From Gemmatimonadales bacterium (GTDB lineage Bacteria; Gemmatimonadota; Gemmatimonadetes; Gemmatimonadales; GWC2-71-9), in NCBI GenBank assembly GCA_036500345.1, contig DASYCE010000028.1, positions 1 through 64,000 on the forward strand: DNA of 64,000 nucleotides, in the 5' to 3' direction. Every line of letters begins with the position of its first letter. Position 1 is the stretch's first letter. Below are positions 1-64,000 of this stretch, in pieces. The notes below the pieces were generated by a model that did not search any database, was not told the origin of the DNA, and saw only the letters and a list, made by a program, of their open reading frames with translations. The position numbers were made by a program, and so were the translations under genes.

Positions 1-1416
1 AACTACATCACGACGATGCTGCGCCTGGCGGGATTCGATCACGCCGATCTTCGCGCCGGCGCCGTGCTCGCACTCGAAATCTCGATCGCCGGCACGCAGG
101 CAACGCACGAGGCTACCGAGAATGACCACAACGCCGACCACGTCTGGATGCCGGCGGACTTCGTGCGCAACGCTCCCGGCATCGACTGGCCGGCGTTCCT
201 CGCGGCGGCCGGACTCGACACGACGGCAGGGATCGTCGCCTGGCAACCGAGCGCCGTCACCGGAATGGCATCGCTGGTGGCGTCGGAACCGGTGGCGATG
301 TGGCAGGACTATCTCCGCTTTCACCTCCTCGACGACAACGCCGATATCCTGCCGCATCAGTTCGCCGACGCCGCACGTACGATGCACGACGCGATCAGCA
401 GCGCGCCCGCCCCGGCGTCGCGAGCGCAACGGGCGCTCGATGCCACCATGGCTGCGATGAGCGACGAGATCGGCCCGGTGTACGCCGAGCGGTATTTCCC
501 GGCAGACCAGAAGCGTCGCGTACAGGACGCGGTCGCCGGCGTGGCTGCGGCGTTTGCGCGACGCGTCGCGTCGGCAACCTGGATGTCCGCGGCTACCCGC
601 TCGCTGGCGCTGGAGAAGCTCCGCACGTTGTACATCGGGATCGGCTATCCGGAACGATGGCCGGCTGACACCGCGCTGGTGATCGATCCGCACGATCCCG
701 TCGGCAATCTCGGGCGGGTTGCTGCGGAGCGTCGGCGTCGCGCGGTGTCACAGATCGGGCTGCCGGTCGATCGATCCGACTGGTGGATCGCGCCGCAAAC
801 CGTCGGCGCCATCCTCATCTTCCAGCAGAACGCCTATGAATTTTCCGCCGGACTGCTGCAGCCTCCCCGCTATGATCCGCGGGGCTCTGACGCGGCGACG
901 TACGGCGCCATCGGTGCGATCATCGGCCACGACATCAGTCATTTCATCGACCGCCTCGGTGCGGAGTACGACACGACGGGGGCGATGCGTCGCTGGTGGC
1001 AGGGCGATGAACTTGCGCGCTTCGATTCACTCGCCAGGCCACTCGTGGACCAATTCTCCCAGTATCACCCATTCCCTGACGCATCGGTCAACGGGGCACT
1101 CACCGCATCGGAGAATATCGCCGACCTCGCCGGTCTCTCTGCGGCGCTCGACGCATTCCACAATTCCATCGGCGCCCGGGCGAGTGACACGGCGTATGTC
1201 GCACCGCTGGATCGCGAGTTCTTCCTTGCCTTTGCGAGGAGCTGGCGAGTTCGCTTGAGCGACTCGGCGATGCGCGCGCAACTCGGCCAGGATCACGCGC
1301 CCGAGATGTATCGCGTCGCGACGGTGCGGAATCTCGACGCCTGGTATCGCGCGTTCGGCGTGAAACCCGGCGATCGGCTCTATCTCCCACCCGCCGCACG
1401 CGTACGGATCTGGTAG
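1..1416 (+). CDS. M13 family (neprilysin/endothelin-converting-enzyme-like) metallopeptidase, 5' end outside the window
   Basis: The reading frame is open from base 1, so the N-terminus is missing; the first in-window ATG at 16 is internal. The protein matches the C-terminal two-thirds of M13 zinc endopeptidases, which cleave small peptides outside the cytoplasm. Visible in order (numbered from 16): the NAY substrate-binding segment and LLQPP motif near 270-285, the zinc site GHDISHF with histidines at 305 and 309, the ENIAD third-ligand motif with Glu 366, and the family's closing GDRLYLPP...RVRIW. The family zinc motif is HExxH; here the catalytic Glu is Asp 306 (codon GAC at 931-933). In neprilysin this glutamate activates water, so activity may be low or lost. 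The downstream amidase gene starts 6 nt after the stop and may be co-transcribed. Confidence 0.9.
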   Translation, partial: NYITTMLRLAGFDHADLRAGAVLALEISIAGTQATHEATENDHNADHVWMPADFVRNAPGIDWPAFLAAAGLDTTAGIVAWQPSAVTGMASLVASEPVAMWQDYLRFHLLDDNADILPHQFADAARTMHDAISSAPAPASRAQRALDATMAAMSDEIGPVYAERYFPADQKRRVQDAVAGVAAAFARRVASATWMSAATRSLALEKLRTLYIGIGYPERWPADTALVIDPHDPVGNLGRVAAERRRRAVSQIGLPVDRSDWWIAPQTVGAILIFQQNAYEFSAGLLQPPRYDPRGSDAATYGAIGAIIGHDISHFIDRLGAEYDTTGAMRRWWQGDELARFDSLARPLVDQFSQYHPFPDASVNGALTASENIADLAGLSAALDAFHNSIGARASDTAYVAPLDREFFLAFARSWRVRLSDSAMRAQLGQDHAPEMYRVATVRNLDAWYRAFGVKPGDRLYLPPAARVRIW

Positions 1417-1422
1417 CAGTCG

Positions 1423-2238
1423 ATGCGTGTCACCGCGTGTGAATTGCCGCACGAGCCGAATGTGCTCGCCGCGGCCTGGGCGAAGCTCTGCGAGCACAGC
1501 TGGCGTCACGAGTCGGAACTGGTCCTGCTTCCGGAGCTTGCGATGGTCGAGCCGCTGTGGGACGCTCCGGCGTTCGACGCCGCGCGGTGGGAGCGTGCGG
1601 AAGAAGCGAGCGAACGATGGCTGGCGCTGTTGCGCGAGCTGCACGCCAGGCAGGTCATCGGTACCGGTCCGATTACCATCGGGGGGAAGCGATACAACCA
1701 GGGATTCTGCTGGTCGGCGTCGGATGGCCTGCGGCCGTTGCGGCGGAAGTTTCATCTCCCGTCACAACCCGGCGAATGGGAGACACGCTGGTTCGACCGA
1801 GGCGACGCCGAGTTTCCGGAGTTTCGTTCCGGCGAGCTGGTGTTCGGACTCAACATCTGCAGCGAATTGTGGGCGTTGGAGAGTTACGCCGGCTATGCGG
1901 CCGGTGATGCCCAGGTGATCTTCGCGCCGCGCGCGACAGCTGCCGCCACTGTGGCGAAATGGTTGGCGGTCGGTGTGGTGGCAGCAGTGCGCTCGGGGGC
2001 GTATTGCGTTTCATCCAACCGCGTCGACGCCGCCGGCAATTGCGGCGGCGTCGGCTGGATCATTTCGCCGGACGGAACAATCCTCGCGACGACGAGTGCG
2101 GCAACTCCGTGCATTACCGTCGATCTTGATCTCGCCGCGCCGGCGGCGGCGCGCCGGAGTTACCCGCGTTATCTGTTCAACGGACCCGGCCCCACGGCGG
2201 CGCAAGGGGATTTCGCCGAACGCCGCCGCATCGCGTGA
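1423..2238 (+). CDS. Carbon-nitrogen hydrolase (nitrilase superfamily amidase)
   Basis: A 271-aa cytoplasmic hydrolase of the nitrilase superfamily, which cleaves non-peptide C-N bonds (amides, carbamoyl groups or nitriles) through a Glu-Lys-Cys triad. The triad is visible: Glu 38 in LLPELA, Lys 109 in RRKFHLP and Cys 146 in NICSELW, with normal spacing for the family. Length is typical. The ATG at 1423 is 6 nt after the stop of the M13 peptidase, so the two may be one transcript. The sequence does not identify the substrate; the conserved aromatic-rich N-terminal half resembles aliphatic amidase or omega-amidase-like members, but I would not choose between them. Confidence 0.85.
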   Translation: MRVTACELPHEPNVLAAAWAKLCEHSWRHESELVLLPELAMVEPLWDAPAFDAARWERAEEASERWLALLRELHARQVIGTGPITIGGKRYNQGFCWSASDGLRPLRRKFHLPSQPGEWETRWFDRGDAEFPEFRSGELVFGLNICSELWALESYAGYAAGDAQVIFAPRATAAATVAKWLAVGVVAAVRSGAYCVSSNRVDAAGNCGGVGWIISPDGTILATTSAATPCITVDLDLAAPAAARRSYPRYLFNGPGPTAAQGDFAERRRIA

Positions 2239-2247
2239 GCCACCAGT

Positions 2248-2616
2248 TCACTGCTGATGATCCTTCGCCTGTTCGCGGTCGACCGACAGCGTCGGCTGAT
2301 TGCCGGCGCCCATCGTGGCCGTGACGGTGTACCTGGTGTCGCCTGCGAGTGATTGCGTCCGGGTTGCCGTGGCGGTATCGCCTTCGATCTTGAGTGAGAA
2401 GGTCACCATCGTGTCGGTCACCGTGGCAAAATCGGTCTGCGATCCGGCGGCCACACTTTCGAAGAGCACCTTGTTATTCGCCGACAGCGTGGCGATGTGG
2501 CTCATCCCGAGACGATTCGCGAATCGTACCGAGCTCGACGGGAGGATCTTGGGGCCCGCCATTGCCATCGTCGCCACTGCCGCTGCAGCGAGTGAGATTG
2601 CATATGCTGCACGCAT
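2248..2616 (-). CDS. Small exported protein, paralogue of the gene at 4247-4636
   Basis: 122 aa with an N-terminal hydrophobic signal segment (about residues 5-22, alanine-rich) and a mature beta-rich domain. A longer reading starts at a GTG at 2625, but ATG at 2616 has GGAG 8 nt upstream and is preferred. The mature part aligns throughout with the protein at 4247: VRFANRL against VRFTNHL near the start, DTMVTFSL against DTIMHLTL in the middle, and YTVTATMG against YTVTATYG near the end. The pattern (VRF.N followed by a short beta-sandwich) is like DUF4397-type exported domains, but that link is tentative. The gene is the last of three same-strand genes that surround the decarboxylase. Function unknown. 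Confidence 0.75.
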   Translation of the reverse strand: MRAAYAISLAAAAVATMAMAGPKILPSSSVRFANRLGMSHIATLSANNKVLFESVAAGSQTDFATVTDTMVTFSLKIEGDTATATRTQSLAGDTRYTVTATMGAGNQPTLSVDREQAKDHQQ

Positions 2617-2670
2617 CGTGTCCACTCCAGCTGAAAGGCACAGTGGGGGACGACGCGCTTCCGTCTCGGG

Positions 2671-4143
2671 TCACATCGCGGCGAGGAGCTCCTGGCCGAT
2701 CCGCTGCATGTCGGCAAAGGTCGCCTCGATGTCGGCGATGGTGGTGCGATGCGAACAGATCGACAGGCGCTGCGTCACCCGCCCGCGAATGCGCGTCGTC
2801 ATCGCAAAGGCGAGGAGGCGATGCTGCAGCTCGTCGGAGATCCGCTGATTGAGTTCGTCGAGCAGTGCATCGTTGCCACGCAAGGCCCTGGGCGCCCAGC
2901 GGAAAGCGTAGATGTAGAGCACTGGTGCCGGCTGGACCACTTCGAAATCGTCGGACTCGCTCACCAGCTCATGCAGCCGAGTGGCGCACTTCATCGTCTG
3001 GCGGAAGAAGGTCCGCATCCCTTCGGCGCCGTAATAGCGCAGCGTCATCCAGACCTTGAGCGCGCGCCAGCAGCGCGACAACTGCGGCCCGTAGTCGAAG
3101 AAGTTGAGGCCGTCGTATTCGTTCTCGCGCGCCGGAAGGAGGTAGGTCGCCTGCATCGACCAGGCGCGCCGCATGGCGTGCTCGTCGCGCACGAGGACGC
3201 ACCCTGCTTCGTACGGGACACCGAGCCACTTGTGTGCGTCGAACGACACGGAGTCCGCCTCGCCAAGTGCACCGAGGAGCGGTTGCAGTTCGGGAAGCAT
3301 CCCGCCCAGGGCGCCGCACGCGCCGTCGAGATGGAGCCACAGGTTCTGTCGGCGGGCGATCTCCACCAGCGCAGGGATGTCGTCGATCGTGCCGACGTTG
3401 ATCGATCCGACGTGGCCGACAATGCAGAACGGCGTCATTCCAGCGGCGCGGTCGGCGTCGATCATCTGCTCGAGCGCGGCGGTGTTGATGGTGAAATCGT
3501 CATTCGACGGGACGCCGCGGAGCGCGGCGCGGCCAAGGCCGAGGAGGTCGACCGCGCGCACCAGCGACACGTGGGTTTCGTGGTCGGCCATGTAGACGGT
3601 CAACGGTCCGGCGCTACCGCGTCCCTGTACGCCGTGCGTGCCGATATCCCAGTCGGCCTTGGCGACCATCGCCGTGCGCAGCGCCGCGACGTTGGCCATC
3701 GTGCCGCCGCTGAGCAGGACACCGGCGCAATCCCTGGGATATCCGATCAGCTCGGCGAGCCAGCGCACGGTGCAGCGCTCGATCTCCGTCGCCGCGGGCG
3801 ACGCACGCCACCCGCCGCAGTTGGGATTGAGCGTGCTCGCCATTGCATCGGCGAGGGCGCCGATCTGACTCCCCGATCCGTTCACGAAGCCGAACCATCG
3901 CGCAGATCCCTGCCGCGATGAATTGGGAATGATCTTGTCGCGCCAGTCGGCGAGGATCGTGCTTACCGGCTCGGCCTGCTCCGGCGGCGGACCGCTGAAG
4001 AGCGCAGCGACTTCATCGGGCTTGCACGCCGGAAAGGCCGGAGCGGTGTCGAGCTCGGAGAAATACTGGGCGAGAAGATCGATGACGTCGTGACCCAGCG
4101 CCGTGAATTCGGCGGCGGGAAGATCGGGATGAAGATCGGGCAC
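2671..4143 (-). CDS. Pyridoxal-phosphate-dependent group II decarboxylase (aromatic-L-amino-acid decarboxylase-like)
   Basis: A 490-aa fold-type I PLP enzyme of the group that decarboxylates aromatic amino acids or glutamate. Seen: LSGGTMANVAA, which binds the cofactor phosphate; a cofactor-stacking His in ADHETHVS; HLDGACGA, whose Asp pairs with the pyridine nitrogen; and the Schiff-base Lys 305 in FDAHKWLG. The C-terminal domain is complete. An ATG at 4185 would add 14 residues but has no ribosome site; GTG at 4143 has GGAG 5 nt upstream and gives the usual family length (about 470-490). It lies between two paralogous small exported proteins on the same strand. The substrate cannot be read from the sequence; tryptophan, tyrosine or DOPA are likely types. 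Confidence 0.88.
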   Translation of the reverse strand: MPDLHPDLPAAEFTALGHDVIDLLAQYFSELDTAPAFPACKPDEVAALFSGPPPEQAEPVSTILADWRDKIIPNSSRQGSARWFGFVNGSGSQIGALADAMASTLNPNCGGWRASPAATEIERCTVRWLAELIGYPRDCAGVLLSGGTMANVAALRTAMVAKADWDIGTHGVQGRGSAGPLTVYMADHETHVSLVRAVDLLGLGRAALRGVPSNDDFTINTAALEQMIDADRAAGMTPFCIVGHVGSINVGTIDDIPALVEIARRQNLWLHLDGACGALGGMLPELQPLLGALGEADSVSFDAHKWLGVPYEAGCVLVRDEHAMRRAWSMQATYLLPARENEYDGLNFFDYGPQLSRCWRALKVWMTLRYYGAEGMRTFFRQTMKCATRLHELVSESDDFEVVQPAPVLYIYAFRWAPRALRGNDALLDELNQRISDELQHRLLAFAMTTRIRGRVTQRLSICSHRTTIADIEATFADMQRIGQELLAAM

Positions 4144-4246
4144 GTCCGCTCCGCAAGGTGGTGAATGACCAGACTCGCGGAGCATTATCGCCGGTTACCG
4201 CCGGATCGGCCACCGCAGAACGGATCGGGTATCGGGCAACGACCAG

Positions 4247-4636
4247 TCAGGGCATCGTGTCACCCGGCGGTCGGTCGCGTTCCACAGCCAGTTCCGGGCG
4301 AACGCCGTTGCCATACGTTGCGGTCACGGTGTAGTACGATCCCGCCGCGAACTTGTAATTGGTCGATGCGGCAGCCGAGTCGCCGGCTCGCAACACCAGG
4401 GTGAGATGCATGATGGTGTCGTTGAGCGCCGAATACGCGGTGGTTTCATTCGGCCGGACATCGCCGAAGATGACGGCGCCGTTCGCCGCCAGCGACCAGT
4501 TCCGGTTTCCGGAGAGATGGTTGGTGAAACGCACTTCGGCGTCGAGCCTCGGCGGCTGCGAGGCGTGGCGAGTCGCGCCGGCACCCACTGTCGCGGCGAT
4601 TGCGGCGAGAGACGCCGCATAGAATCCGAGCTGCAT
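4247..4636 (-). CDS. Small exported protein, paralogue of the gene at 2248-2616
   Basis: 129 aa with a signal peptide (hydrophobic residues about 6-20 ending near GAGATRHA) and one beta-rich domain. The ATG at 4636 has a strong AAGGAGG site 4-5 nt upstream; an earlier in-frame start at 4663 has none. The mature domain aligns end to end with that of the protein at 2248-2616 (shared VRF.N.L, a DT-centred hydrophobic strand and YTVTAT followed by a P.L.V.R ending). It is the first gene of the trio that encloses the PLP decarboxylase, with about 100 bases before the decarboxylase start. Role unknown. Confidence 0.75.
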   Translation of the reverse strand: MQLGFYAASLAAIAATVGAGATRHASQPPRLDAEVRFTNHLSGNRNWSLAANGAVIFGDVRPNETTAYSALNDTIMHLTLVLRAGDSAAASTNYKFAAGSYYTVTATYGNGVRPELAVERDRPPGDTMP

Positions 4637-5117
4637 CGTTCCTCCTTGCGGCCCATGGGGCACGCTTCGCCATGGGTGACGCAGGGGAGACAGCGGCGAT
4701 CACAGCGGGTGGATCGGTATCGGGCGCTTCCTTGACGCGATTCTTACCGACTGGTGGGGGCTGTCGGGCCGCCGACAATTGCCGTGGTATTGCGAACGCG
4801 TCACGGGGATTTTCCGGACCATCGCCGCACCATCGGACGCGCTAGCTTGGTCGCGTTGGCGGCCTGCCTCCGGGGTCCAACTCGATGGAGTGCAAACGCT
4901 TCCATCGCGGGAGCCGTCGATCGGGCTCCTCCTGAGTACGGCCTTCGCGGGGCTCCGCAGCGTCGCACCGGAATCTCCTGGCCCCGAGGCGGGGCTGGTT
5001 CCGTGCTCTTCGTTCGAGATCGGCGCGGTGCCCTCTCTGCGAATCGCTATCCCCACCGTCGGTACCGACCGTTAATCTGAAAGGGTTCTGCAGCCGGCCC
5101 ATCACCACGGAGGAACA
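4637..5117. other. Intergenic region with divergent promoters; no convincing gene
   Basis: 481 bases between the minus-strand trio and the plus-strand lipoprotein gene. Several open frames cross it on both strands, but none has a ribosome site, family motif or plausible composition. A TAATCTG element about 40 nt before the start at 5118 is a plausible promoter for the lipoprotein gene. A lone TAGCTTGG near 4845 resembles the promoter motif seen elsewhere in the window but has no gene close behind it. Confidence 0.5.
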
Positions 5118-5588
5118 ATGCGCTCTCATCTGTTCGCTGCAGTCGTCGGTGTCTCCGCCCTGGTCGCATGCAGCGGCACGTCCGTTCCCGATCCGCCCAG
5201 CGTGTCGGGGACGTGGGACTTCACCTATTCCTCAGTATCCAGCCAGACAATCACCTGTCACGGGAAGTTGAAGATCGCCATCACGCAGACGGGCGAAGAT
5301 TTCACCGGCCAGCAGGTTGGTGCCGGGATCGTGGGATGTGCCGGCGCGACACCGGCACTCACGACGATCGCAGCCAACGACACCGACCTCGTGCTCGGCA
5401 ACGAGGTGCTTCATGCCGGGCGTTCCGACAACGGAGATGTCGCCTTCGTGCTGGAGGAGCTGCAGACGCAGGATCACGGGTCGCTCACGTCATCGACGAC
5501 GATGTCGGGAACGTCGACGTGGACGCTGCCGGTCGAGCCCGCCGGCTCCGTCATCCTCCACGGAAACTGGACCGCGACCAAGGAATAG
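5118..5588 (+). CDS. Putative lipoprotein, unknown function
   Basis: 156 aa with a short signal peptide and a lipobox LVAC (Cys 18), so predicted to be lipid-anchored outside the cytoplasm. The mature part starts VSGTWDFTYSS and is rich in Thr/Ser and alternating hydrophobics, as in lipocalin-like beta-barrels of about 130 residues; two further cysteines (in ITCHG and VGCAG) could form a disulphide. A clear GGAGG lies 5-6 nt before the ATG. It ends just before the inverted repeat at 5600-5636, which may be its terminator. I do not recognise a named family. Confidence 0.75.
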   Translation: MRSHLFAAVVGVSALVACSGTSVPDPPSVSGTWDFTYSSVSSQTITCHGKLKIAITQTGEDFTGQQVGAGIVGCAGATPALTTIAANDTDLVLGNEVLHAGRSDNGDVAFVLEELQTQDHGSLTSSTTMSGTSTWTLPVEPAGSVILHGNWTATKE

Positions 5589-5599
5589 CCCGGTCGACC

Positions 5600-5636
5600 A
5601 TCGCGGCATGCGGCTAGTTTGTCCGCATGCCGCGAT
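5600..5636. repeat. Perfect 14-bp inverted repeat spanning a promoter element and a start codon
   Basis: The arms at 5600-5613 and 5623-5636 are exact reverse complements (ATCGCGGCATGCGG and CCGCATGCCGCGAT) around a 9-base loop. The loop holds TAGTTTG (5615-5621), the promoter-like element of the next gene, and the right arm contains that gene's ATG (5627-5629). It could terminate the upstream lipoprotein gene (no T-tract follows), act as an operator, or form an mRNA hairpin hiding the start codon. Confidence 0.8.
5615..5621 (+). promoter_or_regulatory. TAnnTTTG promoter element 5 nt before a start codon
   Basis: TAGTTTG followed by 5 bases and the ATG of the DNA glycosylase gene, with no Shine-Dalgarno sequence. 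It matches the pattern of similar elements before the genes starting at 13949, 21395, 39369, 47296 and 48644, and implies a leaderless transcript. Confidence 0.5.
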
Positions 5637-6286
5637 CACGTGATGCCACGCGCCTCGGGGGCGTACGCAAGAGCAGGAGCGCCTCCCACGCGCGGGCACG
5701 CCGAGAGCTTTCGGCGCGGCACGAGCGGCTCGCACGGCTCTGCACCCTGGCACATCCGATCGAGCGGATCATCCCCGACCAGCGACCGCTGTCGCATCTG
5801 GTCGTCCGCACCATCGTGGGCCAGCTGGTCTCCACGGCGGCGGCCCGGAGCATCATGAACACGCTCCTCGCTGCGCACGGCGACATCGACGGCATCATTG
5901 CGTGGGCGATGGCGACGCCAGAGGACGCGCCGGTATCACATTCGCTCTCGCGGGCCAAACGCAAGGCGATTGCGCATTGGGGATTCTTTCTGGCCGAGCA
6001 GGGCGATCCACGCGCGCGATGGAGCGTGCTCGACGCCGATCAGCTCGTCGCCGAGATCATGACCCTTCGCGGGCTGGGGCGATGGAGCGCCCACATGGTT
6101 GCGATCTTCGGCTTTGGCCACCCGCGGATCTGGCCCGAAGGCGATGCCGGCGTCATGCGCGCCGCACGGGTGGTGTTCAAGGGAATGCGCGCGCCCACCG
6201 TCCGCAGGCTGATCGAGGGGCACGAAACCCACGTCGCCCTCTGCTGCTGGGCGCTCCTCGACAAGGGGAAGCTGGAGCGATTCTGA
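5627..6286 (+). CDS. HhH-GPD family DNA glycosylase (3-methyladenine glycosylase II/AlkA-like)
   Basis: 219 aa. Base-excision repair enzyme that removes damaged, probably alkylated, bases from DNA in the cytoplasm. The helix-hairpin-helix is at about 146-158 (TLRGLGRWSAHM) and is followed at the family's spacing by the catalytic Asp 173 in PEGDAGV. An upstream segment VVRTIVGQLVSTAAA matches the Gln-Val-Ser helix of AlkA-type proteins. There are no iron-sulphur cysteines after the hairpin, which argues against a MutY/Nth type. The first 35 residues are basic and lack similarity to the core, so a later start is possible, though the ATG at 5627 has the promoter element directly before it. Confidence 0.87.
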   Translation: MPRSRDATRLGGVRKSRSASHARARRELSARHERLARLCTLAHPIERIIPDQRPLSHLVVRTIVGQLVSTAAARSIMNTLLAAHGDIDGIIAWAMATPEDAPVSHSLSRAKRKAIAHWGFFLAEQGDPRARWSVLDADQLVAEIMTLRGLGRWSAHMVAIFGFGHPRIWPEGDAGVMRAARVVFKGMRAPTVRRLIEGHETHVALCCWALLDKGKLERF

Positions 6287-6328
6287 CGGGGTCGGCGCGG
6301 CGCGGCCGCCGCACCGATCGGAAGGGAG

Positions 6329-6454
6329 CTACTTCTCGCGATAGCCGCGCATCGCCGCGACCACATTCGCGACGACGAAAATCACGATGATGCTGGCGAT
6401 GAATGCCAGGATCCACGCGTATTCCGGCAGCTTGTGATAGAGCGCGTGATACAT
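6329..6454 (-). CDS. 41-aa single-pass membrane protein
   Basis: A short gene of 41 codons starting MYHALYHKL, with one membrane helix (about residues 13-34, WILAFIASIIVIFVVANVVAA) and a basic C-terminus ending RGYREK, so N-out/C-in by the positive-inside rule. GGAG stands 7 nt before the ATG at 6454. A TATGTTA element about 70 nt upstream could be the promoter. Codon use agrees with its neighbours (G/C in third positions). No family recognised; the strong start site, helix and termination make it a credible gene. Confidence 0.7.
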   Translation of the reverse strand: MYHALYHKLPEYAWILAFIASIIVIFVVANVVAAMRGYREK

Positions 6455-6594
6455 CGAACAACTCCATGGTCCGCGGTTCGCTGATCGACCGGTCGCCGGT
6501 ACCCGGCGGCCTCCGGTAACATAGCCACCGGCCCCGGGTTCGGCACCGGGTCCTGGCTACTCGGTAGTGTCCCAGGTTGAGCCAGGACTGTCCC

Positions 6595-7236
6595 CTACTC
6601 GTCGCTGGCGACGGTGATCCCCGCGATGTGTACCGACAGGGAATGATTGACCCGAAATCCCACCACGCCATCGACGACCAGTTCGCTGCGGGGACGGGTC
6701 GTCACCGGCGTTCCGTTGACCGCGAATTCCACCGAATCGGGGGTCGCGTGCACGGAGAGGACATTCTCCACGTTGCCGCTGTCTCCCGCCGGTACCGTCC
6801 TGATCGCGCTCGACGGCGTCCAGTCGACCACCGTCGAGACCCGGTTTCCCGATCGCCGCTTGAGGAGATAGGTCCCGTTGTCGGCGACGACGAAATAGAC
6901 GTACGCCTGACTTGGCCCCGAGAGGTCGCGCCCACCCACGATGACGCCGTATCCCTCGGGGTCACTCCCCGGAGGACCGAAGAAATAGGTGTCGAGTGTC
7001 GTGGTGAAGTTCCCCGACGCAGCCATCTCCGGTTTGAAGAAGATCGCGTGGACCGGCCCGGTGGCGACGTGCCAGCCGGGGTTCATCGGCGTCAGCGTCA
7101 ACTTGCTGACATCAGCCGTGGGATCGTCCGGCCGGACGGTCCAACCGCTCAACCGGGTGAGATGGACCGGCCTGGGATTGCTGCAGCCCGTGGCGATGCC
7201 CAGCAGCAGCGCGGCGATCGGCGGGAAGATGCGCAT
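6595..7236 (-). CDS. Putative lipoprotein with a concanavalin-like/DUF1080-like fold
   Basis: 213 aa. Signal peptide with lipobox ATGC (Cys 18), so an envelope lipoprotein. The body reads like a jelly-roll of the LamG/DUF1080 kind: GWHVATGP..AIFFKPE near the start, then regularly spaced strands ending VVGFRVNHSLSVHIAGITV. Such domains bind or act on carbohydrates, but no catalytic residues can be assigned. GAGG lies 8 nt before the ATG, and TAGATTC at 7270-7276 is a likely promoter with a 33-nt leader. It is transcribed away from the kinase gene. Confidence 0.7.
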   Translation of the reverse strand: MRIFPPIAALLLGIATGCSNPRPVHLTRLSGWTVRPDDPTADVSKLTLTPMNPGWHVATGPVHAIFFKPEMAASGNFTTTLDTYFFGPPGSDPEGYGVIVGGRDLSGPSQAYVYFVVADNGTYLLKRRSGNRVSTVVDWTPSSAIRTVPAGDSGNVENVLSVHATPDSVEFAVNGTPVTTRPRSELVVDGVVGFRVNHSLSVHIAGITVASDE

Positions 7237-7463
7237 CGCGAGACCTCTGCGGCGTTGGATGACTGTCGCGAATCTACCCGGTAACGAAGCCGGGCGAGAG
7301 CCCGCGACGTACCGTTTCAGGACAGTGAGTGTCTCAGCCTTGGACAGAGGGGAGCCGTATATTCTCTGGATTCGGGATCATCGAAGCCGGCAGTCTGACG
7401 AGTCACTCGTCGAACAATTCCGCCACACCATGCGGGACAGGGGTTATTCCGGATGAAGGCTGC

Positions 7464-9347
7464 GTGACCGACACGCTGGTCGAGCATCTCCAGCACGCCC
7501 TCGGCGATGCCTACACCATCGAGCGCGAGCTCGAGGGTGGCGGGATGAGCCGCGTCTTCGTGGCGCGCGAGCACGCGCTCGGCCGCGAGGTGGTCATCAA
7601 GGTGCTCCCGCCGGATCTTGCCGCCGGGGTCAATCGCGACCGCTTCCGTCGCGAAGTCCAGCTCGCCGCCCGGCTGTCGCATCCGTACATCGTGCCGTTG
7701 CTCCATGCCGGTGAGGATGGCGAGCTCCTCTGGTTCACCATGCCCTACATCGCCGGTGAGTCACTCCGCACACGATTGCAGCGGGGCGGGCCATTGCCGC
7801 TCGCCGAAGTCATCCGCCTGCTGCGCGACGTGGTCGAAGCGCTTGCCTACGCGCACTCGCGCGGCGTGGTGCACCGAGACATCAAGCCGGCCAACATCCT
7901 CTCCGACGGCCAGCATGCGCTGGTCACCGATTTCGGCGTGGCGAAGGCGCTGAACGCCGCGCTTCCGATGACCGGTCCGGGGCACACGACCTCGGGGATG
8001 GCGATTGGCACGCCGGCATACATGGCGCCGGAACAACTCGCGGCCGATCCCGAAGCCGATCAGCGAGTCGATATCTACGCAGTCGGGCTGCTGGCCTACG
8101 AACTGTTGAGCGGCGCGAGCCCGTTCGCGGCACCATCGCCCACCGCGACGATGACCGCGCAGCTGACCCGCGTGCCGTCGCCGCTGCACGAGCTGCGGTC
8201 CGATGTTCCCGAAGCATTTTCGCGACTGGTGCAGCATTGCCTCGCCAAGTCGCCGGAAGACCGGCCGCCGAACGCCGAAGCGATTCTCGCCGAACTCGAC
8301 CAGATCTCTGGCGCGCTTGCTGCCCACGCGCACCGCGGCGGCGAAGCGCTGCGCCCCAGGGCATCGTCGGTGCCGCTGGTCCTCGCGACGATCGCCGTCG
8401 TGGTGCTCGTCGCCGGCGGATTCTGGTGGACGCAGCGTCATGCGATCAACGCGGTCACGCGAGACAGCACCGTTGGCCGCGTCGGGTCGGGCGACACCAG
8501 CGACGCAGCCACGATCACCAAGCCGATGACGCACGCCGATTCGCTCGCGATCGCCGAGGCGTTCCGCGATCAACTGAAACAGCTCGACCCGAAGTACGCC
8601 AGGAAGCCGCCGGCGAAGAGCGTCGATTCCATGCCGCTCGACATCCAGATCGAGCGCACCGATTCACTGGTGCGCGCGCGGCTGCGCGAATACGCGGCGC
8701 AACTTCCCATGGCCGTCCGCCCGCCGGCGGCGAACGTCGTTCCGCCGGGAGGTACTCCGAGCGCACCAACAATCCCGAACGTGGCGGCGACGGTCAGCGG
8801 GACACGCTCACTGACGATCGTGCTGCCGGGGCGTCACGGGCCCGACTCGGCCCTCGAGCACGACATCGCCTCCGAACTGGAGCGTCGGCTCACGCGCTTC
8901 GGTGAATGGGACAAGGTGACGATCGACAGCAGCTGGCGGGGGAACCGTGCACCGGGAACCGGGCCATCCGACGCGTATATCTATCTCAATCTTCGGCACG
9001 GCAGCAACGATTCGGTGACGTTGTCGCTGTACATCCGCAACGCCGCGCCGGGAACGAGCTTCGGCTATAACGCGCTCAACAGCGACCCGGTCTACCGGCC
9101 GACCGGAGCCGCGCCGTTCGGCAGCACGATCCGGCGCGCCGGCCAATTGCTGGGGCAGTTGCGACGCCTCCCACCGGGGCAGCCCTGGTCGCAGGACATG
9201 GGGCGCGGCGGGCCGTCGTCGTATATCGAGGTCAATCCCGGTATGGGGCGCGGATTCACGCTGCGGATGGATTCGCTGCGGCACATCGGCGATTCGATCC
9301 GGGCGCACGGCTATCGCCCCCCGCCTCACCGGGATTCAGTGCCGTAA
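7464..9347 (+). CDS. Transmembrane serine/threonine protein kinase
   Basis: 627 aa. A eukaryotic-type kinase that phosphorylates Ser/Thr of cytoplasmic targets, tethered by one membrane helix (about 303-322). Kinase motifs in order: glycine loop GGGMSRVF (25-32), Lys 46 in VVIKVL, catalytic HRD 137-139, DFG 156-158 and APE 188-190, all intact. The extracytoplasmic part (about 300 residues) is proline- and charge-rich at first, then a folded domain with a pattern like a small nucleotide- or peptide-binding fold (RSLTIVLPGR...LRRLPPG), possibly a sensor. No PASTA repeats are seen. GTG 7464 is chosen because kinases of this type begin TDTLVEHLQ and an AAGG site lies 5-6 nt upstream; the frame is open to 7329. 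Confidence 0.88.
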   Translation: MTDTLVEHLQHALGDAYTIERELEGGGMSRVFVAREHALGREVVIKVLPPDLAAGVNRDRFRREVQLAARLSHPYIVPLLHAGEDGELLWFTMPYIAGESLRTRLQRGGPLPLAEVIRLLRDVVEALAYAHSRGVVHRDIKPANILSDGQHALVTDFGVAKALNAALPMTGPGHTTSGMAIGTPAYMAPEQLAADPEADQRVDIYAVGLLAYELLSGASPFAAPSPTATMTAQLTRVPSPLHELRSDVPEAFSRLVQHCLAKSPEDRPPNAEAILAELDQISGALAAHAHRGGEALRPRASSVPLVLATIAVVVLVAGGFWWTQRHAINAVTRDSTVGRVGSGDTSDAATITKPMTHADSLAIAEAFRDQLKQLDPKYARKPPAKSVDSMPLDIQIERTDSLVRARLREYAAQLPMAVRPPAANVVPPGGTPSAPTIPNVAATVSGTRSLTIVLPGRHGPDSALEHDIASELERRLTRFGEWDKVTIDSSWRGNRAPGTGPSDAYIYLNLRHGSNDSVTLSLYIRNAAPGTSFGYNALNSDPVYRPTGAAPFGSTIRRAGQLLGQLRRLPPGQPWSQDMGRGGPSSYIEVNPGMGRGFTLRMDSLRHIGDSIRAHGYRPPPHRDSVP

Positions 9348-9368
9348 TCCGGCACGCCGCGGTGCGGC

Positions 9369-10514
9369 CTATCGCACCAGCAGCAATCCGACCCGACCTC
9401 CAAACCCATCATCGCCTGACGGCAGGCCAGCCGGCGGTTGCCACGCCCCACCGTTGGTGCTGAGCTCCACGCGATACACTCCGGCAACTGCGGGGAGGAC
9501 GATTTCCCATCGTCCGTCACCAGTGCGCTTGAGGGTTTGTGCGCGCCACTCGGTGAGATCGCCGGTGAGCGATGCGGTGTGCGTCGAATCCGGGAGCATC
9601 AGGTAGAGATGGACGGTCGATGCATTCTCTCGCACCACCGACGCGAGCGCGGCCGGTTGAGGTACGACGGCCGTCTCGGCGGTGTGGTGAATCAGATCGA
9701 GCTTGACCCCGGCGGTGGTGTATCCGCCGCCGCGCGACGCCAGCATCGGGTCTGCCGCGAGTTGTCCCGCGCGAACCACGACCGACAGGATCGGCGTGAT
9801 CCGCATGGCGCCTTCTCCCTCCCACCACGTCTCGGGAGTGACACTCACGCCGAATCGCCGGCCTGCCCGCGCGTTCATCGACCAGAGCCCGTGGTCCCAC
9901 GCCATCCGGACGGCAAAGTCGCGAATATCGTGGAACGAGCCGGTGCCGAGGGAGTCGCTGTTTCCGGCAATCGGCGGCGCATCACCACGGATTGACGACA
10001 CCGGGATGCGATTGCTGGTGCTCTGCCACGACGCACCGAAGTGCCACGCCTTGAGATGAAGCTCTGCGTCGAGCATCGGCCGCGACCACGAACTGTTCTG
10101 CGCGCCGATCCACGCCATCCCCTCGTCCCACGCCGCGCGTGCCGTCACCGGACCGATGGTGCGTTCCGCGCCGATCTCGCCCGCCGCGGTGGTGGCCCAC
10201 GGCTCGGCGATGCTCTGACCGCTTTCAACGACAGGTCCGGCGTCAAGCGACCAACCCGCGGCGGTCGTCCGGTAGTGCGCCGCGCCGCTGAACCGACCTT
10301 CGACGCCGAGGCCTACGTGATCATCGACGCCGCCGTCGAACGACAGACGGAATCGAGGTGTCGAGGAGAGGAACGCGCTGGAGATGCGCGTCAGCGAACT
10401 CGACGGAAGCTGATCGAGCCGCGATTGGCCGCTGCCGGTTTCGAGCGAGAACTGCGCGGCAAGCGGCGCGGTGTACGCTGCCAGCGCAACGAGAACGATC
10501 GTCGTGGTCTTCAT
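9369..10514 (-). CDS. Exported protein with C-terminal glycogen-binding (AMPK/CBM48-like) domain
   Basis: 381 aa, last gene of the ECF sigma operon. Signal peptide (cleavage likely after LAAQ near 21), then about 260 residues of alternating, aromatic-poor strands typical of a secreted or outer-membrane beta structure, and a C-terminal domain of about 85 residues. That last domain carries the glycogen-binding signature: GDLTEW, then GDGRWEIVLP, YRVELSTNGGAW and DDGFGG. The domain recognises alpha-glucans in AMPK-beta and glycoside hydrolases; no catalytic domain is attached here. Its start overlaps the stop of the upstream gene by ATGA (10511-10514). A second copy of the domain lies in the gene at 11067. 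Confidence 0.75.
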   Translation of the reverse strand: MKTTTIVLVALAAYTAPLAAQFSLETGSGQSRLDQLPSSSLTRISSAFLSSTPRFRLSFDGGVDDHVGLGVEGRFSGAAHYRTTAAGWSLDAGPVVESGQSIAEPWATTAAGEIGAERTIGPVTARAAWDEGMAWIGAQNSSWSRPMLDAELHLKAWHFGASWQSTSNRIPVSSIRGDAPPIAGNSDSLGTGSFHDIRDFAVRMAWDHGLWSMNARAGRRFGVSVTPETWWEGEGAMRITPILSVVVRAGQLAADPMLASRGGGYTTAGVKLDLIHHTAETAVVPQPAALASVVRENASTVHLYLMLPDSTHTASLTGDLTEWRAQTLKRTGDGRWEIVLPAVAGVYRVELSTNGGAWQPPAGLPSGDDGFGGRVGLLLVR

Positions 10515-11065
10515 TCCATGTCTCCGCTTCCCGCGGGGGGGTGTCCCCGTTTGCCGGCCGCATCGTTGGTCAGGCGGACGTAGTCGCCGTCACTGGCGCG
10601 ACGCTTGGCGAGATCCGTGACGGTGCGCCACGCCTGCGCCGTGCTCACTCCGCTCGCCACCAGATCGAGGTATGCGCCAAGTGGCGCTGTCAGCGGCTGG
10701 CCGCCGCGCAGTTGCCGGAGTTCGGCGAGTCGCGTGCCGGGCACGCCGGCCTGCAGCGCGGCAGCGGCGGTGGTGAGCTCCGGTACGCTCGCGCCGGGGC
10801 CGAGAGTTGCCTGCGCGGTGTGCAGCGCGTCGCGAAGCCGGTCGAGTGCGTCGACGATGCGGTCGAGCGGGACGCTCTTGGCCTGCCCTTCGAGCGCACG
10901 CAACACCAACGGATCGGTCGGGAGATTCTCGCGGCCCGCGCTGTCGATCAACGCGGTGAGGCGCGCTGCGTCGCTGGCCGAAAATCGCGCGCCGATCCGC
11001 GGATCCTGTGCCCGCGCCGGCGAGGCGGCCGCCATGAGAACGAAGGTCAACAGACCGGTCCGCAT
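10511..11065 (-). CDS. Exported helical protein of the ECF sigma operon, unknown function
   Basis: 184 aa. Signal peptide ending at PARAQ (about 20), then a mostly helical protein rich in Ala, Leu and Arg with several heptad-like stretches (DRIVDALDRLRDAL, TTAAAALQA). Basic, Gly/Pro-rich C-terminus. It starts 1 base after the stop of the CBM48-like membrane gene and overlaps the next gene by 4 nt, so it is clearly part of the operon. No family recognised; it may be a periplasmic linker between the membrane and the exported CBM48-like proteins. Confidence 0.7.
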   Translation of the reverse strand: MRTGLLTFVLMAAASPARAQDPRIGARFSASDAARLTALIDSAGRENLPTDPLVLRALEGQAKSVPLDRIVDALDRLRDALHTAQATLGPGASVPELTTAAAALQAGVPGTRLAELRQLRGGQPLTAPLGAYLDLVASGVSTAQAWRTVTDLAKRRASDGDYVRLTNDAAGKRGHPPAGSGDME

Positions 11066-11066
11066 C

Positions 11067-11525
11067 CTATTCCCTCACCACCGTGACCACCGAAGTGGGA
11101 CGGCCGAAGTCGTCGGGCGCATTCGCGGCCCGCGCATCGGCTCGCCATTCATCCTGATTGACAAGATACGCGAAGCGGTAGCGACCGGGGGCGAGGCGGA
11201 CCGTAGCCGTCCACTCCCCACCGGTGGCCCGATGCAGTTCGACGCGGTCGGTGCGCCAGTCGGTGAAATCGCCGACCAGGGCAACGGAGTGGACCGCCGG
11301 TGCCGTGAGTGCGAACGTGACCGCAGTACCATCGTGCTGCCTCAAGAGGAAATCAGCGATGCCGATCGCCACCACGAGCATCGCCACGCGGATGCCGCGC
11401 GCAATGGTGCGGCGTCGCGCGCGGCGTCGCGCTCGCTCCGGGAGTCCGGGTGTCACGTTGACCGGGCGGCGCAGCGCATCCACCGCACGTCGCAGCGGAT
11501 CGTCGGGAGAAAGTTCGTCGCTCAT
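11067..11525 (-). CDS. Single-pass membrane protein with extracytoplasmic CBM48-like domain; candidate anti-sigma factor
   Basis: 152 aa. Cytoplasmic N-terminus of about 43 residues, very basic near the membrane (RARRRARRRT), one helix (about 46-62) and an outside domain of about 85 residues with the glycogen-binding pattern: VALVGDFTDW, GGEWTATVRL, GRYRFAYLVN and DDFGRPTSVV. It starts at an ATG that overlaps the sigma factor stop (11522-11525), the normal place of an anti-sigma gene. The N-terminus has no zinc-binding HxxxCxxC motif, so if it restrains the sigma factor it does so differently. The longer upstream reading to 11846 overlaps the sigma gene and is rejected. Confidence 0.75.
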   Translation of the reverse strand: MSDELSPDDPLRRAVDALRRPVNVTPGLPERARRRARRRTIARGIRVAMLVVAIGIADFLLRQHDGTAVTFALTAPAVHSVALVGDFTDWRTDRVELHRATGGEWTATVRLAPGRYRFAYLVNQDEWRADARAANAPDDFGRPTSVVTVVRE

Positions 11526-12058
11526 CGCTTCACCTCCGCAAGTTGTTGGCGCAGTTCCTGGCACGCGCGAGCCACCCGCATCTTGAGCGCCGGGATGCTG
11601 GCGCCGGTACTCAGCGACATCTCCTGATACTCGAGCCCTTCGACGTGCTTGAGCAGGAATGCTTCGCGGAGCACCGGTGAGAGCGCGGCGAGTGCCGCAT
11701 TGATCTCTGCCAGCCACTCCGGTCCCGATTCGGCATCGGACGCCGCGGTGGCGGCAATGGCGTATTCGGCTTCGCGGCCCGACACGAACGGCCACCATCG
11801 GCGCCGCTTCGACCGGCAGCGGTTGACCGCGATCCGGAAAAGCCACGCCTCCATCCGCTCCGGCCTGGTCCCTTTGCGGATGGCGCGTTCGGCACGAAGA
11901 AAGACATCCTGGAGGACCTCATCCGCGTCGGCCGCGGAGCGGAGAAAGTGCGTGGCAAAGCGCATCAGCGCCGGCGAATACTTCGCCATGAGCTGACCGA
12001 GTGCCTCGCTGTCGCCCCGGGCGATCCGGTCGACCAGTTCTTGATCTGTCGCCGTCAC
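11522..12058 (-). CDS. ECF-type RNA polymerase sigma factor
   Basis: 178 aa, with the two domains of ECF sigma factors. Region 2 at about 8-85 contains DADEVLQDVFLRA and the WLFRIAVNRCR helix; region 4 at about 118-170 has AALSPVLREAFLLKHVEGLEYQEM and a recognition helix after SIPALKMRVARA. It directs RNA polymerase to a small regulon, usually including its own promoter. First gene of a four-gene operon (sigma, membrane CBM48-like protein, exported helical protein, exported CBM48-like protein), all coupled by overlaps or 1-base gaps. A 12-bp palindrome lies 30 nt upstream. Confidence 0.9.
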   Translation of the reverse strand: MTATDQELVDRIARGDSEALGQLMAKYSPALMRFATHFLRSAADADEVLQDVFLRAERAIRKGTRPERMEAWLFRIAVNRCRSKRRRWWPFVSGREAEYAIAATAASDAESGPEWLAEINAALAALSPVLREAFLLKHVEGLEYQEMSLSTGASIPALKMRVARACQELRQQLAEVKR

Positions 12059-12087
12059 CTATGCCAGACCCCGCGCGTTCGACGAGG

Positions 12088-12099
12088 GTCACATGTGAC
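12088..12099. promoter_or_regulatory. 12-bp palindrome between divergent sigma factor and DUF4397 genes
   Basis: GTCACATGTGAC, exact dyad symmetry, in the 105-bp gap between the ECF sigma gene (start 12058) and the lipoprotein gene (start 12164). A second inverted repeat, GACTCC...GGAGTC, begins within it and runs to about 12120. Likely an operator acting on one or both promoters; no regulator can be named. Confidence 0.4.
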
Positions 12100-12163
12100 T
12101 CCGGGGGGGCACCGGGAGTCCTTGCTGTATCGACCGTCAGCTCTCCACACACCCGAGGCTCTC

Positions 12164-12847
12164 ATGCGTGTCCCGATTCTTGTCCGCGGCGCCCTCGCCG
12201 TGATGCTCGCCACCGCCTGTACCGACAGCGTCCCGGTGCCATCGGGGAGCGTTTCGCTGCGGATCGTCAACGCCCTCACCGCGTCCGGCGCTCAGCTCAA
12301 GGTCGACCAGGCCGGCGTCACCCTTCCGGCAATCGGCCAATCGACGTCGGTCCTCGTCGCTCCGGGGTCGCACCACCTGCAACTCAATGGGTCGGGCGGC
12401 GCGTCGCTGGTCGATACGAATGTGTCGGTGAATCCGAACGGCAACCAGACCGTGGTCCTCACAGGGCCGGGTGCGGTGTCGGTGGCCACAGACACCAATA
12501 CCACGAATCCCGGAAACGGCGGCTACAAGTCGATTGTCGGGAGCGTGCTGCTGGTCAACTCGGCGCCGGGGGTCGGACCATTCGACGTGGTCGTCTACCA
12601 GGCCAACAGCGACTCAGTCTATCACTTCGGCAGCTTTGCATACGGGGCCGGATCGCAGCCTCCGCCGGCGCCATACGGCTTCTACATCCCATTCGTTCCG
12701 GCCACCTACACCTTCACGGTGGCGAATCCGGGCAGCAATACGGCGCTCGCATCGACGGAGCTCACCCTCGCCACCGATGACAAGTGGACGGTGCTCCTCA
12801 CCAAGTCCGTCGAAGGCGACCTGGTCCTGACCGCCACGAAGCAGTAG
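12164..12847 (+). CDS. DUF4397 domain-containing lipoprotein
   Basis: 227 aa. Lipobox ATAC near residue 18 (MLATACTDS), so a lipid-anchored envelope protein. The mature part has the DUF4397 pattern: SLRIVNAL at the start of the domain, LKVDQAG, then VLVAPGSHHLQL, and a second, similar unit from about 120 (SVLLVNSAPGVGPFDVVVYQ ... YIPFVPATYTFTV). The domain is common in exported proteins of Bacteroidota and Gemmatimonadota; its role is unknown. The frame is open to 11948, but the ATG at 12164 begins the signal peptide. Divergent from the sigma operon. Confidence 0.8.
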   Translation: MRVPILVRGALAVMLATACTDSVPVPSGSVSLRIVNALTASGAQLKVDQAGVTLPAIGQSTSVLVAPGSHHLQLNGSGGASLVDTNVSVNPNGNQTVVLTGPGAVSVATDTNTTNPGNGGYKSIVGSVLLVNSAPGVGPFDVVVYQANSDSVYHFGSFAYGAGSQPPPAPYGFYIPFVPATYTFTVANPGSNTALASTELTLATDDKWTVLLTKSVEGDLVLTATKQ

Positions 12848-12853
12848 CGCGGA

Positions 12854-13831
12854 TCACTGGCCGAGAATCATCGCGAACACGAGCGGCGCCACGATGCTGG
12901 CGTCGCTCTCGATGATGTACTTCGGCGTGTCGATGCCGAGCTTCCCCCAGGTGATCTTCTCGTTGGGAACGGCGCCCGAGTACGATCCGTAGCTCGTCGT
13001 CGAATCGCTGATCTGGCAGAAATACGCCCAGACCGGAATGTCCTCGCGTTGCAGGTCCTGATGGAGCATCGGGACGACGCAGATCGGGAAGTCACCGGCG
13101 ATCCCGCCGCCGATCTGGAAGAAGCCAATCCCTGCGCCATTGGCGTTCGCCATGTACCACTCGGCGAGCGTCATCATGTACTCGATCCCGGTGCGCACCG
13201 TGTGGACGTTCTTCACGTCCTTCGTGATGCAATGTCCCGAATACATGTTGCCGAGCGTCGAATCTTCCCAGCCGGGAACCCAGATCGGCAGGTTTCGCTC
13301 GCACGCCGCGAGCATCCACGAATGCTTCGGATCGATCTGGTAATGCTGCTCGAGCTTTCCGCTGCGCAGCACGCGATAGAAGAACTCGTGCGGGAAGTAG
13401 CGCTCGCCTGCCGTATCGGCCGCGACCCATTCTTCGAGCACCGCGCCTTCGAGGCGGCGCATCGCTTCCATCTCGGGTATGCAGGTGTCGGTGACCCGAT
13501 TCATGTGCCGGTCGAGGAGCGCCTTCTCCTCGTGCGGCGTGAGGTCCCGGTAGTGTGGCACGCGTTCGTAGTAATCGTGCGCAACGAGATTGAAGATGTC
13601 TTCCTCGAGATTCGCGCCGGTGCAGGTGATCGCCTGGACCTTGTCCTGACGGATCATCTCGGCGAGCGAGAGTCCGAGCTCTGCCGTACTCATCGCACCG
13701 GCGAGGGTGATCATCATCTTGCCGCCGCGGCCAAGATGCGCGACGTAGCCGTCGGTGGCATCGATGACGGTCGCGGCGTTGAAATGGCGGTAGTGATGCC
13801 GCAGGAAGTCGGAGATCGGACGGGTCGTCAC
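12854..13831 (-). CDS. Deoxyhypusine synthase-like (homospermidine-type) aminobutyl transferase
   Basis: 325 aa, full length for the deoxyhypusine synthase family, which uses NAD and spermidine to move a 4-aminobutyl group onto an acceptor. In eukaryotes and archaea the acceptor is eIF5A; bacteria lack that protein, and bacterial relatives are thought to act on small amines or unknown acceptors. Seen: NAD-fold segment MMITLAGAMSTAELG (about 39-53), TCTGANLEEDIFN, the GIGFFQIGGGIAGDF loop, and the catalytic Lys 297 in NEKITWGK, which corresponds to the enzyme-imine lysine of human DHS. So it is probably active. A TATCTTTTG promoter element lies at 13887-13895. Divergent from the methyltransferase gene. 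Confidence 0.85.
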   Translation of the reverse strand: MTTRPISDFLRHHYRHFNAATVIDATDGYVAHLGRGGKMMITLAGAMSTAELGLSLAEMIRQDKVQAITCTGANLEEDIFNLVAHDYYERVPHYRDLTPHEEKALLDRHMNRVTDTCIPEMEAMRRLEGAVLEEWVAADTAGERYFPHEFFYRVLRSGKLEQHYQIDPKHSWMLAACERNLPIWVPGWEDSTLGNMYSGHCITKDVKNVHTVRTGIEYMMTLAEWYMANANGAGIGFFQIGGGIAGDFPICVVPMLHQDLQREDIPVWAYFCQISDSTTSYGSYSGAVPNEKITWGKLGIDTPKYIIESDASIVAPLVFAMILGQ

Positions 13832-13936
13832 TGGCGCAGCCCTGGCTGAGGTCGATGATCGCCCACCGACCGGCTGCGGCGGGCGGCAAAAGATAGCGCG
13901 ATCGGCGTGGGGAGCCGTGACTGCTGTGGCCGCCGT

Positions 13937-13943
13937 TACGTTG
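13937..13943 (+). promoter_or_regulatory. TAnnTTG promoter element 5 nt before a start codon
   Basis: TACGTTG, 5 bases, then the ATG of the THUMP methyltransferase gene at 13949, with no ribosome-binding site. Same spacing as the element at 5615. Confidence 0.5.
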
Positions 13944-13948
13944 CTCCG

Positions 13949-15112
13949 ATGCCTCTCGGCGGCACATTCACCGCGTTCGCAAGCACGACTCCCGGGCTCG
14001 AAACGATCCTCGCCGGCGAACTCGCCGCGATCGGCGCTGTCCCTGGCCGCGCCGAGCCTGGCGGCATCGAATTCGACGCCACGCCATCGTTGCTCGCCCG
14101 GGCGCTCCTATCGCTTCGCACGGCGCACCGCATCACGGTGCGCCTGGCGACATTCCACGCGCGGACGTTCGGGGAGCTGGAACGTCACGCGGCAACCGTT
14201 CCATGGACGGAGTTCGTCGCGAAAGGCGGCGCCGTCCACTTCCGGGTCACGTCGAAGAAATCAAAGCTCTACCATCAGGACGCCATCGCCGAGCGGCTCG
14301 AGCGCGCAGCGTTGAGCGCGTCGTCGGGCGTGACGGCGGTGCGCGCCCCCTCATCCGCCGAGGCGATGGAAGAGGATCTCGAGCGGGTCCCTGCGATGCA
14401 GCGGATCGTGATTCGCGTGATGCGCGATGCGGTGACCCTTTCCGCCGACGCGAGCGGAGCGCTGCTGCATCGACGAGGGTATCGCCAGGCCGTGGCCAAG
14501 GCACCGCTGCGCGAAACGCTCGCTGCAGCGCTGGTCATCGCCAGCGGGTGGCATCCGGAGGTGCCGCTGCTCGATCCACTCTGCGGGTCGGGGACGATCG
14601 CGATCGAAGCCGCGATGATCGCGCGCCGGATGGTGCCCGGGCGTGCCAGACGATTCGCGGCGGAGCGATGGCCGGGCTTCGGTCCGATCTTCGAGATCGC
14701 CAGGCGGGAGGCGCTGGCGGCTGAACTTGCCGCTGCATCGTCGGTGATCATCGGCCGCGACCGCGATGCGGGCGCGATCGACGCCGCGCGATCGAACGCC
14801 GAACGCGCCGGGGTCGCGGCCGACGTGAATTTCGGGCTCGGCGCCCTCTCTGCTACGCCCGATGATGCTGCGCCCGGATACGTCGTGACCAATCCGCCGT
14901 ACGGTACGCGGATCGGCGAACGTGCCAAGCTCAGGGACCTCTATGCCACGATCGGTCAGCTGATGCGGGCGCGCCTGCCGCGGTCGTCGCTGACGATGCT
15001 CACCGCCGACCGCGTTCTCGAAGGGCACACGGCGCTGGCGTTTGATGAGCTGTTCCGCACCACCAACGGCGGGATTCCGGTGCACGCCGTCCGCGCCTTC
15101 GGACGTTCGTGA
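13949..15112 (+). CDS. THUMP domain class I RNA methyltransferase (RlmL/RlmKL N-terminal-like)
   Basis: 387 aa. SAM-dependent N2-guanine methyltransferase acting on 23S rRNA (or tRNA). N-terminal ferredoxin-like and THUMP region (about 1-155), then a Rossmann methyltransferase: SAM motif LLDPLCGSGTIAIEAA near 204-219 and the catalytic NPPY motif in VVTNPPYGTRIG near 315. Length matches the single-domain RlmL form, without the RlmK half found in the fused enterobacterial enzyme. The start is ATG 13949: the earlier frame to 13907 has no family sequence, and the promoter element sits immediately upstream. The stop is 8 nt from that of the convergent EamA gene. Confidence 0.88.
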   Translation: MPLGGTFTAFASTTPGLETILAGELAAIGAVPGRAEPGGIEFDATPSLLARALLSLRTAHRITVRLATFHARTFGELERHAATVPWTEFVAKGGAVHFRVTSKKSKLYHQDAIAERLERAALSASSGVTAVRAPSSAEAMEEDLERVPAMQRIVIRVMRDAVTLSADASGALLHRRGYRQAVAKAPLRETLAAALVIASGWHPEVPLLDPLCGSGTIAIEAAMIARRMVPGRARRFAAERWPGFGPIFEIARREALAAELAAASSVIIGRDRDAGAIDAARSNAERAGVAADVNFGLGALSATPDDAAPGYVVTNPPYGTRIGERAKLRDLYATIGQLMRARLPRSSLTMLTADRVLEGHTALAFDELFRTTNGGIPVHAVRAFGRS

Positions 15113-15119
15113 CGCCGCG

Positions 15120-16109
15120 TCAGCCGGCGCGATCCTGATCGGATTTCGGCGCCGCGGTCCCGCTCACCACCAGCACCACCGCCGGAATCAGCACCACCGT
15201 CGCGATGATGGTGCGCACCGTCAGCACTTCATGTCCGAAGACCACGCCGAGGGCGAGTGCGACGATCGGGTTGACGTAGGTGTAGCTGACGACAGCCGTT
15301 GGATCGGCGACCGAGAGGAGCCACTGGAAGACCGGGTACGCGAGCAGCGATCCCGCGATGGCGAGGTAGCTCCACGCCAGTACAACGCCGAGTGAGATCG
15401 ACTGGCCGTGCCGCAGCGCGAGGTCGCCAGTGACGACACCTGCCGCGAGCGCAATCACTCCGCCGGCGAGCATCTGCGCGGCGCTCGCCATGAGGTGATC
15501 CGCCGGTGCGGGCCAGTCGCGACCCCACGTCGACCCCACCGCCCAGGCGATCTCGGATACCACGAGGAGCAGAATCGGCCGCACGTCATGCACCGCGACG
15601 AACGCCGAATCGGCGAGGATGGCGAGGCCGGCGGTGCCGAGGAGGACGCCCAGCATCCGTCCGCGGCCGAGCCTTGCACCGGTGCGGCGCCGGTCGAAGA
15701 GCGCGATGAGCAACGGCGTCCCCGCGGCGAACAACGCCACGACGCCTGATGCGAGCGATTCTTCCGCTGCGACGACCGCCGCGTTGCTCAGCACCACCAT
15801 CAGCGTGCCGACCGCTGCCGCGCCGAGCCACTGACGGATGGTTGGGAGAGCGATGCCGCCGCGCCAGCGGCGCCAGAGGAGCAGCGTCCCACCGGCGGCG
15901 ATGAACCGCAGCCCCGAGAGGACGAACGGCGGGACCTCCGCCACCGCGACACGGATGGCGAGATAGGTCGAGCCCCAGACGAGATAGAGAACGAGGAACG
16001 CGGCGACGAGGACCGCGCGCGACGGTGTTACGGATGAGCTCCGGGCGGCGGATCCATCACTTTGTGAAAGAGGCACGGCTCCTCGGAGTAGACGTGCGGG
16101 ATCTGCCAC
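15120..16109 (-). CDS. EamA family (drug/metabolite transporter superfamily) permease
   Basis: About 329 aa with ten membrane helices in two EamA repeats; the first repeat begins with the family's LVWGSTYLAIR (about 42-52) and the second with SEIAWAVGSTWGR (about 186-198). Members export amino acids or other small metabolites, or are uncharacterised. The true start is uncertain: ATG 16109 overlaps the upstream gene by about 80 nt; GTG 16076 has GAGGAG directly upstream but with only 2-3 nt spacing. The first 28 residues are soluble and unlike the family, so a later start fits better. Confidence 0.82.
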   Translation of the reverse strand: MADPARLLRGAVPLSQSDGSAARSSSVTPSRAVLVAAFLVLYLVWGSTYLAIRVAVAEVPPFVLSGLRFIAAGGTLLLWRRWRGGIALPTIRQWLGAAAVGTLMVVLSNAAVVAAEESLASGVVALFAAGTPLLIALFDRRRTGARLGRGRMLGVLLGTAGLAILADSAFVAVHDVRPILLLVVSEIAWAVGSTWGRDWPAPADHLMASAAQMLAGGVIALAAGVVTGDLALRHGQSISLGVVLAWSYLAIAGSLLAYPVFQWLLSVADPTAVVSYTYVNPIVALALGVVFGHEVLTVRTIIATVVLIPAVVLVVSGTAAPKSDQDRAG

Positions 16110-16921
16110 TGCGTGCCATCCCAGCGGATGAGCCCGCTCGAGGAGACCACCGCATCTGTCGCTCCGTCATCGACCGTACCATAGATGTCGACATTCCCGA
16201 TGGCCATTGCGACCGGATAGCCCCACGCGTCGACGATCCATGTCTGCGCGGTGTTCGGCCTGTCAGGATAATCATCCCGCATCGCAAATGAGAATGCGGC
16301 GTAGGTCCGGCCGCCGGGGCCGCGCACCCCGAACATCTTCACCTTCGACCAGAGCGCGTCATCCTTGTCGGTCCAGAAATCGGTGTGCGCATAGCCGAGG
16401 GCGATGTCGCTTGCCGGATGGAGAAAGGTGCGGTAGCGATCCCACGCCGAATCGGCGACGCGCTTGAAGAATTGCCACGCGCCGTCGCGAGCGACCGGCG
16501 GCAGCGGCTTCACCTCGGGCGCCGGAAAGGTCCCCGGGACGATGACGGCAAACGGCGCGCGCGCAGCGGGTGTGAGCGCAAAGAACCAGCCCGGATGCGC
16601 GATCTCATCGCACGCCGCGCGCCACGACGTGGGCGGCTGGAAGCGCTGCCGCCGGACGATCTTCGCGTGGACCGTGTGTTCGAGATGATCGCCATCGGGG
16701 AAGAGATACACCGTGACCGGATCGCCAACCGCTCCCATCGGTACGTCGCCGAGCGAGTCGAACTGCGATGCGATCCCGGATTTCATCAGCCGCGCGCCGG
16801 TGAATCGTGCCTCGGCGACACGCGGCGGGTTGGGATCCCTGGTCACAAGTGCCTGCGCACCGAGCACGCCGGGAGCGAGGAGGAAGACTGCAAGCAGGCG
16901 GTGGGTTTCGATGGATCCCAT
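16028..16921 (-). CDS. Exported protein of unknown function, downstream of M16 protease
   Basis: 297 aa. Signal peptide (hydrophobic 8-22, cleavage likely after LGAQA), then a single globular domain with many Trp, Asp and Pro residues (FWTDKDDALWSKVKMFG, QTWIVDAWGYPVAMA, SSGLIRWDGTQWQIPHVYSEE). The ATG at 16921 has GAGGT 7 nt upstream and lies 14 nt after the protease gene, so the two are likely an operon. Upstream frame to 17083 overlaps the protease and is rejected. I do not recognise the family; the C-terminal pattern suggests a surface or periplasmic protein. Confidence 0.72.
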   Translation of the reverse strand: MGSIETHRLLAVFLLAPGVLGAQALVTRDPNPPRVAEARFTGARLMKSGIASQFDSLGDVPMGAVGDPVTVYLFPDGDHLEHTVHAKIVRRQRFQPPTSWRAACDEIAHPGWFFALTPAARAPFAVIVPGTFPAPEVKPLPPVARDGAWQFFKRVADSAWDRYRTFLHPASDIALGYAHTDFWTDKDDALWSKVKMFGVRGPGGRTYAAFSFAMRDDYPDRPNTAQTWIVDAWGYPVAMAIGNVDIYGTVDDGATDAVVSSSGLIRWDGTQWQIPHVYSEEPCLFHKVMDPPPGAHP

Positions 16922-16934
16922 GGCGATTACCTCA

Positions 16935-19757
16935 TCATTGTTCCGGCAGCAGGACGAACCGCGCGACACGCGCCGGATCGAAGTATTGCAGCGCCGCGGC
17001 CCGGACCCGGTCGGGAGTGAGGGCGTCGAGGCGTGCGCTCCAGTCGAGCATCTCGGCAAGTGGCCGGCCGATCTCCGGACCATCAGGGTCGGCGTAGTCG
17101 GCGAGCTGCTGCATCCACCACTCGTTGGTCTTCACCGCAACTTCCGTTTCGCGGCGGGACTGTTCGGTGAACTTCTGCAACTCATCGGCCTTGGGACCGT
17201 CGGCCCGAAAGCTGGCAATGATCTGCTGCGCAGCCAACCAGAGAGTGTCGGCCTGCGCTGGTGCCGACTTGAAATCGATGATCGTGCGATAACGTTTTCT
17301 CGGCACGCGTTCCAGGGTGGTCGACACATCGACGCCATAGGTCGCCCCCATCGCCTCGCGCAGCTTGTCGAGGAGCCGCTCCTGAATGATCTCTGCCGCA
17401 GCGTCGCCGGCGAGATCGTCCGCTGGTCCCGCCGGATCGGCCGGTCCACTGAACAGCACGATCTGTTCGCTCACCGGCTCCTTCCCCTTGTGCACCACCT
17501 TGGTCACAACCGCAGCGGGGGGAAGTGGTTCCACGTCGCGCCACGCATGCTCGGTGCGGGACGACGGCAACCCGCCGAGCCATTGCTCCACCAGCGGCCG
17601 CAGCGAATCGACCTTGACGTTGCCGACAATGATGAAGACGAAGCCGTTGAAGTCGCGGTACCAGTCCCGGTAGATCGCGAGCGCACGCGTGGCGTCGAAC
17701 GAATCGGCGCGCGCGGCGGTCATCGGGCGCGCGCGCGGTGATCCCTGGCCCAGTGTGTATGCGATCGTGTCGCTGAGCACCGCTTCGGGTTGCGCGCTGC
17801 GGTTCTGCAGGACGGTGCGCACCTGGGTGCGGAACGCCGCCACGGCGTTGGTATCGAGCCGCGGCGCCGTGCCGGTGAGCCAGAGGAGTTGCATTCCCGA
17901 CTCCAGATCCTGCGGTGCGGTCACGAGACCAAGGCCCTCGCTGGTTTCGTCGACCTGCGGGAAGGCAAAGGCGATCTTGCCGGTCAACTTGCGCTTGAGC
18001 GACATCGCATCGAAGTCGCCGGCTCCGCTCTGCTGCATCACCGCCGTCGCGAACGCCGCGTTGGTGAGCTGGTCGTCGGGAATCAGCGACATGCCGCCGG
18101 CCGCTTCGCCGGTGACCTGGACCTGATCGGCCTTGAAATCGGTCGGCTTGATCAGCACGCGCACGCCATTCGACAGCTTCCAGTCGGTGACGCCGAGATT
18201 CGCGTAGGTGGTCTCGGAGACGATCTTCCCCGGTGGCGGGGGGTTGGGAACCAGCGCGGTGGTGACCGAATGTTCGACCCACTCCGGCAGCGTCATCGTG
18301 TCGGTGCGCGCCAGGATTGCGAGGAGCGAATCCCGGGTCGGCAGCGTCGCCTTCGCCTTGTCAGGCGCCACCACCGCGATGAAACGATCGTTGCCGTGCG
18401 CCATCTCGCGGATCGAGGCATTGACTTCGTCGACGGTGATCGTCGGGAGGATCCGCTTCGCCAGCGCGTACCGATCGGTCGCCGACACGACGGTGTTGCC
18501 GAAGAGATAGAACGACGTCGCGGCGCCGACGAAGCCGGCCGACTCGCTCTTCCCCACTTCCTTCGCCGCGTCTTCGCGTGCGCGAAGCATCGACGCCTTG
18601 GCCCGGTCGAGCTCGGCCGGGAGGACGCCGTGCTCCTCGAAGCGTCGGAGTTCGCGCAGCGCGGCCTCGAACGCGGCGGCGCTCTCCCCTTCCTTGGCGG
18701 TCACGGCGAGCTCGAACAATTGCAGGTCGCGGATGAATCCTCCCGGGCCGAAGAACGCCGTGACGAACGGTTCTGCCGGCCGGCGGCTCAGCTCCTGCAT
18801 CCGCTGCGACGCGATGGTGCTGAAGAGCGAATTGATCTCGGTCCGCCGCTCGTCCGCTTCGGTGTGATAGTGCGTCGTGGGGCGGCGGACGAGGAGCTCG
18901 ACTGATTCGGTGGTCTCTTCGGGATCGGTGATGATCGCCACGCGAGTCCCCGCGATATCCGGGACCGGTGCGTCGACGCGTGGCTTTTCCGGTGCCGGAT
19001 TCTTCAGCGCGCCGAAGCGGCTCTTGATCAGCGCGCGCAACGAATCGAGCGGATAATCGCCGACCGCAATGACGCCGATCAGGTCGGGGCGATACCAGTC
19101 ACGATAGAATCTGCGCATCGGCGCGGCGGTCGCCCGCGTGATGATCCCGGTGTCGCCGATCGGGAGCCGCACGGCGTAGCGCGACCCCTGGAAGAGGACC
19201 GGGAGTTCCTTGTCGCGAATCCGCGATCCGGCGCCGAGACCGCTTCGCCACTCGCCCAGCACGACGCCGCGCTCACCAATCACCTCGGCGCTGTCGAACT
19301 TGTCGCCGGACGCCCAGTCCTGCAGGATGTCGAATGCGCGGGCCACCAGCTCCGGCTTGTCGCTGGGTACGGGGAGGATGTATTCGGTTTCGTCGAACGA
19401 CGTTTCGGCGTTGAGATCGGCGCCGTATTTCACCCCGATCGATTCGAGATACTTGACGAGGTCGTTGCGCGCGAAGTGCGTCGTCCCGTTGAACCCCATG
19501 TGTTCGATGAAATGCGCCAGGCCGCGCTGGTCATCCGCCTCGAGGATCGAGCCCGCGCGGACGACGAGTCGCAGCTCGAGGCGGTGCGCCGGATAGCTAT
19601 TGTAACGAATGAGATAGCTGAGTCCGTTGGACAGGTGTCCCACGTGCAGCGCGGTGTCGGCCGGGAGACGGGGTGCCGTCGCCGGCGGATGGGCGGCTGG
19701 ATGCTGTGCGGCAAGGCGTCCGGCCGCGACGATCATCGCGAGGATGGTGAGGCGCAT
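16935..19757 (-). CDS. M16 family (pitrilysin/insulinase-like) zinc protease, exported
   Basis: 940 aa. Periplasmic or surface zinc metallopeptidase degrading peptides inside a clamshell chamber. Signal peptide MRLTILAMIVAAG...AAQ. Catalytic N-terminal domain with the inverted zinc motif HFIEH at 82-86 and a distal Glu about 75 residues later near VVLGEWRSG. Second M16 half from about 480 to the end, without zinc motif, including the usual R/Y binding segment near GATYGV. Length agrees with two-repeat bacterial M16 proteins. It leads an operon with the 297-aa exported protein. Confidence 0.9.
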   Translation of the reverse strand: MRLTILAMIVAAGRLAAQHPAAHPPATAPRLPADTALHVGHLSNGLSYLIRYNSYPAHRLELRLVVRAGSILEADDQRGLAHFIEHMGFNGTTHFARNDLVKYLESIGVKYGADLNAETSFDETEYILPVPSDKPELVARAFDILQDWASGDKFDSAEVIGERGVVLGEWRSGLGAGSRIRDKELPVLFQGSRYAVRLPIGDTGIITRATAAPMRRFYRDWYRPDLIGVIAVGDYPLDSLRALIKSRFGALKNPAPEKPRVDAPVPDIAGTRVAIITDPEETTESVELLVRRPTTHYHTEADERRTEINSLFSTIASQRMQELSRRPAEPFVTAFFGPGGFIRDLQLFELAVTAKEGESAAAFEAALRELRRFEEHGVLPAELDRAKASMLRAREDAAKEVGKSESAGFVGAATSFYLFGNTVVSATDRYALAKRILPTITVDEVNASIREMAHGNDRFIAVVAPDKAKATLPTRDSLLAILARTDTMTLPEWVEHSVTTALVPNPPPPGKIVSETTYANLGVTDWKLSNGVRVLIKPTDFKADQVQVTGEAAGGMSLIPDDQLTNAAFATAVMQQSGAGDFDAMSLKRKLTGKIAFAFPQVDETSEGLGLVTAPQDLESGMQLLWLTGTAPRLDTNAVAAFRTQVRTVLQNRSAQPEAVLSDTIAYTLGQGSPRARPMTAARADSFDATRALAIYRDWYRDFNGFVFIIVGNVKVDSLRPLVEQWLGGLPSSRTEHAWRDVEPLPPAAVVTKVVHKGKEPVSEQIVLFSGPADPAGPADDLAGDAAAEIIQERLLDKLREAMGATYGVDVSTTLERVPRKRYRTIIDFKSAPAQADTLWLAAQQIIASFRADGPKADELQKFTEQSRRETEVAVKTNEWWMQQLADYADPDGPEIGRPLAEMLDWSARLDALTPDRVRAAALQYFDPARVARFVLLPEQ

Positions 19758-19802
19758 CGTGATTCCCGAAGGGGTCGGCTGGAAGGTAACGGCGGGATCG
19801 AC

Positions 19803-20600
19803 CTACACGTCGACTGACTCGATGGCTGGCGCGCCGTACCGCGCGCCGGACACGACGCATCGGAGATTCGGCGCGATCGCGACGTCGGCTGCCACGTGGG
19901 TATGACCGCACCACACCGTGAATTGCTGAGTCGGGTGCGCCGCGGCGAACTGCTGCAGAACCGCACCGGTCGCGCCGCACACCAAGATCGGGAGCCACGC
20001 CGGGTCGGCGAGGCGTCCCATGGTCGGGAGCGCCTCGGCAAACGGTGGGACGTGCGTCGCGACGATCACGTGGCGAGCCACCGTGACCGCGCAGTCGAGC
20101 AGCACCGCCAGGCGCGCTGCGTCGCCGTTCGCGAGTTCGCGCTTGACCGCGATTTTCCCCTGGCGCGACGCAAAGGCGGCGATCTCGGCGATCAGCTTGT
20201 CGTCGTTGAGTCGGAGCGGCGTGGCAAGGGGATCACCGGCCCGCCCATCGGCCCAGCCGTCGACGCCAATGAGGACAGTTCCGTCGCCGAGATCAACGAC
20301 TCCCGCGGGCGGAAGCCAGGTGATATCCGGTCGTCTCATGTTCAGTTCGGCAACGGCGTCGCGGACCGCGGCAACGCTTGAACCGTAGTGATCGTGGTTG
20401 CCGAGGACGAGGTAGACTGGGCGCCGGACGGCGTCGGCGATGAACTCGAGATCGGCCACGAGGTGCGGGGCGATCGAGGTGTCGCCGGTCAGGATGACGG
20501 CCTGGCCGGGGAGTTCGCGCAATGTGGCGCGCAGGGTGTCGCGGCCATCGCCGGTGACGTGGTCGAGGTGGAGGTCGGCGGCCCGGAGAATCGTTCGCAT
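19803..20600 (-). CDS. Calcineurin-like metallophosphoesterase
   Basis: 265 aa. Cytoplasmic two-metal phosphoesterase. All five signature blocks are present: DLH (9-11), GD (39-40, TGDTS), GNHD (67-70), a His in VATHVPP and the closing GHTH. Substrate not predictable; members act on nucleotides, phospholipids or phosphoproteins. The ATG at 20600 is preferred over the frame extending to 20675: a TACCTTT promoter element lies 4 nt before it and there is no ribosome site, so the message is probably leaderless. Confidence 0.87.
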   Translation of the reverse strand: MRTILRAADLHLDHVTGDGRDTLRATLRELPGQAVILTGDTSIAPHLVADLEFIADAVRRPVYLVLGNHDHYGSSVAAVRDAVAELNMRRPDITWLPPAGVVDLGDGTVLIGVDGWADGRAGDPLATPLRLNDDKLIAEIAAFASRQGKIAVKRELANGDAARLAVLLDCAVTVARHVIVATHVPPFAEALPTMGRLADPAWLPILVCGATGAVLQQFAAAHPTQQFTVWCGHTHVAADVAIAPNLRCVVSGARYGAPAIESVDV

Positions 20601-20604
20601 GCTG

Positions 20605-20734
20605 AAAGGTACGGCTCTGTACCAATGCCCTAGACGGCGGCGGTTACAGGGGTTACGTCTTGTGTAACCGGTCAAAAAGTAGTCAAATTGGTACTTTACC
20701 CTAGGGATTCACTCTACCCCGTTAAGGAGGCTTC
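20605..20734. promoter_or_regulatory. Divergent regulatory region with two inverted repeats
   Basis: Lies between the phosphoesterase (start 20600, minus) and the beta-barrel gene (start 20735, plus). Minus promoter element TACCTTT at 20605-20611, overlapped by the inverted repeat GGTAC/GTACC (20608-20623). Further on are GGTTAC at 20642, the dyad GGTTAC-7-GTAACC at 20651-20669, and two GTCAAA copies. TACTTTA at 20692-20698 is the likely plus-strand element, giving a leader of about 30-35 nt with a strong AAGGAGG. Confidence 0.5.
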
Positions 20735-21307
20735 ATGCTGGTGAAACTGCTTCGTGGAATGACGTTCGGCTCGACCGCCGCTCTCGGGCTGGCGATCGTG
20801 GCGCCCGTCGCGGCGCATGCGCAGGCGCAGACTGCAGGGACCCGGTTTGGTGTGGAGGCCGCCTATGCGGATCACTTCAACCTCGGCGTCGGCGCGTTCG
20901 TGAAGTTCCATCTGGCGGAATTGAGCGGGCATCCGATCACCGGCAGGGCCTCGTTCGACTACTACTTCCCCGGCAGTTACAACTATTGCGCCCTGGATGC
21001 CTGCGATGTGAAGCAGCACTATTTCCAGATTTCCGCCGATGGTCTCTACGACATCTCGTCAAAGGGCAACGTAAAGCCCTACGTCGGCGCGGGGCTGGTG
21101 TACTCGCATTACTCCATCGGCAACAGCGATAACTGCCCCGGCTGCGACTTTGGCAGCGGCGGCGTCGGCCTCGACATCATGGGTGGCTTGAATTTCATGG
21201 CCAACAGCAAGCTGATGCCATTCGTCGAAGCAAAGCTTGGCCTTGGCGGTTCCGTCGGCGCCTACGGCAGCGGCGAGTTCGTCCTCAAGGGCGGCATTCA
21301 CTTCTAG
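20735..21307 (+). CDS. Outer-membrane beta-barrel protein
   Basis: 190 aa. Signal peptide ending AHAQA (about 30), then eight or so amphipathic strands with the typical 'FGVEAAY', 'VKPYVGAGLVYSHY', 'LMPFVEAKLGLGG' pattern and a terminal Phe, as needed for barrel insertion. Two close cysteine pairs (CALDAC and CPGC) sit in what would be surface loops and could form disulphides. TAAGGAGG is 5 nt before the ATG. Function unknown; the OmpW/OmpA-like small-barrel class is the best guess. A hairpin terminator follows at 21319. Confidence 0.8.
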   Translation: MLVKLLRGMTFGSTAALGLAIVAPVAAHAQAQTAGTRFGVEAAYADHFNLGVGAFVKFHLAELSGHPITGRASFDYYFPGSYNYCALDACDVKQHYFQISADGLYDISSKGNVKPYVGAGLVYSHYSIGNSDNCPGCDFGSGGVGLDIMGGLNFMANSKLMPFVEAKLGLGGSVGAYGSGEFVLKGGIHF

Positions 21308-21318
21308 TTCGTCGTCAC

Positions 21319-21368
21319 GCAGCAGTTGTCCAGCCGGCGGCTCCCCTGGGGGCCGCCGCGCTGCTTTT
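21319..21368 (+). terminator. Rho-independent terminator of the beta-barrel gene
   Basis: GC-rich stem GGCGGC (21336-21341) pairing with GCCGCC (21352-21357), extended by CCCC/GGGG inside and AGCAG/CTGCT outside, followed by TTTT at 21365-21368. Confidence 0.7.
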
Positions 21369-21381
21369 CATCCAGCGCATC

Positions 21382-21388
21382 TAGCTTC
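21382..21388 (+). promoter_or_regulatory. TAnnTTC promoter element 6 nt before a start codon
   Basis: TAGCTTC, then six bases and the ATG of the HrpB gene at 21395. No Shine-Dalgarno sequence. It lies between the terminator of the previous gene and the start, so it must be the gene's own promoter. Confidence 0.5.
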
Positions 21389-21394
21389 CCCCCG

Positions 21395-23899
21395 ATGTCC
21401 CTCCCGATCGAATCCGCCATTCCCGCACTGCGCGCCGCGCTGGCCGAGCATCGCGCCGCCGTGCTCGAGGCGCCGCCCGGCGCGGGGAAGACCACGCGGG
21501 TCCCGCTCGTGCTTCTCGAGGAGAAGTGGCTCCGCGGACAGCGGATCGTGATGCTCGAGCCGCGGCGCCTCGCCGCGCGAGCCGCGGCGTCACGAATGGC
21601 CTCGACGCTCGGTGAACGGATCGGCGAGACGGTCGGCTATCGCATTCGCCGCGAGACGCGCGTCGGTCCGTCGACGCGGATCGAAGTCGTGACCGAGGGA
21701 ATCCTCACCCGGATGCTGCAGCACGACTTGTCGTTGGAGGGGGTCGGCCTCGTCATCTTCGACGAATTCCACGAACGCTCGATCGTCGGAGACACCGGGC
21801 TCGCGCTGACCCTCGCGGCGAGCGAATCGCTCCGCGCCGATCTTCGCATACTGGTGATGTCGGCGACGCTCGACGGACAACGCGTCGCGACGCTCATCGG
21901 CGATGCCCCGGTCATCCGGAGCGACGGGCGGAGCTTTCCCGTGACGACGCGGCATGCGCCGTCCCGCGACGGCGTGCGCCTCGACGCGCATGTCGCCGGC
22001 GTCGTGCGCGACGCACTCGCGGTCGAGAGCGGTTCGATCCTCGTCTTTCTCCCGGGTGCCGGCGACATCAATCGCACCGCCGACCGACTGGCCGGAGGGA
22101 TCCCGGCCGACGTCACGGTGTATCCGCTCCACGGATCGATGGCGGCGGATCAGCAGGACGCGGCGATCGCTCCGGCTCGACCTGGGGAACGGAAGATCGT
22201 CCTCGCCACGAGCATCGCGGAGACGTCGCTCACGATCGACGGCATCCGGGTCGTGGTCGACAGTGGTGCGATGCGAATCCCGCGCTTTTCGCCGCGCACC
22301 GGGATGACGCGGCTCGAGACAGTTCGCGTATCGCGCGCCTCCGCCGATCAGCGCCGCGGCCGCGCCGGGCGCCTCGAACCGGGGATCTGCGTCCGCTGCT
22401 GGAGCGCCGCGGAGGATGCCGGCCTCGTGCCGTTCACCCGACCTGAAATTCTCGACGCCGATCTTGCCTCGCTGGCGCTCGATCTGGCGGCTGCGGGGTT
22501 CACCGATCCGGCGGAGTTGCGCTGGCTCGATCCGCCACCGGCGGCCGCCTTTGCGCAGGCCCAGGAACTACTGCGCCTTCACGGGGCACTCGACCTGCAC
22601 AACCGGATCACCCAGCACGGCACCGCCATGGTCGAGCTCGGCGCCGAGCCACGCCTGGCGCACATGCTGGTCCGCGCACGGGAGGCGGGACCGCGGTCGA
22701 TCGCGACGGCGTGCGCGCTGGTGGCGTTGCTGGAGGAGCGCGACATCCTGCGTGGCAGCGGTAGCGCGCCACCGGCGGATGTCACGCTGCGACTTGATGC
22801 GGTCGGCCGCGACGTCGATTCGATGCAGCTGGCAGGGGCGACCCTCGACCGGGGCGCGGCGTCGCGGATGAGAGAGAGCGCCCGTGAATGGGAGCGTCGC
22901 GTTGCGCTCGCTCGTGGCGGGCGCACCGGGGACGATGATCTCGATGCCGGTTTGCTGCTGGCGCTGGCGTATCCTGACCGCGTGGCGAAACGGCGCGACG
23001 CACCGGGGCGATTTCTCCTGCGCAACGGCCGTGGCGCGACGCTGCCGACAAACGATCCACTTGCCCATGCGGAGTGGATCGTTGCCGCGGCGATTGACGA
23101 CGCGGGACGCGACGGACGTGTCACCCTCGCCGCGCCACTCGACATCGCGGAACTCATGGCGTGCGCGGCAGAGCAGGTCACGACGTCGGACGAGATCGCC
23201 TGGAGCGATGAGCTTCGCGGGGTCGTCGCACGCTCGCGAACGATGCTGGGCGCGCTGGTGCTCCGCGAGACGGCACTCGCCTCTCCCGATGCGGAGCGCG
23301 TGGGCGCTGCCCTTCGCGCGGGGATCGGTCGGATCGGCATCGACGCGCTGCCGTGGGGTGACGCAGTAACACTTCGAGCGCGGCTCGGGTTTGTCCACCA
23401 TCATGACGCGTCGTGGCCAGACATGAGTGCTGACGCACTCGCCGAGCGGCTCGATGAGTGGCTCGGTCCGGACCTGGCAGGGGTGCGCAACCTCGATCAG
23501 CTCGCGGGCATCGACATGAAGAGTGCGTTGCTGAGGATGCTCGACTGGGAGCAGCGTCGTGCCCTCGACCAACTCGCGCCCGAGCGGATCGATGTTCCGA
23601 GCGGTTCGCGCGTTCAGGTCGACTACAGCGACCCCGCGGCACCGGTGGTCGCGGTGCGGCTGCAGGAGGTCTTCGGGATGACGGCGACTCCGACAGTTCT
23701 CGGCGGCCGTATTCCGATCACGATGCATCTCCTCTCGCCGGCGCGCCGACCGGTGCAGGTGACACGTGACCTCGCCTCGTTCTGGGCGAATGGCTATTTC
23801 GATGTGCGGAAGGACCTGCGCGGTCGCTATCCAAAGCATCATTGGCCCGACAATCCGCTCGAAGCCGAAGCGGTCCGGGGGCCGAAGAAACGGTCCTGA
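21395..23899 (+). CDS. hrpB: ATP-dependent RNA helicase HrpB
   Basis: 834-835 aa. DEAH-box (superfamily 2) helicase of the HrpB type. Walker A GAGKT at 29-33, DEFH at 123-126, SATLDG (motif III), the second RecA domain with TSIAETSLTIDGI (motif V) and QRRGRAGR (motif VI), a helicase-associated HA2 domain and the HrpB-specific C-terminal domain (from about 680, ending with the GRYPKHHWPDNP motif). The exact cellular role of HrpB is not settled. The frame is open from 21326, but ATG 21395 begins the family sequence and follows the promoter element. Confidence 0.92.
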   Translation: MSLPIESAIPALRAALAEHRAAVLEAPPGAGKTTRVPLVLLEEKWLRGQRIVMLEPRRLAARAAASRMASTLGERIGETVGYRIRRETRVGPSTRIEVVTEGILTRMLQHDLSLEGVGLVIFDEFHERSIVGDTGLALTLAASESLRADLRILVMSATLDGQRVATLIGDAPVIRSDGRSFPVTTRHAPSRDGVRLDAHVAGVVRDALAVESGSILVFLPGAGDINRTADRLAGGIPADVTVYPLHGSMAADQQDAAIAPARPGERKIVLATSIAETSLTIDGIRVVVDSGAMRIPRFSPRTGMTRLETVRVSRASADQRRGRAGRLEPGICVRCWSAAEDAGLVPFTRPEILDADLASLALDLAAAGFTDPAELRWLDPPPAAAFAQAQELLRLHGALDLHNRITQHGTAMVELGAEPRLAHMLVRAREAGPRSIATACALVALLEERDILRGSGSAPPADVTLRLDAVGRDVDSMQLAGATLDRGAASRMRESAREWERRVALARGGRTGDDDLDAGLLLALAYPDRVAKRRDAPGRFLLRNGRGATLPTNDPLAHAEWIVAAAIDDAGRDGRVTLAAPLDIAELMACAAEQVTTSDEIAWSDELRGVVARSRTMLGALVLRETALASPDAERVGAALRAGIGRIGIDALPWGDAVTLRARLGFVHHHDASWPDMSADALAERLDEWLGPDLAGVRNLDQLAGIDMKSALLRMLDWEQRRALDQLAPERIDVPSGSRVQVDYSDPAAPVVAVRLQEVFGMTATPTVLGGRIPITMHLLSPARRPVQVTRDLASFWANGYFDVRKDLRGRYPKHHWPDNPLEAEAVRGPKKRS

Positions 23900-24004
23900 A
23901 TCGGCTCCTTGGCCCGAGCCTCCGGGCGGCAGCTCCTTCGTCAACACTCCGTTAGAGCGCCGCGCGGCAGAAACCCGGCACAGGAGAATCACGTACCGCC
24001 GCCC

Positions 24005-26356
24005 ATGCTCGCATTCGCATTGTTGCTTGCCGGCTCGATCCAGGGAGCCGGCCCAGGAGATCCGCATGTCTACGCCGGCCGGGCCGGCCAGACAGCAGTC
24101 AAGCCGCCGAGGCTGGACGGGGCGGCGACGATCGACGGGGTGCTCGATGAGCCGCAGTGGCAGCAGGCGGCGATTCTCACCGGATTCTCGGAATTCACCC
24201 CGGTAGATGGCGTTGCGGCGTCCGATTCCACCGAGGTACGGATCTGGTATTCGTCGACCGCCCTCTACATCGGGGTCAAGGCGCTCGACAAGAGCGGGGC
24301 GGTGCACGCCACCGTCGCGGCGCGCGACCAGATCTTCAATGACGACAACGTGCAGATCTACCTGTCGACATTCAACGACGGACGGCAGGCGACGCTCTTC
24401 GCCGTCAATCCGCTCGGCATCCAGGGCGACGGCGCGGTGAACGAGAACGGATCGATCTCGTGCAACGGCATGTCGAACTGTGCCACGCAGACGCGCCAGC
24501 CGCCAAATCTCTCCCCCGATTTCGTCTGGGAATCAAAGGGGCATGTCACGCCGGACGGATACCAGGTCGAGATCAGGATTCCGTTCCGGAGTATCCGCTT
24601 CCAGCAGGCGAAGACCCAGACGTGGGGACTCAACGTCTTGCGCGTGGTGCAGCGGAGCGGGGAAGAGCAGACGTGGACGGCGACGCGGCGCGGAGCATCG
24701 TCGTTTCTTGCCCAATCTGGCCAGCTCGAAGGACTGACCGACCTCGATGCGGGGCACGTCCTCGATGTCGTCCCCACCGTGACGTCGCGCGTCGACTACG
24801 GCCCGCCGCCCGGAAGCAGGGACTGGCAAACGAGCGGCGGGTCACCGCAGATCGGTGGGGATCTCCGATACGGGCTGACCCACAACCTCACGCTCAATGC
24901 GACGGCGCATCCCGACTTCTCGCAGGTCGAAAGCGACGTCCCGCAATTCGCCTTCGATCCCCGTCAGGCGATCTTCTATCCTGAAAAGCGCCCCTTCTTT
25001 CTCGAGGGCGCGGAACAGTTCGACGCGCCGTTCGGCCTGATCTACACCCGGCGGATCGTGCAGCCGGTCTTCGCCTCGAAGCTCACCGGGAAGACGTTGG
25101 GGACGCAGATCGGTGTCCTCGCCGCGGTCGATGACCGGCTCGCATCCAACTTCGGCGACAATCCGGTCTTCCTCATTGCGCGGCTCGCCCGCGATCTCGG
25201 TCCCGGGTCACGCGTCGGCCTCGCGTGGACCGAGCAGCACGACGGCCCGGAGACCAATCGGGTCGGTGGATTCGACGGGCGTATCGTGTTCGGCAAGGTG
25301 AACTCGATTGCGTACCAGGGCGCGTTCGCGCACGACGACAACGGCACCACCACCAACAACGGCGATGCGTGGGCGGTCTCATATCACCGCGACGGCGCCC
25401 ACTTCCGCATGAACTACGGCTTCTCGGGGATATCGCCGGATTTCATCACGCGCTCGGGATTCATCGGCCAGGCGGGTGTCGGCAACGCGCAGCTCAGCAC
25501 CAGCTACACCTGGCTCCGGCAGCATCGCGCCATCCAGTCGCTCACGTTCGAGATCGTCCCGTCGGCGCACTGGACCTACGAGGATCTGGTCCATGGCGGC
25601 CCGATGCAGAACCGGTACCTGCACTTCAATCTGAACGCGCGCATGCAGGGCGGCTGGGCTGCGGGGCTCTCGTATTTCCAGGAGAGCTTCGGCTACGACC
25701 CTTCGATCTTCACCAACTACGGACTGTTGCACCCCGACGGTTCGATCACGCCGTTCACCGGCGGCAACGACCGGCTCCCCAATCACGATTACGTGGCGTC
25801 GTTCAACACTCCGGCGTGGCGGCACTTCGATTTCGCGATGTTCGTGCTCGGCGGGCTCACCGACGAGAACTACTTCGAATGGGCGCGGGGACGAATCGTC
25901 ACCGGGTCGCTGTCGGCGGACTACAAGCCGACTGACAAGCTCCGCTTCAATCTCAGCTACAACCACACCCAGGTCTTCCGGCCGAGCGACGGGTCGCGGG
26001 TGGTGACGCAGATCGTGCCGGTCTTCACGGCGATCTACCAGCTCTCGCGGGCGGTTCAGCTCCGGGTCATTTCGCAGTACGCGCTCAACGATCAGGATTC
26101 GTTGCGGGACGATTCGCGGACCAATCTCCCGATCGTGCTTCGCGGGGCGGATGGGACGTATTCCCGTGCCTCGGCGTTCACCAGCGGCGTGCTGCAGACG
26201 AACTTTCTCTTCACCTTCCTCCCGAATCCGGGAACGGTCGCATATCTGGGTTACGGCACCGTCGATCAGCGCCCGGATCTCGACGGCCGCGCTCTGCTCG
26301 GCCCGACGCAGAGCTCGTTCTTCCTCAAGGTGTCGTACCTCTTCCGAAGGCAGTGA
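24005..26356 (+). CDS. CBM9/DUF5916 exported protein, outer-membrane barrel type
   Basis: 783 aa. Signal peptide (MLAFALLLAGSIQG...), an N-terminal family-9 carbohydrate-binding-like domain (about 35-215: TIDGVLDEPQW, VRIWYSSTALYIGVKA, NDDNVQIYLSTF) and a C-terminal DUF5916 region rich in amphipathic strands, starting near PDFSQVESD and EKRPFFLEGAEQF and ending with an aromatic strand SYLFRRQ. Family members are probably outer-membrane proteins in glycan or peptide uptake, but have no established function. The ATG at 24005 is chosen because it starts the signal peptide; the frame is open to 23909. A second DUF5916 protein is at 63014. Confidence 0.85.
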   Translation: MLAFALLLAGSIQGAGPGDPHVYAGRAGQTAVKPPRLDGAATIDGVLDEPQWQQAAILTGFSEFTPVDGVAASDSTEVRIWYSSTALYIGVKALDKSGAVHATVAARDQIFNDDNVQIYLSTFNDGRQATLFAVNPLGIQGDGAVNENGSISCNGMSNCATQTRQPPNLSPDFVWESKGHVTPDGYQVEIRIPFRSIRFQQAKTQTWGLNVLRVVQRSGEEQTWTATRRGASSFLAQSGQLEGLTDLDAGHVLDVVPTVTSRVDYGPPPGSRDWQTSGGSPQIGGDLRYGLTHNLTLNATAHPDFSQVESDVPQFAFDPRQAIFYPEKRPFFLEGAEQFDAPFGLIYTRRIVQPVFASKLTGKTLGTQIGVLAAVDDRLASNFGDNPVFLIARLARDLGPGSRVGLAWTEQHDGPETNRVGGFDGRIVFGKVNSIAYQGAFAHDDNGTTTNNGDAWAVSYHRDGAHFRMNYGFSGISPDFITRSGFIGQAGVGNAQLSTSYTWLRQHRAIQSLTFEIVPSAHWTYEDLVHGGPMQNRYLHFNLNARMQGGWAAGLSYFQESFGYDPSIFTNYGLLHPDGSITPFTGGNDRLPNHDYVASFNTPAWRHFDFAMFVLGGLTDENYFEWARGRIVTGSLSADYKPTDKLRFNLSYNHTQVFRPSDGSRVVTQIVPVFTAIYQLSRAVQLRVISQYALNDQDSLRDDSRTNLPIVLRGADGTYSRASAFTSGVLQTNFLFTFLPNPGTVAYLGYGTVDQRPDLDGRALLGPTQSSFFLKVSYLFRRQ

Positions 26357-26390
26357 GGCGGAGTGTGATCACCTCGGCGATACCAGCAAC

Positions 26391-26425
26391 AGAAAGCGCG
26401 CGAACCACCTGGTCCGCGCGCTTCT
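26391..26425. terminator. Bidirectional hairpin between convergent genes
   Basis: AGAAAGCGCGCGAACC (26391-26406), loop acct, GGTCCGCGCGCTTCT (26411-26425). Nearly perfect 15-bp stem with A-rich left and T-rich right edge, placed between the DUF5916 gene and the CocE-type gene that converge on it. Confidence 0.65.
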
Positions 26426-26461
26426 GATTCTGAGCCGCCGGGATTTGGCGACTGGCCGAGC

Positions 26462-28570
26462 CTACCGCGGGATGATCGGCAGCGTCACGTAGGTCGGATG
26501 TGCCGCGTCGTGGAGAATTCGTTGATGCGCCGGGACGAACGTCGAATCGGTCTCGTTATTCCCCCCGGTGTTCAGGTTGCGGTCGTACTTGGGGAAGAGC
26601 GCCGACGAGATCGTCACGCGGAGCCGGTGACCTGGCGCGAACACCTTCGATGTGAACCAGAGGCCCATGTTGTACTCCTCCGGCTGCCCCTTCACGAGTG
26701 GCACCCCGTGGTCCATTCCTTTCCGGAACCGCGCTCGCACGAAGCCATCCTGGACTCGTTCGGCATGTCCGTCCGGGAAGACGTCGAGCAGCATCACCGC
26801 CCAGTCGGTGTCCTTTGCGTCACTCGACGCCCAGACGGTCGCCGTCATTTCGCCGGTGATTTCGAGGGGCCGCGTCAGTGGCTTCGACGTAAACACCAGT
26901 TCATCGGGCCGGGTAGCATTGAGCTGCGTGTAATCCTCGTTGAGCGACTCCTCCAGCTCACGCGAGTCGATCAGGTACGGCGTCGGGTCGCCGGGATTGT
27001 AGGTGAAGGTATCGGATGCGGCGCCCTTCGGCGGCATCGAGTCGAGCACGCCATTCCCGGAGCTGAGGTGCGCGTTGCCGGCGGACGACACAAACCACTT
27101 GGTCAGGTGCTGTTCCTTCAGGGGCCAGTCGCTTTCCTGCCGCCACACGTTGTCGCCTTGCACGAAGATGTCGACCGGCGGGAGCTTGTCGACCCCGTTG
27201 TTCCGGCCGAGGAGGTAGTGATCGAACCACCGGATCTGCAGGTCGCGATAGTTGTAGCGTGCGTCGGGGCCGTAATCGCCGGCGACGTAATCATTCCCCT
27301 TGTGTGCGCCGAGCCCCATGACGATGTGCCAGGCCGGATGATTCTTGACCTTGAGCAGCGCGTCGGTGTAGTCCATCGGCCCCCGCGAATCATCATGCCA
27401 GCCGGCAAGGGACATCGCGGGGACGTTCACCTTGTCGATGTAGGTGGTGGCCGCGTGTGAGCGCCAGTACGCATCGAGCGTCGGGTGCGCGACCCAGCGA
27501 TCCCACAGTGGCACGTCGCCGCAACCGAGGCGTTGCGGAAGCGTCGACAGCGGCAGGTGGGTGATCGCTTCGCCGATGTCGAGATCAGCGGTGTTCTTCG
27601 TCGTTCCCTGCATCATGCATGCCCAGTCCACATTGATCGGTCCGAACGCCATCTCGGCGTACGGCTCGATCTTCCACGGATCGGTCGTGGCTGCCGACGG
27701 TGCGATCGCCGCGAGATGTGGCGGGGCGCTCACGGCGGCGTACCACGCCAGGCGTCCTTCGTCCGAGTGACCGATCAGCCCGACCTTGCCGTTGCTCCCG
27801 GGGAGCTTGGCGGCATCCTCGACCGCGTCGTATCCGTCCTGGATGTCGGCGGCATAGTCGCCGAAGTCTGCGGGGTTGCCGCTCGACTTGCCGCGGTACC
27901 GGACCAGCTGCCCCACGTAGATGTATCCGCGCTCCGCCCACCAGCGTCCCGCCGCGGGATTGGTTGCACGGTACGGCGAGCGCTGCATTACCACGCCGAA
28001 GGGACCGTTGCCGGCGGGACGGACGATGTACGTCTCCAGCTTGGCGCCGTCTCGCATCGTCATGGTGCTGGTCGTATCGAAGATCACGGCATACTGCGAG
28101 TCCGACGCCGGCATCTTCCAGACTTGATAGTCCTTCTCGACCACACCAGGCGTTGAGCGCGGCACGAAGCGGTAGCGGCGATTCGGAGGCGTATTGCCGG
28201 TGTAGAGGACGCCCTCGAGTGTGTCGCGGTGCCATGCTGCGCGCATCACCGTGCTGCCATCCTGCGACAGGATCACCGAATCACCGTTCAGCGCCACCTG
28301 GTTGACCTTGAGCACCGGCTGACCGGTGCGCCGTTCGATGAACCCCACATTCCCGGAGTCGCCAGCGGCAAAATGGGCGAACGCCATGCGCCGCCACCCT
28401 TCGAAGCCGAACTTCGGTTTCGCGCTGAGCGCGATGTAGACATCCCACTCGCCTGCGAGATTCCCGTTGCGGCGATTGCTTCGCGCGGCGAGCGTCGTTG
28501 TCGCCACAGCGAGCACGAGCACCACGGCGAGCCAGCGGGCACCGCGGTGACGCCAATGCAGATCCTTCAT
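26462..28570 (-). CDS. CocE/NonD family hydrolase (X-Pro dipeptidyl-peptidase S15-like), exported
   Basis: 702 aa, last gene of the six-gene operon. N-terminal hydrophobic signal or anchor (about 11-27), a lipocalin-like segment to about 130, then an alpha/beta-hydrolase of the CocE/S15 class and the C-terminal jelly-roll (PepX_C, about 490-700, PTYVTLPIIPR end). Catalytic residues: Ser in GHSDEG (GxSxxG), Asp in GWHDDSRGP and His in GLGAHKG. Members cleave esters or Xaa-Pro peptides; here the context of dipeptidase and permease favours a peptide or amide substrate. Starts with ATG overlapping the permease stop by 4 nt (28567-28570). Confidence 0.87.
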   Translation of the reverse strand: MKDLHWRHRGARWLAVVLVLAVATTTLAARSNRRNGNLAGEWDVYIALSAKPKFGFEGWRRMAFAHFAAGDSGNVGFIERRTGQPVLKVNQVALNGDSVILSQDGSTVMRAAWHRDTLEGVLYTGNTPPNRRYRFVPRSTPGVVEKDYQVWKMPASDSQYAVIFDTTSTMTMRDGAKLETYIVRPAGNGPFGVVMQRSPYRATNPAAGRWWAERGYIYVGQLVRYRGKSSGNPADFGDYAADIQDGYDAVEDAAKLPGSNGKVGLIGHSDEGRLAWYAAVSAPPHLAAIAPSAATTDPWKIEPYAEMAFGPINVDWACMMQGTTKNTADLDIGEAITHLPLSTLPQRLGCGDVPLWDRWVAHPTLDAYWRSHAATTYIDKVNVPAMSLAGWHDDSRGPMDYTDALLKVKNHPAWHIVMGLGAHKGNDYVAGDYGPDARYNYRDLQIRWFDHYLLGRNNGVDKLPPVDIFVQGDNVWRQESDWPLKEQHLTKWFVSSAGNAHLSSGNGVLDSMPPKGAASDTFTYNPGDPTPYLIDSRELEESLNEDYTQLNATRPDELVFTSKPLTRPLEITGEMTATVWASSDAKDTDWAVMLLDVFPDGHAERVQDGFVRARFRKGMDHGVPLVKGQPEEYNMGLWFTSKVFAPGHRLRVTISSALFPKYDRNLNTGGNNETDSTFVPAHQRILHDAAHPTYVTLPIIPR

Positions 28571-30000
28571 GCCACTACCCCCGTTTCAGGCATCGATTGC
28601 GAACGCCGCTGTGCGGCGATCAGGATTCCCACACCGACCAGATTCATCACCACGATCATCGCCGTGATCTTGAGCGCGAACCCGAGCACGCTCTGCACGT
28701 TGATGATCGGGAAGATCGACAGTACCACGTAGAGAACGGTCATCAGCAGCCCCGACCAGGATGCCACCCGCAGGAACCGCGATGGCCGTGGCGAGACGCC
28801 GCGCAATCCGAAGATCGGAATCGCGAACATCACGACATAGGTCAGCGCGTAGAAGATCCCGCCGGCGTTGAAGAGGAGCTGGAATGCTTCCGCCTGGCCG
28901 GTGCCGACGAGACTGAGCAGCGAGACGACGAAGGCGCAGATCGCCACCAGCACGATCGAATTGACCGGCGTGCGATACCGCGGATGCAGCTTGCTGAATG
29001 ACGCCGGCAGGAGGCGATCCCATCCCGCCACCATCGGGAGCCTCGTGACGGCGGTGAACGAGACGCTGAGCTGGGCGACGCGCATGGCGAGCGTCATCAG
29101 GATCGCGATCGTCACCAGGGCTCCCGCAATGCCGAACGGACCGAAGCCGATGCGGAGGACCTGCGGCATCGGGCCGACGAGGTCGATGTCGTTGGTCGGG
29201 ACGTAGGCGACGACCGTCGCCGTACCCAGAATGAAGAGGATCGCAATGATCGGCGCGGCGATGTACACCGACTTGCGCATCGCGCTCGCCGGCGCCCGCG
29301 TCTCGCCAGCGAGGATGGCGATGTACTCGAAGCCGCCAAGGGCGCCGAAGCCGAGCTTGCCGAGGATGTTGAGATTGTAGAGCGACAGCTTCGGCATCTC
29401 GGTCCGGAACGGGTGGAACTCGTGCAGGTGGCCGCTGGCGAGCCCGATGAACGGCAGGATGATCAGCGCGCCGAAGATGATCAGCATGAAGACGCCGCCG
29501 ACATTGTGCACCCACTTGCCGACCGCGAGGCCGATCGTCGCGGCAACGGCCATCAGCGTGAGGATGATCGCCGACGACAGCGCGACGAACCAGGTGCTCG
29601 ACGTCATCCACGCGGCACTCGGTCCGATGGCATACGCCAGATAGGTGGCGCACTGGATCCCGATCTCGGACGTGAAGAGGATCACGTAGAGCCAGAGATT
29701 CCACGCCAGCAGAAATCCCACGGTCGGATTGAACCCGAGCTTCGCCCACTGATAGAGGCCGCCTTCGAGCGGCATCAGCTGGTTGAGGTAGATCACGACG
29801 GCCGTCATCGGCACGTAGAACAGGATGAGCGCGAGCATCCAGAAGACCACATGCGACGGGCCGAGCTTGCCGGCGACGCCGATCCAGGTGAGGCCGATGA
29901 TGAAGAGGATCTGTGTCAGTGCCAGGTCGCGGACGCCGAGCTCCTTCTTGAGCTCGGCGCTATGCGCTTCGACTCGCGCCTCTTCCTGGGCCAGACTCAT
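28567..30000 (-). CDS. APC superfamily amino acid permease
   Basis: 477 aa with 12 predicted membrane helices. N-terminal substrate site on helix 1 is seen as LTWIGVAGKLGPSHVVFW; the conserved EYIAILAGETRAP segment of helix 6 to loop (about 235-247) is typical of the APC group of amino-acid/polyamine antiporters and symporters. It likely imports the product or substrate of the operon's peptidases. The ATG at 30000 overlaps the dipeptidase stop (ATGA); the upstream frame to 30039 is within that gene and rejected. Confidence 0.87.
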   Translation of the reverse strand: MSLAQEEARVEAHSAELKKELGVRDLALTQILFIIGLTWIGVAGKLGPSHVVFWMLALILFYVPMTAVVIYLNQLMPLEGGLYQWAKLGFNPTVGFLLAWNLWLYVILFTSEIGIQCATYLAYAIGPSAAWMTSSTWFVALSSAIILTLMAVAATIGLAVGKWVHNVGGVFMLIIFGALIILPFIGLASGHLHEFHPFRTEMPKLSLYNLNILGKLGFGALGGFEYIAILAGETRAPASAMRKSVYIAAPIIAILFILGTATVVAYVPTNDIDLVGPMPQVLRIGFGPFGIAGALVTIAILMTLAMRVAQLSVSFTAVTRLPMVAGWDRLLPASFSKLHPRYRTPVNSIVLVAICAFVVSLLSLVGTGQAEAFQLLFNAGGIFYALTYVVMFAIPIFGLRGVSPRPSRFLRVASWSGLLMTVLYVVLSIFPIINVQSVLGFALKITAMIVVMNLVGVGILIAAQRRSQSMPETGVVA

Positions 30001-31382
30001 GCCACCCCCTCGCCGAGCGCCTGCCAGAGCCGCGCCCACGAGGCGAGCCCCTCGTGCAGGCGGTGCACGCGGAAGAATTCATTGGGCGCGTGGAAGTCTT
30101 CGTCGCCGGTGGAGAACGAGAAGTACACGGTATCCAACCCCATGAGACGCTGGAAGATTTCGGCGAGGGGGACGGTCCCACCCATTCTAACGATCAACGG
30201 AGCCACCCCGTAAGTGGCAGCGAGCGCTCCGGCCGCGGCCTTGAGAACCGGGTGATCACGATCGATGTGCGCCGGCCGGGCACCGTGATCGGCGGGGCGC
30301 ACGGTGAGTGTCACGCCGGGAGGGAGATGCTCCTCGAGGTGACGGGTGACCAGTGCGACGATCTCGTCCGGCTCCTGGTCGGGGACCAGTCGGCAGGTGA
30401 TCTTGGCGTGCGCCGCCGACGGAACGACGGTCTTCTGCCCCGGGCCCTGGTAGCCGCCCCACATCCCGTTGAGTTCGAGCGTGGGGCGAGTCCACTGGCG
30501 TTCGAGCGTCGTGTACCCCGCCTCGCCGATCGCCGCGGGAGCACCGACCTGGGCGAGATACGATGACTCGTCGAACGGCAACCCGGCAATGTCGGCGCGT
30601 TCCGCCATACTGAGCTCGCGCACGCGATCGTAGAAACCCGCCACGGCGATGCGCCCATTCACGTCGTGCAACGACGCGATCAATCGGGCCATCGCATGCA
30701 ACGGATTCGCGACGCTGCCGCCATGACGACCTGAATGGAGGTCCTTCGCCGCCCCGCGCAGCGTGAGCTCGAGCCCCGCCAGGCCGCGATTCGCCACCGT
30801 CAACGACGGTTCGTTGATCCGCCACATCGCGCCGTCGGCCGAGACCAGGACATCGGCCGCGAGCATCTCGCGATGTTGTACCACGAACCCCTCGAGGTGG
30901 CGCGACCCGATCTCCTCTTCGCCCTCGATCAGGAACTTCACGTTGATCGGCAGCGCCTTCTGCACGGCGAAGAACGCCTCGGCGACCTTGATCGGGATCA
31001 GCATCGGTCCCTTGTCATCGGAGACGCCGCGCGCGTACAGGCGACCGTCGCGCAGCGTGGGCCGGAACGGCGGCGACTCCCACAACTCGATCGGATCTTC
31101 CGGCTGCACATCGTAGTGCCCGTAGACCAGCACCGTCGGTGCGCCCGGCGCGCCGAGCCATTCGGCGTAGACGATGCTCGCGCCCGGCGTCGGCATGATC
31201 TTCACGGTGAGCGGGCCGGCACGCTCGAGCTTTGCCGCGACCCACGCGGCGGCGGTGTTGACGTCGGCAGCATGGGCGGGATCGGTGCTCACGCTTGGAA
31301 TCGACGCGAATTCCACGAGCTCGCCGAGAATGCGGTCGTGATTCGCCGCGAGCTGCGCGAGAACGGCGTCGATCGCGGTCAC
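29997..31382 (-). CDS. M20 family metallodipeptidase
   Basis: 461 aa. Zinc dipeptidase of the M20 (carnosinase/PepV-like) group, cytoplasmic. Metal and catalytic residues: His and Asp in VYGHYDVQPED (about 79-89), Asp in VSDDKGP, the Glu-Glu pair in EGEEEIGS and His near the C-terminus in SFSTGDEDFHAPNE. The dimerisation domain lies at about 200-310. Starts with GTG overlapping the SDR stop by 4 nt and overlaps the permease start by 4 nt, so it is translationally coupled on both sides. Confidence 0.9.
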   Translation of the reverse strand: MTAIDAVLAQLAANHDRILGELVEFASIPSVSTDPAHAADVNTAAAWVAAKLERAGPLTVKIMPTPGASIVYAEWLGAPGAPTVLVYGHYDVQPEDPIELWESPPFRPTLRDGRLYARGVSDDKGPMLIPIKVAEAFFAVQKALPINVKFLIEGEEEIGSRHLEGFVVQHREMLAADVLVSADGAMWRINEPSLTVANRGLAGLELTLRGAAKDLHSGRHGGSVANPLHAMARLIASLHDVNGRIAVAGFYDRVRELSMAERADIAGLPFDESSYLAQVGAPAAIGEAGYTTLERQWTRPTLELNGMWGGYQGPGQKTVVPSAAHAKITCRLVPDQEPDEIVALVTRHLEEHLPPGVTLTVRPADHGARPAHIDRDHPVLKAAAGALAATYGVAPLIVRMGGTVPLAEIFQRLMGLDTVYFSFSTGDEDFHAPNEFFRVHRLHEGLASWARLWQALGEGVA

Positions 31383-32146
31383 TTTCCGCCGTCGATCGAG
31401 AGGACCTGTCCGGTCACCCAGCCGATGGATTCCGATGCAAAGAAGAGCACACCGTTGGAGATGTCATCCACCGACCCGAGCCGCTTGAGCGCGATCTTGT
31501 CGATGAGTGCCCGCTGTCCCTCGGCACCGTACGATTCCCACTGCCGCTCCGTCGTGGGATTCGACCGGACAAATCCCGGCGCGATGTTGTTGACGGTGAT
31601 CCCCCACGGCCCGAGTTCGTGCGCCAGCTGCCGGGTGAGGCCGATCTGCGCCGCCTTGGCCGATGCATACGCCTGGATGCCGGTGAGTGAAATGCCGAGA
31701 CCGGCGCCGCTCGAGATGTTGACGATGCGGCCGAAGTTGCCGCGCTTCATCCCGGGAGCCACCGCCTGGGTGCAGTAGAACGCGCCGCTCACGTTTACGT
31801 CGAAGATCGCCTGCCATTGTGCGGGAGTGACTTCTTCGAGCGGCTGCCCCACCTGGCCCAGTACACCGCCGGCGTTGTTGACGAGGATGTGGACCTGTCC
31901 CGCGGCCCTCGACGCATCAGCGACAACCTGGTTGACGGCGCTCGTGCTGCTCACGTCGACGATGCGACCGGTGCACTCGCCGCCCACTGACCGGCAAAGC
32001 CGTTCCGTCTCGGCCACCTCGTCGGCGAGCACGTCGCACGCCCAGACGGCAGCGCCATGTTGCGCGAGTGCCACCGCGATGGCGCGCCCGAAGCAATGAG
32101 CCGCGCCGGTGACGATCGCGGTTTTTCCATTGAAATCGAGATTCAT
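31379..32146 (-). CDS. Short-chain dehydrogenase/reductase (SDR family)
   Basis: 255 aa, classical SDR length. NAD(P)-binding TGAAHCFG at 13-20, NNAGG at 90-94, catalytic Ser near 146, Tyr 160 and Lys 164 (YASAK). The second glycine of the TGxxxGxG motif is cysteine here (position 18), a modest deviation. Its C-terminus carries the family's WVTGQVLSIDGG. Probably oxidises or reduces a hydroxy/keto intermediate of the operon's pathway. Fourth of six coupled genes if counted from the transporter end. Starts with ATG overlapping the reductase stop. Confidence 0.88.
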   Translation of the reverse strand: MNLDFNGKTAIVTGAAHCFGRAIAVALAQHGAAVWACDVLADEVAETERLCRSVGGECTGRIVDVSSTSAVNQVVADASRAAGQVHILVNNAGGVLGQVGQPLEEVTPAQWQAIFDVNVSGAFYCTQAVAPGMKRGNFGRIVNISSGAGLGISLTGIQAYASAKAAQIGLTRQLAHELGPWGITVNNIAPGFVRSNPTTERQWESYGAEGQRALIDKIALKRLGSVDDISNGVLFFASESIGWVTGQVLSIDGGK

Positions 32147-33171
32147 GAGGCCAGTGTGTCGAGGTTGTCGAGAGCGAGCGGCCGGATGCCACGCTCGATG
32201 TCACCGATCAGCGTGACCACGCGCGACGTCAACGGCGTGGCAACGGCGCTCTCCGCGCCGAGGGTCACGACGATGCCGAGTTGCGCGTGCACTTCGGTGG
32301 GGCGCTTCCGGATGGCGAGGTCGCGCCAGATGCCGCTGTGGGTCTTCGCCGATTTGCGATTGTGTGCCACGAGATGGTCAAGCGACTGCTCCGCGGCCCC
32401 CGTCGGCGCGTCGGGGAGATACGCCGCCGGATCGAATCCGTCGAACGCTTCCGGGCGAATTCCGCGTGCCTTCGCAACCGCCAGGATTTCCCGCGCCAGC
32501 GCGATGTAGAGGTGCCGGTATTCCGGCCGCGCCAGCGCGTCGGCGATCGAATCGTTGGTGAGCGCGGTGGCGAACAGCATCGCGCCGTATGCTTCCTTCC
32601 CCCACAGATAGCCGAAGATGTTGTCGGTGGTGAAGGCGCGCTCGTCGAAATCGCGCCACGCGTCGCGCAGCGCGCTCACGCGCGGCGAGATTCGTGATGC
32701 TGGCGGCCCGAACGCTTCGCCCACCGTGACCGTGCCGCGGCCGCCGTAGAGGAGCACGCCGGGCTCGATATAGTCGGCGCCGAAGTTGACGAACGATCCA
32801 ACGGTTCGCCGTTCGCCGGCGATCGTCGCGATCTCGAGTTCGTTCAAGCCGTTCTGCGCCGAGACAATGGCTCCGGAATCGGTGAGGTGTGGCAGCAGGG
32901 CCTGCACCGCGGGGACCGTGTGCTGTGCCTTGGTGGCGAGGACGATCGTGTCCCACGATCCGCGAATGGTATCGGGGGTCCACGCCGGCGCCGTGGCGGT
33001 GAAGTCGGCGATCGGTCCGGTGATGCGAAGCCCGGAACGGTTGATCGCGTCAACGTGCTCGGCGACGTTGTCGACCAGCGTCACGTCGTGGCCGGCGCGG
33101 GCAAGGAAGGCGCCGATCGTTCCACCGATCGCGCCGGCCCCCCAGATCAGCGACCGGCTCTTGGTCGTCAC
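32143..33171 (-). CDS. ApbA/PanE family 2-dehydropantoate 2-reductase-like oxidoreductase
   Basis: 342 aa. Rossmann-fold NADPH oxidoreductase: glycine-rich GAGAIGGTIGAFLARAGHDV at about 11-30, the N-terminal domain to about 180 with VLATKAQHT and ISAQNGLNE, and the ApbA C-terminal helical domain with KEAYGAML. The PanE reaction makes pantoate for coenzyme A, but paralogues in catabolic operons reduce other 2-keto acids. With no pantothenate genes nearby, the second is more likely here. Starts with GTG overlapping the creatininase stop by GTGA (33168-33171). Confidence 0.85.
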   Translation of the reverse strand: MTTKSRSLIWGAGAIGGTIGAFLARAGHDVTLVDNVAEHVDAINRSGLRITGPIADFTATAPAWTPDTIRGSWDTIVLATKAQHTVPAVQALLPHLTDSGAIVSAQNGLNELEIATIAGERRTVGSFVNFGADYIEPGVLLYGGRGTVTVGEAFGPPASRISPRVSALRDAWRDFDERAFTTDNIFGYLWGKEAYGAMLFATALTNDSIADALARPEYRHLYIALAREILAVAKARGIRPEAFDGFDPAAYLPDAPTGAAEQSLDHLVAHNRKSAKTHSGIWRDLAIRKRPTEVHAQLGIVVTLGAESAVATPLTSRVVTLIGDIERGIRPLALDNLDTLAS

Positions 33172-33881
33172 GACGCGCTACCGCCCCACGAACCGTCCAG
33201 GAGCGCCCGCGTTTCCTGCACCGCGACCTCCCAGAGTGCCAGCAGTTCGCTGTCGGGGCGCTCGTACCGGCCCCCGAAATTTCCATCGGGAATCAGGGAA
33301 CGCATCCCTTTCGGGTCGGTCATCCGCACCCTGAGCATGTCGACCATCGGCCGCCCCGCGGTCGGCATCGTCACGCCCGGAAGGCGGGTCCACGGGAAGT
33401 TCTCCATCCACGAGCCATGCGAGGCGACCGGGTCGATCTCCTGCACCTTGGCCCAAGTCCTCGGGGCGTTCCACCAGTTGTGGAAGAGAACCTTGCAGCC
33501 GGGGTGGTCCGCCGCCCATTCCTGGGCGAACTGCTGCGCCGCGCCGTTCCCGCCGTGGCCGTTGCAGAGCATGATCCTGCGGAAGCCGCTGTGGGCCATT
33601 CCGTCAAGAATGTCGCGCACCATCGCGAGATGTGTTTCGACTCGAATCGAGATCGACCCGGGAAACTCCCGGAAATACGGAGTGACGCCGTACGAAAGCA
33701 CCGGAAAGACCGGGATCCCGAGCGGTTCGGCGGCGTCGGCGGCGACTCGCTCCGGGAGGATGCAGTCGACGGTGAGGCGGAGATGGGAATGCTGTTCGGT
33801 GCTGCCGAGGGGAAGGACGGCGCGATCGTCGTGCTTGAGATACGCCTCGACCTGCATCCAGTTCATGTCGCTGATGCGCAC
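33168..33881 (-). CDS. Creatininase family amidohydrolase, first gene of the six-gene operon
   Basis: 237 aa. Metal-dependent cyclic or linear amide hydrolase of the creatininase fold. Motifs: PLGSTEQHSHLRLTVD (metal-binding Glu, His and Asp, about 22-37), CNGHGGNG (His ligand) and a C-terminal acidic region. Start choice: the frame is open to 33986, but GTG 33881 begins VRISDMNWMQVE as in the family, with ATG 33866 as alternative. A TATTCC element lies directly upstream. A second creatininase-family gene is at 61401. It starts an operon with only 4-nt overlaps between its six genes. Confidence 0.85.
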   Translation of the reverse strand: MRISDMNWMQVEAYLKHDDRAVLPLGSTEQHSHLRLTVDCILPERVAADAAEPLGIPVFPVLSYGVTPYFREFPGSISIRVETHLAMVRDILDGMAHSGFRRIMLCNGHGGNGAAQQFAQEWAADHPGCKVLFHNWWNAPRTWAKVQEIDPVASHGSWMENFPWTRLPGVTMPTAGRPMVDMLRVRMTDPKGMRSLIPDGNFGGRYERPDSELLALWEVAVQETRALLDGSWGGSAS

Positions 33882-33992
33882 GGGAATAGTCCGGGTCCGA
33901 TTGGTTGTATTTGGAAGCGAGGGAGAATAGGCGGGATAGGGCGGAGAGGTAAGGGCTCGGCGTGAGCGGTCCGCGCGTTTGGCCATGCCGTT

Positions 33993-35021
33993 TCAATCAG
34001 GTGCGGGAATGGGCGAGTATCCGATCCCATCGGACCACGTCCCGATGACGGCGGTGTTGATGATCTCGTTCGTCGCGAGATCGATCGTGATGACCCGGTT
34101 GCGCCCCTGCAACGTCACGAAGGCGAATCGGGAATCGCGAGAGGTCGTGACGCCTTCCGGCGATGCTGAGCCGGCGACTTCGGCGGTTGGTACCAGGGAG
34201 TCAGGGGCAATCTTCAGCGTGCGGCGCAGCGTTCGCGTCGGCACATCGTACAGGCGCACTTCGTCGCGTACCGGATCGGTGATCACCGCGATCCTGCTGT
34301 CGGGGGTGATCGCGATGCGATACGCCAGGCCGAAGCCCCGCAGGGTATCGACCACGGCACCGCGGTGGGGATCGACGACCATCACCACGCTGTCGACATT
34401 GCTTCCTGCCCACACGCTCCTGCCGTCCGCCGCCACCGTGACTCCTTCCGGCTGGCGCGCGACCTTCACGACCTGTGCCGAATCACCGCTCGCGGGGTCG
34501 ATGATCGCCACCGTGCCGCTGCCGATATTGCCGGTGTAGAGGCGATCACCGGCCGCGGTCGATGCGACGATGTGCGGCGCGCGACCCGAGGTCGGGAGCG
34601 TCCTGAGCACCGCTCCGCTGCGAAAGTCGACCAGCAGAACCGCTCCGCGGGTTTCGCAGGTGACCGCGACAACGGTATCGCCAGGCAGGAAGGTCATTCC
34701 GTGCGGTCGCTGGTACCCTTCGAGCGTGATGGTGCGGTCGACCGTGCGCGCGGCAATGTTGATGACGGTGAGCGTATTGCCGGGCTGTCCTCGCGCGCCG
34801 TAGTTGCTCACCAGCGCCCAGCGGCCGTCGCGGGATATTGCGACCTCGTGCGGCCCGTTGCCGGTGGGCAACGTGGCCCGCACCGAGCCACTTGTCGCGT
34901 CGAGAATCATCGCGGTGTTGTCGTTCATGTTGGCGACGACCAGCGTCCCCGACGGGCGGGACTGCGCCATGGCGAGCCGCGGAATGGTGCAGAGAGCGGC
35001 GATGGCAATGGCGCGTCGCAT
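33993..35021 (-). CDS. Exported YncE/YVTN-type beta-propeller protein
   Basis: 342 aa. Signal peptide ending LAMAQS (about 20), then six to seven repeats of about 45 residues of the YVTN type, each with a small V..D..SG..V segment (TAMILDATSGSV, LLVDFRSGAVL, AIIDPASGD, VVDPHRGAVV). Such propellers are exported binding or scaffold proteins. It ends the amidoligase operon: its ATG 35021 overlaps the stop of the C26 hydrolase (a GTG at 35024 is equally possible). Ligand unknown. Confidence 0.82.
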   Translation of the reverse strand: MRRAIAIAALCTIPRLAMAQSRPSGTLVVANMNDNTAMILDATSGSVRATLPTGNGPHEVAISRDGRWALVSNYGARGQPGNTLTVINIAARTVDRTITLEGYQRPHGMTFLPGDTVVAVTCETRGAVLLVDFRSGAVLRTLPTSGRAPHIVASTAAGDRLYTGNIGSGTVAIIDPASGDSAQVVKVARQPEGVTVAADGRSVWAGSNVDSVVMVVDPHRGAVVDTLRGFGLAYRIAITPDSRIAVITDPVRDEVRLYDVPTRTLRRTLKIAPDSLVPTAEVAGSASPEGVTTSRDSRFAFVTLQGRNRVITIDLATNEIINTAVIGTWSDGIGYSPIPAPD

Positions 35022-35776
35022 CACGCGGCTTGCGCCTCCGCGACGAACTCCTCGAACAACCTCCCCGCCGCGTCATCTCCACTGGCAAACATTTCGGGAT
35101 GCCACTGCACGCCAACGGCAAACGCATCTCCGGTGAGCTCGAGCCCTTCGATCACGCCGTCCGGCGCCACCGCGGTGGCGACCATACCATCCCCGAGTTC
35201 ACGAATGCCCTGATGATGCATCGAGTTGACCATCACGCGCAGGCGACCCTGCAGCGCATGGGCGAGGCGCGTATCGGGCTTCACGTCGACCGGATGCGCC
35301 AGATGGTTTCGCGCAAATCCCTGACTCGGGAAGAAATCGTGCTTCGCCGATTCCGGCCGATCGTGCGCGAGATCCGGCCAGAGCGTCCCGCCCGCCGCGA
35401 CGTTCAACAGCTGGATGCCGCGGCAGAGCCCGAGCACCGGCTTCCCGTCGTCGAGCGCCCATTTCGCCAGCATCAACTCCGTCGCGTCGCGATCAGCGTC
35501 GAGCCGATCGAGCCGCCCGCCACGCGCCGCGCCGTAGACTTCGGGGTCGATGTCCACGCCGCCCGGAAAGACGATTCCCAGCAGCCCGTCGTACACCGCA
35601 CGCAACGCCGCTTCATCTCCCGCAATCAGCGGCACCAGCACCGGCGCGCCGCCGGCATGGGTGAGCGCGCGGACATAGTGCTGGTTCATCACCCACGACG
35701 GCGGGAGGTCGGCGGGGACGCCATCAATCACCTGAAGTGTCTGGGTGGTGACCCCGATCACCGGCCTCGATCGCAT
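35021..35776 (-). CDS. Class I glutamine amidotransferase-like (peptidase C26) gamma-glutamyl hydrolase
   Basis: 251 aa, PuuD/C26 type. Nucleophile Cys 118 in LGLCRG and the His-Glu pair 226/228 in VQWHPE complete the triad; the oxyanion loop FPGGVDIDP is at 70-78. Family members hydrolyse gamma-glutamyl amides, or serve as glutaminase. In this operon, after three ligases, it may trim a gamma-glutamyl protecting group or an unwanted adduct. ATG 35776 shares one base with the stop of the ligase (TGATG). The long frame to 35953 lies within the ligase gene and is rejected. Confidence 0.88.
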   Translation of the reverse strand: MRSRPVIGVTTQTLQVIDGVPADLPPSWVMNQHYVRALTHAGGAPVLVPLIAGDEAALRAVYDGLLGIVFPGGVDIDPEVYGAARGGRLDRLDADRDATELMLAKWALDDGKPVLGLCRGIQLLNVAAGGTLWPDLAHDRPESAKHDFFPSQGFARNHLAHPVDVKPDTRLAHALQGRLRVMVNSMHHQGIRELGDGMVATAVAPDGVIEGLELTGDAFAVGVQWHPEMFASGDDAAGRLFEEFVAEAQAA

Positions 35777-36882
35777 CACAGCACTCCCTCGGCGGTCTCG
35801 CGCACCAACTGATCGACGACTGCCTTGAGGTCGCCGGTGGCGCGGAAGGTCGCCAGCTGCCGATCGGCGCTCGTCCCCCCCTCCAGCATCCGGAAGGCGT
35901 ACTCCACTTCCCTGCGCGAGCCGAGCTCGTCGACGATGTCGCCGATGAACCACTCGATCAATTCGCGAATCAGGTCACGCGCCGGCAGCTCCTTGGCGTG
36001 ACCGAAATCGATCATCCGTCCATCGAGCCCGAACCGCAACGCGCGCCACTTGTTCTCCTCGATCAGATTCGGCGAGTACTGGCGCCACGTCATGTTGTCG
36101 CGGCGCAGTTTCCACAGCTTCGCGATGATCGCCTGGAAGATCGCGCCGATCGCCACCGCTTCGTCCACGCGAGTGCAGACGTCGCACACCCGGAACTCGA
36201 GCGTCGGGAACTTGTGATGCGGCCGCACGTCCCACCAGAGCTTGCTTGCGTCGGGAATCGAGCCGGTCGCGACCATGACGTCGACGAACTCCTGGTAGTC
36301 CGACCACGACGCCATCGTCCGCGGGATTCCGGTGCGGGGGAAGGAGCGGAAGACAATGCTCCGGTACGACTTGAGCCCGGTGTTGCGGCCCATCCAGAAC
36401 GGTGACGACGTCGACAATGCCAGCACGTGCGGCAGGAAATACCGGCAGACATTCATCGCGTCGATGCGGAAGTCCGGGTCCTCGATCCCGATGTGGACGT
36501 GCGTGCCGAAGATGAGCAGCGACTGCGCCAGTTCCTGCAGATCCTCCTTCACGCCGATGTAGCGCTCGAGCGGGGTGATCTCCTGCTCGATCCACGACGA
36601 GAACGGATGCGTACCCGCGGCCGCGATGACGAGCCCGTTTTTCGCGGCGAGATCCATCACCAGCCGCCGCAGGCGAATCAGCTCGGTACGCACTTCGCCC
36701 GCGGTGTGGCAGATCTTGGTGCCGATCTCCACCATCGATTGATGCAGTTCGGGCTTCACTTCACCGAGCAGCACCGAATCTTCCTGCAGGATCTCCGTGA
36801 TATACGAGCGCAACTCGCGCGTCGCCGGGTCGATGATCTGGTATTCCTCTTCGATTCCGATCGTCAGTGACGGTGCCTTCAT
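35776..36882 (-). CDS. GCS2/YbdK family carboxylate-amine ligase
   Basis: 368 aa. ATP-dependent ligase of the glutamate-cysteine ligase 2 family, joining a carboxylate (often gamma-Glu) to an amine. N-terminal [11 protein letters not shown] (9-19, Mg-binding glutamates), HVHIGIED loop, [27 protein letters not shown] (nucleotide and metal site) and C-terminal Arg-rich helix. Length fits YbdK-type members. Overlaps the next upstream ATP-grasp gene by ATGA (36879-36882). YbdK itself has weak glutamate-cysteine ligase activity; the physiological substrate of most homologues is unknown. Confidence 0.88.
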
Positions 36883-38231
36883 CGCGGCTCCACGACAAAA
36901 GTGGGAATGGTCGAACCGCCGCCCGCGGTGACATTGACCAGCGTCGACGTGGAGATCCGCGACAGCATCCCGTCGGCCCAGGCGCCGTGCCAGCAGAACG
37001 GCGCGGTGTCGACGATCCTGTCGTCGCGGGTCACCAGCCCGTCGATCACCGCCGCAAACGGCTCCGACGGCAGGGTGATCCGGCGTTGCACCACGTATGG
37101 TTCGGCAAGTGCGCGCGTCACGGCGATCTCCCATTCCGACGGGTCGACTTCCCAGCCGAGGACGATTCCCGATCCGCCATAGTCGTCGTTCGGCTTGAGC
37201 ACGAGGTGATCGCGGTGCGCGCCGATCCATTCGACGAGATCGATCTCCGCGCCGCCGATCGTCGTGGAGCGTTCCTCGACCACCCGGGTCCATGGCACGT
37301 GCCGCGCGATCGCCTCCCGCTGCGGCCCACTGAACAATCGCGCATTGCGCTCGTCGGTCAGCACCGCGAGCGACGCCTTCTTGTGCAGCGGTTTGCACGA
37401 GAACGGGTTCACCATGCAGACGGCGCCATCGACGACGGCGCGCACCAGCGGATGGCCGAGTCCGCATTCCTCGATCAATTCGTGAATCAGGACGCGCTTG
37501 TATACCAGGTCGACCACCATCCCGCCCGCCTCGCGCAGCTCCCCGCCTTCATAGGTCAGCGCGTCCGGGGTGGTGATTGCGCAGTCGCATCCCATCGACT
37601 GGAAATACGATTGGCAGATCCGGAACTCCGGGACCGTCGGAACGTCGTGCCAGTCGACGATGGCGATCGACGGCAACGTCCGCACGCCACGGAAGGCGTG
37701 CCAGGTCTCGAGCAGCGTGTTGAAGAGATGATGCCGCGCAAAGAGCGGCTTCACCACCCAGTCCGTGCTGAACCGCCGCATCGCCGGCATGGCGAGAAAG
37801 AGCTCGGTCAGCACGTCGCAGTACCCGGTTCCCGCCGGTGTTTCGGCGTTGTACTCGGTGATCTGTACCACGCCATCCGCCGGGTCGACGAACGCATCGA
37901 GTCGCGACAGCGGGGCGATCGTCCGGAGCGCGGGTGACGATTCGAGAAGGGTCACTTCCCAGTCGTTCAACCGGAATTGCCCCCGAAAATCGGCGTCGGT
38001 CAGCGCTGCGTCGCCGATCACCCTGAACGCCGCGAGCAGGTCGGCCGACACCCCGCGAAGCGCCGCGTATTCGTTCTCGCGCATCAGGCGTGGACGAACC
38101 ACCGTGCAGAGCGGCCGATCGCCGAAGGCGAGGCCCCGTTCGAGTTGGCGCGCGGCGAGCCACTCCGCCGACTCGATCGCGAGCTCATCAGTCAGGGCGT
38201 CGTGCCATGCGCTGATCGGATCGTTATTCAC
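36879..38231 (-). CDS. Circularly permuted ATP-grasp protein
   Basis: About 450 aa. Resembles the circularly permuted ATP-grasp group (with glutathionylspermidine synthetase-like relatives) that forms amide bonds. Seen: [14 protein letters not shown] (about 130-143), [16 protein letters not shown], an active-site-like [14 protein letters not shown], then [18 protein letters not shown] (ATP-binding glycine loop near 360-377) and [10 protein letters not shown]. Start uncertain: TTG 38246 or GTG 38231, the latter with GGGGA 8 nt upstream and chosen here. It follows a separate ATP-grasp gene and precedes the GCS2 ligase in the operon. Substrate unknown. Confidence 0.8.
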
Positions 38232-38270
38232 CGCGGCGATCCCCAAGGCGATCAGCGCGAGTCGCCGGCA

Positions 38271-39227
38271 TCACGGAATCGCCAGCTCGCGGCCCGCGAA
38301 GAATGCCGAGGCCTTCGGCTTCGGGATTCGTCGTGGTTCGAGCGCCCGCTCGATCGCGACGTCGGCCATGGCGCGCACCGCCCAGTCGAAATACGCGGGT
38401 GTCAACGAATTGATGTCGAAGTCGGGGGCCGGATTCATGAAGTCGATCGCGTACGGCACCCCGTCCTTGATCGCCCACTCGATCGAGTTCATGTCATAGT
38501 CGAGCGCGCGCACCAGCGTGCGCGACTGCGCGATGATGCGCGCCCGCATTTCCAGCGAGAGGAAGGTGTCGTCAGCGTGGTACTTGCGTTCCTTGGGGTC
38601 GTACTTGATCGGCAGGATGTCGGTGCGCCCGATGCAGATGCAGCGCACGAACTCGTCCCACTCGATGAACTCCTGCACGATCATCGACAGGAGGCCGGAC
38701 TCGTCGTAATGATGAATCAGTTCTTCCAGCGTGCGGCAGACGTAGACGTCGCGCCATCCGCCGCCGTGCGCGTCCTTGAGGATGCAGGGCAGGCCGACGT
38801 GGCGGATCACACCTTCCCAGTCGAGCGGATACTGCAGGTTGCGCAGCGACTCGTCGTGCTTGATCCCGGGGACGTACGCCTTGTTCGGCAGCGCGACGGT
38901 CTTCGGCGACCGGATCCCGCACGCTTCGGCGAGGGTCGCGCCAAAAAACTTGTCGTCGGCGGTCCACATGTATGGATTGTTTATGACGGTGACACCCTGC
39001 AGCACCGCGTGCTTGAGCCAGATCCGGTAGAACGGCACCTCGTGAGAAATCCGGTCGATTACCACGTCGTAGGGAATCTTCTCGTCGAGGGTTGGCGCGC
39101 CGAGGGAGACGTACTCGGCGACCACGCCGACGTCGCGCTTGCGGACTTCGTCGATGAACGCCGGCGGCCAGGACCATTCGCGGCCGACGAGGAGGCCGAT
39201 GGTGCGCGTGGGGGAAGTGTGGGGCAT
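38271..39227 (-). CDS. ATP-grasp family ligase (D-Ala-D-Ala/RimK-like)
   Basis: 318 aa. ATP-dependent carboxylate-amine ligase. An N-terminal domain begins TIGLLVGREWSWPPAF; the ATP-grasp core shows NNPYMWTADDKFFGATLAEA (about 85-104), GLPCILKDAHGGGWRDVY (phosphate loop, about 146-163), MIVQEFIEWDEFVR and the Mg site AIDFMNPAPDFD near the C-terminus. ATG 39227 with GGAG 5 nt upstream is preferred over ATG 39293, though a TAGATTC element near 39306 is promoter-like. First gene of an operon with a second ATP-grasp, a GCS2 ligase and a C26 hydrolase. Confidence 0.83.
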   Translation of the reverse strand: MPHTSPTRTIGLLVGREWSWPPAFIDEVRKRDVGVVAEYVSLGAPTLDEKIPYDVVIDRISHEVPFYRIWLKHAVLQGVTVINNPYMWTADDKFFGATLAEACGIRSPKTVALPNKAYVPGIKHDESLRNLQYPLDWEGVIRHVGLPCILKDAHGGGWRDVYVCRTLEELIHHYDESGLLSMIVQEFIEWDEFVRCICIGRTDILPIKYDPKERKYHADDTFLSLEMRARIIAQSRTLVRALDYDMNSIEWAIKDGVPYAIDFMNPAPDFDINSLTPAYFDWAVRAMADVAIERALEPRRIPKPKASAFFAGRELAIP

Positions 39228-39352
39228 CGCGGCTCCGGTGCGGGATCGACAGCGACGACGGGGAACTGCCGGACGGGTCGTCGCCGGCGCCATGGTCTCG
39301 CGATGAATCTATCGGGTTCCGGCGAGGTGGAGCGGGGAGCCGCGGGCGTCCT

Positions 39353-39359
39353 TACCTTG
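39353..39359 (+). promoter_or_regulatory. TAnnTTG promoter element 9 nt before a start codon
   Basis: TACCTTG, then nine bases and the ATG of the DUF3108 gene at 39369. No purine-rich ribosome site intervenes. Confidence 0.45.
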
Positions 39360-39368
39360 GAATCAACC

Positions 39369-40127
39369 ATGCTGACCGTCCTGCTCGCGGTCCTCTTCGC
39401 GCGTTTCGCATCGGCCCCGCTCCCGGGCGTGGCGCAGGGAACATCCGTCCCCTGGCGGGTCGGTGAGCAGCTGGTCTATGGCGGGAGTTATCGTGTCGTC
39501 GTGCCAATCAGCATCGGAAAGATTTCCACGCTCTCCGTGGCGGGGATCGACACCATCGGCGGCATGCCGGCCTGGAAATTCTCCCTGATCACCGACATCT
39601 CGGTGCCGCTATACCACAATCACAGCGAACTTCTCTCGTGGACCGGCGTGAATGACTTCGTCTCCCGGCGCTTTGTCGACCGGGTGCACGAGAGCCACTA
39701 CGACCGCGACGACGACTTTGCCATCCGCGCCGACTCAGGCTTCTATACCAATCACGGCGACACGAACCGGCACGCTACGCCGTCGAAACCCCTCGACGAC
39801 CTCGCCTTCATCTACTTCCTCCGTCTTCCGTCAACGCCGCTCCAGCCGGGAAAGACGTACAAGCTGCCGCGGTATTTCCGCGATGACCGCAATCCGGTGC
39901 TGATCAACGTGCTCGATCGCGAGCCGTGCAAGCTCCCGGGGGGAAATCAGACGATGTGCCTGGTGATCTGGCCGGTCGTGGAGGATCCACCGCACGGCAT
40001 GTTCATGAGCGGGAAGAACGCCCGCATCTGGATGACTGATGATTCGTTGCGGCTTCCGGTGCAGATCCAGTCCGGGTCGTACACGCTGTTGCTCCGGCAG
40101 GTGATCCTTCCCCAGCGAGCGCCGTGA
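39369..40127 (+). CDS. DUF3108 domain-containing exported protein
   Basis: 252 aa. Short signal peptide (LTVLLAVLFARFASA) and a DUF3108 domain through the rest: WRVGEQLVYGGSYRVV near the start, TDISVPLYHNHSELLSW, and a C-terminal MFMSGKNARIWMTDDSLRLPVQIQS, the hallmark end of the family. Periplasmic; role unknown, though members often stand near envelope or lipopolysaccharide genes. It is divergent from the amidoligase operon and convergent with the esterase gene. The long open frame back to 37977 is antisense to the ligases. Confidence 0.82.
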   Translation: MLTVLLAVLFARFASAPLPGVAQGTSVPWRVGEQLVYGGSYRVVVPISIGKISTLSVAGIDTIGGMPAWKFSLITDISVPLYHNHSELLSWTGVNDFVSRRFVDRVHESHYDRDDDFAIRADSGFYTNHGDTNRHATPSKPLDDLAFIYFLRLPSTPLQPGKTYKLPRYFRDDRNPVLINVLDREPCKLPGGNQTMCLVIWPVVEDPPHGMFMSGKNARIWMTDDSLRLPVQIQSGSYTLLLRQVILPQRAP

Positions 40128-40130
40128 TCG

Positions 40131-40856
40131 CTAGTCGTGCCCACCGATGTACATCGCCAGCATCCGCTGCCAGAACGGCCAGTCATGCGCCCAGCCATCC
40201 CACACTCGCAGCGCGTTCCCGATTCCCTTGTTCCAGAGCAGCGTTGAGAACGCCTCGTTCGACGGGCAGAGCGAATCGTCGTGCCCCACGGCGAGGATGA
40301 TGTCCATCCGCTGGAACGCCGCCATCCGCGCGGGATCGTGCTCGTTGGCCATGAACTCGGCGGGATTGCAGAAGTAGACCGGGCCGCCCAAGTCGCCGTG
40401 CGTCAGCCGACGGATGTCGGGGAGGCCGCTCAGTGACAACACCCGCGCGACAAGTTCCGGGTGCCGCATTGCAAACGTGATCGCATGGTACCCTCCGAAC
40501 GACGCGCCCGCAGTGATCAGCGTCGGATCGGGATTGCCCGATGCGAGCAGCGGCAGGACTTCATCCTTGAGATATCCATCATATCGCAACTGCCACTCGG
40601 CACGTTCCGCCACCGGAATCGTCTCGTCGTACCAGCTCGCGTCATCGACGCTGGCGACGCAGCAGAGTTGCAATGCACCCGCCGTCAACTGCTCGCCGAG
40701 CACCTCGGGCATCTGCCGATCTTCCCACTCGTGATAGCTGCCGCGGGAGGTCGGAAATGCGAGCACCCGCGCACCGGCATGGCCGAAGAGGAGGAGATCC
40801 ATCTGCCGGCCGCCGAGCGCGGGGCTCGCCCAGGAATGATGTTGGCGCTGCCACAT
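40131..40856 (-). CDS. Alpha/beta-hydrolase esterase
   Basis: 241 aa. Small alpha/beta-hydrolase of the esterase D/feruloyl-esterase-like type. Nucleophile Ser 119 in GASFGG, acid Asp near GHDDSL and His in GWAHDW. The N-terminal sequence GARVLAFPTSRGSYHEWEDR is the usual start of this subfamily, whose members often stand next to ATP-grasp ligase genes; here the ATP-grasp operon is 900 bp away on the same strand, separated by the DUF3108 gene on the other. A TAATAT(TG) element lies 4 nt before the ATG, so the message is probably leaderless. Confidence 0.83.
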   Translation of the reverse strand: MWQRQHHSWASPALGGRQMDLLLFGHAGARVLAFPTSRGSYHEWEDRQMPEVLGEQLTAGALQLCCVASVDDASWYDETIPVAERAEWQLRYDGYLKDEVLPLLASGNPDPTLITAGASFGGYHAITFAMRHPELVARVLSLSGLPDIRRLTHGDLGGPVYFCNPAEFMANEHDPARMAAFQRMDIILAVGHDDSLCPSNEAFSTLLWNKGIGNALRVWDGWAHDWPFWQRMLAMYIGGHD

Positions 40857-40868
40857 GCGCCAATATTA

Positions 40869-41381
40869 CTACGGCGCCTTCTGTTTCCCGGCCTTCGGCA
40901 TCGACGCGGCCATCGCCATCAGCGCGCTGTCGTCGTTCGCGGCGAGCGTGGAAATCGCCTTCCACGTCGAATCCTTCTTCACCGCCGCCGCCATCCAGGC
41001 CCCGTGGGAATTCATCCCGTTCGCTGCTGCCATCGTCCATGTTCCGCCCGCGATCGCCGACGTCAGCGTGAGGAAGCGGATGTAGGTCGTGGCGGTGGTC
41101 ATCGTTCCGCTGTCGGGTGGCATGCCGGCCTTCATCGCCGCAACCGCAGCGTCGTGTCCCTGGGTGACTTTCCCGGTTACATCGACATCCTGATAGTCAT
41201 CAGCGATGACCGGGGAGATCAGCGTTGCATCGTGCTTGCTGAAGGCCTGGGCGTAGTCGGCGGCAATCGCGCGAATCGCGGCACTGTCCGCCGCCGTGCC
41301 CGCCACCGGTCCGCCGGCACTTGGCGCCGTTGCGCACGCCGCCAGCGCACCGAGTACCGCACTCCAGATCAGCTTCTTCAT
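40869..41381 (-). CDS. SnoaL-like/DUF4440-type lipoprotein
   Basis: 170 aa. Lipobox LAAC (Cys 15 counted from ATG 41381). Mature part reads as a NTF2/SnoaL-like domain: AIRAIAADYAQAFSKHDATLISPVIADDYQDVD and DSTWKAISTLAAN, with the usual D-rich second strand. Such domains bind or convert small molecules, or have no enzymatic role. ATG 41381 has GGAG 8 nt upstream; ATG 41387, in the same frame, is possible. Starts 190 bp from a divergent exported-protein gene. Confidence 0.75.
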   Translation of the reverse strand: MKKLIWSAVLGALAACATAPSAGGPVAGTAADSAAIRAIAADYAQAFSKHDATLISPVIADDYQDVDVTGKVTQGHDAAVAAMKAGMPPDSGTMTTATTYIRFLTLTSAIAGGTWTMAAANGMNSHGAWMAAAVKKDSTWKAISTLAANDDSALMAMAASMPKAGKQKAP

Positions 41382-41572
41382 TCGCATCTCTCCTCCGGCT
41401 CGATGAAAGGGATGAGGGCCTCGGTCGATATCATACGGCGCGGAACCGCGATCCGTAAGCATCGTCGCATCGCTGCGACGGATTGCACATTCGGCGCATC
41501 CTCACTCCCCGAACACGCCAACCACCAACCAGCAGCCGCCCGGCGATTCGCCCGGCCTGGAAAGGGGAGACA

Positions 41573-42037
41573 ATGATGATTCGAATTGCCGCCGCGATGA
41601 TGATGGTCGCGGCAGGCGCCACGCGGCTGTCGGCGCAGGACCCGATCGCCGGCAAGTGGAGCATGGATTACCCGACCGCGATCCGCAGCGAGAACGGCGA
41701 AGAGACCGTCGTCTCGAGCCGGAAGGCGACCTTCGATTTCACGATGCGCGGCGACTCGATCGCCGGGACGTGGACCCTCGCCCCCGACAGCACCGGCACT
41801 GCGCCGAAGCCGCTCGCCGTTCACGGCGTGCGCACCGGCACGTCGTACACCATCGAGACCGAACCGGTCGACCGTCACATCGTGATGAACGGCGACGACC
41901 ACACCATCCGCATGGCGACGAAATACACCTTCGAAGTGCACGGTGAGCAGCTGGCCGGCGCGTCGACCCTCTTCGCGGTCGATGGATCGATGGACATGCC
42001 GAGCCGGCTCTTCGTCGCCGCCCGCGAGAAGCCGTAG
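41573..42037 (+). CDS. Small exported protein, unknown function
   Basis: 154 aa. Signal peptide MMIRIAAAMMMVAAG...SAQ, mature domain beginning DPIAGKWSMDYP and continuing with regularly spaced beta strands (TFDFTMRGDSIAGTWTL, KYTFEVHGEQLAGASTL). The pattern 'G.W......G......F....G..I.GT..' is like lipocalin-type or DUF-type beta-sandwich domains that are frequent in this phylum. AAAGGGGAG is 4 nt before the ATG. Stop codon lies in the loop of the hairpin at 42028-42047. Confidence 0.7.
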   Translation: MMIRIAAAMMMVAAGATRLSAQDPIAGKWSMDYPTAIRSENGEETVVSSRKATFDFTMRGDSIAGTWTLAPDSTGTAPKPLAVHGVRTGTSYTIETEPVDRHIVMNGDDHTIRMATKYTFEVHGEQLAGASTLFAVDGSMDMPSRLFVAAREKP

Positions 42038-42047
42038 CGGCGGCTTC
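42028..42047. terminator. Hairpin around the stop codon, between convergent genes
   Basis: GAAGCCG (42028-42034), loop TAGCGG containing the stop codon TAG, CGGCTTC (42041-42047). Perfect 7-bp stem; no T-tract. It would serve both the exported-protein gene and the convergent ADOP permease gene. Confidence 0.45.
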
Positions 42048-42057
42048 AGCGCTCCCG

Positions 42058-44739
42058 CTAGTCGTTCCGCATCACCGTGGCAGGGTCGACATGGAGCGCA
42101 CGGCGCGCAGGGACCACGGTCGCGACGATCGCCGCGACCAGCAGCAGTAGCGGCGCCGCGACGAAGGTGACCGGGTCGTGAATCGCGACGCCGTAGACCA
42201 GCGATGACGTGACCCGGGCGAGTGCCCACGCACCGGCGAGTCCGACCGCAATCCCGATCGTGGCGACGATCGCCATCTCGCGTGACAGCAACGCCATCAG
42301 GTCGGCGCCGGAGGCGCCGAGTGCAGAGCGGATGCCGAGTTCGCGGCGCCGCTGCGTGACGCCGTACCCAGCCACGGCGGCGACGCCGACCGCCGCAAGC
42401 ACGAACGCGAGTGCTGCGAACACGCTCAGCAGCAGCGTGTTCGTGCGTCTCGGCGCCAGCGACCGCCCGAGCACGTCGGTCATCGTCCTCACATTGTAGA
42501 CCGCCTGCGTCGGATCAATCGCACGCACAGCATTGCGAATCGCGTCGAGCATGGCGGCAGGCGCCATCGTGCCGCGCGCGACGATCGCGACGTTCGGCGG
42601 CGTCCACTGCGCCATCGGCATGTACATCTGCGGCGTCGGATCGACGTCGAGCGTCGATTGGCGAGTGTCGGCGACGACGCCGACCACGGTGATCGGCGTG
42701 TTGGGGTCGGAGCGGAATACCCGGCCGAGCGGTGATTGTCCCGGCCAATAGTGGCGTGCCACCGACGTGCTGATGATCGCCACGGACGGGCCGCCGGAAT
42801 CGTCGGTTGCGGCGAAATCGCGCCCGGCAATCACCTTGATGCCCAGGGCGGCGAAATACCCGGGCGAGGCGAAAAGATCCCGGGCGCCCACGTCATCGTC
42901 ATGCGCGGGAACCCCGTCCGCCGTGATCTGGAGGGCGATGCCGCCGCTACCGCTGAGCGGCAGGTCGTTCACGGCGCCCGCGGCAACGATCCCCGGCGAC
43001 GCGCGGAGACGATCGAGGATCGCGTTGATCTCGACCCGCTTGCGCCCCCATGGAATTGACGAGGGAAAGGTCAGTTGCAACGTGCCCGCATGTTCGACCT
43101 GCATCCCGGAATCCGTGTCGAGGAGGCGCGCGAACGAGCGCAGCATCAATCCGGCGCCGATCAGCAGCATCACGGCGAGGGCCAGCTCTGCGCCGACCAG
43201 CAGCCGTCTCGACATCCCGAACGCGGCCCCCGTCGAACCGTGGCCGCCTCCGGACTTGACGGCGCCACTGAGATCGCCTCGGGACGCGCCGAGCGCCGGC
43301 CAGAGTCCGAGGACGATGCCCGTGAGCAGTGCGAGTGCCGCCGCAAAGGCGAGGAGGCGCAAGTTCACGCCGATCGGCGCGACGCCCGCGAGTTGATGCG
43401 GTATCAGCGACGCAATGACCCGCAGCGCCGCCGGCGCGGCCGCGACGCCGATCGCCGTCCCCATCATCGCGAGCAGCACGCTCTCGGTGAGGAGTTGGCG
43501 CACGATTCGCGATCGCGTGGCGCCGAGCACTTCGCGCACCGCGACTTCCCGTCGACGCGTGCTTCCCTGCGACAAGAGCAGATTCGCCACGTTGGCGCAC
43601 GCGATCAACAGCAGCAAGCCCGTCGCCCCGAGCAGCAGCACCAGCGCGGTGCGCCGGTCGCCGACGAGACCCCGCTGCAGCGAAATCATCCCGCCGCTCT
43701 TTTCGAGGTCGTGGAGCGAGTCGTGCAGATACCCTTGCCCATTGGCCTCGCCCTTGAGTCCTGGTGCCAGTCCCTGACGCCAGCGCGCCAGCAACTGATG
43801 CGATGCCGTGGTGGCCGATATCCCCGGCGCGAGCCGCGCGATCACCGAGGATGGCAGGTAGTTCCGGAACGCCTCGAACGACTCGAACGTCGTCGGCAAC
43901 GTCATCGGGATCCAGAGATCGGCCTCCTCCGGGAAGGAGAAGCCACGCGGCATCACCCCGACGACGACGTACGGTTTGGTATTGAGGATGATCGACCGTC
44001 CGATCATCTCGCGGCCGCCGAATTGCCGCTGCCACAACCCCCACGAGAGAAGCGCCACGTGTGACCGACCAGGCACCCCCTCCTGGGCTGCGAACGTCCG
44101 CCCGATCGCGCTGCCAATGCCGAGCGTGGCGAAGAAATTCGTCGTGACCGCCGCGATCGTCAGTCGCGTCGGCCGCTCGGCATCGCCGAGATTGAGACCG
44201 CCGACGGCGTATCCGGCGGCGCTGGAGAACACGTTCGGCATCGCATTGGCGTCGTTGAGGTCGACGAAATGCGTGGCGGATTTCGGGAAATGCTGTGTCG
44301 GTCCCGGATCGAACGGGATATTGACGTCGGGCAGAATCACGAGCCGGTCGGCATGCGGAAACGGCAACGGTCGCAGGATCGCGGCATCCACCGCGGAGAA
44401 CATCGCGGTCGTCGCCCCGATGCCGAGCGCCAGCACGATCACCACGGCGGCGGTGAATCCCGGACGTTGCCTCAACCGCCGCGCCGCATAGCGGAGATCC
44501 TGCTGCAGTGTCTCCGCCGCCGCGAATCCCCATATCTCGCGGCTCGACTCTTCCACGTTGGTCGCGTTGCCGAATCGTCGCTGCGCCATGGCGCGCGCGT
44601 CGGCATCGGAGATCCCCGACCCGGCCAGCTGTTCGGCACGCAGCGCCCGGTGCAACCGCATCTCCTCCTCCAGCTCCCGCGACGCGCGATCGCGAAAGAG
44701 GAACAGCTTGGCGCGACGCCACCACGACAGGTCAATCAT
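42058..44739 (-). CDS. ADOP-type ABC permease (MacB/FtsX, orphan, duplicated)
   Basis: 893 aa. Acidobacterial duplicated orphan permease type: a short N-terminal prefix domain (RDRASRELEEEMRLHRALRAEQ, about 15-80), then two copies of a MacB periplasmic core and FtsX membrane segment, eight helices in all (start near 100 with GFTAAVVIVLALGIGATTAM). No ATPase gene is adjacent. Related proteins are part of MacB-like efflux or envelope-stress systems; function of the orphans is unknown. Starts at ATG 44739 sharing one base with the PadR stop (TGATG), so the pair is one operon. Confidence 0.87.
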   Translation of the reverse strand: MIDLSWWRRAKLFLFRDRASRELEEEMRLHRALRAEQLAGSGISDADARAMAQRRFGNATNVEESSREIWGFAAAETLQQDLRYAARRLRQRPGFTAAVVIVLALGIGATTAMFSAVDAAILRPLPFPHADRLVILPDVNIPFDPGPTQHFPKSATHFVDLNDANAMPNVFSSAAGYAVGGLNLGDAERPTRLTIAAVTTNFFATLGIGSAIGRTFAAQEGVPGRSHVALLSWGLWQRQFGGREMIGRSIILNTKPYVVVGVMPRGFSFPEEADLWIPMTLPTTFESFEAFRNYLPSSVIARLAPGISATTASHQLLARWRQGLAPGLKGEANGQGYLHDSLHDLEKSGGMISLQRGLVGDRRTALVLLLGATGLLLLIACANVANLLLSQGSTRRREVAVREVLGATRSRIVRQLLTESVLLAMMGTAIGVAAAPAALRVIASLIPHQLAGVAPIGVNLRLLAFAAALALLTGIVLGLWPALGASRGDLSGAVKSGGGHGSTGAAFGMSRRLLVGAELALAVMLLIGAGLMLRSFARLLDTDSGMQVEHAGTLQLTFPSSIPWGRKRVEINAILDRLRASPGIVAAGAVNDLPLSGSGGIALQITADGVPAHDDDVGARDLFASPGYFAALGIKVIAGRDFAATDDSGGPSVAIISTSVARHYWPGQSPLGRVFRSDPNTPITVVGVVADTRQSTLDVDPTPQMYMPMAQWTPPNVAIVARGTMAPAAMLDAIRNAVRAIDPTQAVYNVRTMTDVLGRSLAPRRTNTLLLSVFAALAFVLAAVGVAAVAGYGVTQRRRELGIRSALGASGADLMALLSREMAIVATIGIAVGLAGAWALARVTSSLVYGVAIHDPVTFVAAPLLLLVAAIVATVVPARRALHVDPATVMRND

Positions 44740-45083
44740 CACGCCGGCTCCGGATGGAGGACTCGTGCAATGGCCCGGCTCACATGCCGGTAATCGTTGA
44801 GCTCGCGGGCAAGCTGCTTCCGTCCCGCCGCCGTGAGCTGGTAATAGCGCGCGCGGCGATTCTCGGTCGTCCGCCCCCACGTTCCCGTGATCCATCCCTG
44901 CACCAGCATCCGCTGCAGCGCGGGATAGAGCGACCCCTCCTCGACCCGCAGTACGTCCGCCGAGGTGTGCTGGATCGTCTCGGCGATTTCGAAGCCGTGC
45001 AGTTCCTTGTGGTGCGCCAGCGTGCGGAGGATCAGCATGTCGAGGGTCCCCGGCGGGATCGGATGGCGGTCGGAAGTCGTCAT
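44739..45083 (-). CDS. PadR family transcriptional regulator
   Basis: 114 aa. Winged-helix regulator with PadR features: GTLDMLILRTLAHHKELHGFEIAETIQ (helices 1-2), EEGSLYPALQRMLVQGWITGTW (recognition helix and wing), then a C-terminal dimerisation helix (LTAAGRKQLARELNDY). PadR proteins usually repress the adjacent transporter gene and release on a small-molecule ligand. It is coupled to the ADOP permease downstream. The palindrome at 45085-45101 directly in front of its ATG is its probable operator, implying autoregulation. Confidence 0.9.
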   Translation of the reverse strand: MTTSDRHPIPPGTLDMLILRTLAHHKELHGFEIAETIQHTSADVLRVEEGSLYPALQRMLVQGWITGTWGRTTENRRARYYQLTAAGRKQLARELNDYRHVSRAIARVLHPEPA

Positions 45084-45084
45084 G

Positions 45085-45101
45085 ACATAGATGATCTATG
45101 T
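45085..45101. promoter_or_regulatory. 17-bp palindrome, probable PadR operator
   Basis: ACATAGATGATCTATGT, exact dyad around the central G (45093). It begins one base upstream of the PadR start codon (45081-45083) and overlaps the minus-strand TAACAT/TAGATC promoter-like hexamers, so binding would block transcription. PadR proteins recognise ATGT/ACAT half sites, which both arms contain. Confidence 0.7.
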
Positions 45102-45221
45102 TATCCGGTCGTCGCGCAACCCCGGGCCGGTCGCCGCCGCGGATCTCCCCGGGATTGCGACGCCGTCACACCGTCGTCATGATCGGGAGGCGATCCTTCT
45201 CTGATCCGATCCGGAGGGCTG

Positions 45222-45656
45222 ATGAACGACACCCCGCAACTGTGGACCCGCGGCGACTATGCCATCTCGACCGACCGCGCCCGGCTCGACCTCGACGCCG
45301 CGCTCGAACTCCTCCGCACCACCTTCTGGGCGCGCTCGATTCCGGTCGACGTCCTCGCGCGTGCGGTGGAGAATTCACTCGCCTTTGCGCTGTACCGCGG
45401 CAGCACGCTGATCGGGTTCGCCCGCGTGGTGACCGATCGCGCCACCTACGGCTACGTGACCGATGTCGTCGTCGCCGACGGGCACCGCAACGCCGGACTG
45501 GGACAGTGGCTCACCGAATGCGTCATCGCACATCCGGATCTCCAGCAGCTGCGCCGGCTCACCCTCCTGACTCGCGACGCCCGCACGCTGTATGAACGCT
45601 GCGGCTTCGCGGTCGGCCCCGATGCAACGCATGTCTACATGGAGCGCACCCCGTGA
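45222..45656 (+). CDS. GNAT family N-acetyltransferase
   Basis: 144 aa. Acetyl-CoA-dependent acetyltransferase. The acetyl-CoA loop VADGHRNAGLGQWLTE (about 86-101) is the conserved motif A; motif B follows as DARTLYERCGF. Short one-domain form. GGAGGG lies 4 nt before the ATG. It is convergent with the DHA2 pump gene and adjacent to the PadR-ADOP operon; no target can be read from the sequence. Confidence 0.85.
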   Translation: MNDTPQLWTRGDYAISTDRARLDLDAALELLRTTFWARSIPVDVLARAVENSLAFALYRGSTLIGFARVVTDRATYGYVTDVVVADGHRNAGLGQWLTECVIAHPDLQQLRRLTLLTRDARTLYERCGFAVGPDATHVYMERTP

Positions 45657-45671
45657 CACCGTAATTCGCCG

Positions 45672-47270
45672 CTATTCCACGGCGATCTCGACATCGGCGT
45701 CGTCGCCCTTGTGGAGGAAGTACACCAGCGGCAGGCCGACCAGGAAGAGAATGGCGACGAGCTGGAAGAGGTGATTGTACGCCAGCGTCGCCGCCTGCTG
45801 CTCGGCGTCGGTGTTGAGAATCTGCAGCGCGCGTTGATGCGCCAGCACCGGATCGGCGCCGGCCCGCATCAGCGCGGCGGTGGTATTCCTGATGAACGCA
45901 CTCGCCTGCGGATTGGCGACCCCCGCACCCTGCGCCAGGATGTCGTGATAGCGTGTGGTGGCCGTCGTGAGCTGCGTCGCGGCAATGGCGATGCCGATGC
46001 TGCCGAACACCTGGCGCACCACGTTGTACAATCCCGTCGCCTGCGTCATCTGCGGTTTGGGGATCGTCGCGAGTGCCGCGGTCGATAGCGCCACGAAGAT
46101 CAACGAGAAGCCGACCCCCTGCCACACCTGCGGCCAGATGATGTCGCTCATCCCGACGTCGGTCGTCAGGTGCGAGATCGCCCAGAACCCGTACGCGGTG
46201 ACGACGAGCCCGGCACCGACGAGCAACCGGGGGCCGAGCCGGTTGTAGAATCGCCCGCCGATCGGCATCAGCAGCGCCATCGCCAGCGAACGCGGCATCA
46301 TGGCGATCCCCGAATGCGTCGCGTCAAATCCGATCAGGTCCTGCAGGAAGAGCGGCAGCAGGAAGAGTGAGCCGTTCAGTCCGAGACCGAGCACCCCTCC
46401 GATCGCGGTGGCGGAACTGAAGGAGATGTTGCGCAGTATCCGCAGGTTGACCGCCGGGCGCTCCGCCGCAAGTTCTCGCCAGACGAAGAGGAGCAGCCCG
46501 ACCGTTGCGATGATCGCCAGTCGTACGATGAACGCCGACTGGAACCAGTTCTCCCGCTCTCCCTCCTCCAGCAACAGTTGCAGCGCTCCGAGCCCCACCA
46601 CGAGCAGACCAAGCCCGGGGAAATCGATGTATCCCTTCTCGCGTACCAGATACGGCGGATCCTTGATGAACCGCGTCACCATCATGACGTTGATCACGCC
46701 GATCGGCACGTTGATGTAGAAGATCCACGGCCACGAGTAATTGTCGGTAAGCCAGCCGCCCAGCGTCGGCCCGAAGGCGGGAGCAAGCACGACGCCGAGG
46801 CCGTAGATCCCCATCGCGATTCCCTGTTCCTCACGCGGGAAGCTCTCGCGCAGAATGGCCTGCGAGACAGTGATCAGCACGCCGCCGCCGATCCCCTGCA
46901 GGATGCGGAAGGCGACCATCACCGGGAGCGTTCGCGCCAGACCGCACGCCATCGACGCCATGGTGAAGAGGACTGCGCTCGCCATGTAGAAGTTTTTCCG
47001 GCCGAATCGCGCGCTCAGCAGCGCCGTGATCGGCATGACGATGACGTTGGCGAGGATGTATCCGGTGACCACCCAGGTGATTTCGACGATCGTCACGCCG
47101 AGCGAGCCGCTCATGTCGGGCAGCGCAACGTTGACGATGCTCGAATCGAGCGCCGCCATGATCGAGCCGGTCATGACGCTGGCGGTGATCAGCCATTTCC
47201 CGGAATCGGACGCGGTGGCCGAGCCGGGCGGCGTCCTCGTCGCAGCAGGCGGACCGTCCCCGGGTGTCAT
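45672..47270 (-). CDS. DHA2 family (EmrB/QacA-type) multidrug MFS exporter
   Basis: 532 aa with 14 predicted membrane helices, as in the 14-TMS H+ antiporters. Motif A-like segment ALLSARFGRKNFYM near 95 and motif C in GIYGLGVVLAPAFGPTLGGWL (about 142-162) are diagnostic. A charged cytoplasmic N-terminus precedes helix 1. Start at ATG 47270 with GAGAGG upstream; the frame to 47363 overlaps the divergent MFS gene. The 25-bp gap to that gene contains both start regions. Probable role: proton-driven export of toxic or lipophilic compounds. Confidence 0.9.
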   Translation of the reverse strand: MTPGDGPPAATRTPPGSATASDSGKWLITASVMTGSIMAALDSSIVNVALPDMSGSLGVTIVEITWVVTGYILANVIVMPITALLSARFGRKNFYMASAVLFTMASMACGLARTLPVMVAFRILQGIGGGVLITVSQAILRESFPREEQGIAMGIYGLGVVLAPAFGPTLGGWLTDNYSWPWIFYINVPIGVINVMMVTRFIKDPPYLVREKGYIDFPGLGLLVVGLGALQLLLEEGERENWFQSAFIVRLAIIATVGLLLFVWRELAAERPAVNLRILRNISFSSATAIGGVLGLGLNGSLFLLPLFLQDLIGFDATHSGIAMMPRSLAMALLMPIGGRFYNRLGPRLLVGAGLVVTAYGFWAISHLTTDVGMSDIIWPQVWQGVGFSLIFVALSTAALATIPKPQMTQATGLYNVVRQVFGSIGIAIAATQLTTATTRYHDILAQGAGVANPQASAFIRNTTAALMRAGADPVLAHQRALQILNTDAEQQAATLAYNHLFQLVAILFLVGLPLVYFLHKGDDADVEIAVE

Positions 47271-47281
47271 GTCGTCCTCTC

Positions 47282-47288
47282 TAGATTG
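47282..47288 (+). promoter_or_regulatory. TAnnTTG promoter element 7 nt before a start codon
   Basis: TAGATTG followed by seven bases and the ATG of the MFS gene at 47296. It lies in the 25-bp gap to the divergent DHA2 gene, so any -35 region falls inside that gene's 5' end. Confidence 0.45.
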
Positions 47289-47295
47289 CGCCGCA

Positions 47296-48588
47296 ATGAC
47301 TTCGGCCCCAGTTCCGGCGCGGCGCAGCGTTCCCTCGCTGGCCCGCGCCCTGCGCCATCGCAACTACCGTCTCTTCTTCGCCGGGCAGGGGACGTCTGTG
47401 GTCGGCACCTGGATCACCCGTGTCGCGACCTCCTGGCTCGTCTTCCGCCTCACGCATTCTGCCGTCCTCCTGGGCTTCGTTGCCTTCTTCGGACAAGTCC
47501 CGACGTTTCTCCTCGCGCCGATCGCCGGAGTATGGGTCGACCGGCTCGACCGATACAAGGTGCTCTTCGTCACCCAGACGCTGGCAATGTTGCAGTCGTT
47601 CGCGCTGGCGGCGCTGGCGCTCACCGGGGTGATCCAGGTCTGGCACATTCTCGTGCTGCAGGCGTTCCAGGGAATGATCAACGCCTTCGACACGCCGTCG
47701 CGCCAGAGTTTCCTGATCGAGATGGTCGACGATCCCGCCGATCTCTCCAACGCCATCGCACTCAATTCGACGATGGTCAACGCCGCGAGGCTGATCGGCC
47801 CGGCGATCGCCGGCGCGCTGATCTCGTCGGTCGGCGAAGGGTGGTGCTTCCTGATCGACGGCGTGAGTTATCTCGCCGTGATCGGCTCGCTCTGGCTGAT
47901 GCGCGTTGCGCACGAAGTCCGCGAATGGCGCGACACGCGGGTCTGGGACGAGCTCGTTGCTGGTGTGCGCTACGCAGGCGGCTTCCCGCCGATTCGCGCC
48001 ATTCTCCTCCTCCTCACGCTTACCAGCATCGCGGGGATGCCGTATTCGACGCTGATGCCGGTGATCGCAAGCGACGTGCTGCACAGCAACGCACTGGCAT
48101 ATGGCTTCCTGATGGGTGCCGTCGGCGTCGGCGCGCTCATCGGAGCGCTGCATCTCGCGTCACGCCGGTCGGTGCGCGGCTTGGGACGGCTCGTTCCGCA
48201 GGCGACGCTCACCTTTGGCGGCGCGCTCGTCGCCTTCTCCTTTTCGCGGAACATATTTCTCTCGATCGGGCTCCTCCTCTTTGTCGGCATCGGCTTCATG
48301 ACGCAGATGGCGGGGAGCAATACGCTGCTGCAGACGCTGGTGCGCCCCGAGATGCGCGGGAGGGTGATGGCGTTCTACACCATGGCGATCATGGGAACGG
48401 TGCCGTTCGGAGCCCTCCTCGCAGGAGAACTCGCCGCCCGGATCGGCGCGCCGCACACCATCCTGGCCGGCGGCCTCACCTGCGTGGCGGGCGGACTCGT
48501 CTTCCTGCGGATCCTTCCCGGTCTCCGCGAGCATGTGCGCCCGATCTATATCGAACGAGGGATCATTCCACCGACGGAGGAGCCATGA
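47296..48588 (+). CDS. MFS transporter of the DHA3/enterobactin-exporter type
   Basis: 430 aa with 12 membrane helices. Begins SVPSLARALRHRNYRLFFAGQGTSVVGTWITRVA, the typical N-terminus of DHA3-like exporters (EntS/MefA group), with motif A-like APIAGVWVDRLDRYKVL near 75. Likely exports a drug, siderophore or macrolide-like compound. ATG 47296 is supported by the family N-terminus. TetR gene starts 55 nt after its stop; the two may be regulated together. The overlapping longer frame of 671 codons in another phase is spurious. Confidence 0.87.
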   Translation: MTSAPVPARRSVPSLARALRHRNYRLFFAGQGTSVVGTWITRVATSWLVFRLTHSAVLLGFVAFFGQVPTFLLAPIAGVWVDRLDRYKVLFVTQTLAMLQSFALAALALTGVIQVWHILVLQAFQGMINAFDTPSRQSFLIEMVDDPADLSNAIALNSTMVNAARLIGPAIAGALISSVGEGWCFLIDGVSYLAVIGSLWLMRVAHEVREWRDTRVWDELVAGVRYAGGFPPIRAILLLLTLTSIAGMPYSTLMPVIASDVLHSNALAYGFLMGAVGVGALIGALHLASRRSVRGLGRLVPQATLTFGGALVAFSFSRNIFLSIGLLLFVGIGFMTQMAGSNTLLQTLVRPEMRGRVMAFYTMAIMGTVPFGALLAGELAARIGAPHTILAGGLTCVAGGLVFLRILPGLREHVRPIYIERGIIPPTEEP

Positions 48589-48598
48589 CCTGACGTTA

Positions 48599-48635
48599 GC
48601 AAGCACTTGCATTTCATTGCCGCTTCGGTACTTTG
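48599..48635 (+). promoter_or_regulatory. TetR operator and promoter of the efflux operon
   Basis: Inverted repeat GCAAGcaCTTGC (48599-48610) followed by a TACTTTG element (48629-48635) and the ATG at 48644, eight bases later. The right half of the dyad overlaps a TTGC -35-like site 17-18 nt before the TACTTTG, so a bound repressor would block polymerase. The flanks are AT-richer than the surroundings. Confidence 0.6.
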
Positions 48636-48643
48636 CCCCTCCC

Positions 48644-49219
48644 ATGCCTACCCGCGATTCCCTTCTCGATGTGACCGCCCGGCTCTACGCCGAGTACGGG
48701 TGGAGAGGAACGACGACCCGCCGGATCGCCGAAGCGGCCGGCGTGAATGAGGTCACCGTCTTCCGGCAGTTCGGTTCCAAGGAATCCTTGCTGCTGGAGG
48801 CGATCCAGCATGCATCACAGCAGGTCCCGGCAACGCTTCCGGGCGTTCCCTCCGATCTCCGGAGCGAGCTGGTCCGCTGGGCGACCGCGCACCATCGGTC
48901 GATCGCCCAGAAGCGCGGGATCATCCTGAGCTGTCTCGCCGAGGCCGAAGAGCGGCCGGCGCTCGCGCCGCAGGCGTGCGAGGGGGGCCGCGTGGCACGC
49001 GAGGAATTGACCGCCTATCTCCGTCGCGCCGCGGACCGCGGGCTGATCACGCTGCCGCGGCTGATCGATGCCGGTGCCGCCCTGCTGATGCGCAGCGTCT
49101 TCATGGACGCAATGACCCGCGACGTGATTCCCGAAGTGCACGCCATCGATTTTCCGACGCTGATTGACTGCCAGGTCGAACTCCTGCTTCGCGGCCTCGG
49201 CGCCGGGGAGGACGCATGA
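48644..49219 (+). CDS. TetR/AcrR family transcriptional regulator
   Basis: 191 aa. N-terminal helix-turn-helix (about 5-50): LLDVTARLYAEYGWRGTTTRRIAEAAGVNEVTVFRQFGSKESLL, the TetR signature. C-terminal helical ligand-binding domain. First gene of the operon TetR-TolC-adaptor-RND pump, so it very likely represses the pump until an inducer binds. The TolC ATG overlaps its stop (49216-49219). Start: ATG 48644, chosen because the HTH begins right after and the promoter element lies 8 nt upstream; the frame continues to 48533. Confidence 0.9.
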   Translation: MPTRDSLLDVTARLYAEYGWRGTTTRRIAEAAGVNEVTVFRQFGSKESLLLEAIQHASQQVPATLPGVPSDLRSELVRWATAHHRSIAQKRGIILSCLAEAEERPALAPQACEGGRVAREELTAYLRRAADRGLITLPRLIDAGAALLMRSVFMDAMTRDVIPEVHAIDFPTLIDCQVELLLRGLGAGEDA

Positions 49220-50829
49220 AATCACTGCTGTGGGCAGCCGTTTTCCTCGTCGCCACGGCGACCCGGGCCACCGCACAGGGAGGGCCGCTGTCGCTCTCGC
49301 TCCAGGAGGCGCTGGCGCGCGCCGATCTGGCATCGCCGGCTGTGGGCATTGCTCGCGCAGGGACGACCAGTGCCCAGGCGAGCTGGCTGCGGGCGCGATC
49401 GGGGTACCTCCCGCAGATCAATGGGAGCGCGACGTACACTCGCACGCTCAATTCGGAATTCTCCGCCTTCGCAGCCTCGAACACCGACACCTTTCCGACG
49501 CCGGTCAACTGCCATCATTTCGCGCCGAATCCGTCGCTGCCGCTCGCCGACCGGCTCGATTCGCTGGAGCACGCCCTCGACTGCACCGCGAATGGATCGG
49601 GCTTTTCGCTGGCGAACCTGCCGTTCGGACAGGCGAACACCTGGAACTTCGGGTTGTCGGGATCGATGACGCTCTTCGACCTGAAGGTTGCCGGTCAGGT
49701 CGCCACGGCGAACGCTGGTCGTGACCAGGCGTCGATCGAAGTCGATGCACAGCGCGCCGCCGCCGTGCTCAACGTGGCGCAGGCGTACTTCGACGCGCAG
49801 CTGGCGCAACGGCTGGTCGACATCGCCGATTCGACGCTGGCACAGGCGCAGCGCACCTTTGAGCAGACCCGTCTCGAGCGGCAGGTCGGCAACGCCGCCG
49901 AATTCGATCAGCTCCGCGCCGGCGTGGCGCGCGACAATCAATCGCCGGTGGTGATCCAGCGCCGCGCCGACCGGGATCACGCCTTCCTGCGGTTGCGGCA
50001 GGTGCTCGATCTTCCCGCGTCGACGCAGCTTGTGCTCACGACGCCGCTCACTGACACCGCGACGGCGCCGCTCCCCGCATACGCCGCGCGCGTCGCGGCG
50101 GCGAACGACACGGCGGTCGACGCGCGCGCACCGGTGCGCGAGGCACAGGCTGCGGTGCGGGCGAGCGACGGCCAGGTACGCACGGCGCGGGCCGAGCGGT
50201 TGCCGGCGGTGTCACTGTCGAGCACGTACGCCAAGATCGACTTTCCCCAGGACGTCTTCTCATTCAACCGGTTCCTCACCGACTGGTCGGTCAACGTGCA
50301 GATGACGGTGCCGATCTACGACGGCGGCCGGCTCCACGCCGATGTTCTCGCGGCCGAAGCGGCGCGCGAGCAATCGGAGATGCGGCTCAAGGAAGCGCGC
50401 CAGCAGGCGCAACTCGAAGAAGGTGATGCGCGCACCCAGCTGGAGAGCGCGCAAGCGGCGTGGACCGCGTCGCTTGGCACGACGGCGCAGGCTCAGCGCG
50501 CGTACGATATCGCCGAGCTTCGGTACCAGAACGGGCTCTCGACGCTGACAGAAGTCGCCGACGTGCGGCTCCAGCTGGGTCAGGCCGAGGCGAACGGCGC
50601 CCAGGCAGCGCGCGACCTGCAGGTGGCCCGGATCAGGATTTCGCTGCTGCGCGACCTGCCGTTCAATACCGGCCTCTCCGCGGGGACCGGCGGCGCCGGC
50701 GCAGGGACAACTCCCGCCGCGACGCCGGCCACGGCACCCGCCGCCAATCAGGTGAATCCTGCGAATCCGGCGACAGGTACAGGGCGCCCGGCCGGAACCG
50801 GTTCTTCCATCGGCGGCGGAGGGAAGTGA
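49216..50829 (+). CDS. TolC family outer-membrane efflux protein
   Basis: 537 aa. Outer-membrane channel component of a tripartite pump. Signal peptide (about 1-19, cleavage near ATAQ), then two OEP repeats with long coiled-coil alpha-barrel helices (ASIEVDAQRAAAVLNVAQAYFDAQLA and ARTQLESAQAAWTASLG). C-terminal Gly/Pro/Thr-rich low-complexity tail of about 60 residues. Overlaps TetR by ATGA and the adaptor by TGATG, so the four genes are co-translated. Confidence 0.9.
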   Translation: MKSLLWAAVFLVATATRATAQGGPLSLSLQEALARADLASPAVGIARAGTTSAQASWLRARSGYLPQINGSATYTRTLNSEFSAFAASNTDTFPTPVNCHHFAPNPSLPLADRLDSLEHALDCTANGSGFSLANLPFGQANTWNFGLSGSMTLFDLKVAGQVATANAGRDQASIEVDAQRAAAVLNVAQAYFDAQLAQRLVDIADSTLAQAQRTFEQTRLERQVGNAAEFDQLRAGVARDNQSPVVIQRRADRDHAFLRLRQVLDLPASTQLVLTTPLTDTATAPLPAYAARVAAANDTAVDARAPVREAQAAVRASDGQVRTARAERLPAVSLSSTYAKIDFPQDVFSFNRFLTDWSVNVQMTVPIYDGGRLHADVLAAEAAREQSEMRLKEARQQAQLEEGDARTQLESAQAAWTASLGTTAQAQRAYDIAELRYQNGLSTLTEVADVRLQLGQAEANGAQAARDLQVARIRISLLRDLPFNTGLSAGTGGAGAGTTPAATPATAPAANQVNPANPATGTGRPAGTGSSIGGGGK

Positions 50830-51944
50830 TGCGCATCGACGTGTTGCAGCTGCGACTCCGCACCCTGATTGCAGCCTCGGCGACTGTCGCGACGATCGCA
50901 TCGTGCGGCGGCAAGAACACCCCGGCGACCACCGCGGCGGTCCCACCGGTCGATGTCGCCTCGGGGAATGTCGCCGTTGCCGACTCTGCCACGGTGGAAA
51001 GCGGTCCCGCGATTTCCGGCACGCTGACTCCCGATCGCTCCGCCCAACTCAAGGCGCAGGCGGCCGGGACGATCGAAGGGATGTACGTCGACGAGGGTGC
51101 TGTGGTGCATGCCGGCCAGGTGCTGGCGTTGATCGACACACTCTCCCTCGCCGAGGCGGCACGATCGGCGCGATCACAATTGACCAGCGCGAAGCTCGCG
51201 GCGGATGTGGCGAAGCGGAACTACGACCGGAACGTCAATCTGCACGCCGCCGGTGCGATCGCCGACCGCGATCTCGAGGTGGCGCACAATCAATCGGTCG
51301 CAGCCGACGCGGCAGTCGCCGATGCGCAGAGCAAGCTCACGACGGCGGAACGACAGCTCTCCAACGCCATCGTCCGCGCGCCGTTCAACGGCCAGGTCAG
51401 CACCCGCCCCGCCAACACCGGCGATGTGCTGCAGCTCGGCAATCCGATCATGACGATCGTCGATCCGAGCGAACTCGAACTCGATGCATCGGTCGGCGCC
51501 GATTTCATCTCGAGGATCAAGGCCGGCACCAAGGTCGACTTCTCGGTCAACGGCAATCCCGGGCACACCTTCACCGGGCACGTCGCGCGGATCAACCCGA
51601 CGGTCGACACGGTGACGCGGCAGGTCCGCCTCTACATCACCGTGCCGAATCAGGACCGGTCGCTTGCCGGAGGGCTCTTTGCGCAGGGACGGGTGGCGCT
51701 GTCGGTGGTGCACGGGATCGCAATTCCCACCGCTGCGCTCGATACGCGCACCGCGAGCACCATGGTGCATCGCGTCCGTGGCGGCAAGATCGAGGACGTG
51801 AACGTATCCCTCGGCGTGCGCGATGACCTCGCCGAGCGAGTGCAGGTGCTGAGCGGACTTTCCGTCGGCGATACCGTTCTTCTCAGTGCCGCGCTCGGCA
51901 CGCCGGCCGGTACGTCCGTGCGCGTCACGCAGGGAGATCACTGA
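50829..51944 (+). CDS. RND efflux periplasmic adaptor subunit (HlyD/MFP family)
   Basis: 371 aa. Lipoprotein adaptor: lipobox IASC near residue 26. Lipoyl half-domain KAQAAGTIEGMYVDEGAVVHAGQVLA (about 75-100), coiled hairpin (AARSARSQLTSAKLAADVAKRNYDRN and AVADAQSKLTTAERQL), second lipoyl half RAPFNGQVSTRPANTGDVL and beta-barrel domain with VARINPTVDTVTRQVRLY. It links the RND pump to the TolC channel. Longer frame to 50460 overlaps the TolC gene and is rejected. Confidence 0.9.
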   Translation: MRIDVLQLRLRTLIAASATVATIASCGGKNTPATTAAVPPVDVASGNVAVADSATVESGPAISGTLTPDRSAQLKAQAAGTIEGMYVDEGAVVHAGQVLALIDTLSLAEAARSARSQLTSAKLAADVAKRNYDRNVNLHAAGAIADRDLEVAHNQSVAADAAVADAQSKLTTAERQLSNAIVRAPFNGQVSTRPANTGDVLQLGNPIMTIVDPSELELDASVGADFISRIKAGTKVDFSVNGNPGHTFTGHVARINPTVDTVTRQVRLYITVPNQDRSLAGGLFAQGRVALSVVHGIAIPTAALDTRTASTMVHRVRGGKIEDVNVSLGVRDDLAERVQVLSGLSVGDTVLLSAALGTPAGTSVRVTQGDH

Positions 51945-51946
51945 CG

Positions 51947-54900
51947 ATGGCGGGGCACGACGTGCCGCAGCACCGGATGTGGATTTCGGATTTCGCGATC
52001 CGCCGTCCGCTGATCACCGTCGTCACGATGATCACCCTGGTGGCGTTCGGGGTGGCAGCGCTGATCAATCTGCAGACCGATGAATTCCCCGACATCGCCC
52101 AGCCGGTCGTCGGCGTCACGATCACCTATCCCGGCGCGGCACCCGACGTGGTCGAACGCGAGATCATCGATCCGGTCGAGGAAGCGATCTTCGGGCTCTC
52201 CGGCGTCGACCGCAACAAGACCACGGCGAACGCCGTCGATGGCCTGGCACAGTTCACCGTCTTCTTCGACTTCAGCAAGCCGGTCGCCGAAGCAGCGCAG
52301 GATGTCCGCGACGCCATCTCGACGATTCGCAGCAACCTCCCGGCCGAGATGGATGATCCGGTCATCTCGCGATTCGACCCGAGTGAACAGCCGATCCTCT
52401 CGCTCACCGTGACCGGCGCGGGGATGGATGCGCGCGCACTCACCCAGGTCGCCGATCCGACGGTGGTGCGCGCGCTGCGCGGCGTTCCCGGTGTCGCCCA
52501 GGCGACGGTCGTCGGTGGGTCGTATCCCGAGATGACGGTGCAGCTCAAGCCCGACGCGATGCAGGCCGCCAGCGTCGGCGTCAACGATGTCGTCGCAGCG
52601 CTCGGCAGCGAGAATCTCGCCGCGCCGGTCGGCCGCCTCAACGGCGCGTCGACCGAAGAGTCGATCCGGCTGCGCGGCCGCCCCGAAGACGCCGCGGCGT
52701 TCCGGCAGGTGGTCGTCGCGCAGCGCAACGGTTCGCTCATCCGCCTCGGCGATGTCGCCGACGTCTTCGAGGGGAACGAGGAACTCCGCACCGCGGCCGA
52801 CTTCAACGGCAAGGCGGCAGTCGGCATCGAAGTGAAGAAGTCGAAGGGGTATTCGACGACGCAGGTGGTTGATGAATTGAAGACCGTGATCAATCAGATC
52901 CAGCCGACGCTCCCCCGCGGCGCCACGGTGGCGATCGTGCGTGACGCCGGTGTGCGTGTGTCGCGCGCGGTGGAGAACGTGCAGAGCGCCCTGATCGAAG
53001 GGGCACTCCTCACGGTGCTTGTCGTCTTCCTCTTCCTCAATTCGTGGCGGTCGACCGTCATCACCGGTCTCGCGCTTCCGGTCTCCGCGCTGGCGAGCTT
53101 CATCGCCGTGTGGGCGTGCGGCTTCACCCTCAATACGATGTCGCTCCTCGGCCTCTCGCTCGCGATCGGCATCCTGATCGACGACGCGATCGTGGTGCGC
53201 GAGAACATCGTGCGACACGTGGAGATGGGGAAGGATCACCTGCGCGCGGCGCAGGAGGGGACCGCCGAAATCGGGATGGCGGTCGCCGCGACGACCTTCT
53301 CGATCGTCTGCGTCTTCGTGCCGATCGCGTTCATGTCGGGGCTGTCGGGGCAATGGTTCAAGCCGTTCGCGCTCACCATCGCATGCGCGGTGCTGGTCTC
53401 GCTCTTCGTATCGTTCTCGCTCGACCCGATGCTCTCGGCGTACTGGCCCGATCCGCACCGGCACGAACACCAGAAGCACTGGATCACCCGGCAGCTCGAC
53501 AAGTTCAATCACTGGTTTGCGCGGCGCACCGACAACTACGCCAGCATCGTCGGCTGGGCGCTTGATCACCGCTACACGATGGTGGCGCTCGCCGTGCTTT
53601 CCTTTGTGGGCGCCATCGCGTTGCAGATGACGCTGGGTGGATTCGGTTTCGTCCCCGTCTCCGATCGCAGCGAGATCGAGGTGATCGTCGAAGCGCCGCC
53701 GAGCTCGAACCTCGCCTACACCGAGGAACGGACCGAGGCGATTGCGAAGCTCGCGCGGGCACATCCGGAGGTGGAATACACCTACGCATCGATCGGGAGC
53801 GCGGTGCCGCTCAGGACGCCGGGTGTCGATCAGGCCGACCTCTACATCAAGCTCACGCCCAAGGCGTCGCGGTCGCTGTCGCAGAACGATCTGGGGATCA
53901 TCTTCCGGCGAGAGTTCGCACAGATCAACGGCGTGAAGGCCTCGGTCTTCACCGGGGGCTTCGGCGGGGCGATCAAGGAGATGCAGTTCCAGATTCGCGG
54001 CCCCGATGCTGCCGTCCTCACTCGCCTCGGCGAGCAGGGGGTCACGCTCGCGAGCAAGGTGCACGGCGCCGCCGACGTGGGACTGTCACAGCGCGGCGCG
54101 CGACAGGAACTCACCGTCGATGTCGATCGCGCCCTCGCCGGCTCGATGGGACTCTCGATCGCACAGGTGGCGCAGGCGATGCGGCCGGCGTTCGCCGGGA
54201 TTCATCAGGGTGACTGGGTCGATCCCACCGGCGAAACGCGCGACGTCCGGATCCGCCTCGCTCCCGAAGCACGCCAGCGCCCCGCCGACCTGGCGCAGCT
54301 GCCGATCACCGTCACCGGCACCGATCGGCGGGTGCACGTCATCCCCCTCGGCCAGATCGCGAAAATCGGCGTCGAAGAGGCGCCGGGACAGGTCGATCAT
54401 ATCGACCGCAGTCGCGTCGTATCGGTCGAGGCGAACACCCAGGACCGCGCGCTCAACGAAGTCTCCAACGACGTCCTCAAGCAGCTCAGGACGCTGAACC
54501 TCCCGCCGGGGTACGCGATCGCCCTCGGCGGGCAGAGCAGCGACCAGGCCGAAGTCTTCCGCGACATCTTCACCGCACTCGGCATCGCCGTGCTGCTGAT
54601 GTACATGATCCTCGTGGTGCAGTTCGGCTCGTTCCTCGACCCGATCGCGATCCTGATCTCGCTGCCGCTGTCGCTGATCGGCGTGGTGATCGCGCTGATC
54701 GTGACGCACGACACGCTCAACATCATGTCGCTGATCGGCGTGATCCTGCTGATGGGAATCGTGGCGAAGAACGCGATCCTGCTTCTCGATTTCGCCAAGG
54801 CGGCGCGCGAGCAGCGCGGTCTCTCGCTGCGTGACGCGCTGATCGAGGCGGGACGGATCCGTTTGCGGCCGATCCTGATGACCACCTTCGCGCTGATCGC

Positions 54901-55156
54901 GGGAATGTTTCCGGTGGCGCTCGGGCATGGCGAGGGCGCCGACTTCCGCGCGCCGCTCGGCCGCGCCGTGATCGGCGGGGTGATCACCTCGACGATCCTG
55001 ACGCTGCTGGTGATTCCGACGTTCTACGAGATCATCGACGGCGGCAGGACGTGGTTTGCGCGCGCGGCGGCGAAGGTGTTCGGTGGGAGTGCTGCGTGGG
55101 CGCCGAAAACGGCGGAGCATGAGGTGCCGGAGGTCGTCGCCGCGGAGAAGCGGTAG
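51947..55156 (+). CDS. RND (AcrB/MexF-type, HAE1) multidrug efflux permease
   Basis: 1069 aa, full length. Inner-membrane proton/drug antiporter. Twelve membrane helices with two large periplasmic loops. N-terminal FAIRRPLITVVTMITLVAFGVAAL and LQTDEFPDIAQP are typical; in helix 4 the proton-relay acidic pair is in LAIGILIDDAIVVREN (about 400-415). The C-terminal half has the family's LMGIVAKNAILLLDFA and the final helix. Third structural gene of the efflux operon, 2 nt after the adaptor stop. Long antisense frames within it are not genes. Confidence 0.93.
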   Translation: MAGHDVPQHRMWISDFAIRRPLITVVTMITLVAFGVAALINLQTDEFPDIAQPVVGVTITYPGAAPDVVEREIIDPVEEAIFGLSGVDRNKTTANAVDGLAQFTVFFDFSKPVAEAAQDVRDAISTIRSNLPAEMDDPVISRFDPSEQPILSLTVTGAGMDARALTQVADPTVVRALRGVPGVAQATVVGGSYPEMTVQLKPDAMQAASVGVNDVVAALGSENLAAPVGRLNGASTEESIRLRGRPEDAAAFRQVVVAQRNGSLIRLGDVADVFEGNEELRTAADFNGKAAVGIEVKKSKGYSTTQVVDELKTVINQIQPTLPRGATVAIVRDAGVRVSRAVENVQSALIEGALLTVLVVFLFLNSWRSTVITGLALPVSALASFIAVWACGFTLNTMSLLGLSLAIGILIDDAIVVRENIVRHVEMGKDHLRAAQEGTAEIGMAVAATTFSIVCVFVPIAFMSGLSGQWFKPFALTIACAVLVSLFVSFSLDPMLSAYWPDPHRHEHQKHWITRQLDKFNHWFARRTDNYASIVGWALDHRYTMVALAVLSFVGAIALQMTLGGFGFVPVSDRSEIEVIVEAPPSSNLAYTEERTEAIAKLARAHPEVEYTYASIGSAVPLRTPGVDQADLYIKLTPKASRSLSQNDLGIIFRREFAQINGVKASVFTGGFGGAIKEMQFQIRGPDAAVLTRLGEQGVTLASKVHGAADVGLSQRGARQELTVDVDRALAGSMGLSIAQVAQAMRPAFAGIHQGDWVDPTGETRDVRIRLAPEARQRPADLAQLPITVTGTDRRVHVIPLGQIAKIGVEEAPGQVDHIDRSRVVSVEANTQDRALNEVSNDVLKQLRTLNLPPGYAIALGGQSSDQAEVFRDIFTALGIAVLLMYMILVVQFGSFLDPIAILISLPLSLIGVVIALIVTHDTLNIMSLIGVILLMGIVAKNAILLLDFAKAAREQRGLSLRDALIEAGRIRLRPILMTTFALIAGMFPVALGHGEGADFRAPLGRAVIGGVITSTILTLLVIPTFYEIIDGGRTWFARAAAKVFGGSAAWAPKTAEHEVPEVVAAEKR

Positions 55157-55167
55157 CCGCGGGTGTC

Positions 55168-55188
55168 ATCCCGAGCGTAGCGAGGGAT
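55168..55188. repeat. REP-like palindromic element between convergent genes
   Basis: ATCCCGAGCGTAGCGAGGGAT, an imperfect stem with ATCCC/GGGAT arms and inner GC/GC pairs. This type of sequence (often translated as CHPERSEGS in spurious ORFs) is widespread as an intergenic repeat in several phyla. It lies between the RND pump gene and the DUF1761 gene and may work as a terminator. Confidence 0.5.
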
Positions 55189-55192
55189 CGGC

Positions 55193-55606
55193 TTACGTAC
55201 GGTTCATCACCCCCAGCACCGCACCCATCACGGTGAACTGCACCACGTAATACCCCGCGCTGATCGCCCAGTGCCGCACTGACTTCCGCTCGAAGGCGTA
55301 GTTCGACGCGAACGACATCGCGATCCAGCAGACGCCGCCCGCAAACCCCCGCTTGACGCCGATCACCAGCGAATGGTGTTGCGGCGTGACCAGCAGCACC
55401 GCCATCGCGTACGCCGCGAGCAGCGCCGCGATCAGCGCCGCCGAGTACCGGCGCGCCACCATCGGATCGGTGCGGATCATCTCCAGCGTGACGCCGCTCT
55501 CGGCCATCCACGGACGCGCGAACATCAGCGGCGAATACCAGAGCGCGCCGAGCACGAATGCGGCTGCGGCGGCAGCGACAACGGCGAGATAATTGACCTC
55601 CGGCAT
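55193..55606 (-). CDS. DUF1761 family membrane protein
   Basis: 137 aa with four membrane helices: VAAAAAAFVLGALWYSPLMFARPWM at the start (the DUF1761 signature with its LWYSP), ALIAALLAAYAMAVLLV, a central loop and a C-terminal helix FTVMGAVLGVM. Function not established. ATG 55606 shares one base with the upstream methyltransferase stop, so the pair form an operon. Confidence 0.83.
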   Translation of the reverse strand: MPEVNYLAVVAAAAAAFVLGALWYSPLMFARPWMAESGVTLEMIRTDPMVARRYSAALIAALLAAYAMAVLLVTPQHHSLVIGVKRGFAGGVCWIAMSFASNYAFERKSVRHWAISAGYYVVQFTVMGAVLGVMNRT

Positions 55607-56208
55607 CAGCGCCGCCGCCGCTTCGGTACCATTTCCGCCGGGAGCTCTTCAAGCGAAATCGGGCCGGTGTGCGGCGGCGGTGTCCACGCGCGGCGCATCG
55701 GCAGCCAGCAGCGGACTTCACGCCGGTAGAGTTCGAAGTCGCGGCCGAAGACTTTCTGCAGCGCGTCCTCCTCGGCGGGACGGATGCCGAAGTTCCAGAT
55801 CAGCGCAATCGCCGCAACGAAGAGCAGCACGAGCACCGAGCCCGAGTAGATCCCGACACCGATCCCCTGGACAACGAGCCCGATCACCAGCGGGTTTCGG
55901 AACCACGCATAGGGCCCGCTCACCACCAGCCGGCGCGGCGCGTCGAAGGGCAGCGGTGTCCCGCCGCCCTTGATCGCGAGCACCACCGCACTCCACGCGA
56001 CGAGGAGCGTGCCGAGTATCAGGACCGCGAGACCGAGATCGCCGCGCTCAGGAAAGAAGAAGGTGTCGAGTGCGGCGTCGTGCTGCCACGCCACCATGAT
56101 CTTCGGGACGAACCACGACAGCACGAACGACCCTCCCGCAATGATCGGGACGGTCTTGGTCAGGTTCCAGAATGCGGGGGCCGGTCGGGCCACGCGATAA
56201 CGGGGCAC
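55606..56208 (-). CDS. Isoprenylcysteine carboxyl methyltransferase-like (ICMT/PEMT) membrane protein
   Basis: 200 aa with about five membrane helices. C-terminal block GPYAWFRNPLVIGLVVQGIG and the downstream PAEEDALQKVFGRDFELYRREV (about 120-170) is the SAM-binding signature of ICMT/PEMT-type membrane methyltransferases. Substrate unclear, perhaps lipid or amine; protein prenylation is not expected in bacteria. Starts with GTG 56208 preceded at 6 nt by TATCTTC, the window's promoter motif, without ribosome site. Confidence 0.8.
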   Translation of the reverse strand: MPRYRVARPAPAFWNLTKTVPIIAGGSFVLSWFVPKIMVAWQHDAALDTFFFPERGDLGLAVLILGTLLVAWSAVVLAIKGGGTPLPFDAPRRLVVSGPYAWFRNPLVIGLVVQGIGVGIYSGSVLVLLFVAAIALIWNFGIRPAEEDALQKVFGRDFELYRREVRCWLPMRRAWTPPPHTGPISLEELPAEMVPKRRRR

Positions 56209-56290
56209 GAAACCGAAGATAGGAAGCGGGCCAGCCCGTCACCAGTCTGTGCGACGCCGCGACAATGTTGGCCCCGCGCCACAGTGTCCG

Positions 56291-58705
56291 CTATTCGACG
56301 CGCATCGCTGTCAGCGGATCGACCCGCGTGGCGCGGAATGACGGGACCAGCGTCGCGGCGAGTCCCGCCACCGCCAGGAGGGCGCACGCTGCAACCCACG
56401 TCACGACATCGAGCGGATTGACCCCGTACAGGAGGCCGGTGAGCAGCCGCGTCACGACCGCCGACCCGGCGAGACCGATTGCGGTGCCGATCCCGACCAG
56501 CACCATCCCCTGTGACGCGACCAGCCGCACGATCCCCGCCGACGAACTCCCCAGCGCATTCCGGATCCCGAGCTCGCGCGTCCGCTGCGCGACTGCGTAG
56601 CTCATCACGCCATAGAGCCCCGCGATCGCCAGGATCACCGCAACGAGCGCAAAGGTGCCGAGGAGGATCAGGAAGAAGCGCGGTTTCCCGACGCTGGTCG
56701 TGATGATCTCGTTCATCGTGCGCACACCGGTGACCGCTGCGAGCGGATCGATGCGGCGCACCGCAGCGCGCACCGCTGGAAGGACCGCGTTCGGGTCACC
56801 ATGCTTCACCCGCACCATGACGGGAAACGACGTGGTCCCGATACCACTCTGCCGATAGGTGCTGTACATCTCCGCAGTGGGTGGAGCGAACGGTCCCGCG
56901 TTGCGGATGTTGCTCACCACGCCGACGATGGTGCCGAAGGTCGTGTCGCCGGTGTAGAAGCGCTTGCCGATCGGATCCTTTCCCTTGAAGTCGCGCGCCA
57001 CGAGTGCCTGGTTCACGACCACGACGTAGGGTGACTCCTTGCGCTCGTCATCCGATGGCCGCAGCAACCGACCGGAGATCAGCCGCTGCCTGGTCACGGC
57101 GAAGAAGTCCGGCGTGATGACCCGGTTCTCCGCCAGCGGCAGCTGTGTCGGGTTGTCGCCGGGCTGACCCTCGTAGCGAACGTTGCCGTTCCATCCCCAG
57201 TTGTCGTACGGAAGCAGCTGGATTGCCGCGGCGGCGGCGACCCCCGGAACCTGCTGGATTGCCGCGATCGCCGGGTCGAGGAATTGTCCGAACGGTGCCG
57301 TCGGGCCGGGGTATGCTTGCGGCGAGACGGTGAGGTTGAGGGTGAGGATCGGGTTGGGGTCGAAGCCCGGATCGTTCGACATCAGCCGCGAGAATCCCTT
57401 GAGCACCAGTCCCGCGCCGACCATCAGGATCAGCGACAGCGCCACTTCGGCAATCACCAGCGCGCCAAGGGTGCGATGCTGTCCGCGTCCCATCCCGCCG
57501 CCGCGCCCGTCGCGCAGCGCATCCTGCGGATCGACCGACGCCGCGCGCCACGCCGGCACCGCGCCGCACGCAACGGCGACGATCACCGCAAGGACGAGCG
57601 CCATGGCGACCACGCGGGCATCGACGGTCAAGCCGGCGAGTTGCGGCAGTCGCGCCGCCGCGAGGGCACCGATCGTCTTGACACCGGCGAGCGCGAGCGC
57701 CAGACCAAGCACCACGCCGATCGCGGCGAGCACGAGGCTCTCGACCATGACCGGCCGCATCACCTCCCAGCGCGACCCGCCTAGCGCCGAGCGGATCGCG
57801 GTATCTCGGCGCCGCTGCACGCCGCGCGCGAGGAGGAGTGATGCGACATCGGTCGCTGCGATGAGGAGCACCATCAGTACTGCGCCGAAGGTGAGCAGCA
57901 ACGGCGTGCGAATCGCCGCCGTCGCGTCGGCAGCGAGCGGCACGACATTGATTCCTTCGCCCTTCAAGTCGGGATAGGTCGCAACCAGTCCATCGAAGAG
58001 CTGGCTGAGCTCCGCTGTAGCGGACGCCGGTGTTGCACCCGGCGCGAGACGGCCGATGAGCGGGAGGAAATTGCTGCGCCGCTGCTGCATCTGCTGATCG
58101 GAGAACCGGAGCGGCAACCAGATCTGTGCGCGAAGCACCCCGGCGCCGCGCGGAATCCGGAAGTCCCGCGGCGCGATCCCCACCACGCTGACCTGCTGCC
58201 CGTCGAGGAGAATCGTCTTGCCCACAATCGACCGGTCGGCGCCGAACTGGTCGCGCCACAATTCATCGCTGAGCACCGCGACCTGTGGCTGGTCGTGACC
58301 GTCATCCGCCGGTGTGAGGAGCCTCCCGTATTGCGGCTGGACGCCGAGCATCGGAAAGAGATTGCCGCTCACCTGAAGGACGCTCGTCTGCATCGCCTGC
58401 CCGCCCTGCACCAGCAGCGACGTGCCGAACGAGATCGCCGACAACGCCGTCAGCTTCCTGGTGCTGTGCGCCAGGTCTTCATAGTTCGGTGCGGAGAACG
58501 GCCCGGTGACGAAATGCGGCGTGGTGCGATAGACGGTGACGAGCTGGCCGGGATCGCGGAACGGCAACGGTTGTAGCAGCGCCCGTTCGATCGCGCTCGA
58601 TACCGCCGATGTGACGCCGAGCCCCAGGGCAAGGCAGAGAATCGCGGAGAGAGAGACGGCGGGGGCACGCAGCAGCGCACGCACGGCATCGCGGATCTGG
58701 GACAT
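56291..58705 (-). CDS. ADOP/MacB-type ABC permease (second copy)
   Basis: 804 aa, without the N-terminal prefix domain of the copy at 42058. Eight helices with two MacB periplasmic core/FtsX repeats: first helix SLSAILCLALGLGVTSAV near 19-36, FtsX repeats at about 270-380 and 690-800 (VIMVSYAVAQRTRELGIRNALGSS pattern near 705). No ATPase nearby. AGGAG is 7 nt before the ATG. No PadR gene is adjacent, so its control differs from the other copy. Probably an orphan permease that borrows an ATPase or acts alone. Confidence 0.87.
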   Translation of the reverse strand: MSQIRDAVRALLRAPAVSLSAILCLALGLGVTSAVSSAIERALLQPLPFRDPGQLVTVYRTTPHFVTGPFSAPNYEDLAHSTRKLTALSAISFGTSLLVQGGQAMQTSVLQVSGNLFPMLGVQPQYGRLLTPADDGHDQPQVAVLSDELWRDQFGADRSIVGKTILLDGQQVSVVGIAPRDFRIPRGAGVLRAQIWLPLRFSDQQMQQRRSNFLPLIGRLAPGATPASATAELSQLFDGLVATYPDLKGEGINVVPLAADATAAIRTPLLLTFGAVLMVLLIAATDVASLLLARGVQRRRDTAIRSALGGSRWEVMRPVMVESLVLAAIGVVLGLALALAGVKTIGALAAARLPQLAGLTVDARVVAMALVLAVIVAVACGAVPAWRAASVDPQDALRDGRGGGMGRGQHRTLGALVIAEVALSLILMVGAGLVLKGFSRLMSNDPGFDPNPILTLNLTVSPQAYPGPTAPFGQFLDPAIAAIQQVPGVAAAAAIQLLPYDNWGWNGNVRYEGQPGDNPTQLPLAENRVITPDFFAVTRQRLISGRLLRPSDDERKESPYVVVVNQALVARDFKGKDPIGKRFYTGDTTFGTIVGVVSNIRNAGPFAPPTAEMYSTYRQSGIGTTSFPVMVRVKHGDPNAVLPAVRAAVRRIDPLAAVTGVRTMNEIITTSVGKPRFFLILLGTFALVAVILAIAGLYGVMSYAVAQRTRELGIRNALGSSSAGIVRLVASQGMVLVGIGTAIGLAGSAVVTRLLTGLLYGVNPLDVVTWVAACALLAVAGLAATLVPSFRATRVDPLTAMRVE

Positions 58706-58777
58706 GGTCGGCTCCTGGCAGGTACGTCGTTGGATGCAGGAGCCGAAAAAAGGGTTGTCGCCCTCTCTCCCGGCCGG

Positions 58778-59707
58778 TCAGTAGCGGTCGAGGTCCCGGG
58801 CGATCACCACCCGCCCGGTGTACCCGCCGCGCCGAACGCCGGCGATCAGCTCGCCGTCAGTGGCACCCATCCGTACGATGTGATCGAGAATAAGTAGGCG
58901 CGGTGCGGCGCGGGCAGCGATCGCGCCGAGTTCGACGTCAGAGGTGTGAAAGCTCTTGAGATACGCCGGCCAGTCATTTCCATTGGGGCGATTCTCCGGG
59001 GCGACTCGCGATGCCGGATAGACCTCGTGGATCAGGACGTCGACGTGCCGTGCGGCGACCTCCAGCGAATCATCGGGACGGGTGTCGCCGGAGATCACGA
59101 TCGATCGCGTCGGCGTGTCGACGCGATAGCCGTACGCTTCCTTCCAGTCGCCGTGCCGCACTGGGATTGCCGTCACTCGCACCCCGTCGCTGTCGTACAC
59201 CACGCCAGGTGAGATCTCGTGCACATCGGCGCGATAGACATCCGGAAGCTCGTGCTCCAGCCCGTTGATCCGGACTGCGATATCCTCGCTCCACGCGTCG
59301 AGGATATCGTCGACCATCTTCCTGAGGCCGTGCGGCCCGTAGAGCTGCAACGGTGCACGCCGCCGCGCAACCCACGATGTGAGGATCAGGTCGGGGAGAC
59401 CGAGGGTGTGATCACTGTGCAGATGGGTGATGAACGTCGCGGTCGGGCCGCTCACCGGAAGATGCGCCGCCGCAAGCCGCCGCTCCACGCCGACGCCGGC
59501 GTCGAAGAGAAAGACTCGCGATCCCACGACGATTGCCGTCGCTGCGCCGAATGATGTCGGATCGGGAGTCGGCGTGCCGGTACCGAGAAAGACGATCGCG
59601 GTGCGGTCGGCGCGAGGCAGTGCAACGGCAGGACTCTTCCCGCTCCATGTGCCGGCGCCGGTCGCTATGGCAATCATTGCGATAGCGGCCGCCGCGCGGT
59701 GCAGCAT
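58778..59707 (-). CDS. MBL-fold metallo-hydrolase, exported
   Basis: 309 aa. N-terminal hydrophobic signal segment (AAAAIAMIAIATGAG), then a metallo-beta-lactamase fold with HLHSDH at 95-100 (two metals), later Asp and His ligands (SGDTRPDD and the C-terminal DHIVRMG). Resembles ribonuclease Z/arylsulfatase-like MBL enzymes, but the signal segment suggests an envelope esterase or sulfatase-like role. ATG 59707 shares one base with the stop of the SGNH gene. Confidence 0.83.
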   Translation of the reverse strand: MLHRAAAAIAMIAIATGAGTWSGKSPAVALPRADRTAIVFLGTGTPTPDPTSFGAATAIVVGSRVFLFDAGVGVERRLAAAHLPVSGPTATFITHLHSDHTLGLPDLILTSWVARRRAPLQLYGPHGLRKMVDDILDAWSEDIAVRINGLEHELPDVYRADVHEISPGVVYDSDGVRVTAIPVRHGDWKEAYGYRVDTPTRSIVISGDTRPDDSLEVAARHVDVLIHEVYPASRVAPENRPNGNDWPAYLKSFHTSDVELGAIAARAAPRLLILDHIVRMGATDGELIAGVRRGGYTGRVVIARDLDRY

Positions 59708-60435
59708 CAGATCTTCACCGCCTGCATCCATGCATCAGCGATCGCCTCGTGTCCCGCCGCCGTCGGATGCACTCCGTCCGATGCCCAGTATGCCGCGCTG
59801 CTCTTCGCCGCTCGGCGCTGGAACATCTCGTGGAGCGGCACGAAGCGCGCACCGGCGCGATCGGCGACTCGGCGGGATGCTGCGCGGAGTTGGTCGAACT
59901 CCGGAAACCACGCATCGGTCACCGCACCGGTGTGCAGCACGAACGGTTCGAGCACCACCAGCTTCACCTGCGGCAGCGCGCGCTTCGTCTGCGCGAGGAG
60001 CGCCGCGTATCCCGATTCGTATCCGCTCACGACATCGGCCGCCGGCGTCTTTCCCAGTGTGTGCCAGACGTCATTGACGCCGATCAGGATGGACAGCAGC
60101 CCAGGCTTGAGATCGAGAGTGTCGCTCTGCCACCGCGCCGCGAGATCGGCGACGATGTTTCCGCTCACGCCGCGATTGAAGCACTGATAGTCACTCTTCG
60201 GTTGCTCCTCACGGAGCCGGCTGGTCAGCAGCAGCGGATAGCCGGTACCGAGCGCACCGGGATCGTTTGCTGCCGCCGCCTTGCGGTTGCGGCCGCAATC
60301 GGTGATCGAATCGCCCTGGAAGACGATCGTGGCGGAGGCATCGACGGCAACACTCGCCGAGAGCGTGCCGGCGGGCAAAGCGCTTGCCGCCGCGGTGGCC
60401 GCCGTCGCCTGCAGGAATTCGCGTCGAGTCGTCAT
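59707..60435 (-). CDS. SGNH/GDSL hydrolase with a Tat-type signal
   Basis: 242 aa. Twin-arginine signal MTTRREFLQATAAT, so exported folded. GDSIT block with the catalytic Ser near 42, GxND as GVND near 120, and the Asp-His dyad in DGVHPTAAGH near the C-terminus. Family hydrolyses esters, including acetyl groups on polysaccharides. ATG 60435 overlaps the YiiX-like gene stop (60435-60437); GTG 60438 is possible. Middle gene of the trio MBL-SGNH-YiiX. Confidence 0.87.
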   Translation of the reverse strand: MTTRREFLQATAATAAASALPAGTLSASVAVDASATIVFQGDSITDCGRNRKAAAANDPGALGTGYPLLLTSRLREEQPKSDYQCFNRGVSGNIVADLAARWQSDTLDLKPGLLSILIGVNDVWHTLGKTPAADVVSGYESGYAALLAQTKRALPQVKLVVLEPFVLHTGAVTDAWFPEFDQLRAASRRVADRAGARFVPLHEMFQRRAAKSSAAYWASDGVHPTAAGHEAIADAWMQAVKI

Positions 60436-61208
60436 CACGCTTCCTCCGTCGTTGCGGTTCCGCCGAGGGGACGGCGCGTGTGCGGGTCGAAGCCGAGGGT
60501 CAGCGTCGGCTTGACGATCTGAAAATACGGCGAGACGTCGAAGTCGCGCGGCATGTACAGCCCGTGTTCCTGAATGTGCATCATCTCGGCGTAACTATGT
60601 TCGGCGGCGAGATCGCTGTTGCGCGAGAGGACCACCTCGGGGAGGATCGGATAGTCGATACTGCGGAACGCTTCGGCAATCAGCGTGGAACAGATTGCGC
60701 GGGTCGGATCGCCGCTGCCGAGGGCAACCATGCGCCGCCGCCAGCGCGTCGGGACCGGCGGTGTCGGAAGGAGGTAGCGCGCCAGGTCCCAGAAGTGCTT
60801 CATGTCGTACTGGTTACCGACCCGCTGCATCGCGTAGTCGACCACCTGATGGATCTCGTCGGGCGACAGTCCGACCGGACGGCAGATCCGGGTGTGGAGG
60901 CCGGCGTACATCTCGAGCGGAACGATGCGCACCCCGGTGTTGACGTCGGCCTCGAGGAGGATGCTGTCGCGACCCTTCTCGACCGGATCGGGGTTGGCGA
61001 TGCAGAGCGCCGCGTGCGACCAGCTCGATTGCGTCAGGTACTTGATCGCGACGGCGATCCGGGTGTCGCCTTCGATCAGGAGGATGTCGCCGGCCTTGAG
61101 CGTCGCGGTGATTGCGTCGGGAGCCGAGGAGGTGACCTGGTACGGATGCCTGGAGGGCCGGGTGAGATATCCGGCGAGGACGCGGCCGAAGCGGTCGGAC
61201 ATCAGCAT
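60435..61208 (-). CDS. YiiX/YebB-like permuted NlpC/P60 cysteine hydrolase
   Basis: 257 aa. Permuted papain-like fold, in which His (65, in WSHAALC) comes before Cys (173, in ICSTLIAEA). The leading GDILLIEGDTR (40-50) is typical of the YiiX group. Members may act on peptides, lipids or amide bonds in the envelope. No signal peptide is obvious, although the first 25 residues are basic. The ATG 61208 or the internal ATG 61202 can serve as start. First gene of the hydrolase trio. Confidence 0.8.
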   Translation of the reverse strand: MLMSDRFGRVLAGYLTRPSRHPYQVTSSAPDAITATLKAGDILLIEGDTRIAVAIKYLTQSSWSHAALCIANPDPVEKGRDSILLEADVNTGVRIVPLEMYAGLHTRICRPVGLSPDEIHQVVDYAMQRVGNQYDMKHFWDLARYLLPTPPVPTRWRRRMVALGSGDPTRAICSTLIAEAFRSIDYPILPEVVLSRNSDLAAEHSYAEMMHIQEHGLYMPRDFDVSPYFQIVKPTLTLGFDPHTRRPLGGTATTEEA

Positions 61209-61241
61209 CGGGCTAGCGCGCGAACGGTGGGAAGGTCACCC

Positions 61242-61400
61242 TCAAAAGTAGTCGACGACGATCCGGCGGCCGGCGTACATCCCGACCGCCGTGCCGATCA
61301 TGCTGATGATGAACGCGGTCATCGTCCCGGCGAAGGCGCCGATCCACCAGCCGATTGCGCCGCCGATGGTGGCACCGATGAAGACGAAGAGTTTCGTCAT
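61242..61400 (-). CDS. 52-aa two-helix membrane protein with glycine-rich motifs
   Basis: 52 codons from MTKLFVFIG to RRIVVDYF. Two hydrophobic segments (about 4-26 and 28-43) with a glycine-zipper pattern (GATIGGAIGWWIGAFAG). Start directly follows the stop of the creatininase gene at 61401 (TAG-ATG). Very hydrophobic and G/C-third like the neighbours, so a real small membrane protein is likely. Function unknown; possible role as accessory or pore-like peptide cannot be judged. Confidence 0.7.
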   Translation of the reverse strand: MTKLFVFIGATIGGAIGWWIGAFAGTMTAFIISMIGTAVGMYAGRRIVVDYF

Positions 61401-62168
61401 CTATTGATAGAGTGCTGCCGGATCGGCGGCGGCGAGTTCGACGAGGAAGCCGGCGATCCGCTGGCTTGCGGCCGCGAAAAAGCGCTCCCCCTTGTCGGCG
61501 GTGGCTGCGCGCGGATTCCCGACGCCGGTGTCGTCGGTCACCGCCGTCCACTTCCTCGGTGCCCACGCCCACCCCTCACGGAGTGCCGCGACGGTGAAAC
61601 GCCGCGCCGCGCCATCTCCCGCCTGGTCGAGCGGAAGGACCTGCTCCGCCGCCAGGTGAAGCATTACGCTGGTCTCGAGTTCGCCGGCGTGATCGCCGGG
61701 CTCGTCGAAGTATTTGCTGGCATCGACCGTGGTCCACCAGTTGAGGGTACAAAGGAAAAGATCGGTCGATGGCTGCAATTCTCGAATCATCTGGCGAAAA
61801 TCGTTCCCGCCGTGGCTATTGACGATCACCAGTTTCCGCACCCCGGCCCGCGAGACGGAGTCGGCGACATCGCGGAGAAGTGCCGCCTGCGTGGCCGGAT
61901 TCATGTTGATGCAGAGCGGAATGTCGAGCTGCCCGGTGTTCACGCCAAAGGGAATAGCCGGAAGGACCACGACGCGGGCGCCGCGATCCCAGGCGAGGTG
62001 TGCCGACTCGCGGGCGACGGCCTCGGCCTCGACGACGTCAGTGGCGTAGGGAAGATGGAAGTTGTGCGCCTCGGTGGCGCCCCACGGGAGCACGGCGACG
62101 TCGTACTTCGCGTCGCGAACGGTGCTCCACGTGGTGTGCCCGAGAATCCAGGGAGTGTCAGCTCCCAT
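61401..62168 (-). CDS. Creatininase family amidohydrolase (second copy)
   Basis: 255 aa. Motifs: LPWGATEAHNFHLPYATD (metal ligands, about 27-44), NSHGGNDF and DHAGELETSVML, which carries the Glu ligand. Similar in plan to the copy at 33168 but in a different context, between the DUF1080 gene (overlap of 11 nt at 62158-62168) and the small membrane protein. Cleaves a cyclic or linear amide; creatinine itself is unlikely to be the substrate. Confidence 0.85.
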   Translation of the reverse strand: MGADTPWILGHTTWSTVRDAKYDVAVLPWGATEAHNFHLPYATDVVEAEAVARESAHLAWDRGARVVVLPAIPFGVNTGQLDIPLCINMNPATQAALLRDVADSVSRAGVRKLVIVNSHGGNDFRQMIRELQPSTDLFLCTLNWWTTVDASKYFDEPGDHAGELETSVMLHLAAEQVLPLDQAGDGAARRFTVAALREGWAWAPRKWTAVTDDTGVGNPRAATADKGERFFAAASQRIAGFLVELAAADPAALYQ

Positions 62169-62961
62169 CGTCCGGAAGTTCGCGCACCCAGATGTTGCGG
62201 TAACGGACCGGATGATTGTGGTCCTGCAACTGGAGCGGCATCCGGTCGGCGTGCTTGAGATATGCCGAGCGATGGCCGTTGGTCGTGGGGCCGAGGATGG
62301 TCATGTTGTCCTGAACCAGGACACCGTTGTGGATCACCGTGACGCGGGCCGGCTGCGTGACCCTCCCCGCGGCGTCGAAGTGCGGACGATGGAAGACGAT
62401 GTCATACACCTGCCACTCGCCCGGCGGGCGCATCGCGTTGACCATCGGCGGGACCTCGCCGTAGATCGCGGCGGCCTGGCCGTCGGGATAGGTGGCGGCG
62501 TGGTAGGAGTCGAGGACCTGGATTTCGTAGGTGCTCATCAGGAAGACGCCGCTGTTGCCGCGATCCTGATCCTCACCGTGCGGCGGATTCGGCGCCGACC
62601 ACTCGATGTGCAGCTGCATATTACCGAAGCCGCGTTTGGTTGCGATGTCACCGGTGCCGGGGGCGACGACGATGTCACCGTTCTCCACTTTCCACGGTGC
62701 CGCCTTCATCCCCTTGGTGGTATCGGCGGAGCGCCAGTTGTCGAGCGAGCTCCCGGCGAAGAGGACGATCGCGTCGGATGGCGGCGCCTGCGGGCCGAGG
62801 TACGGGCCCGGTGTCACGACCGGAGGTGCCGGGCGGGTCCGCGAATGTTGCGGCCACTGCGACGGGTCCTTGGGGACCGGGTTGGGATTCGGGGTCTGGG
62901 CCACGGCGCCGGCGGCGAGGACGGTGGTGAGCAGCAGCGAGAGTCGGATGGCGGACGGCAT
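62158..62961 (-). CDS. DUF1080 domain exported protein (3-keto-disaccharide hydrolase-like)
   Basis: 267 aa. Signal peptide (about 1-21, ending VAQT), a proline-rich linker to about 60, then the DUF1080 jelly-roll: VLFAGSSLDNW..., WKVENGDIVVAPGTGDI, ... GNSGVFLMSTYEIQVLDS, ADRMPLQLQDHNHPVRYRNIWVREL (the family's end). Carbohydrate hydrolase/lyase fold of the concanavalin type; some members are 3-keto-glucoside hydrolases. GGAG is 7 nt before the ATG; a TACCTTA promoter element lies 23 nt upstream of it. Confidence 0.87.
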   Translation of the reverse strand: MPSAIRLSLLLTTVLAAGAVAQTPNPNPVPKDPSQWPQHSRTRPAPPVVTPGPYLGPQAPPSDAIVLFAGSSLDNWRSADTTKGMKAAPWKVENGDIVVAPGTGDIATKRGFGNMQLHIEWSAPNPPHGEDQDRGNSGVFLMSTYEIQVLDSYHAATYPDGQAAAIYGEVPPMVNAMRPPGEWQVYDIVFHRPHFDAAGRVTQPARVTVIHNGVLVQDNMTILGPTTNGHRSAYLKHADRMPLQLQDHNHPVRYRNIWVRELPDDGS

Positions 62962-62984
62962 CGATGCTCCGGTGGGGACGGTTA

Positions 62985-62991
62985 TAAGGTA
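62985..62991 (-). promoter_or_regulatory. TACCTTA promoter element of the DUF1080 gene
   Basis: TACCTTA on the minus strand, 23 nt before the start codon at 62961, with a GGAG site between them. A contrast to the leaderless examples. Confidence 0.4.
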
Positions 62992-63013
62992 AGGGGAGGG
63001 ACCGTCGCCACCG

Positions 63014-64000
63014 TCAGAGCGTCAACCGGTACGTCGCTTTCACCTCGAGGATGTTCGTTGCCGGGGCCGCGAAGGCGCGGCCGAGATCGCGCGACCAGGA
63101 GAAGTCGCCGATTGCAGCGGTCTCGCTGCGATTCTGCTGCCACACCAGATAGAGCGTCGACCCCGGGCGGTACTCCCAGCGGAGTACCAGGTTGACGCGC
63201 GCCGACCGCAGATTGAAGGTCGGATCGGCAACGTCGAATGACGGCGCCGGGCCACTCCCGTCGGGGTCAACAGTGACCGTCCCGCCGTTTCGCACCATGA
63301 TCCCGACGTCGCGGCCGTAGAGATCAAAGTCATAGGTACGGGGCGCGGCGAGCTGCTCGAACCCGGCGAACGTCCCCGCCGACACGAACGGCTGAGCGTA
63401 GAGCTGCACCGTCAGGTCGCGGGTCACCGCCCAATCGATGCGCGAATCGAGACTCACCGTCTTCTGGTCGAGGGTCGCGAAGACATAGCGTGATCCATAT
63501 GTCGTCGTCGCGGTCGGGTCGGGAACGGTCTGCACGTATTGCGCGGCGTTGTGCGCCACGGCGTAGGTCGGCGACAACCGGATCTGCACGCTTGCCGCGG
63601 GATTGAGCGTGAGGCTCGGCCCGATCTGCCACATGAAATTCTGCGGCCACCCCATGTACATCCCGGTGATCCCCGCCTGATATGCGGACTTGCGGGGATC
63701 GAACGACAGTGTCCCCTGCAGCATCGTCTGTGCCGGCGTGAGCGCGAGCGGTCCCCCGCGCGTGAGTCGGTCGTCGACCACGGTTGGCTGATAGCCGACG
63801 ATGGCGTTCACCTGCCAGAAATTCCGGAGGCGCATGTTGGCGGTAAGCTGTTCCAGCTTGGTGACGTGATCCCCGTCGTAGTTCCACTCCTGGATCGACG
63901 CGAGGTCGAGCTGGTAATTCTGGAAGAGCGCGCCGGAGCGATAGTCGGAATACCCGACATCGGCGGTGAGTGCACGTTTTCCGGTGAGCACCTCGAAGCC
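63014..64000 (-). CDS. DUF5916 exported protein, C-terminal part (5' end outside the window)
   Basis: Frame open beyond the window edge at 64000, so the N-terminus is missing. At least 328 residues of alternating amphipathic strands: KRALTADVGYSDY, VNAIVGYQPTV, LYAQPFVSAGTF, NLVLRWEYRPGSTLYLVWQQNRS and a final LEVKATYRLTL, the ending typical of DUF5916 outer-membrane-type proteins. It follows the pattern of the protein at 24005 and would have a CBM9-like domain upstream. Convergent or same-strand neighbours to the left (DUF1080 gene) are not overlapping. Confidence 0.8.
   Translation of the reverse strand, partial: GFEVLTGKRALTADVGYSDYRSGALFQNYQLDLASIQEWNYDGDHVTKLEQLTANMRLRNFWQVNAIVGYQPTVVDDRLTRGGPLALTPAQTMLQGTLSFDPRKSAYQAGITGMYMGWPQNFMWQIGPSLTLNPAASVQIRLSPTYAVAHNAAQYVQTVPDPTATTTYGSRYVFATLDQKTVSLDSRIDWAVTRDLTVQLYAQPFVSAGTFAGFEQLAAPRTYDFDLYGRDVGIMVRNGGTVTVDPDGSGPAPSFDVADPTFNLRSARVNLVLRWEYRPGSTLYLVWQQNRSETAAIGDFSWSRDLGRAFAAPATNILEVKATYRLTL

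Follow-up and report, generated by a model that had tools for sequence, protein, structure and literature searches.

A four-gene operon (minus strand, positions 9369-12058) in a 64,000-nucleotide stretch of Gemmatimonadales DNA, here called the window, probably encodes an ECF sigma/anti-sigma system that signals through the entire envelope of the cell and uses a modified glucan-type platform (Table 1). The genes encode, in this order, an ECF sigma factor, a membrane protein with a CBM48 domain, a helical exported protein and a second exported protein with a CBM48 domain. The open reading frames agree with the first-pass annotation, which had placed four tightly coupled genes here: ATGA overlaps are read between the sigma and membrane genes and between the helical and barrel genes, and the membrane and helical genes are separated by 1 nt. 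Among 40 loci taken from other genomes in the order, 39 have all four genes together. The helical protein, used as a marker of the operon, was found in 154 of the 249 genomes sampled from the phylum. With such conservation in the order and the class, neither chance nor a purely local oddity can account for the operon.

Table 1. Genes, domains and candidate regulatory sites of the operon region (window positions)
Feature	Positions	Strand	Basis or comment
ECF sigma factor (regions 2 and 4)	11522..12058	-	Pfam Sigma70_r2 and Sigma70_r4_2 above cut-off; TIGR02937
Membrane anti-sigma-like protein: 43-aa cytoplasmic tail, one TM, CBM48	11067..11525	-	
Cytoplasmic tail: putative truncated class I anti-sigma domain, helix 3/4 part only	11397..11525	-	profile alignment
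Periplasmic CBM48 of the membrane protein	11076..11330	-	PF16561, 38.8 bits; Trp100 and Trp133 kept; Lys126 replaced by Ala
All-helical exported protein, 9 helices	10511..11065	-	predicted structure; family conservation
Outer-membrane beta-barrel with C-terminal CBM48 (fourth gene)	9369..10514	-	predicted structure
Predicted 14-strand barrel, residues 21-275	9690..10454	-	strand count; structure matches
C-terminal AMPK-type CBM48 of the barrel protein, residues 297-381	9372..9626	-	periplasmic by barrel topology
Predicted ECF promoter TGTGAC-N16-GGGTCT	12066..12093	-	7 nt 5' of the sigma start codon
Weak divergent promoter-like site TGTGAC-N16-GAGTCC	12094..12121	+	sequence reading
Divergent DUF4397 lipoprotein, possibly co-regulated	12164..12847	+	

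The sigma protein contains regions 2 and 4 only (53.1 and 40.7 bits, respectively), and its length of 178 aa corresponds to the approximately 180 aa of an ECF factor. The membrane protein adjoining it is best read, from profile alignments, as a derived class I anti-sigma factor linked to the zinc form through a zinc-less intermediate. Class I anti-sigma factors have both zinc and zinc-less forms, and their main contact with sigma-2 is the fourth helix (PMC7406223). As had been noticed initially, the 43-residue tail of the membrane protein in the window has no Hx3Cx2C zinc motif. The four-helix N-terminal domain of class I (ASDI) is also absent, as the tail is too short for helices 1-2.

Tails of 41 family members were collected and 30 were aligned; three were excluded by name, and the rest fell outside the length range of 30 to 120 residues. 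The 30 tails match the full zinc-less domain (profile alignment E 4.8e-11, probability 97%), and the zinc-less domain matches the zinc domain (E 7.5e-5, probability 62%). Direct alignment of the tail with the zinc domain gave no significant match (probability 3%). The alignment is confined to the helix 3/4 part, whereas relatives from the class show the full four-helix pattern; the tail appears, as judged by these alignments, to be homologous to the last part of the full zinc-less anti-sigma domain. This full domain stands at the protein start in other families from the class. Two of six zinc-less forms scanned match the NCBIfam 'antisigma' model (1.3e-7 and 3.4e-5), as do 7 of 16 members from the order (best 5e-6), all below the curated cut-off. 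At the other end of the series, the Hx3Cx2C motif is present in the distant relatives L080, L087 and L088. The zf-HC2 domain exceeds the Pfam cut-off in L080 and L087 and has no match in L088. The zinc anti-sigma genes of L080 and L087 each adjoin a sigma gene and a relative of the helical protein. The initial placement of the membrane protein in the anti-sigma position is supported, and intermediates appear to tie it to true anti-sigma domains.

The most degenerate tail is that found in the genus of the window itself: it has 43 aa, is arginine-rich, and has lost the RVM motif. Sigma binding by this tail is therefore the weakest link of the best explanation. One could suggest that in this genus the membrane protein has lost its anti-sigma function and is merely a CBM48 passenger, with sigma under transcriptional control alone, as the loss of the RVM helix motif from a short arginine-rich tail would imply. 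However, both the ATGA coupling to the sigma gene and the promoter site are retained, and so is the four-gene unit in the three sister genomes having a match; we consider this explanation improbable.

The CBM48 domain of the membrane protein scores above the Pfam cut-offs for both AMPK1_CBM (38.8 bits) and CBM_48 (34.6 bits). The fourth protein has no Pfam match, although its model ends in the CBM48 fold (Z 12.2 and rmsd 1.5 over 80 residues to 1z0n). The rest of this model is a barrel, and on this ground the reading of the fourth gene product as a simple exported CBM48 protein was rejected. Foldseek matches it to OmpG (E 7.1e-6), its Z-scores are 16.5 to CymA and 15.6 to OmpG, and the 28 Foldseek matches with E up to 0.001 are all to barrels of the outer membrane. 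The protein has an even number of strands (14), a barrel fold and a signal peptide (judged by eye). The confidence of the model is modest, with a mean pLDDT of 58 and values below 50 in the stretch 82-194. On this prediction, the fourth gene encodes an outer-membrane barrel of 14 strands whose AMPK-type CBM48 lies in the periplasm. The earlier description of an exported protein with a CBM48-like domain was correct, but it missed the predicted barrel. The CBM48 domains had been placed on the outside; they should be in the periplasm, that of the barrel protein by its predicted topology, and not at the cell surface.

Loss of the aromatic sugar-binding residues had been named as an observation that would refute the glucan-sensing proposal. 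Both stacking tryptophans are in fact retained in both CBM48 domains of the window. The Trp100 equivalent is present in all 121 CBM48 domains tallied and the Trp133 equivalent in 114; for the membrane protein family the counts are 41/41 and 35/41, and all 39 barrel proteins have both. The barrel tally omits L068, whose 'ext' row is the membrane protein, and L064, where the barrel gene is absent; reading frames used as controls were passed over when they lacked a GxFxxW-type motif. In CBM48 domains of enzymes, Trp133 is retained in just 7 of 52. On the other hand, lysine at the Lys126 equivalent was observed in none of the 121 domains, and T148 is mostly changed; the window has Ala and Glu at the K126 and T148 contacts. 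Mutation of Lys126 or T148 in AMPK reduces glycogen binding (PMC2642990).

These residues bear on the suggestion that the CBM48 domains bind an alpha-glucan (glycogen, maltodextrin, cyclic glucan) whose occupancy frees sigma, as in RsgI-SigI. The tryptophans favour it, as do the RsgI precedent (PMC4711584) and the cyclodextrin channel CymA as the tied best structural match of the barrel. However, CymA has only 5% identity and ties with OmpG, a general porin, the residues that matter in AMPK are changed, and the predicted targets described below are lipoproteins and not glucan genes. We regard such a glucan sensor as rather unlikely.

The third protein of the operon is predicted to consist of nine helices (model pLDDT 88.9), and its family has the conserved motif GLPxxPLxxKxxEGxxK. 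No Pfam match and no clear PDB fold were found for it; the best Foldseek E-value was 0.18, and the best Z-score, 7.8, was to designed helical proteins. Among the genomes visible in both listings, 15 of the 16 without the membrane protein are also without the helical protein. This co-conservation is consistent with the CBM48 domains being protein-protein modules, so that the barrel and membrane domains meet directly or via the helical protein and report the state of the outer membrane, with no sugar involved. A homologous domain pair on opposite membranes encoded by one operon, the loss of the K126 and N150 equivalents in the order's barrel protein, and the predicted lipoprotein regulon also fit. 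The near-100% retention of both stacking tryptophans would then have no explanation, and we view this reading as possible but doubtful.

The promoter upstream of the sigma gene belongs to a motif common to the family, TGTGAC-N16/17-GGGTMT. Its loose form was found in 23 of 41 upstream regions and its strict form in 18, compared with maxima of 2 and 1, respectively, in 200 shuffles. The position of the site suggests that the sigma transcript starts leaderless. The divergent site occurs in its strict form in 12 of the 41 upstream regions. At the divergent position several relatives have a DUF4382 lipoprotein instead.

The motif has 64 sites in 61 genomes, compared with 25 for a swapped motif. 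The regulon tally leaves out six of these, namely G273:C9:9401, which is outside the operon, and five sites at the operon (G091, G061, G143), and adds nine sites from three further genomes. Lipoproteins follow 15 of 52 non-operon sites and none of 25 control sites (p 0.0013), by a rule that was loosened after the misses were seen. A stricter rule gives 7 lipoproteins and 4 DUF4382 genes among 67 sites, with 0/25 for controls. There is no sigma, DUF4382 or lipoprotein gene downstream of 37 of the 67 sites, and these are taken to be mostly chance occurrences, given the 25 sites of the swapped motif against 64. The predicted regulon is one of envelope lipoproteins and not of genes for glycogen or starch. 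The proposal of glucan signalling in the first-pass annotation stands only in part: the tryptophan platform is kept, but no member has retained Lys126, and the targets predicted are of another kind.

In the envelope-spanning system that we prefer, the membrane protein would have lost the zinc finger and first helices of its ancestor and would hold sigma by what is left, mainly the last helix region. Its periplasmic CBM48 would be the sensor, the CBM48 of the barrel would hang in the periplasm, and the helical protein may be a periplasmic adaptor. The trigger could be a change in the barrel; alternatively, the two tryptophan platforms could be occupied by a glucan-like ligand or could occupy each other. 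The anti-sigma factor would then be altered or proteolysed, and the freed sigma would transcribe its own, leaderless operon together with a few genes for envelope lipoproteins. The computed evidence for this system comprises the gene order, the tie between the tail and anti-sigma domains, the barrel and CBM48 folds, the retained tryptophans and the promoter motif; the binding of sigma, the topology, the ligand, the sequence of the relay and the proteolysis are inferences. The Site-2 protease family PF02163 is present, as it is in all 14 control genomes. A more specific and somewhat unlikely version is that the barrel and an anti-sigma factor shortened to about its last helix region each bear one of two matched CBM48 domains, and that these, with a shared glycan or the helical adaptor as a bridge between them, report the state of the outer membrane or surface glycan to a lipoprotein-making sigma factor; such a system would be previously undescribed.

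The combination of an outer-membrane barrel, an inner-membrane anti-sigma factor and an ECF sigma factor resembles FecI-FecR-FecA cell-surface signalling. However, the barrel of the operon is porin-like with 14 strands, its extra domain is C-terminal and of the CBM48 type, and the FecR, STN and TonB-receptor families have no Pfam match at E up to 1. SigI-RsgI of Clostridium thermocellum, which senses biomass, also has a sigma factor, an adjacent membrane anti-sigma factor with an outside carbohydrate-binding module, and autoregulation like that proposed here (PMC4711584). It differs in its sigma factor, as sigma-I is no plain ECF factor, in its cytoplasmic anti-sigma domain (the RsgI N-terminal domain has no Pfam match here at E up to 1), in the single membrane of the cell, and in lacking a barrel or helical partner. 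The class I anti-sigma factors RseA, RskA and ChrR share a cytoplasmic domain, often followed by a TM segment, and an ECF partner in the operon (PMC7406223); the protein of the window has only the helix 3/4 part and adds a periplasmic CBM48 and a barrel partner. In SigX-CfrX-OprF of Pseudomonas aeruginosa an outer-membrane porin is likewise proposed to control an ECF sigma factor, but CfrX is small and soluble, the mechanosensing complex includes CmpX, and there is no CBM48 (PMC8999054). SCO4117 of Streptomyces coelicolor (ECF52) is similar in its ECF control, zinc anti-sigma part and outside carbohydrate-binding domain, but sigma and anti-sigma parts are fused in one protein of an organism with no outer membrane (PMC8999054). 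The glycogen-binding domain of the AMPK beta-subunit (PMC2642990; PDB 1z0n) shares the CBM48 fold and both stacking tryptophans, whereas the family never keeps Lys126, and in the order T148 and N150 are mostly changed.

In the literature searched, which covers few subscription journals so that prior publication is possible, an ECF sigma factor, an anti-sigma factor and CBM48 were never combined, and no two of the operon's domain names were paired with Gemmatimonadota. The sole match for CBM48, sigma factor and periplasm together was a biofilm metagenome study.

Gemmatimonadota are common in soil, and few of their regulators have been studied. The operon is a rare case of a glycogen-type domain at both membranes of a single pathway. 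Its relatives supply a natural series of reduction of an anti-sigma domain, from the zinc form through the zinc-less form to the short tail. As a promoter and a set of targets are already predicted for the operon, its function is testable at once.

The four genes proposed in the first-pass annotation were read in the window, and their translational coupling is borne out. In minus-strand order, the sigma factor, membrane protein, helical protein and CBM48 protein genes are joined by an ATGA overlap, a gap of one nucleotide and a second ATGA overlap. Pfam backs both the ECF sigma factor and the CBM48 domain (CBM48/AMPK1_CBM) of the membrane protein; for the third and fourth proteins no family was found over the cut-off. 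The window belongs to a genome of 3.3 Mb in 32 contigs.

Coordinates of the operon and of other features
Sequence	Positions	Feature	Remarks
Window	9369-12058	Four-gene operon	Minus strand
Window	9369-10514	Fourth gene, predicted outer-membrane barrel with C-terminal CBM48 domain	Minus strand
Window	7329-9347	Serine/threonine protein kinase with membrane segment and outside part	Runs convergently towards the operon
Window	12854-13831	Deoxyhypusine synthase-like protein	Bacterial genome; PF01916 at 119 bits
L068	2515-4785	Joined helical and barrel-CBM48 proteins	756 codons
L088	8387-9136	DUF4382 gene	Chitinispirillaceae-labelled MAG

The membrane protein as a query gave matches in 118 of 151 genomes of the order, a few of them weak and possibly representing other CBM48 proteins. 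Regions of about 8 kb fetched around 40 of these matches were searched with profiles. The sigma, membrane and helical genes occur together in all 40 loci and the barrel gene in 39, not being found at the fetched locus L064. At another locus, L068, the helical and barrel-CBM48 proteins share a single reading frame, consistent with the two being physical partners. Of 249 genomes searched across the phylum with the helical protein as the sole query, 154 have it; among the genomes listed for both queries, 16 have no membrane protein, and 15 of these, all but G029, lack the helical protein as well.

Another 20 loci, drawn mainly from other families within the class, often have the gene order sigma factor, membrane protein, barrel, helical protein. 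Loci L168, L169 and L172 have the order sigma, membrane, helical, barrel, helical, with a second helical-protein gene after the barrel gene. The membrane-protein query was unmatched in four genomes of the window's genus (G071, G129, G135, G141), so some members have lost the unit or replaced it. A contig labelled Candidatus Eisenbacteria (L078) carries a complete four-gene operon like those of Gemmatimonadota, through transfer or mis-binning.

Scanning of contigs with the membrane protein yielded 80 loci, the lower-scoring ones mostly ordinary CBM48 enzymes. At the distant loci L080, L087 and L088 (metagenome bins labelled Clostridia, Desantisbacteria and Chitinispirillaceae, respectively; the labels may be wrong), a sigma gene is followed by a membrane protein that has a CBM48 domain and the zinc motif Hx3Cx2C, and then by a relative of the helical protein. 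The Pfam family zf-HC2 is over the cut-off in L080 and L087 and not in L088. By eye, the next gene in L080, cut by the contig end, encodes an exported strand-rich protein. In a Bipolaricaulota-labelled MAG (L090), a sigma factor and CBM48 membrane protein are followed by a helical-looking exported protein and then by a large one, likewise exported, that contains PKD-like repeats, again judged by eye.

The cytoplasmic tails of other families in the class lack a zinc motif but show the full pattern ELxxYLDGExxxxxLPxELxxEAxxWExL...APxxLExRV. It is the end of this zinc-less form that the order's minimal tails match (E 4.8e-11, 97%), and the same end aligns with the zinc form (E 7.5e-5, 62%); direct comparison of the minimal tail with the zinc form was not significant (3%). 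According to PMC7406223, class I anti-sigma factors bind sigma region 4 with helices 1-3 and region 2 with the fourth helix, which carries most predicted contacts. Given these contacts and the alignments to the end of the domain, the tail in the window resembles an anti-sigma domain of which only the final portion is left. Since the four-helix domain is absent from this membrane protein, it is not classed as a class I anti-sigma factor.

The model of the barrel protein, built from 10 sequences, reaches a mean pLDDT of 58; it shows 14 strands, each 7-15 residues long, followed by a small beta domain. Outer-membrane barrels account for all 28 Foldseek matches at E 0.001 or better, with OmpG at the top. 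In structural comparison CymA, a cyclodextrin channel, gives Z 16.5 (rmsd 4.5 over 242 residues), tied with OmpG at Z 15.6. The domain formed by the C-terminal 80 residues fits the AMPK glycogen-binding domain (Z 12.2, rmsd 1.5). As an even strand number leads one to expect both ends of the chain in the periplasm, the modelled CBM48 domain should face that side, and the CBM48 domain of the membrane protein should likewise be periplasmic. A signal peptide was recognised by eye in the helical protein, which also has the conserved stretch GLP...PL..K..EG..K. Its model, of nine helices, is confident (pLDDT 88.9), but fold searches with it gave no clear match to a solved structure. We infer that it is a periplasmic adaptor.

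The sugar contacts of AMPK given in PMC2642990 are W100, K126, W133, L146 and T148, and their mutation is reported there to lower glycogen binding markedly. The aromatic sugar-binding residues, on which the first-pass proposal of glucan sensing depended, are retained: across all groups of the unit's CBM48 domains W100 is kept in 121/121 and W133 in 114/121, and the L146 position is aromatic in 120/121. Lysine at position 126 occurs in 0/121. For comparison, W133 is present in just 7 of 52 enzyme CBM48 domains, and 9 of 10 small stand-alone ones have Arg or Lys at position 126. Since the tryptophans are conserved while K126 is missing, the aromatic platform is, judging from the alignments, under selection and the glycogen-type polar contact gone. 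Classic glycogen binding thus seems less likely, a sugar ligand being neither proven nor excluded. Within an envelope-signalling pathway, the reading that we favour, there are two rival emphases: that these domains bind glucan is rather unlikely, and that they bind each other is only slightly more probable.

The dyad GTGAC-N16-GGGT was found upstream of the sigma gene in 13 of 41 cases (best shuffle dyad at most 5). A motif with longer ends occurs there in 18/41 in its strict form (shuffle maximum 1) and in 23/41 in its loose form (shuffle maximum 2). As a GTG or ATG start codon lies exactly 7 nt downstream in 21 of those 23, counted from the site list, this spacing suggests a leaderless transcript. 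Twelve of the 41 upstream regions contain a divergent promoter copy; in the window the divergent site is only a weak match. The divergent gene, where read, codes for a lipoprotein, of the DUF4382 family in relatives and of the DUF4397 family in the window. In L088 a DUF4382 gene lies just downstream of the zinc-form operon; genes of this family adjoin the operon in Gemmatimonadota too.

Scanning of 61 genomes of the family produced 64 sites, versus 25 for the swapped control. A lipoprotein-like start follows within 70 nt at 15 of 52 examined non-operon sites versus 0 of 25 controls (p 0.0013); an earlier, stricter rule gave 7 lipoproteins and 4 DUF4382 genes among 67 sites versus 0/25. The sites had been looked at once before either rule was drawn up, the second rule was relaxed after misses of the first, and both were used identically on the swapped-motif control. 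The window's genome has one such gene, for an Ig-like lipoprotein, 8 nt past its site. Judged by eye, the lipoproteins behind predicted sites in L234 and L245 look serpin-like in sequence.

The nearest known system in logic is RsgI-SigI, and the nearest in the use of an outer-membrane barrel are FecIRA and SigX-OprF; none unites all parts of the operon. A literature search with partial coverage of journals found no described system of this make-up. Proteolytic release of the sigma factor is possible but not specifically indicated, because the site-2 protease family, present in the window's genome, is likewise found in 14 of 14 control genomes. In the favoured envelope pathway, a signal would pass from the barrel through the periplasmic CBM48 domains and the helical adaptor to the anti-sigma remnant, and from there via the ECF sigma factor to lipoprotein genes.
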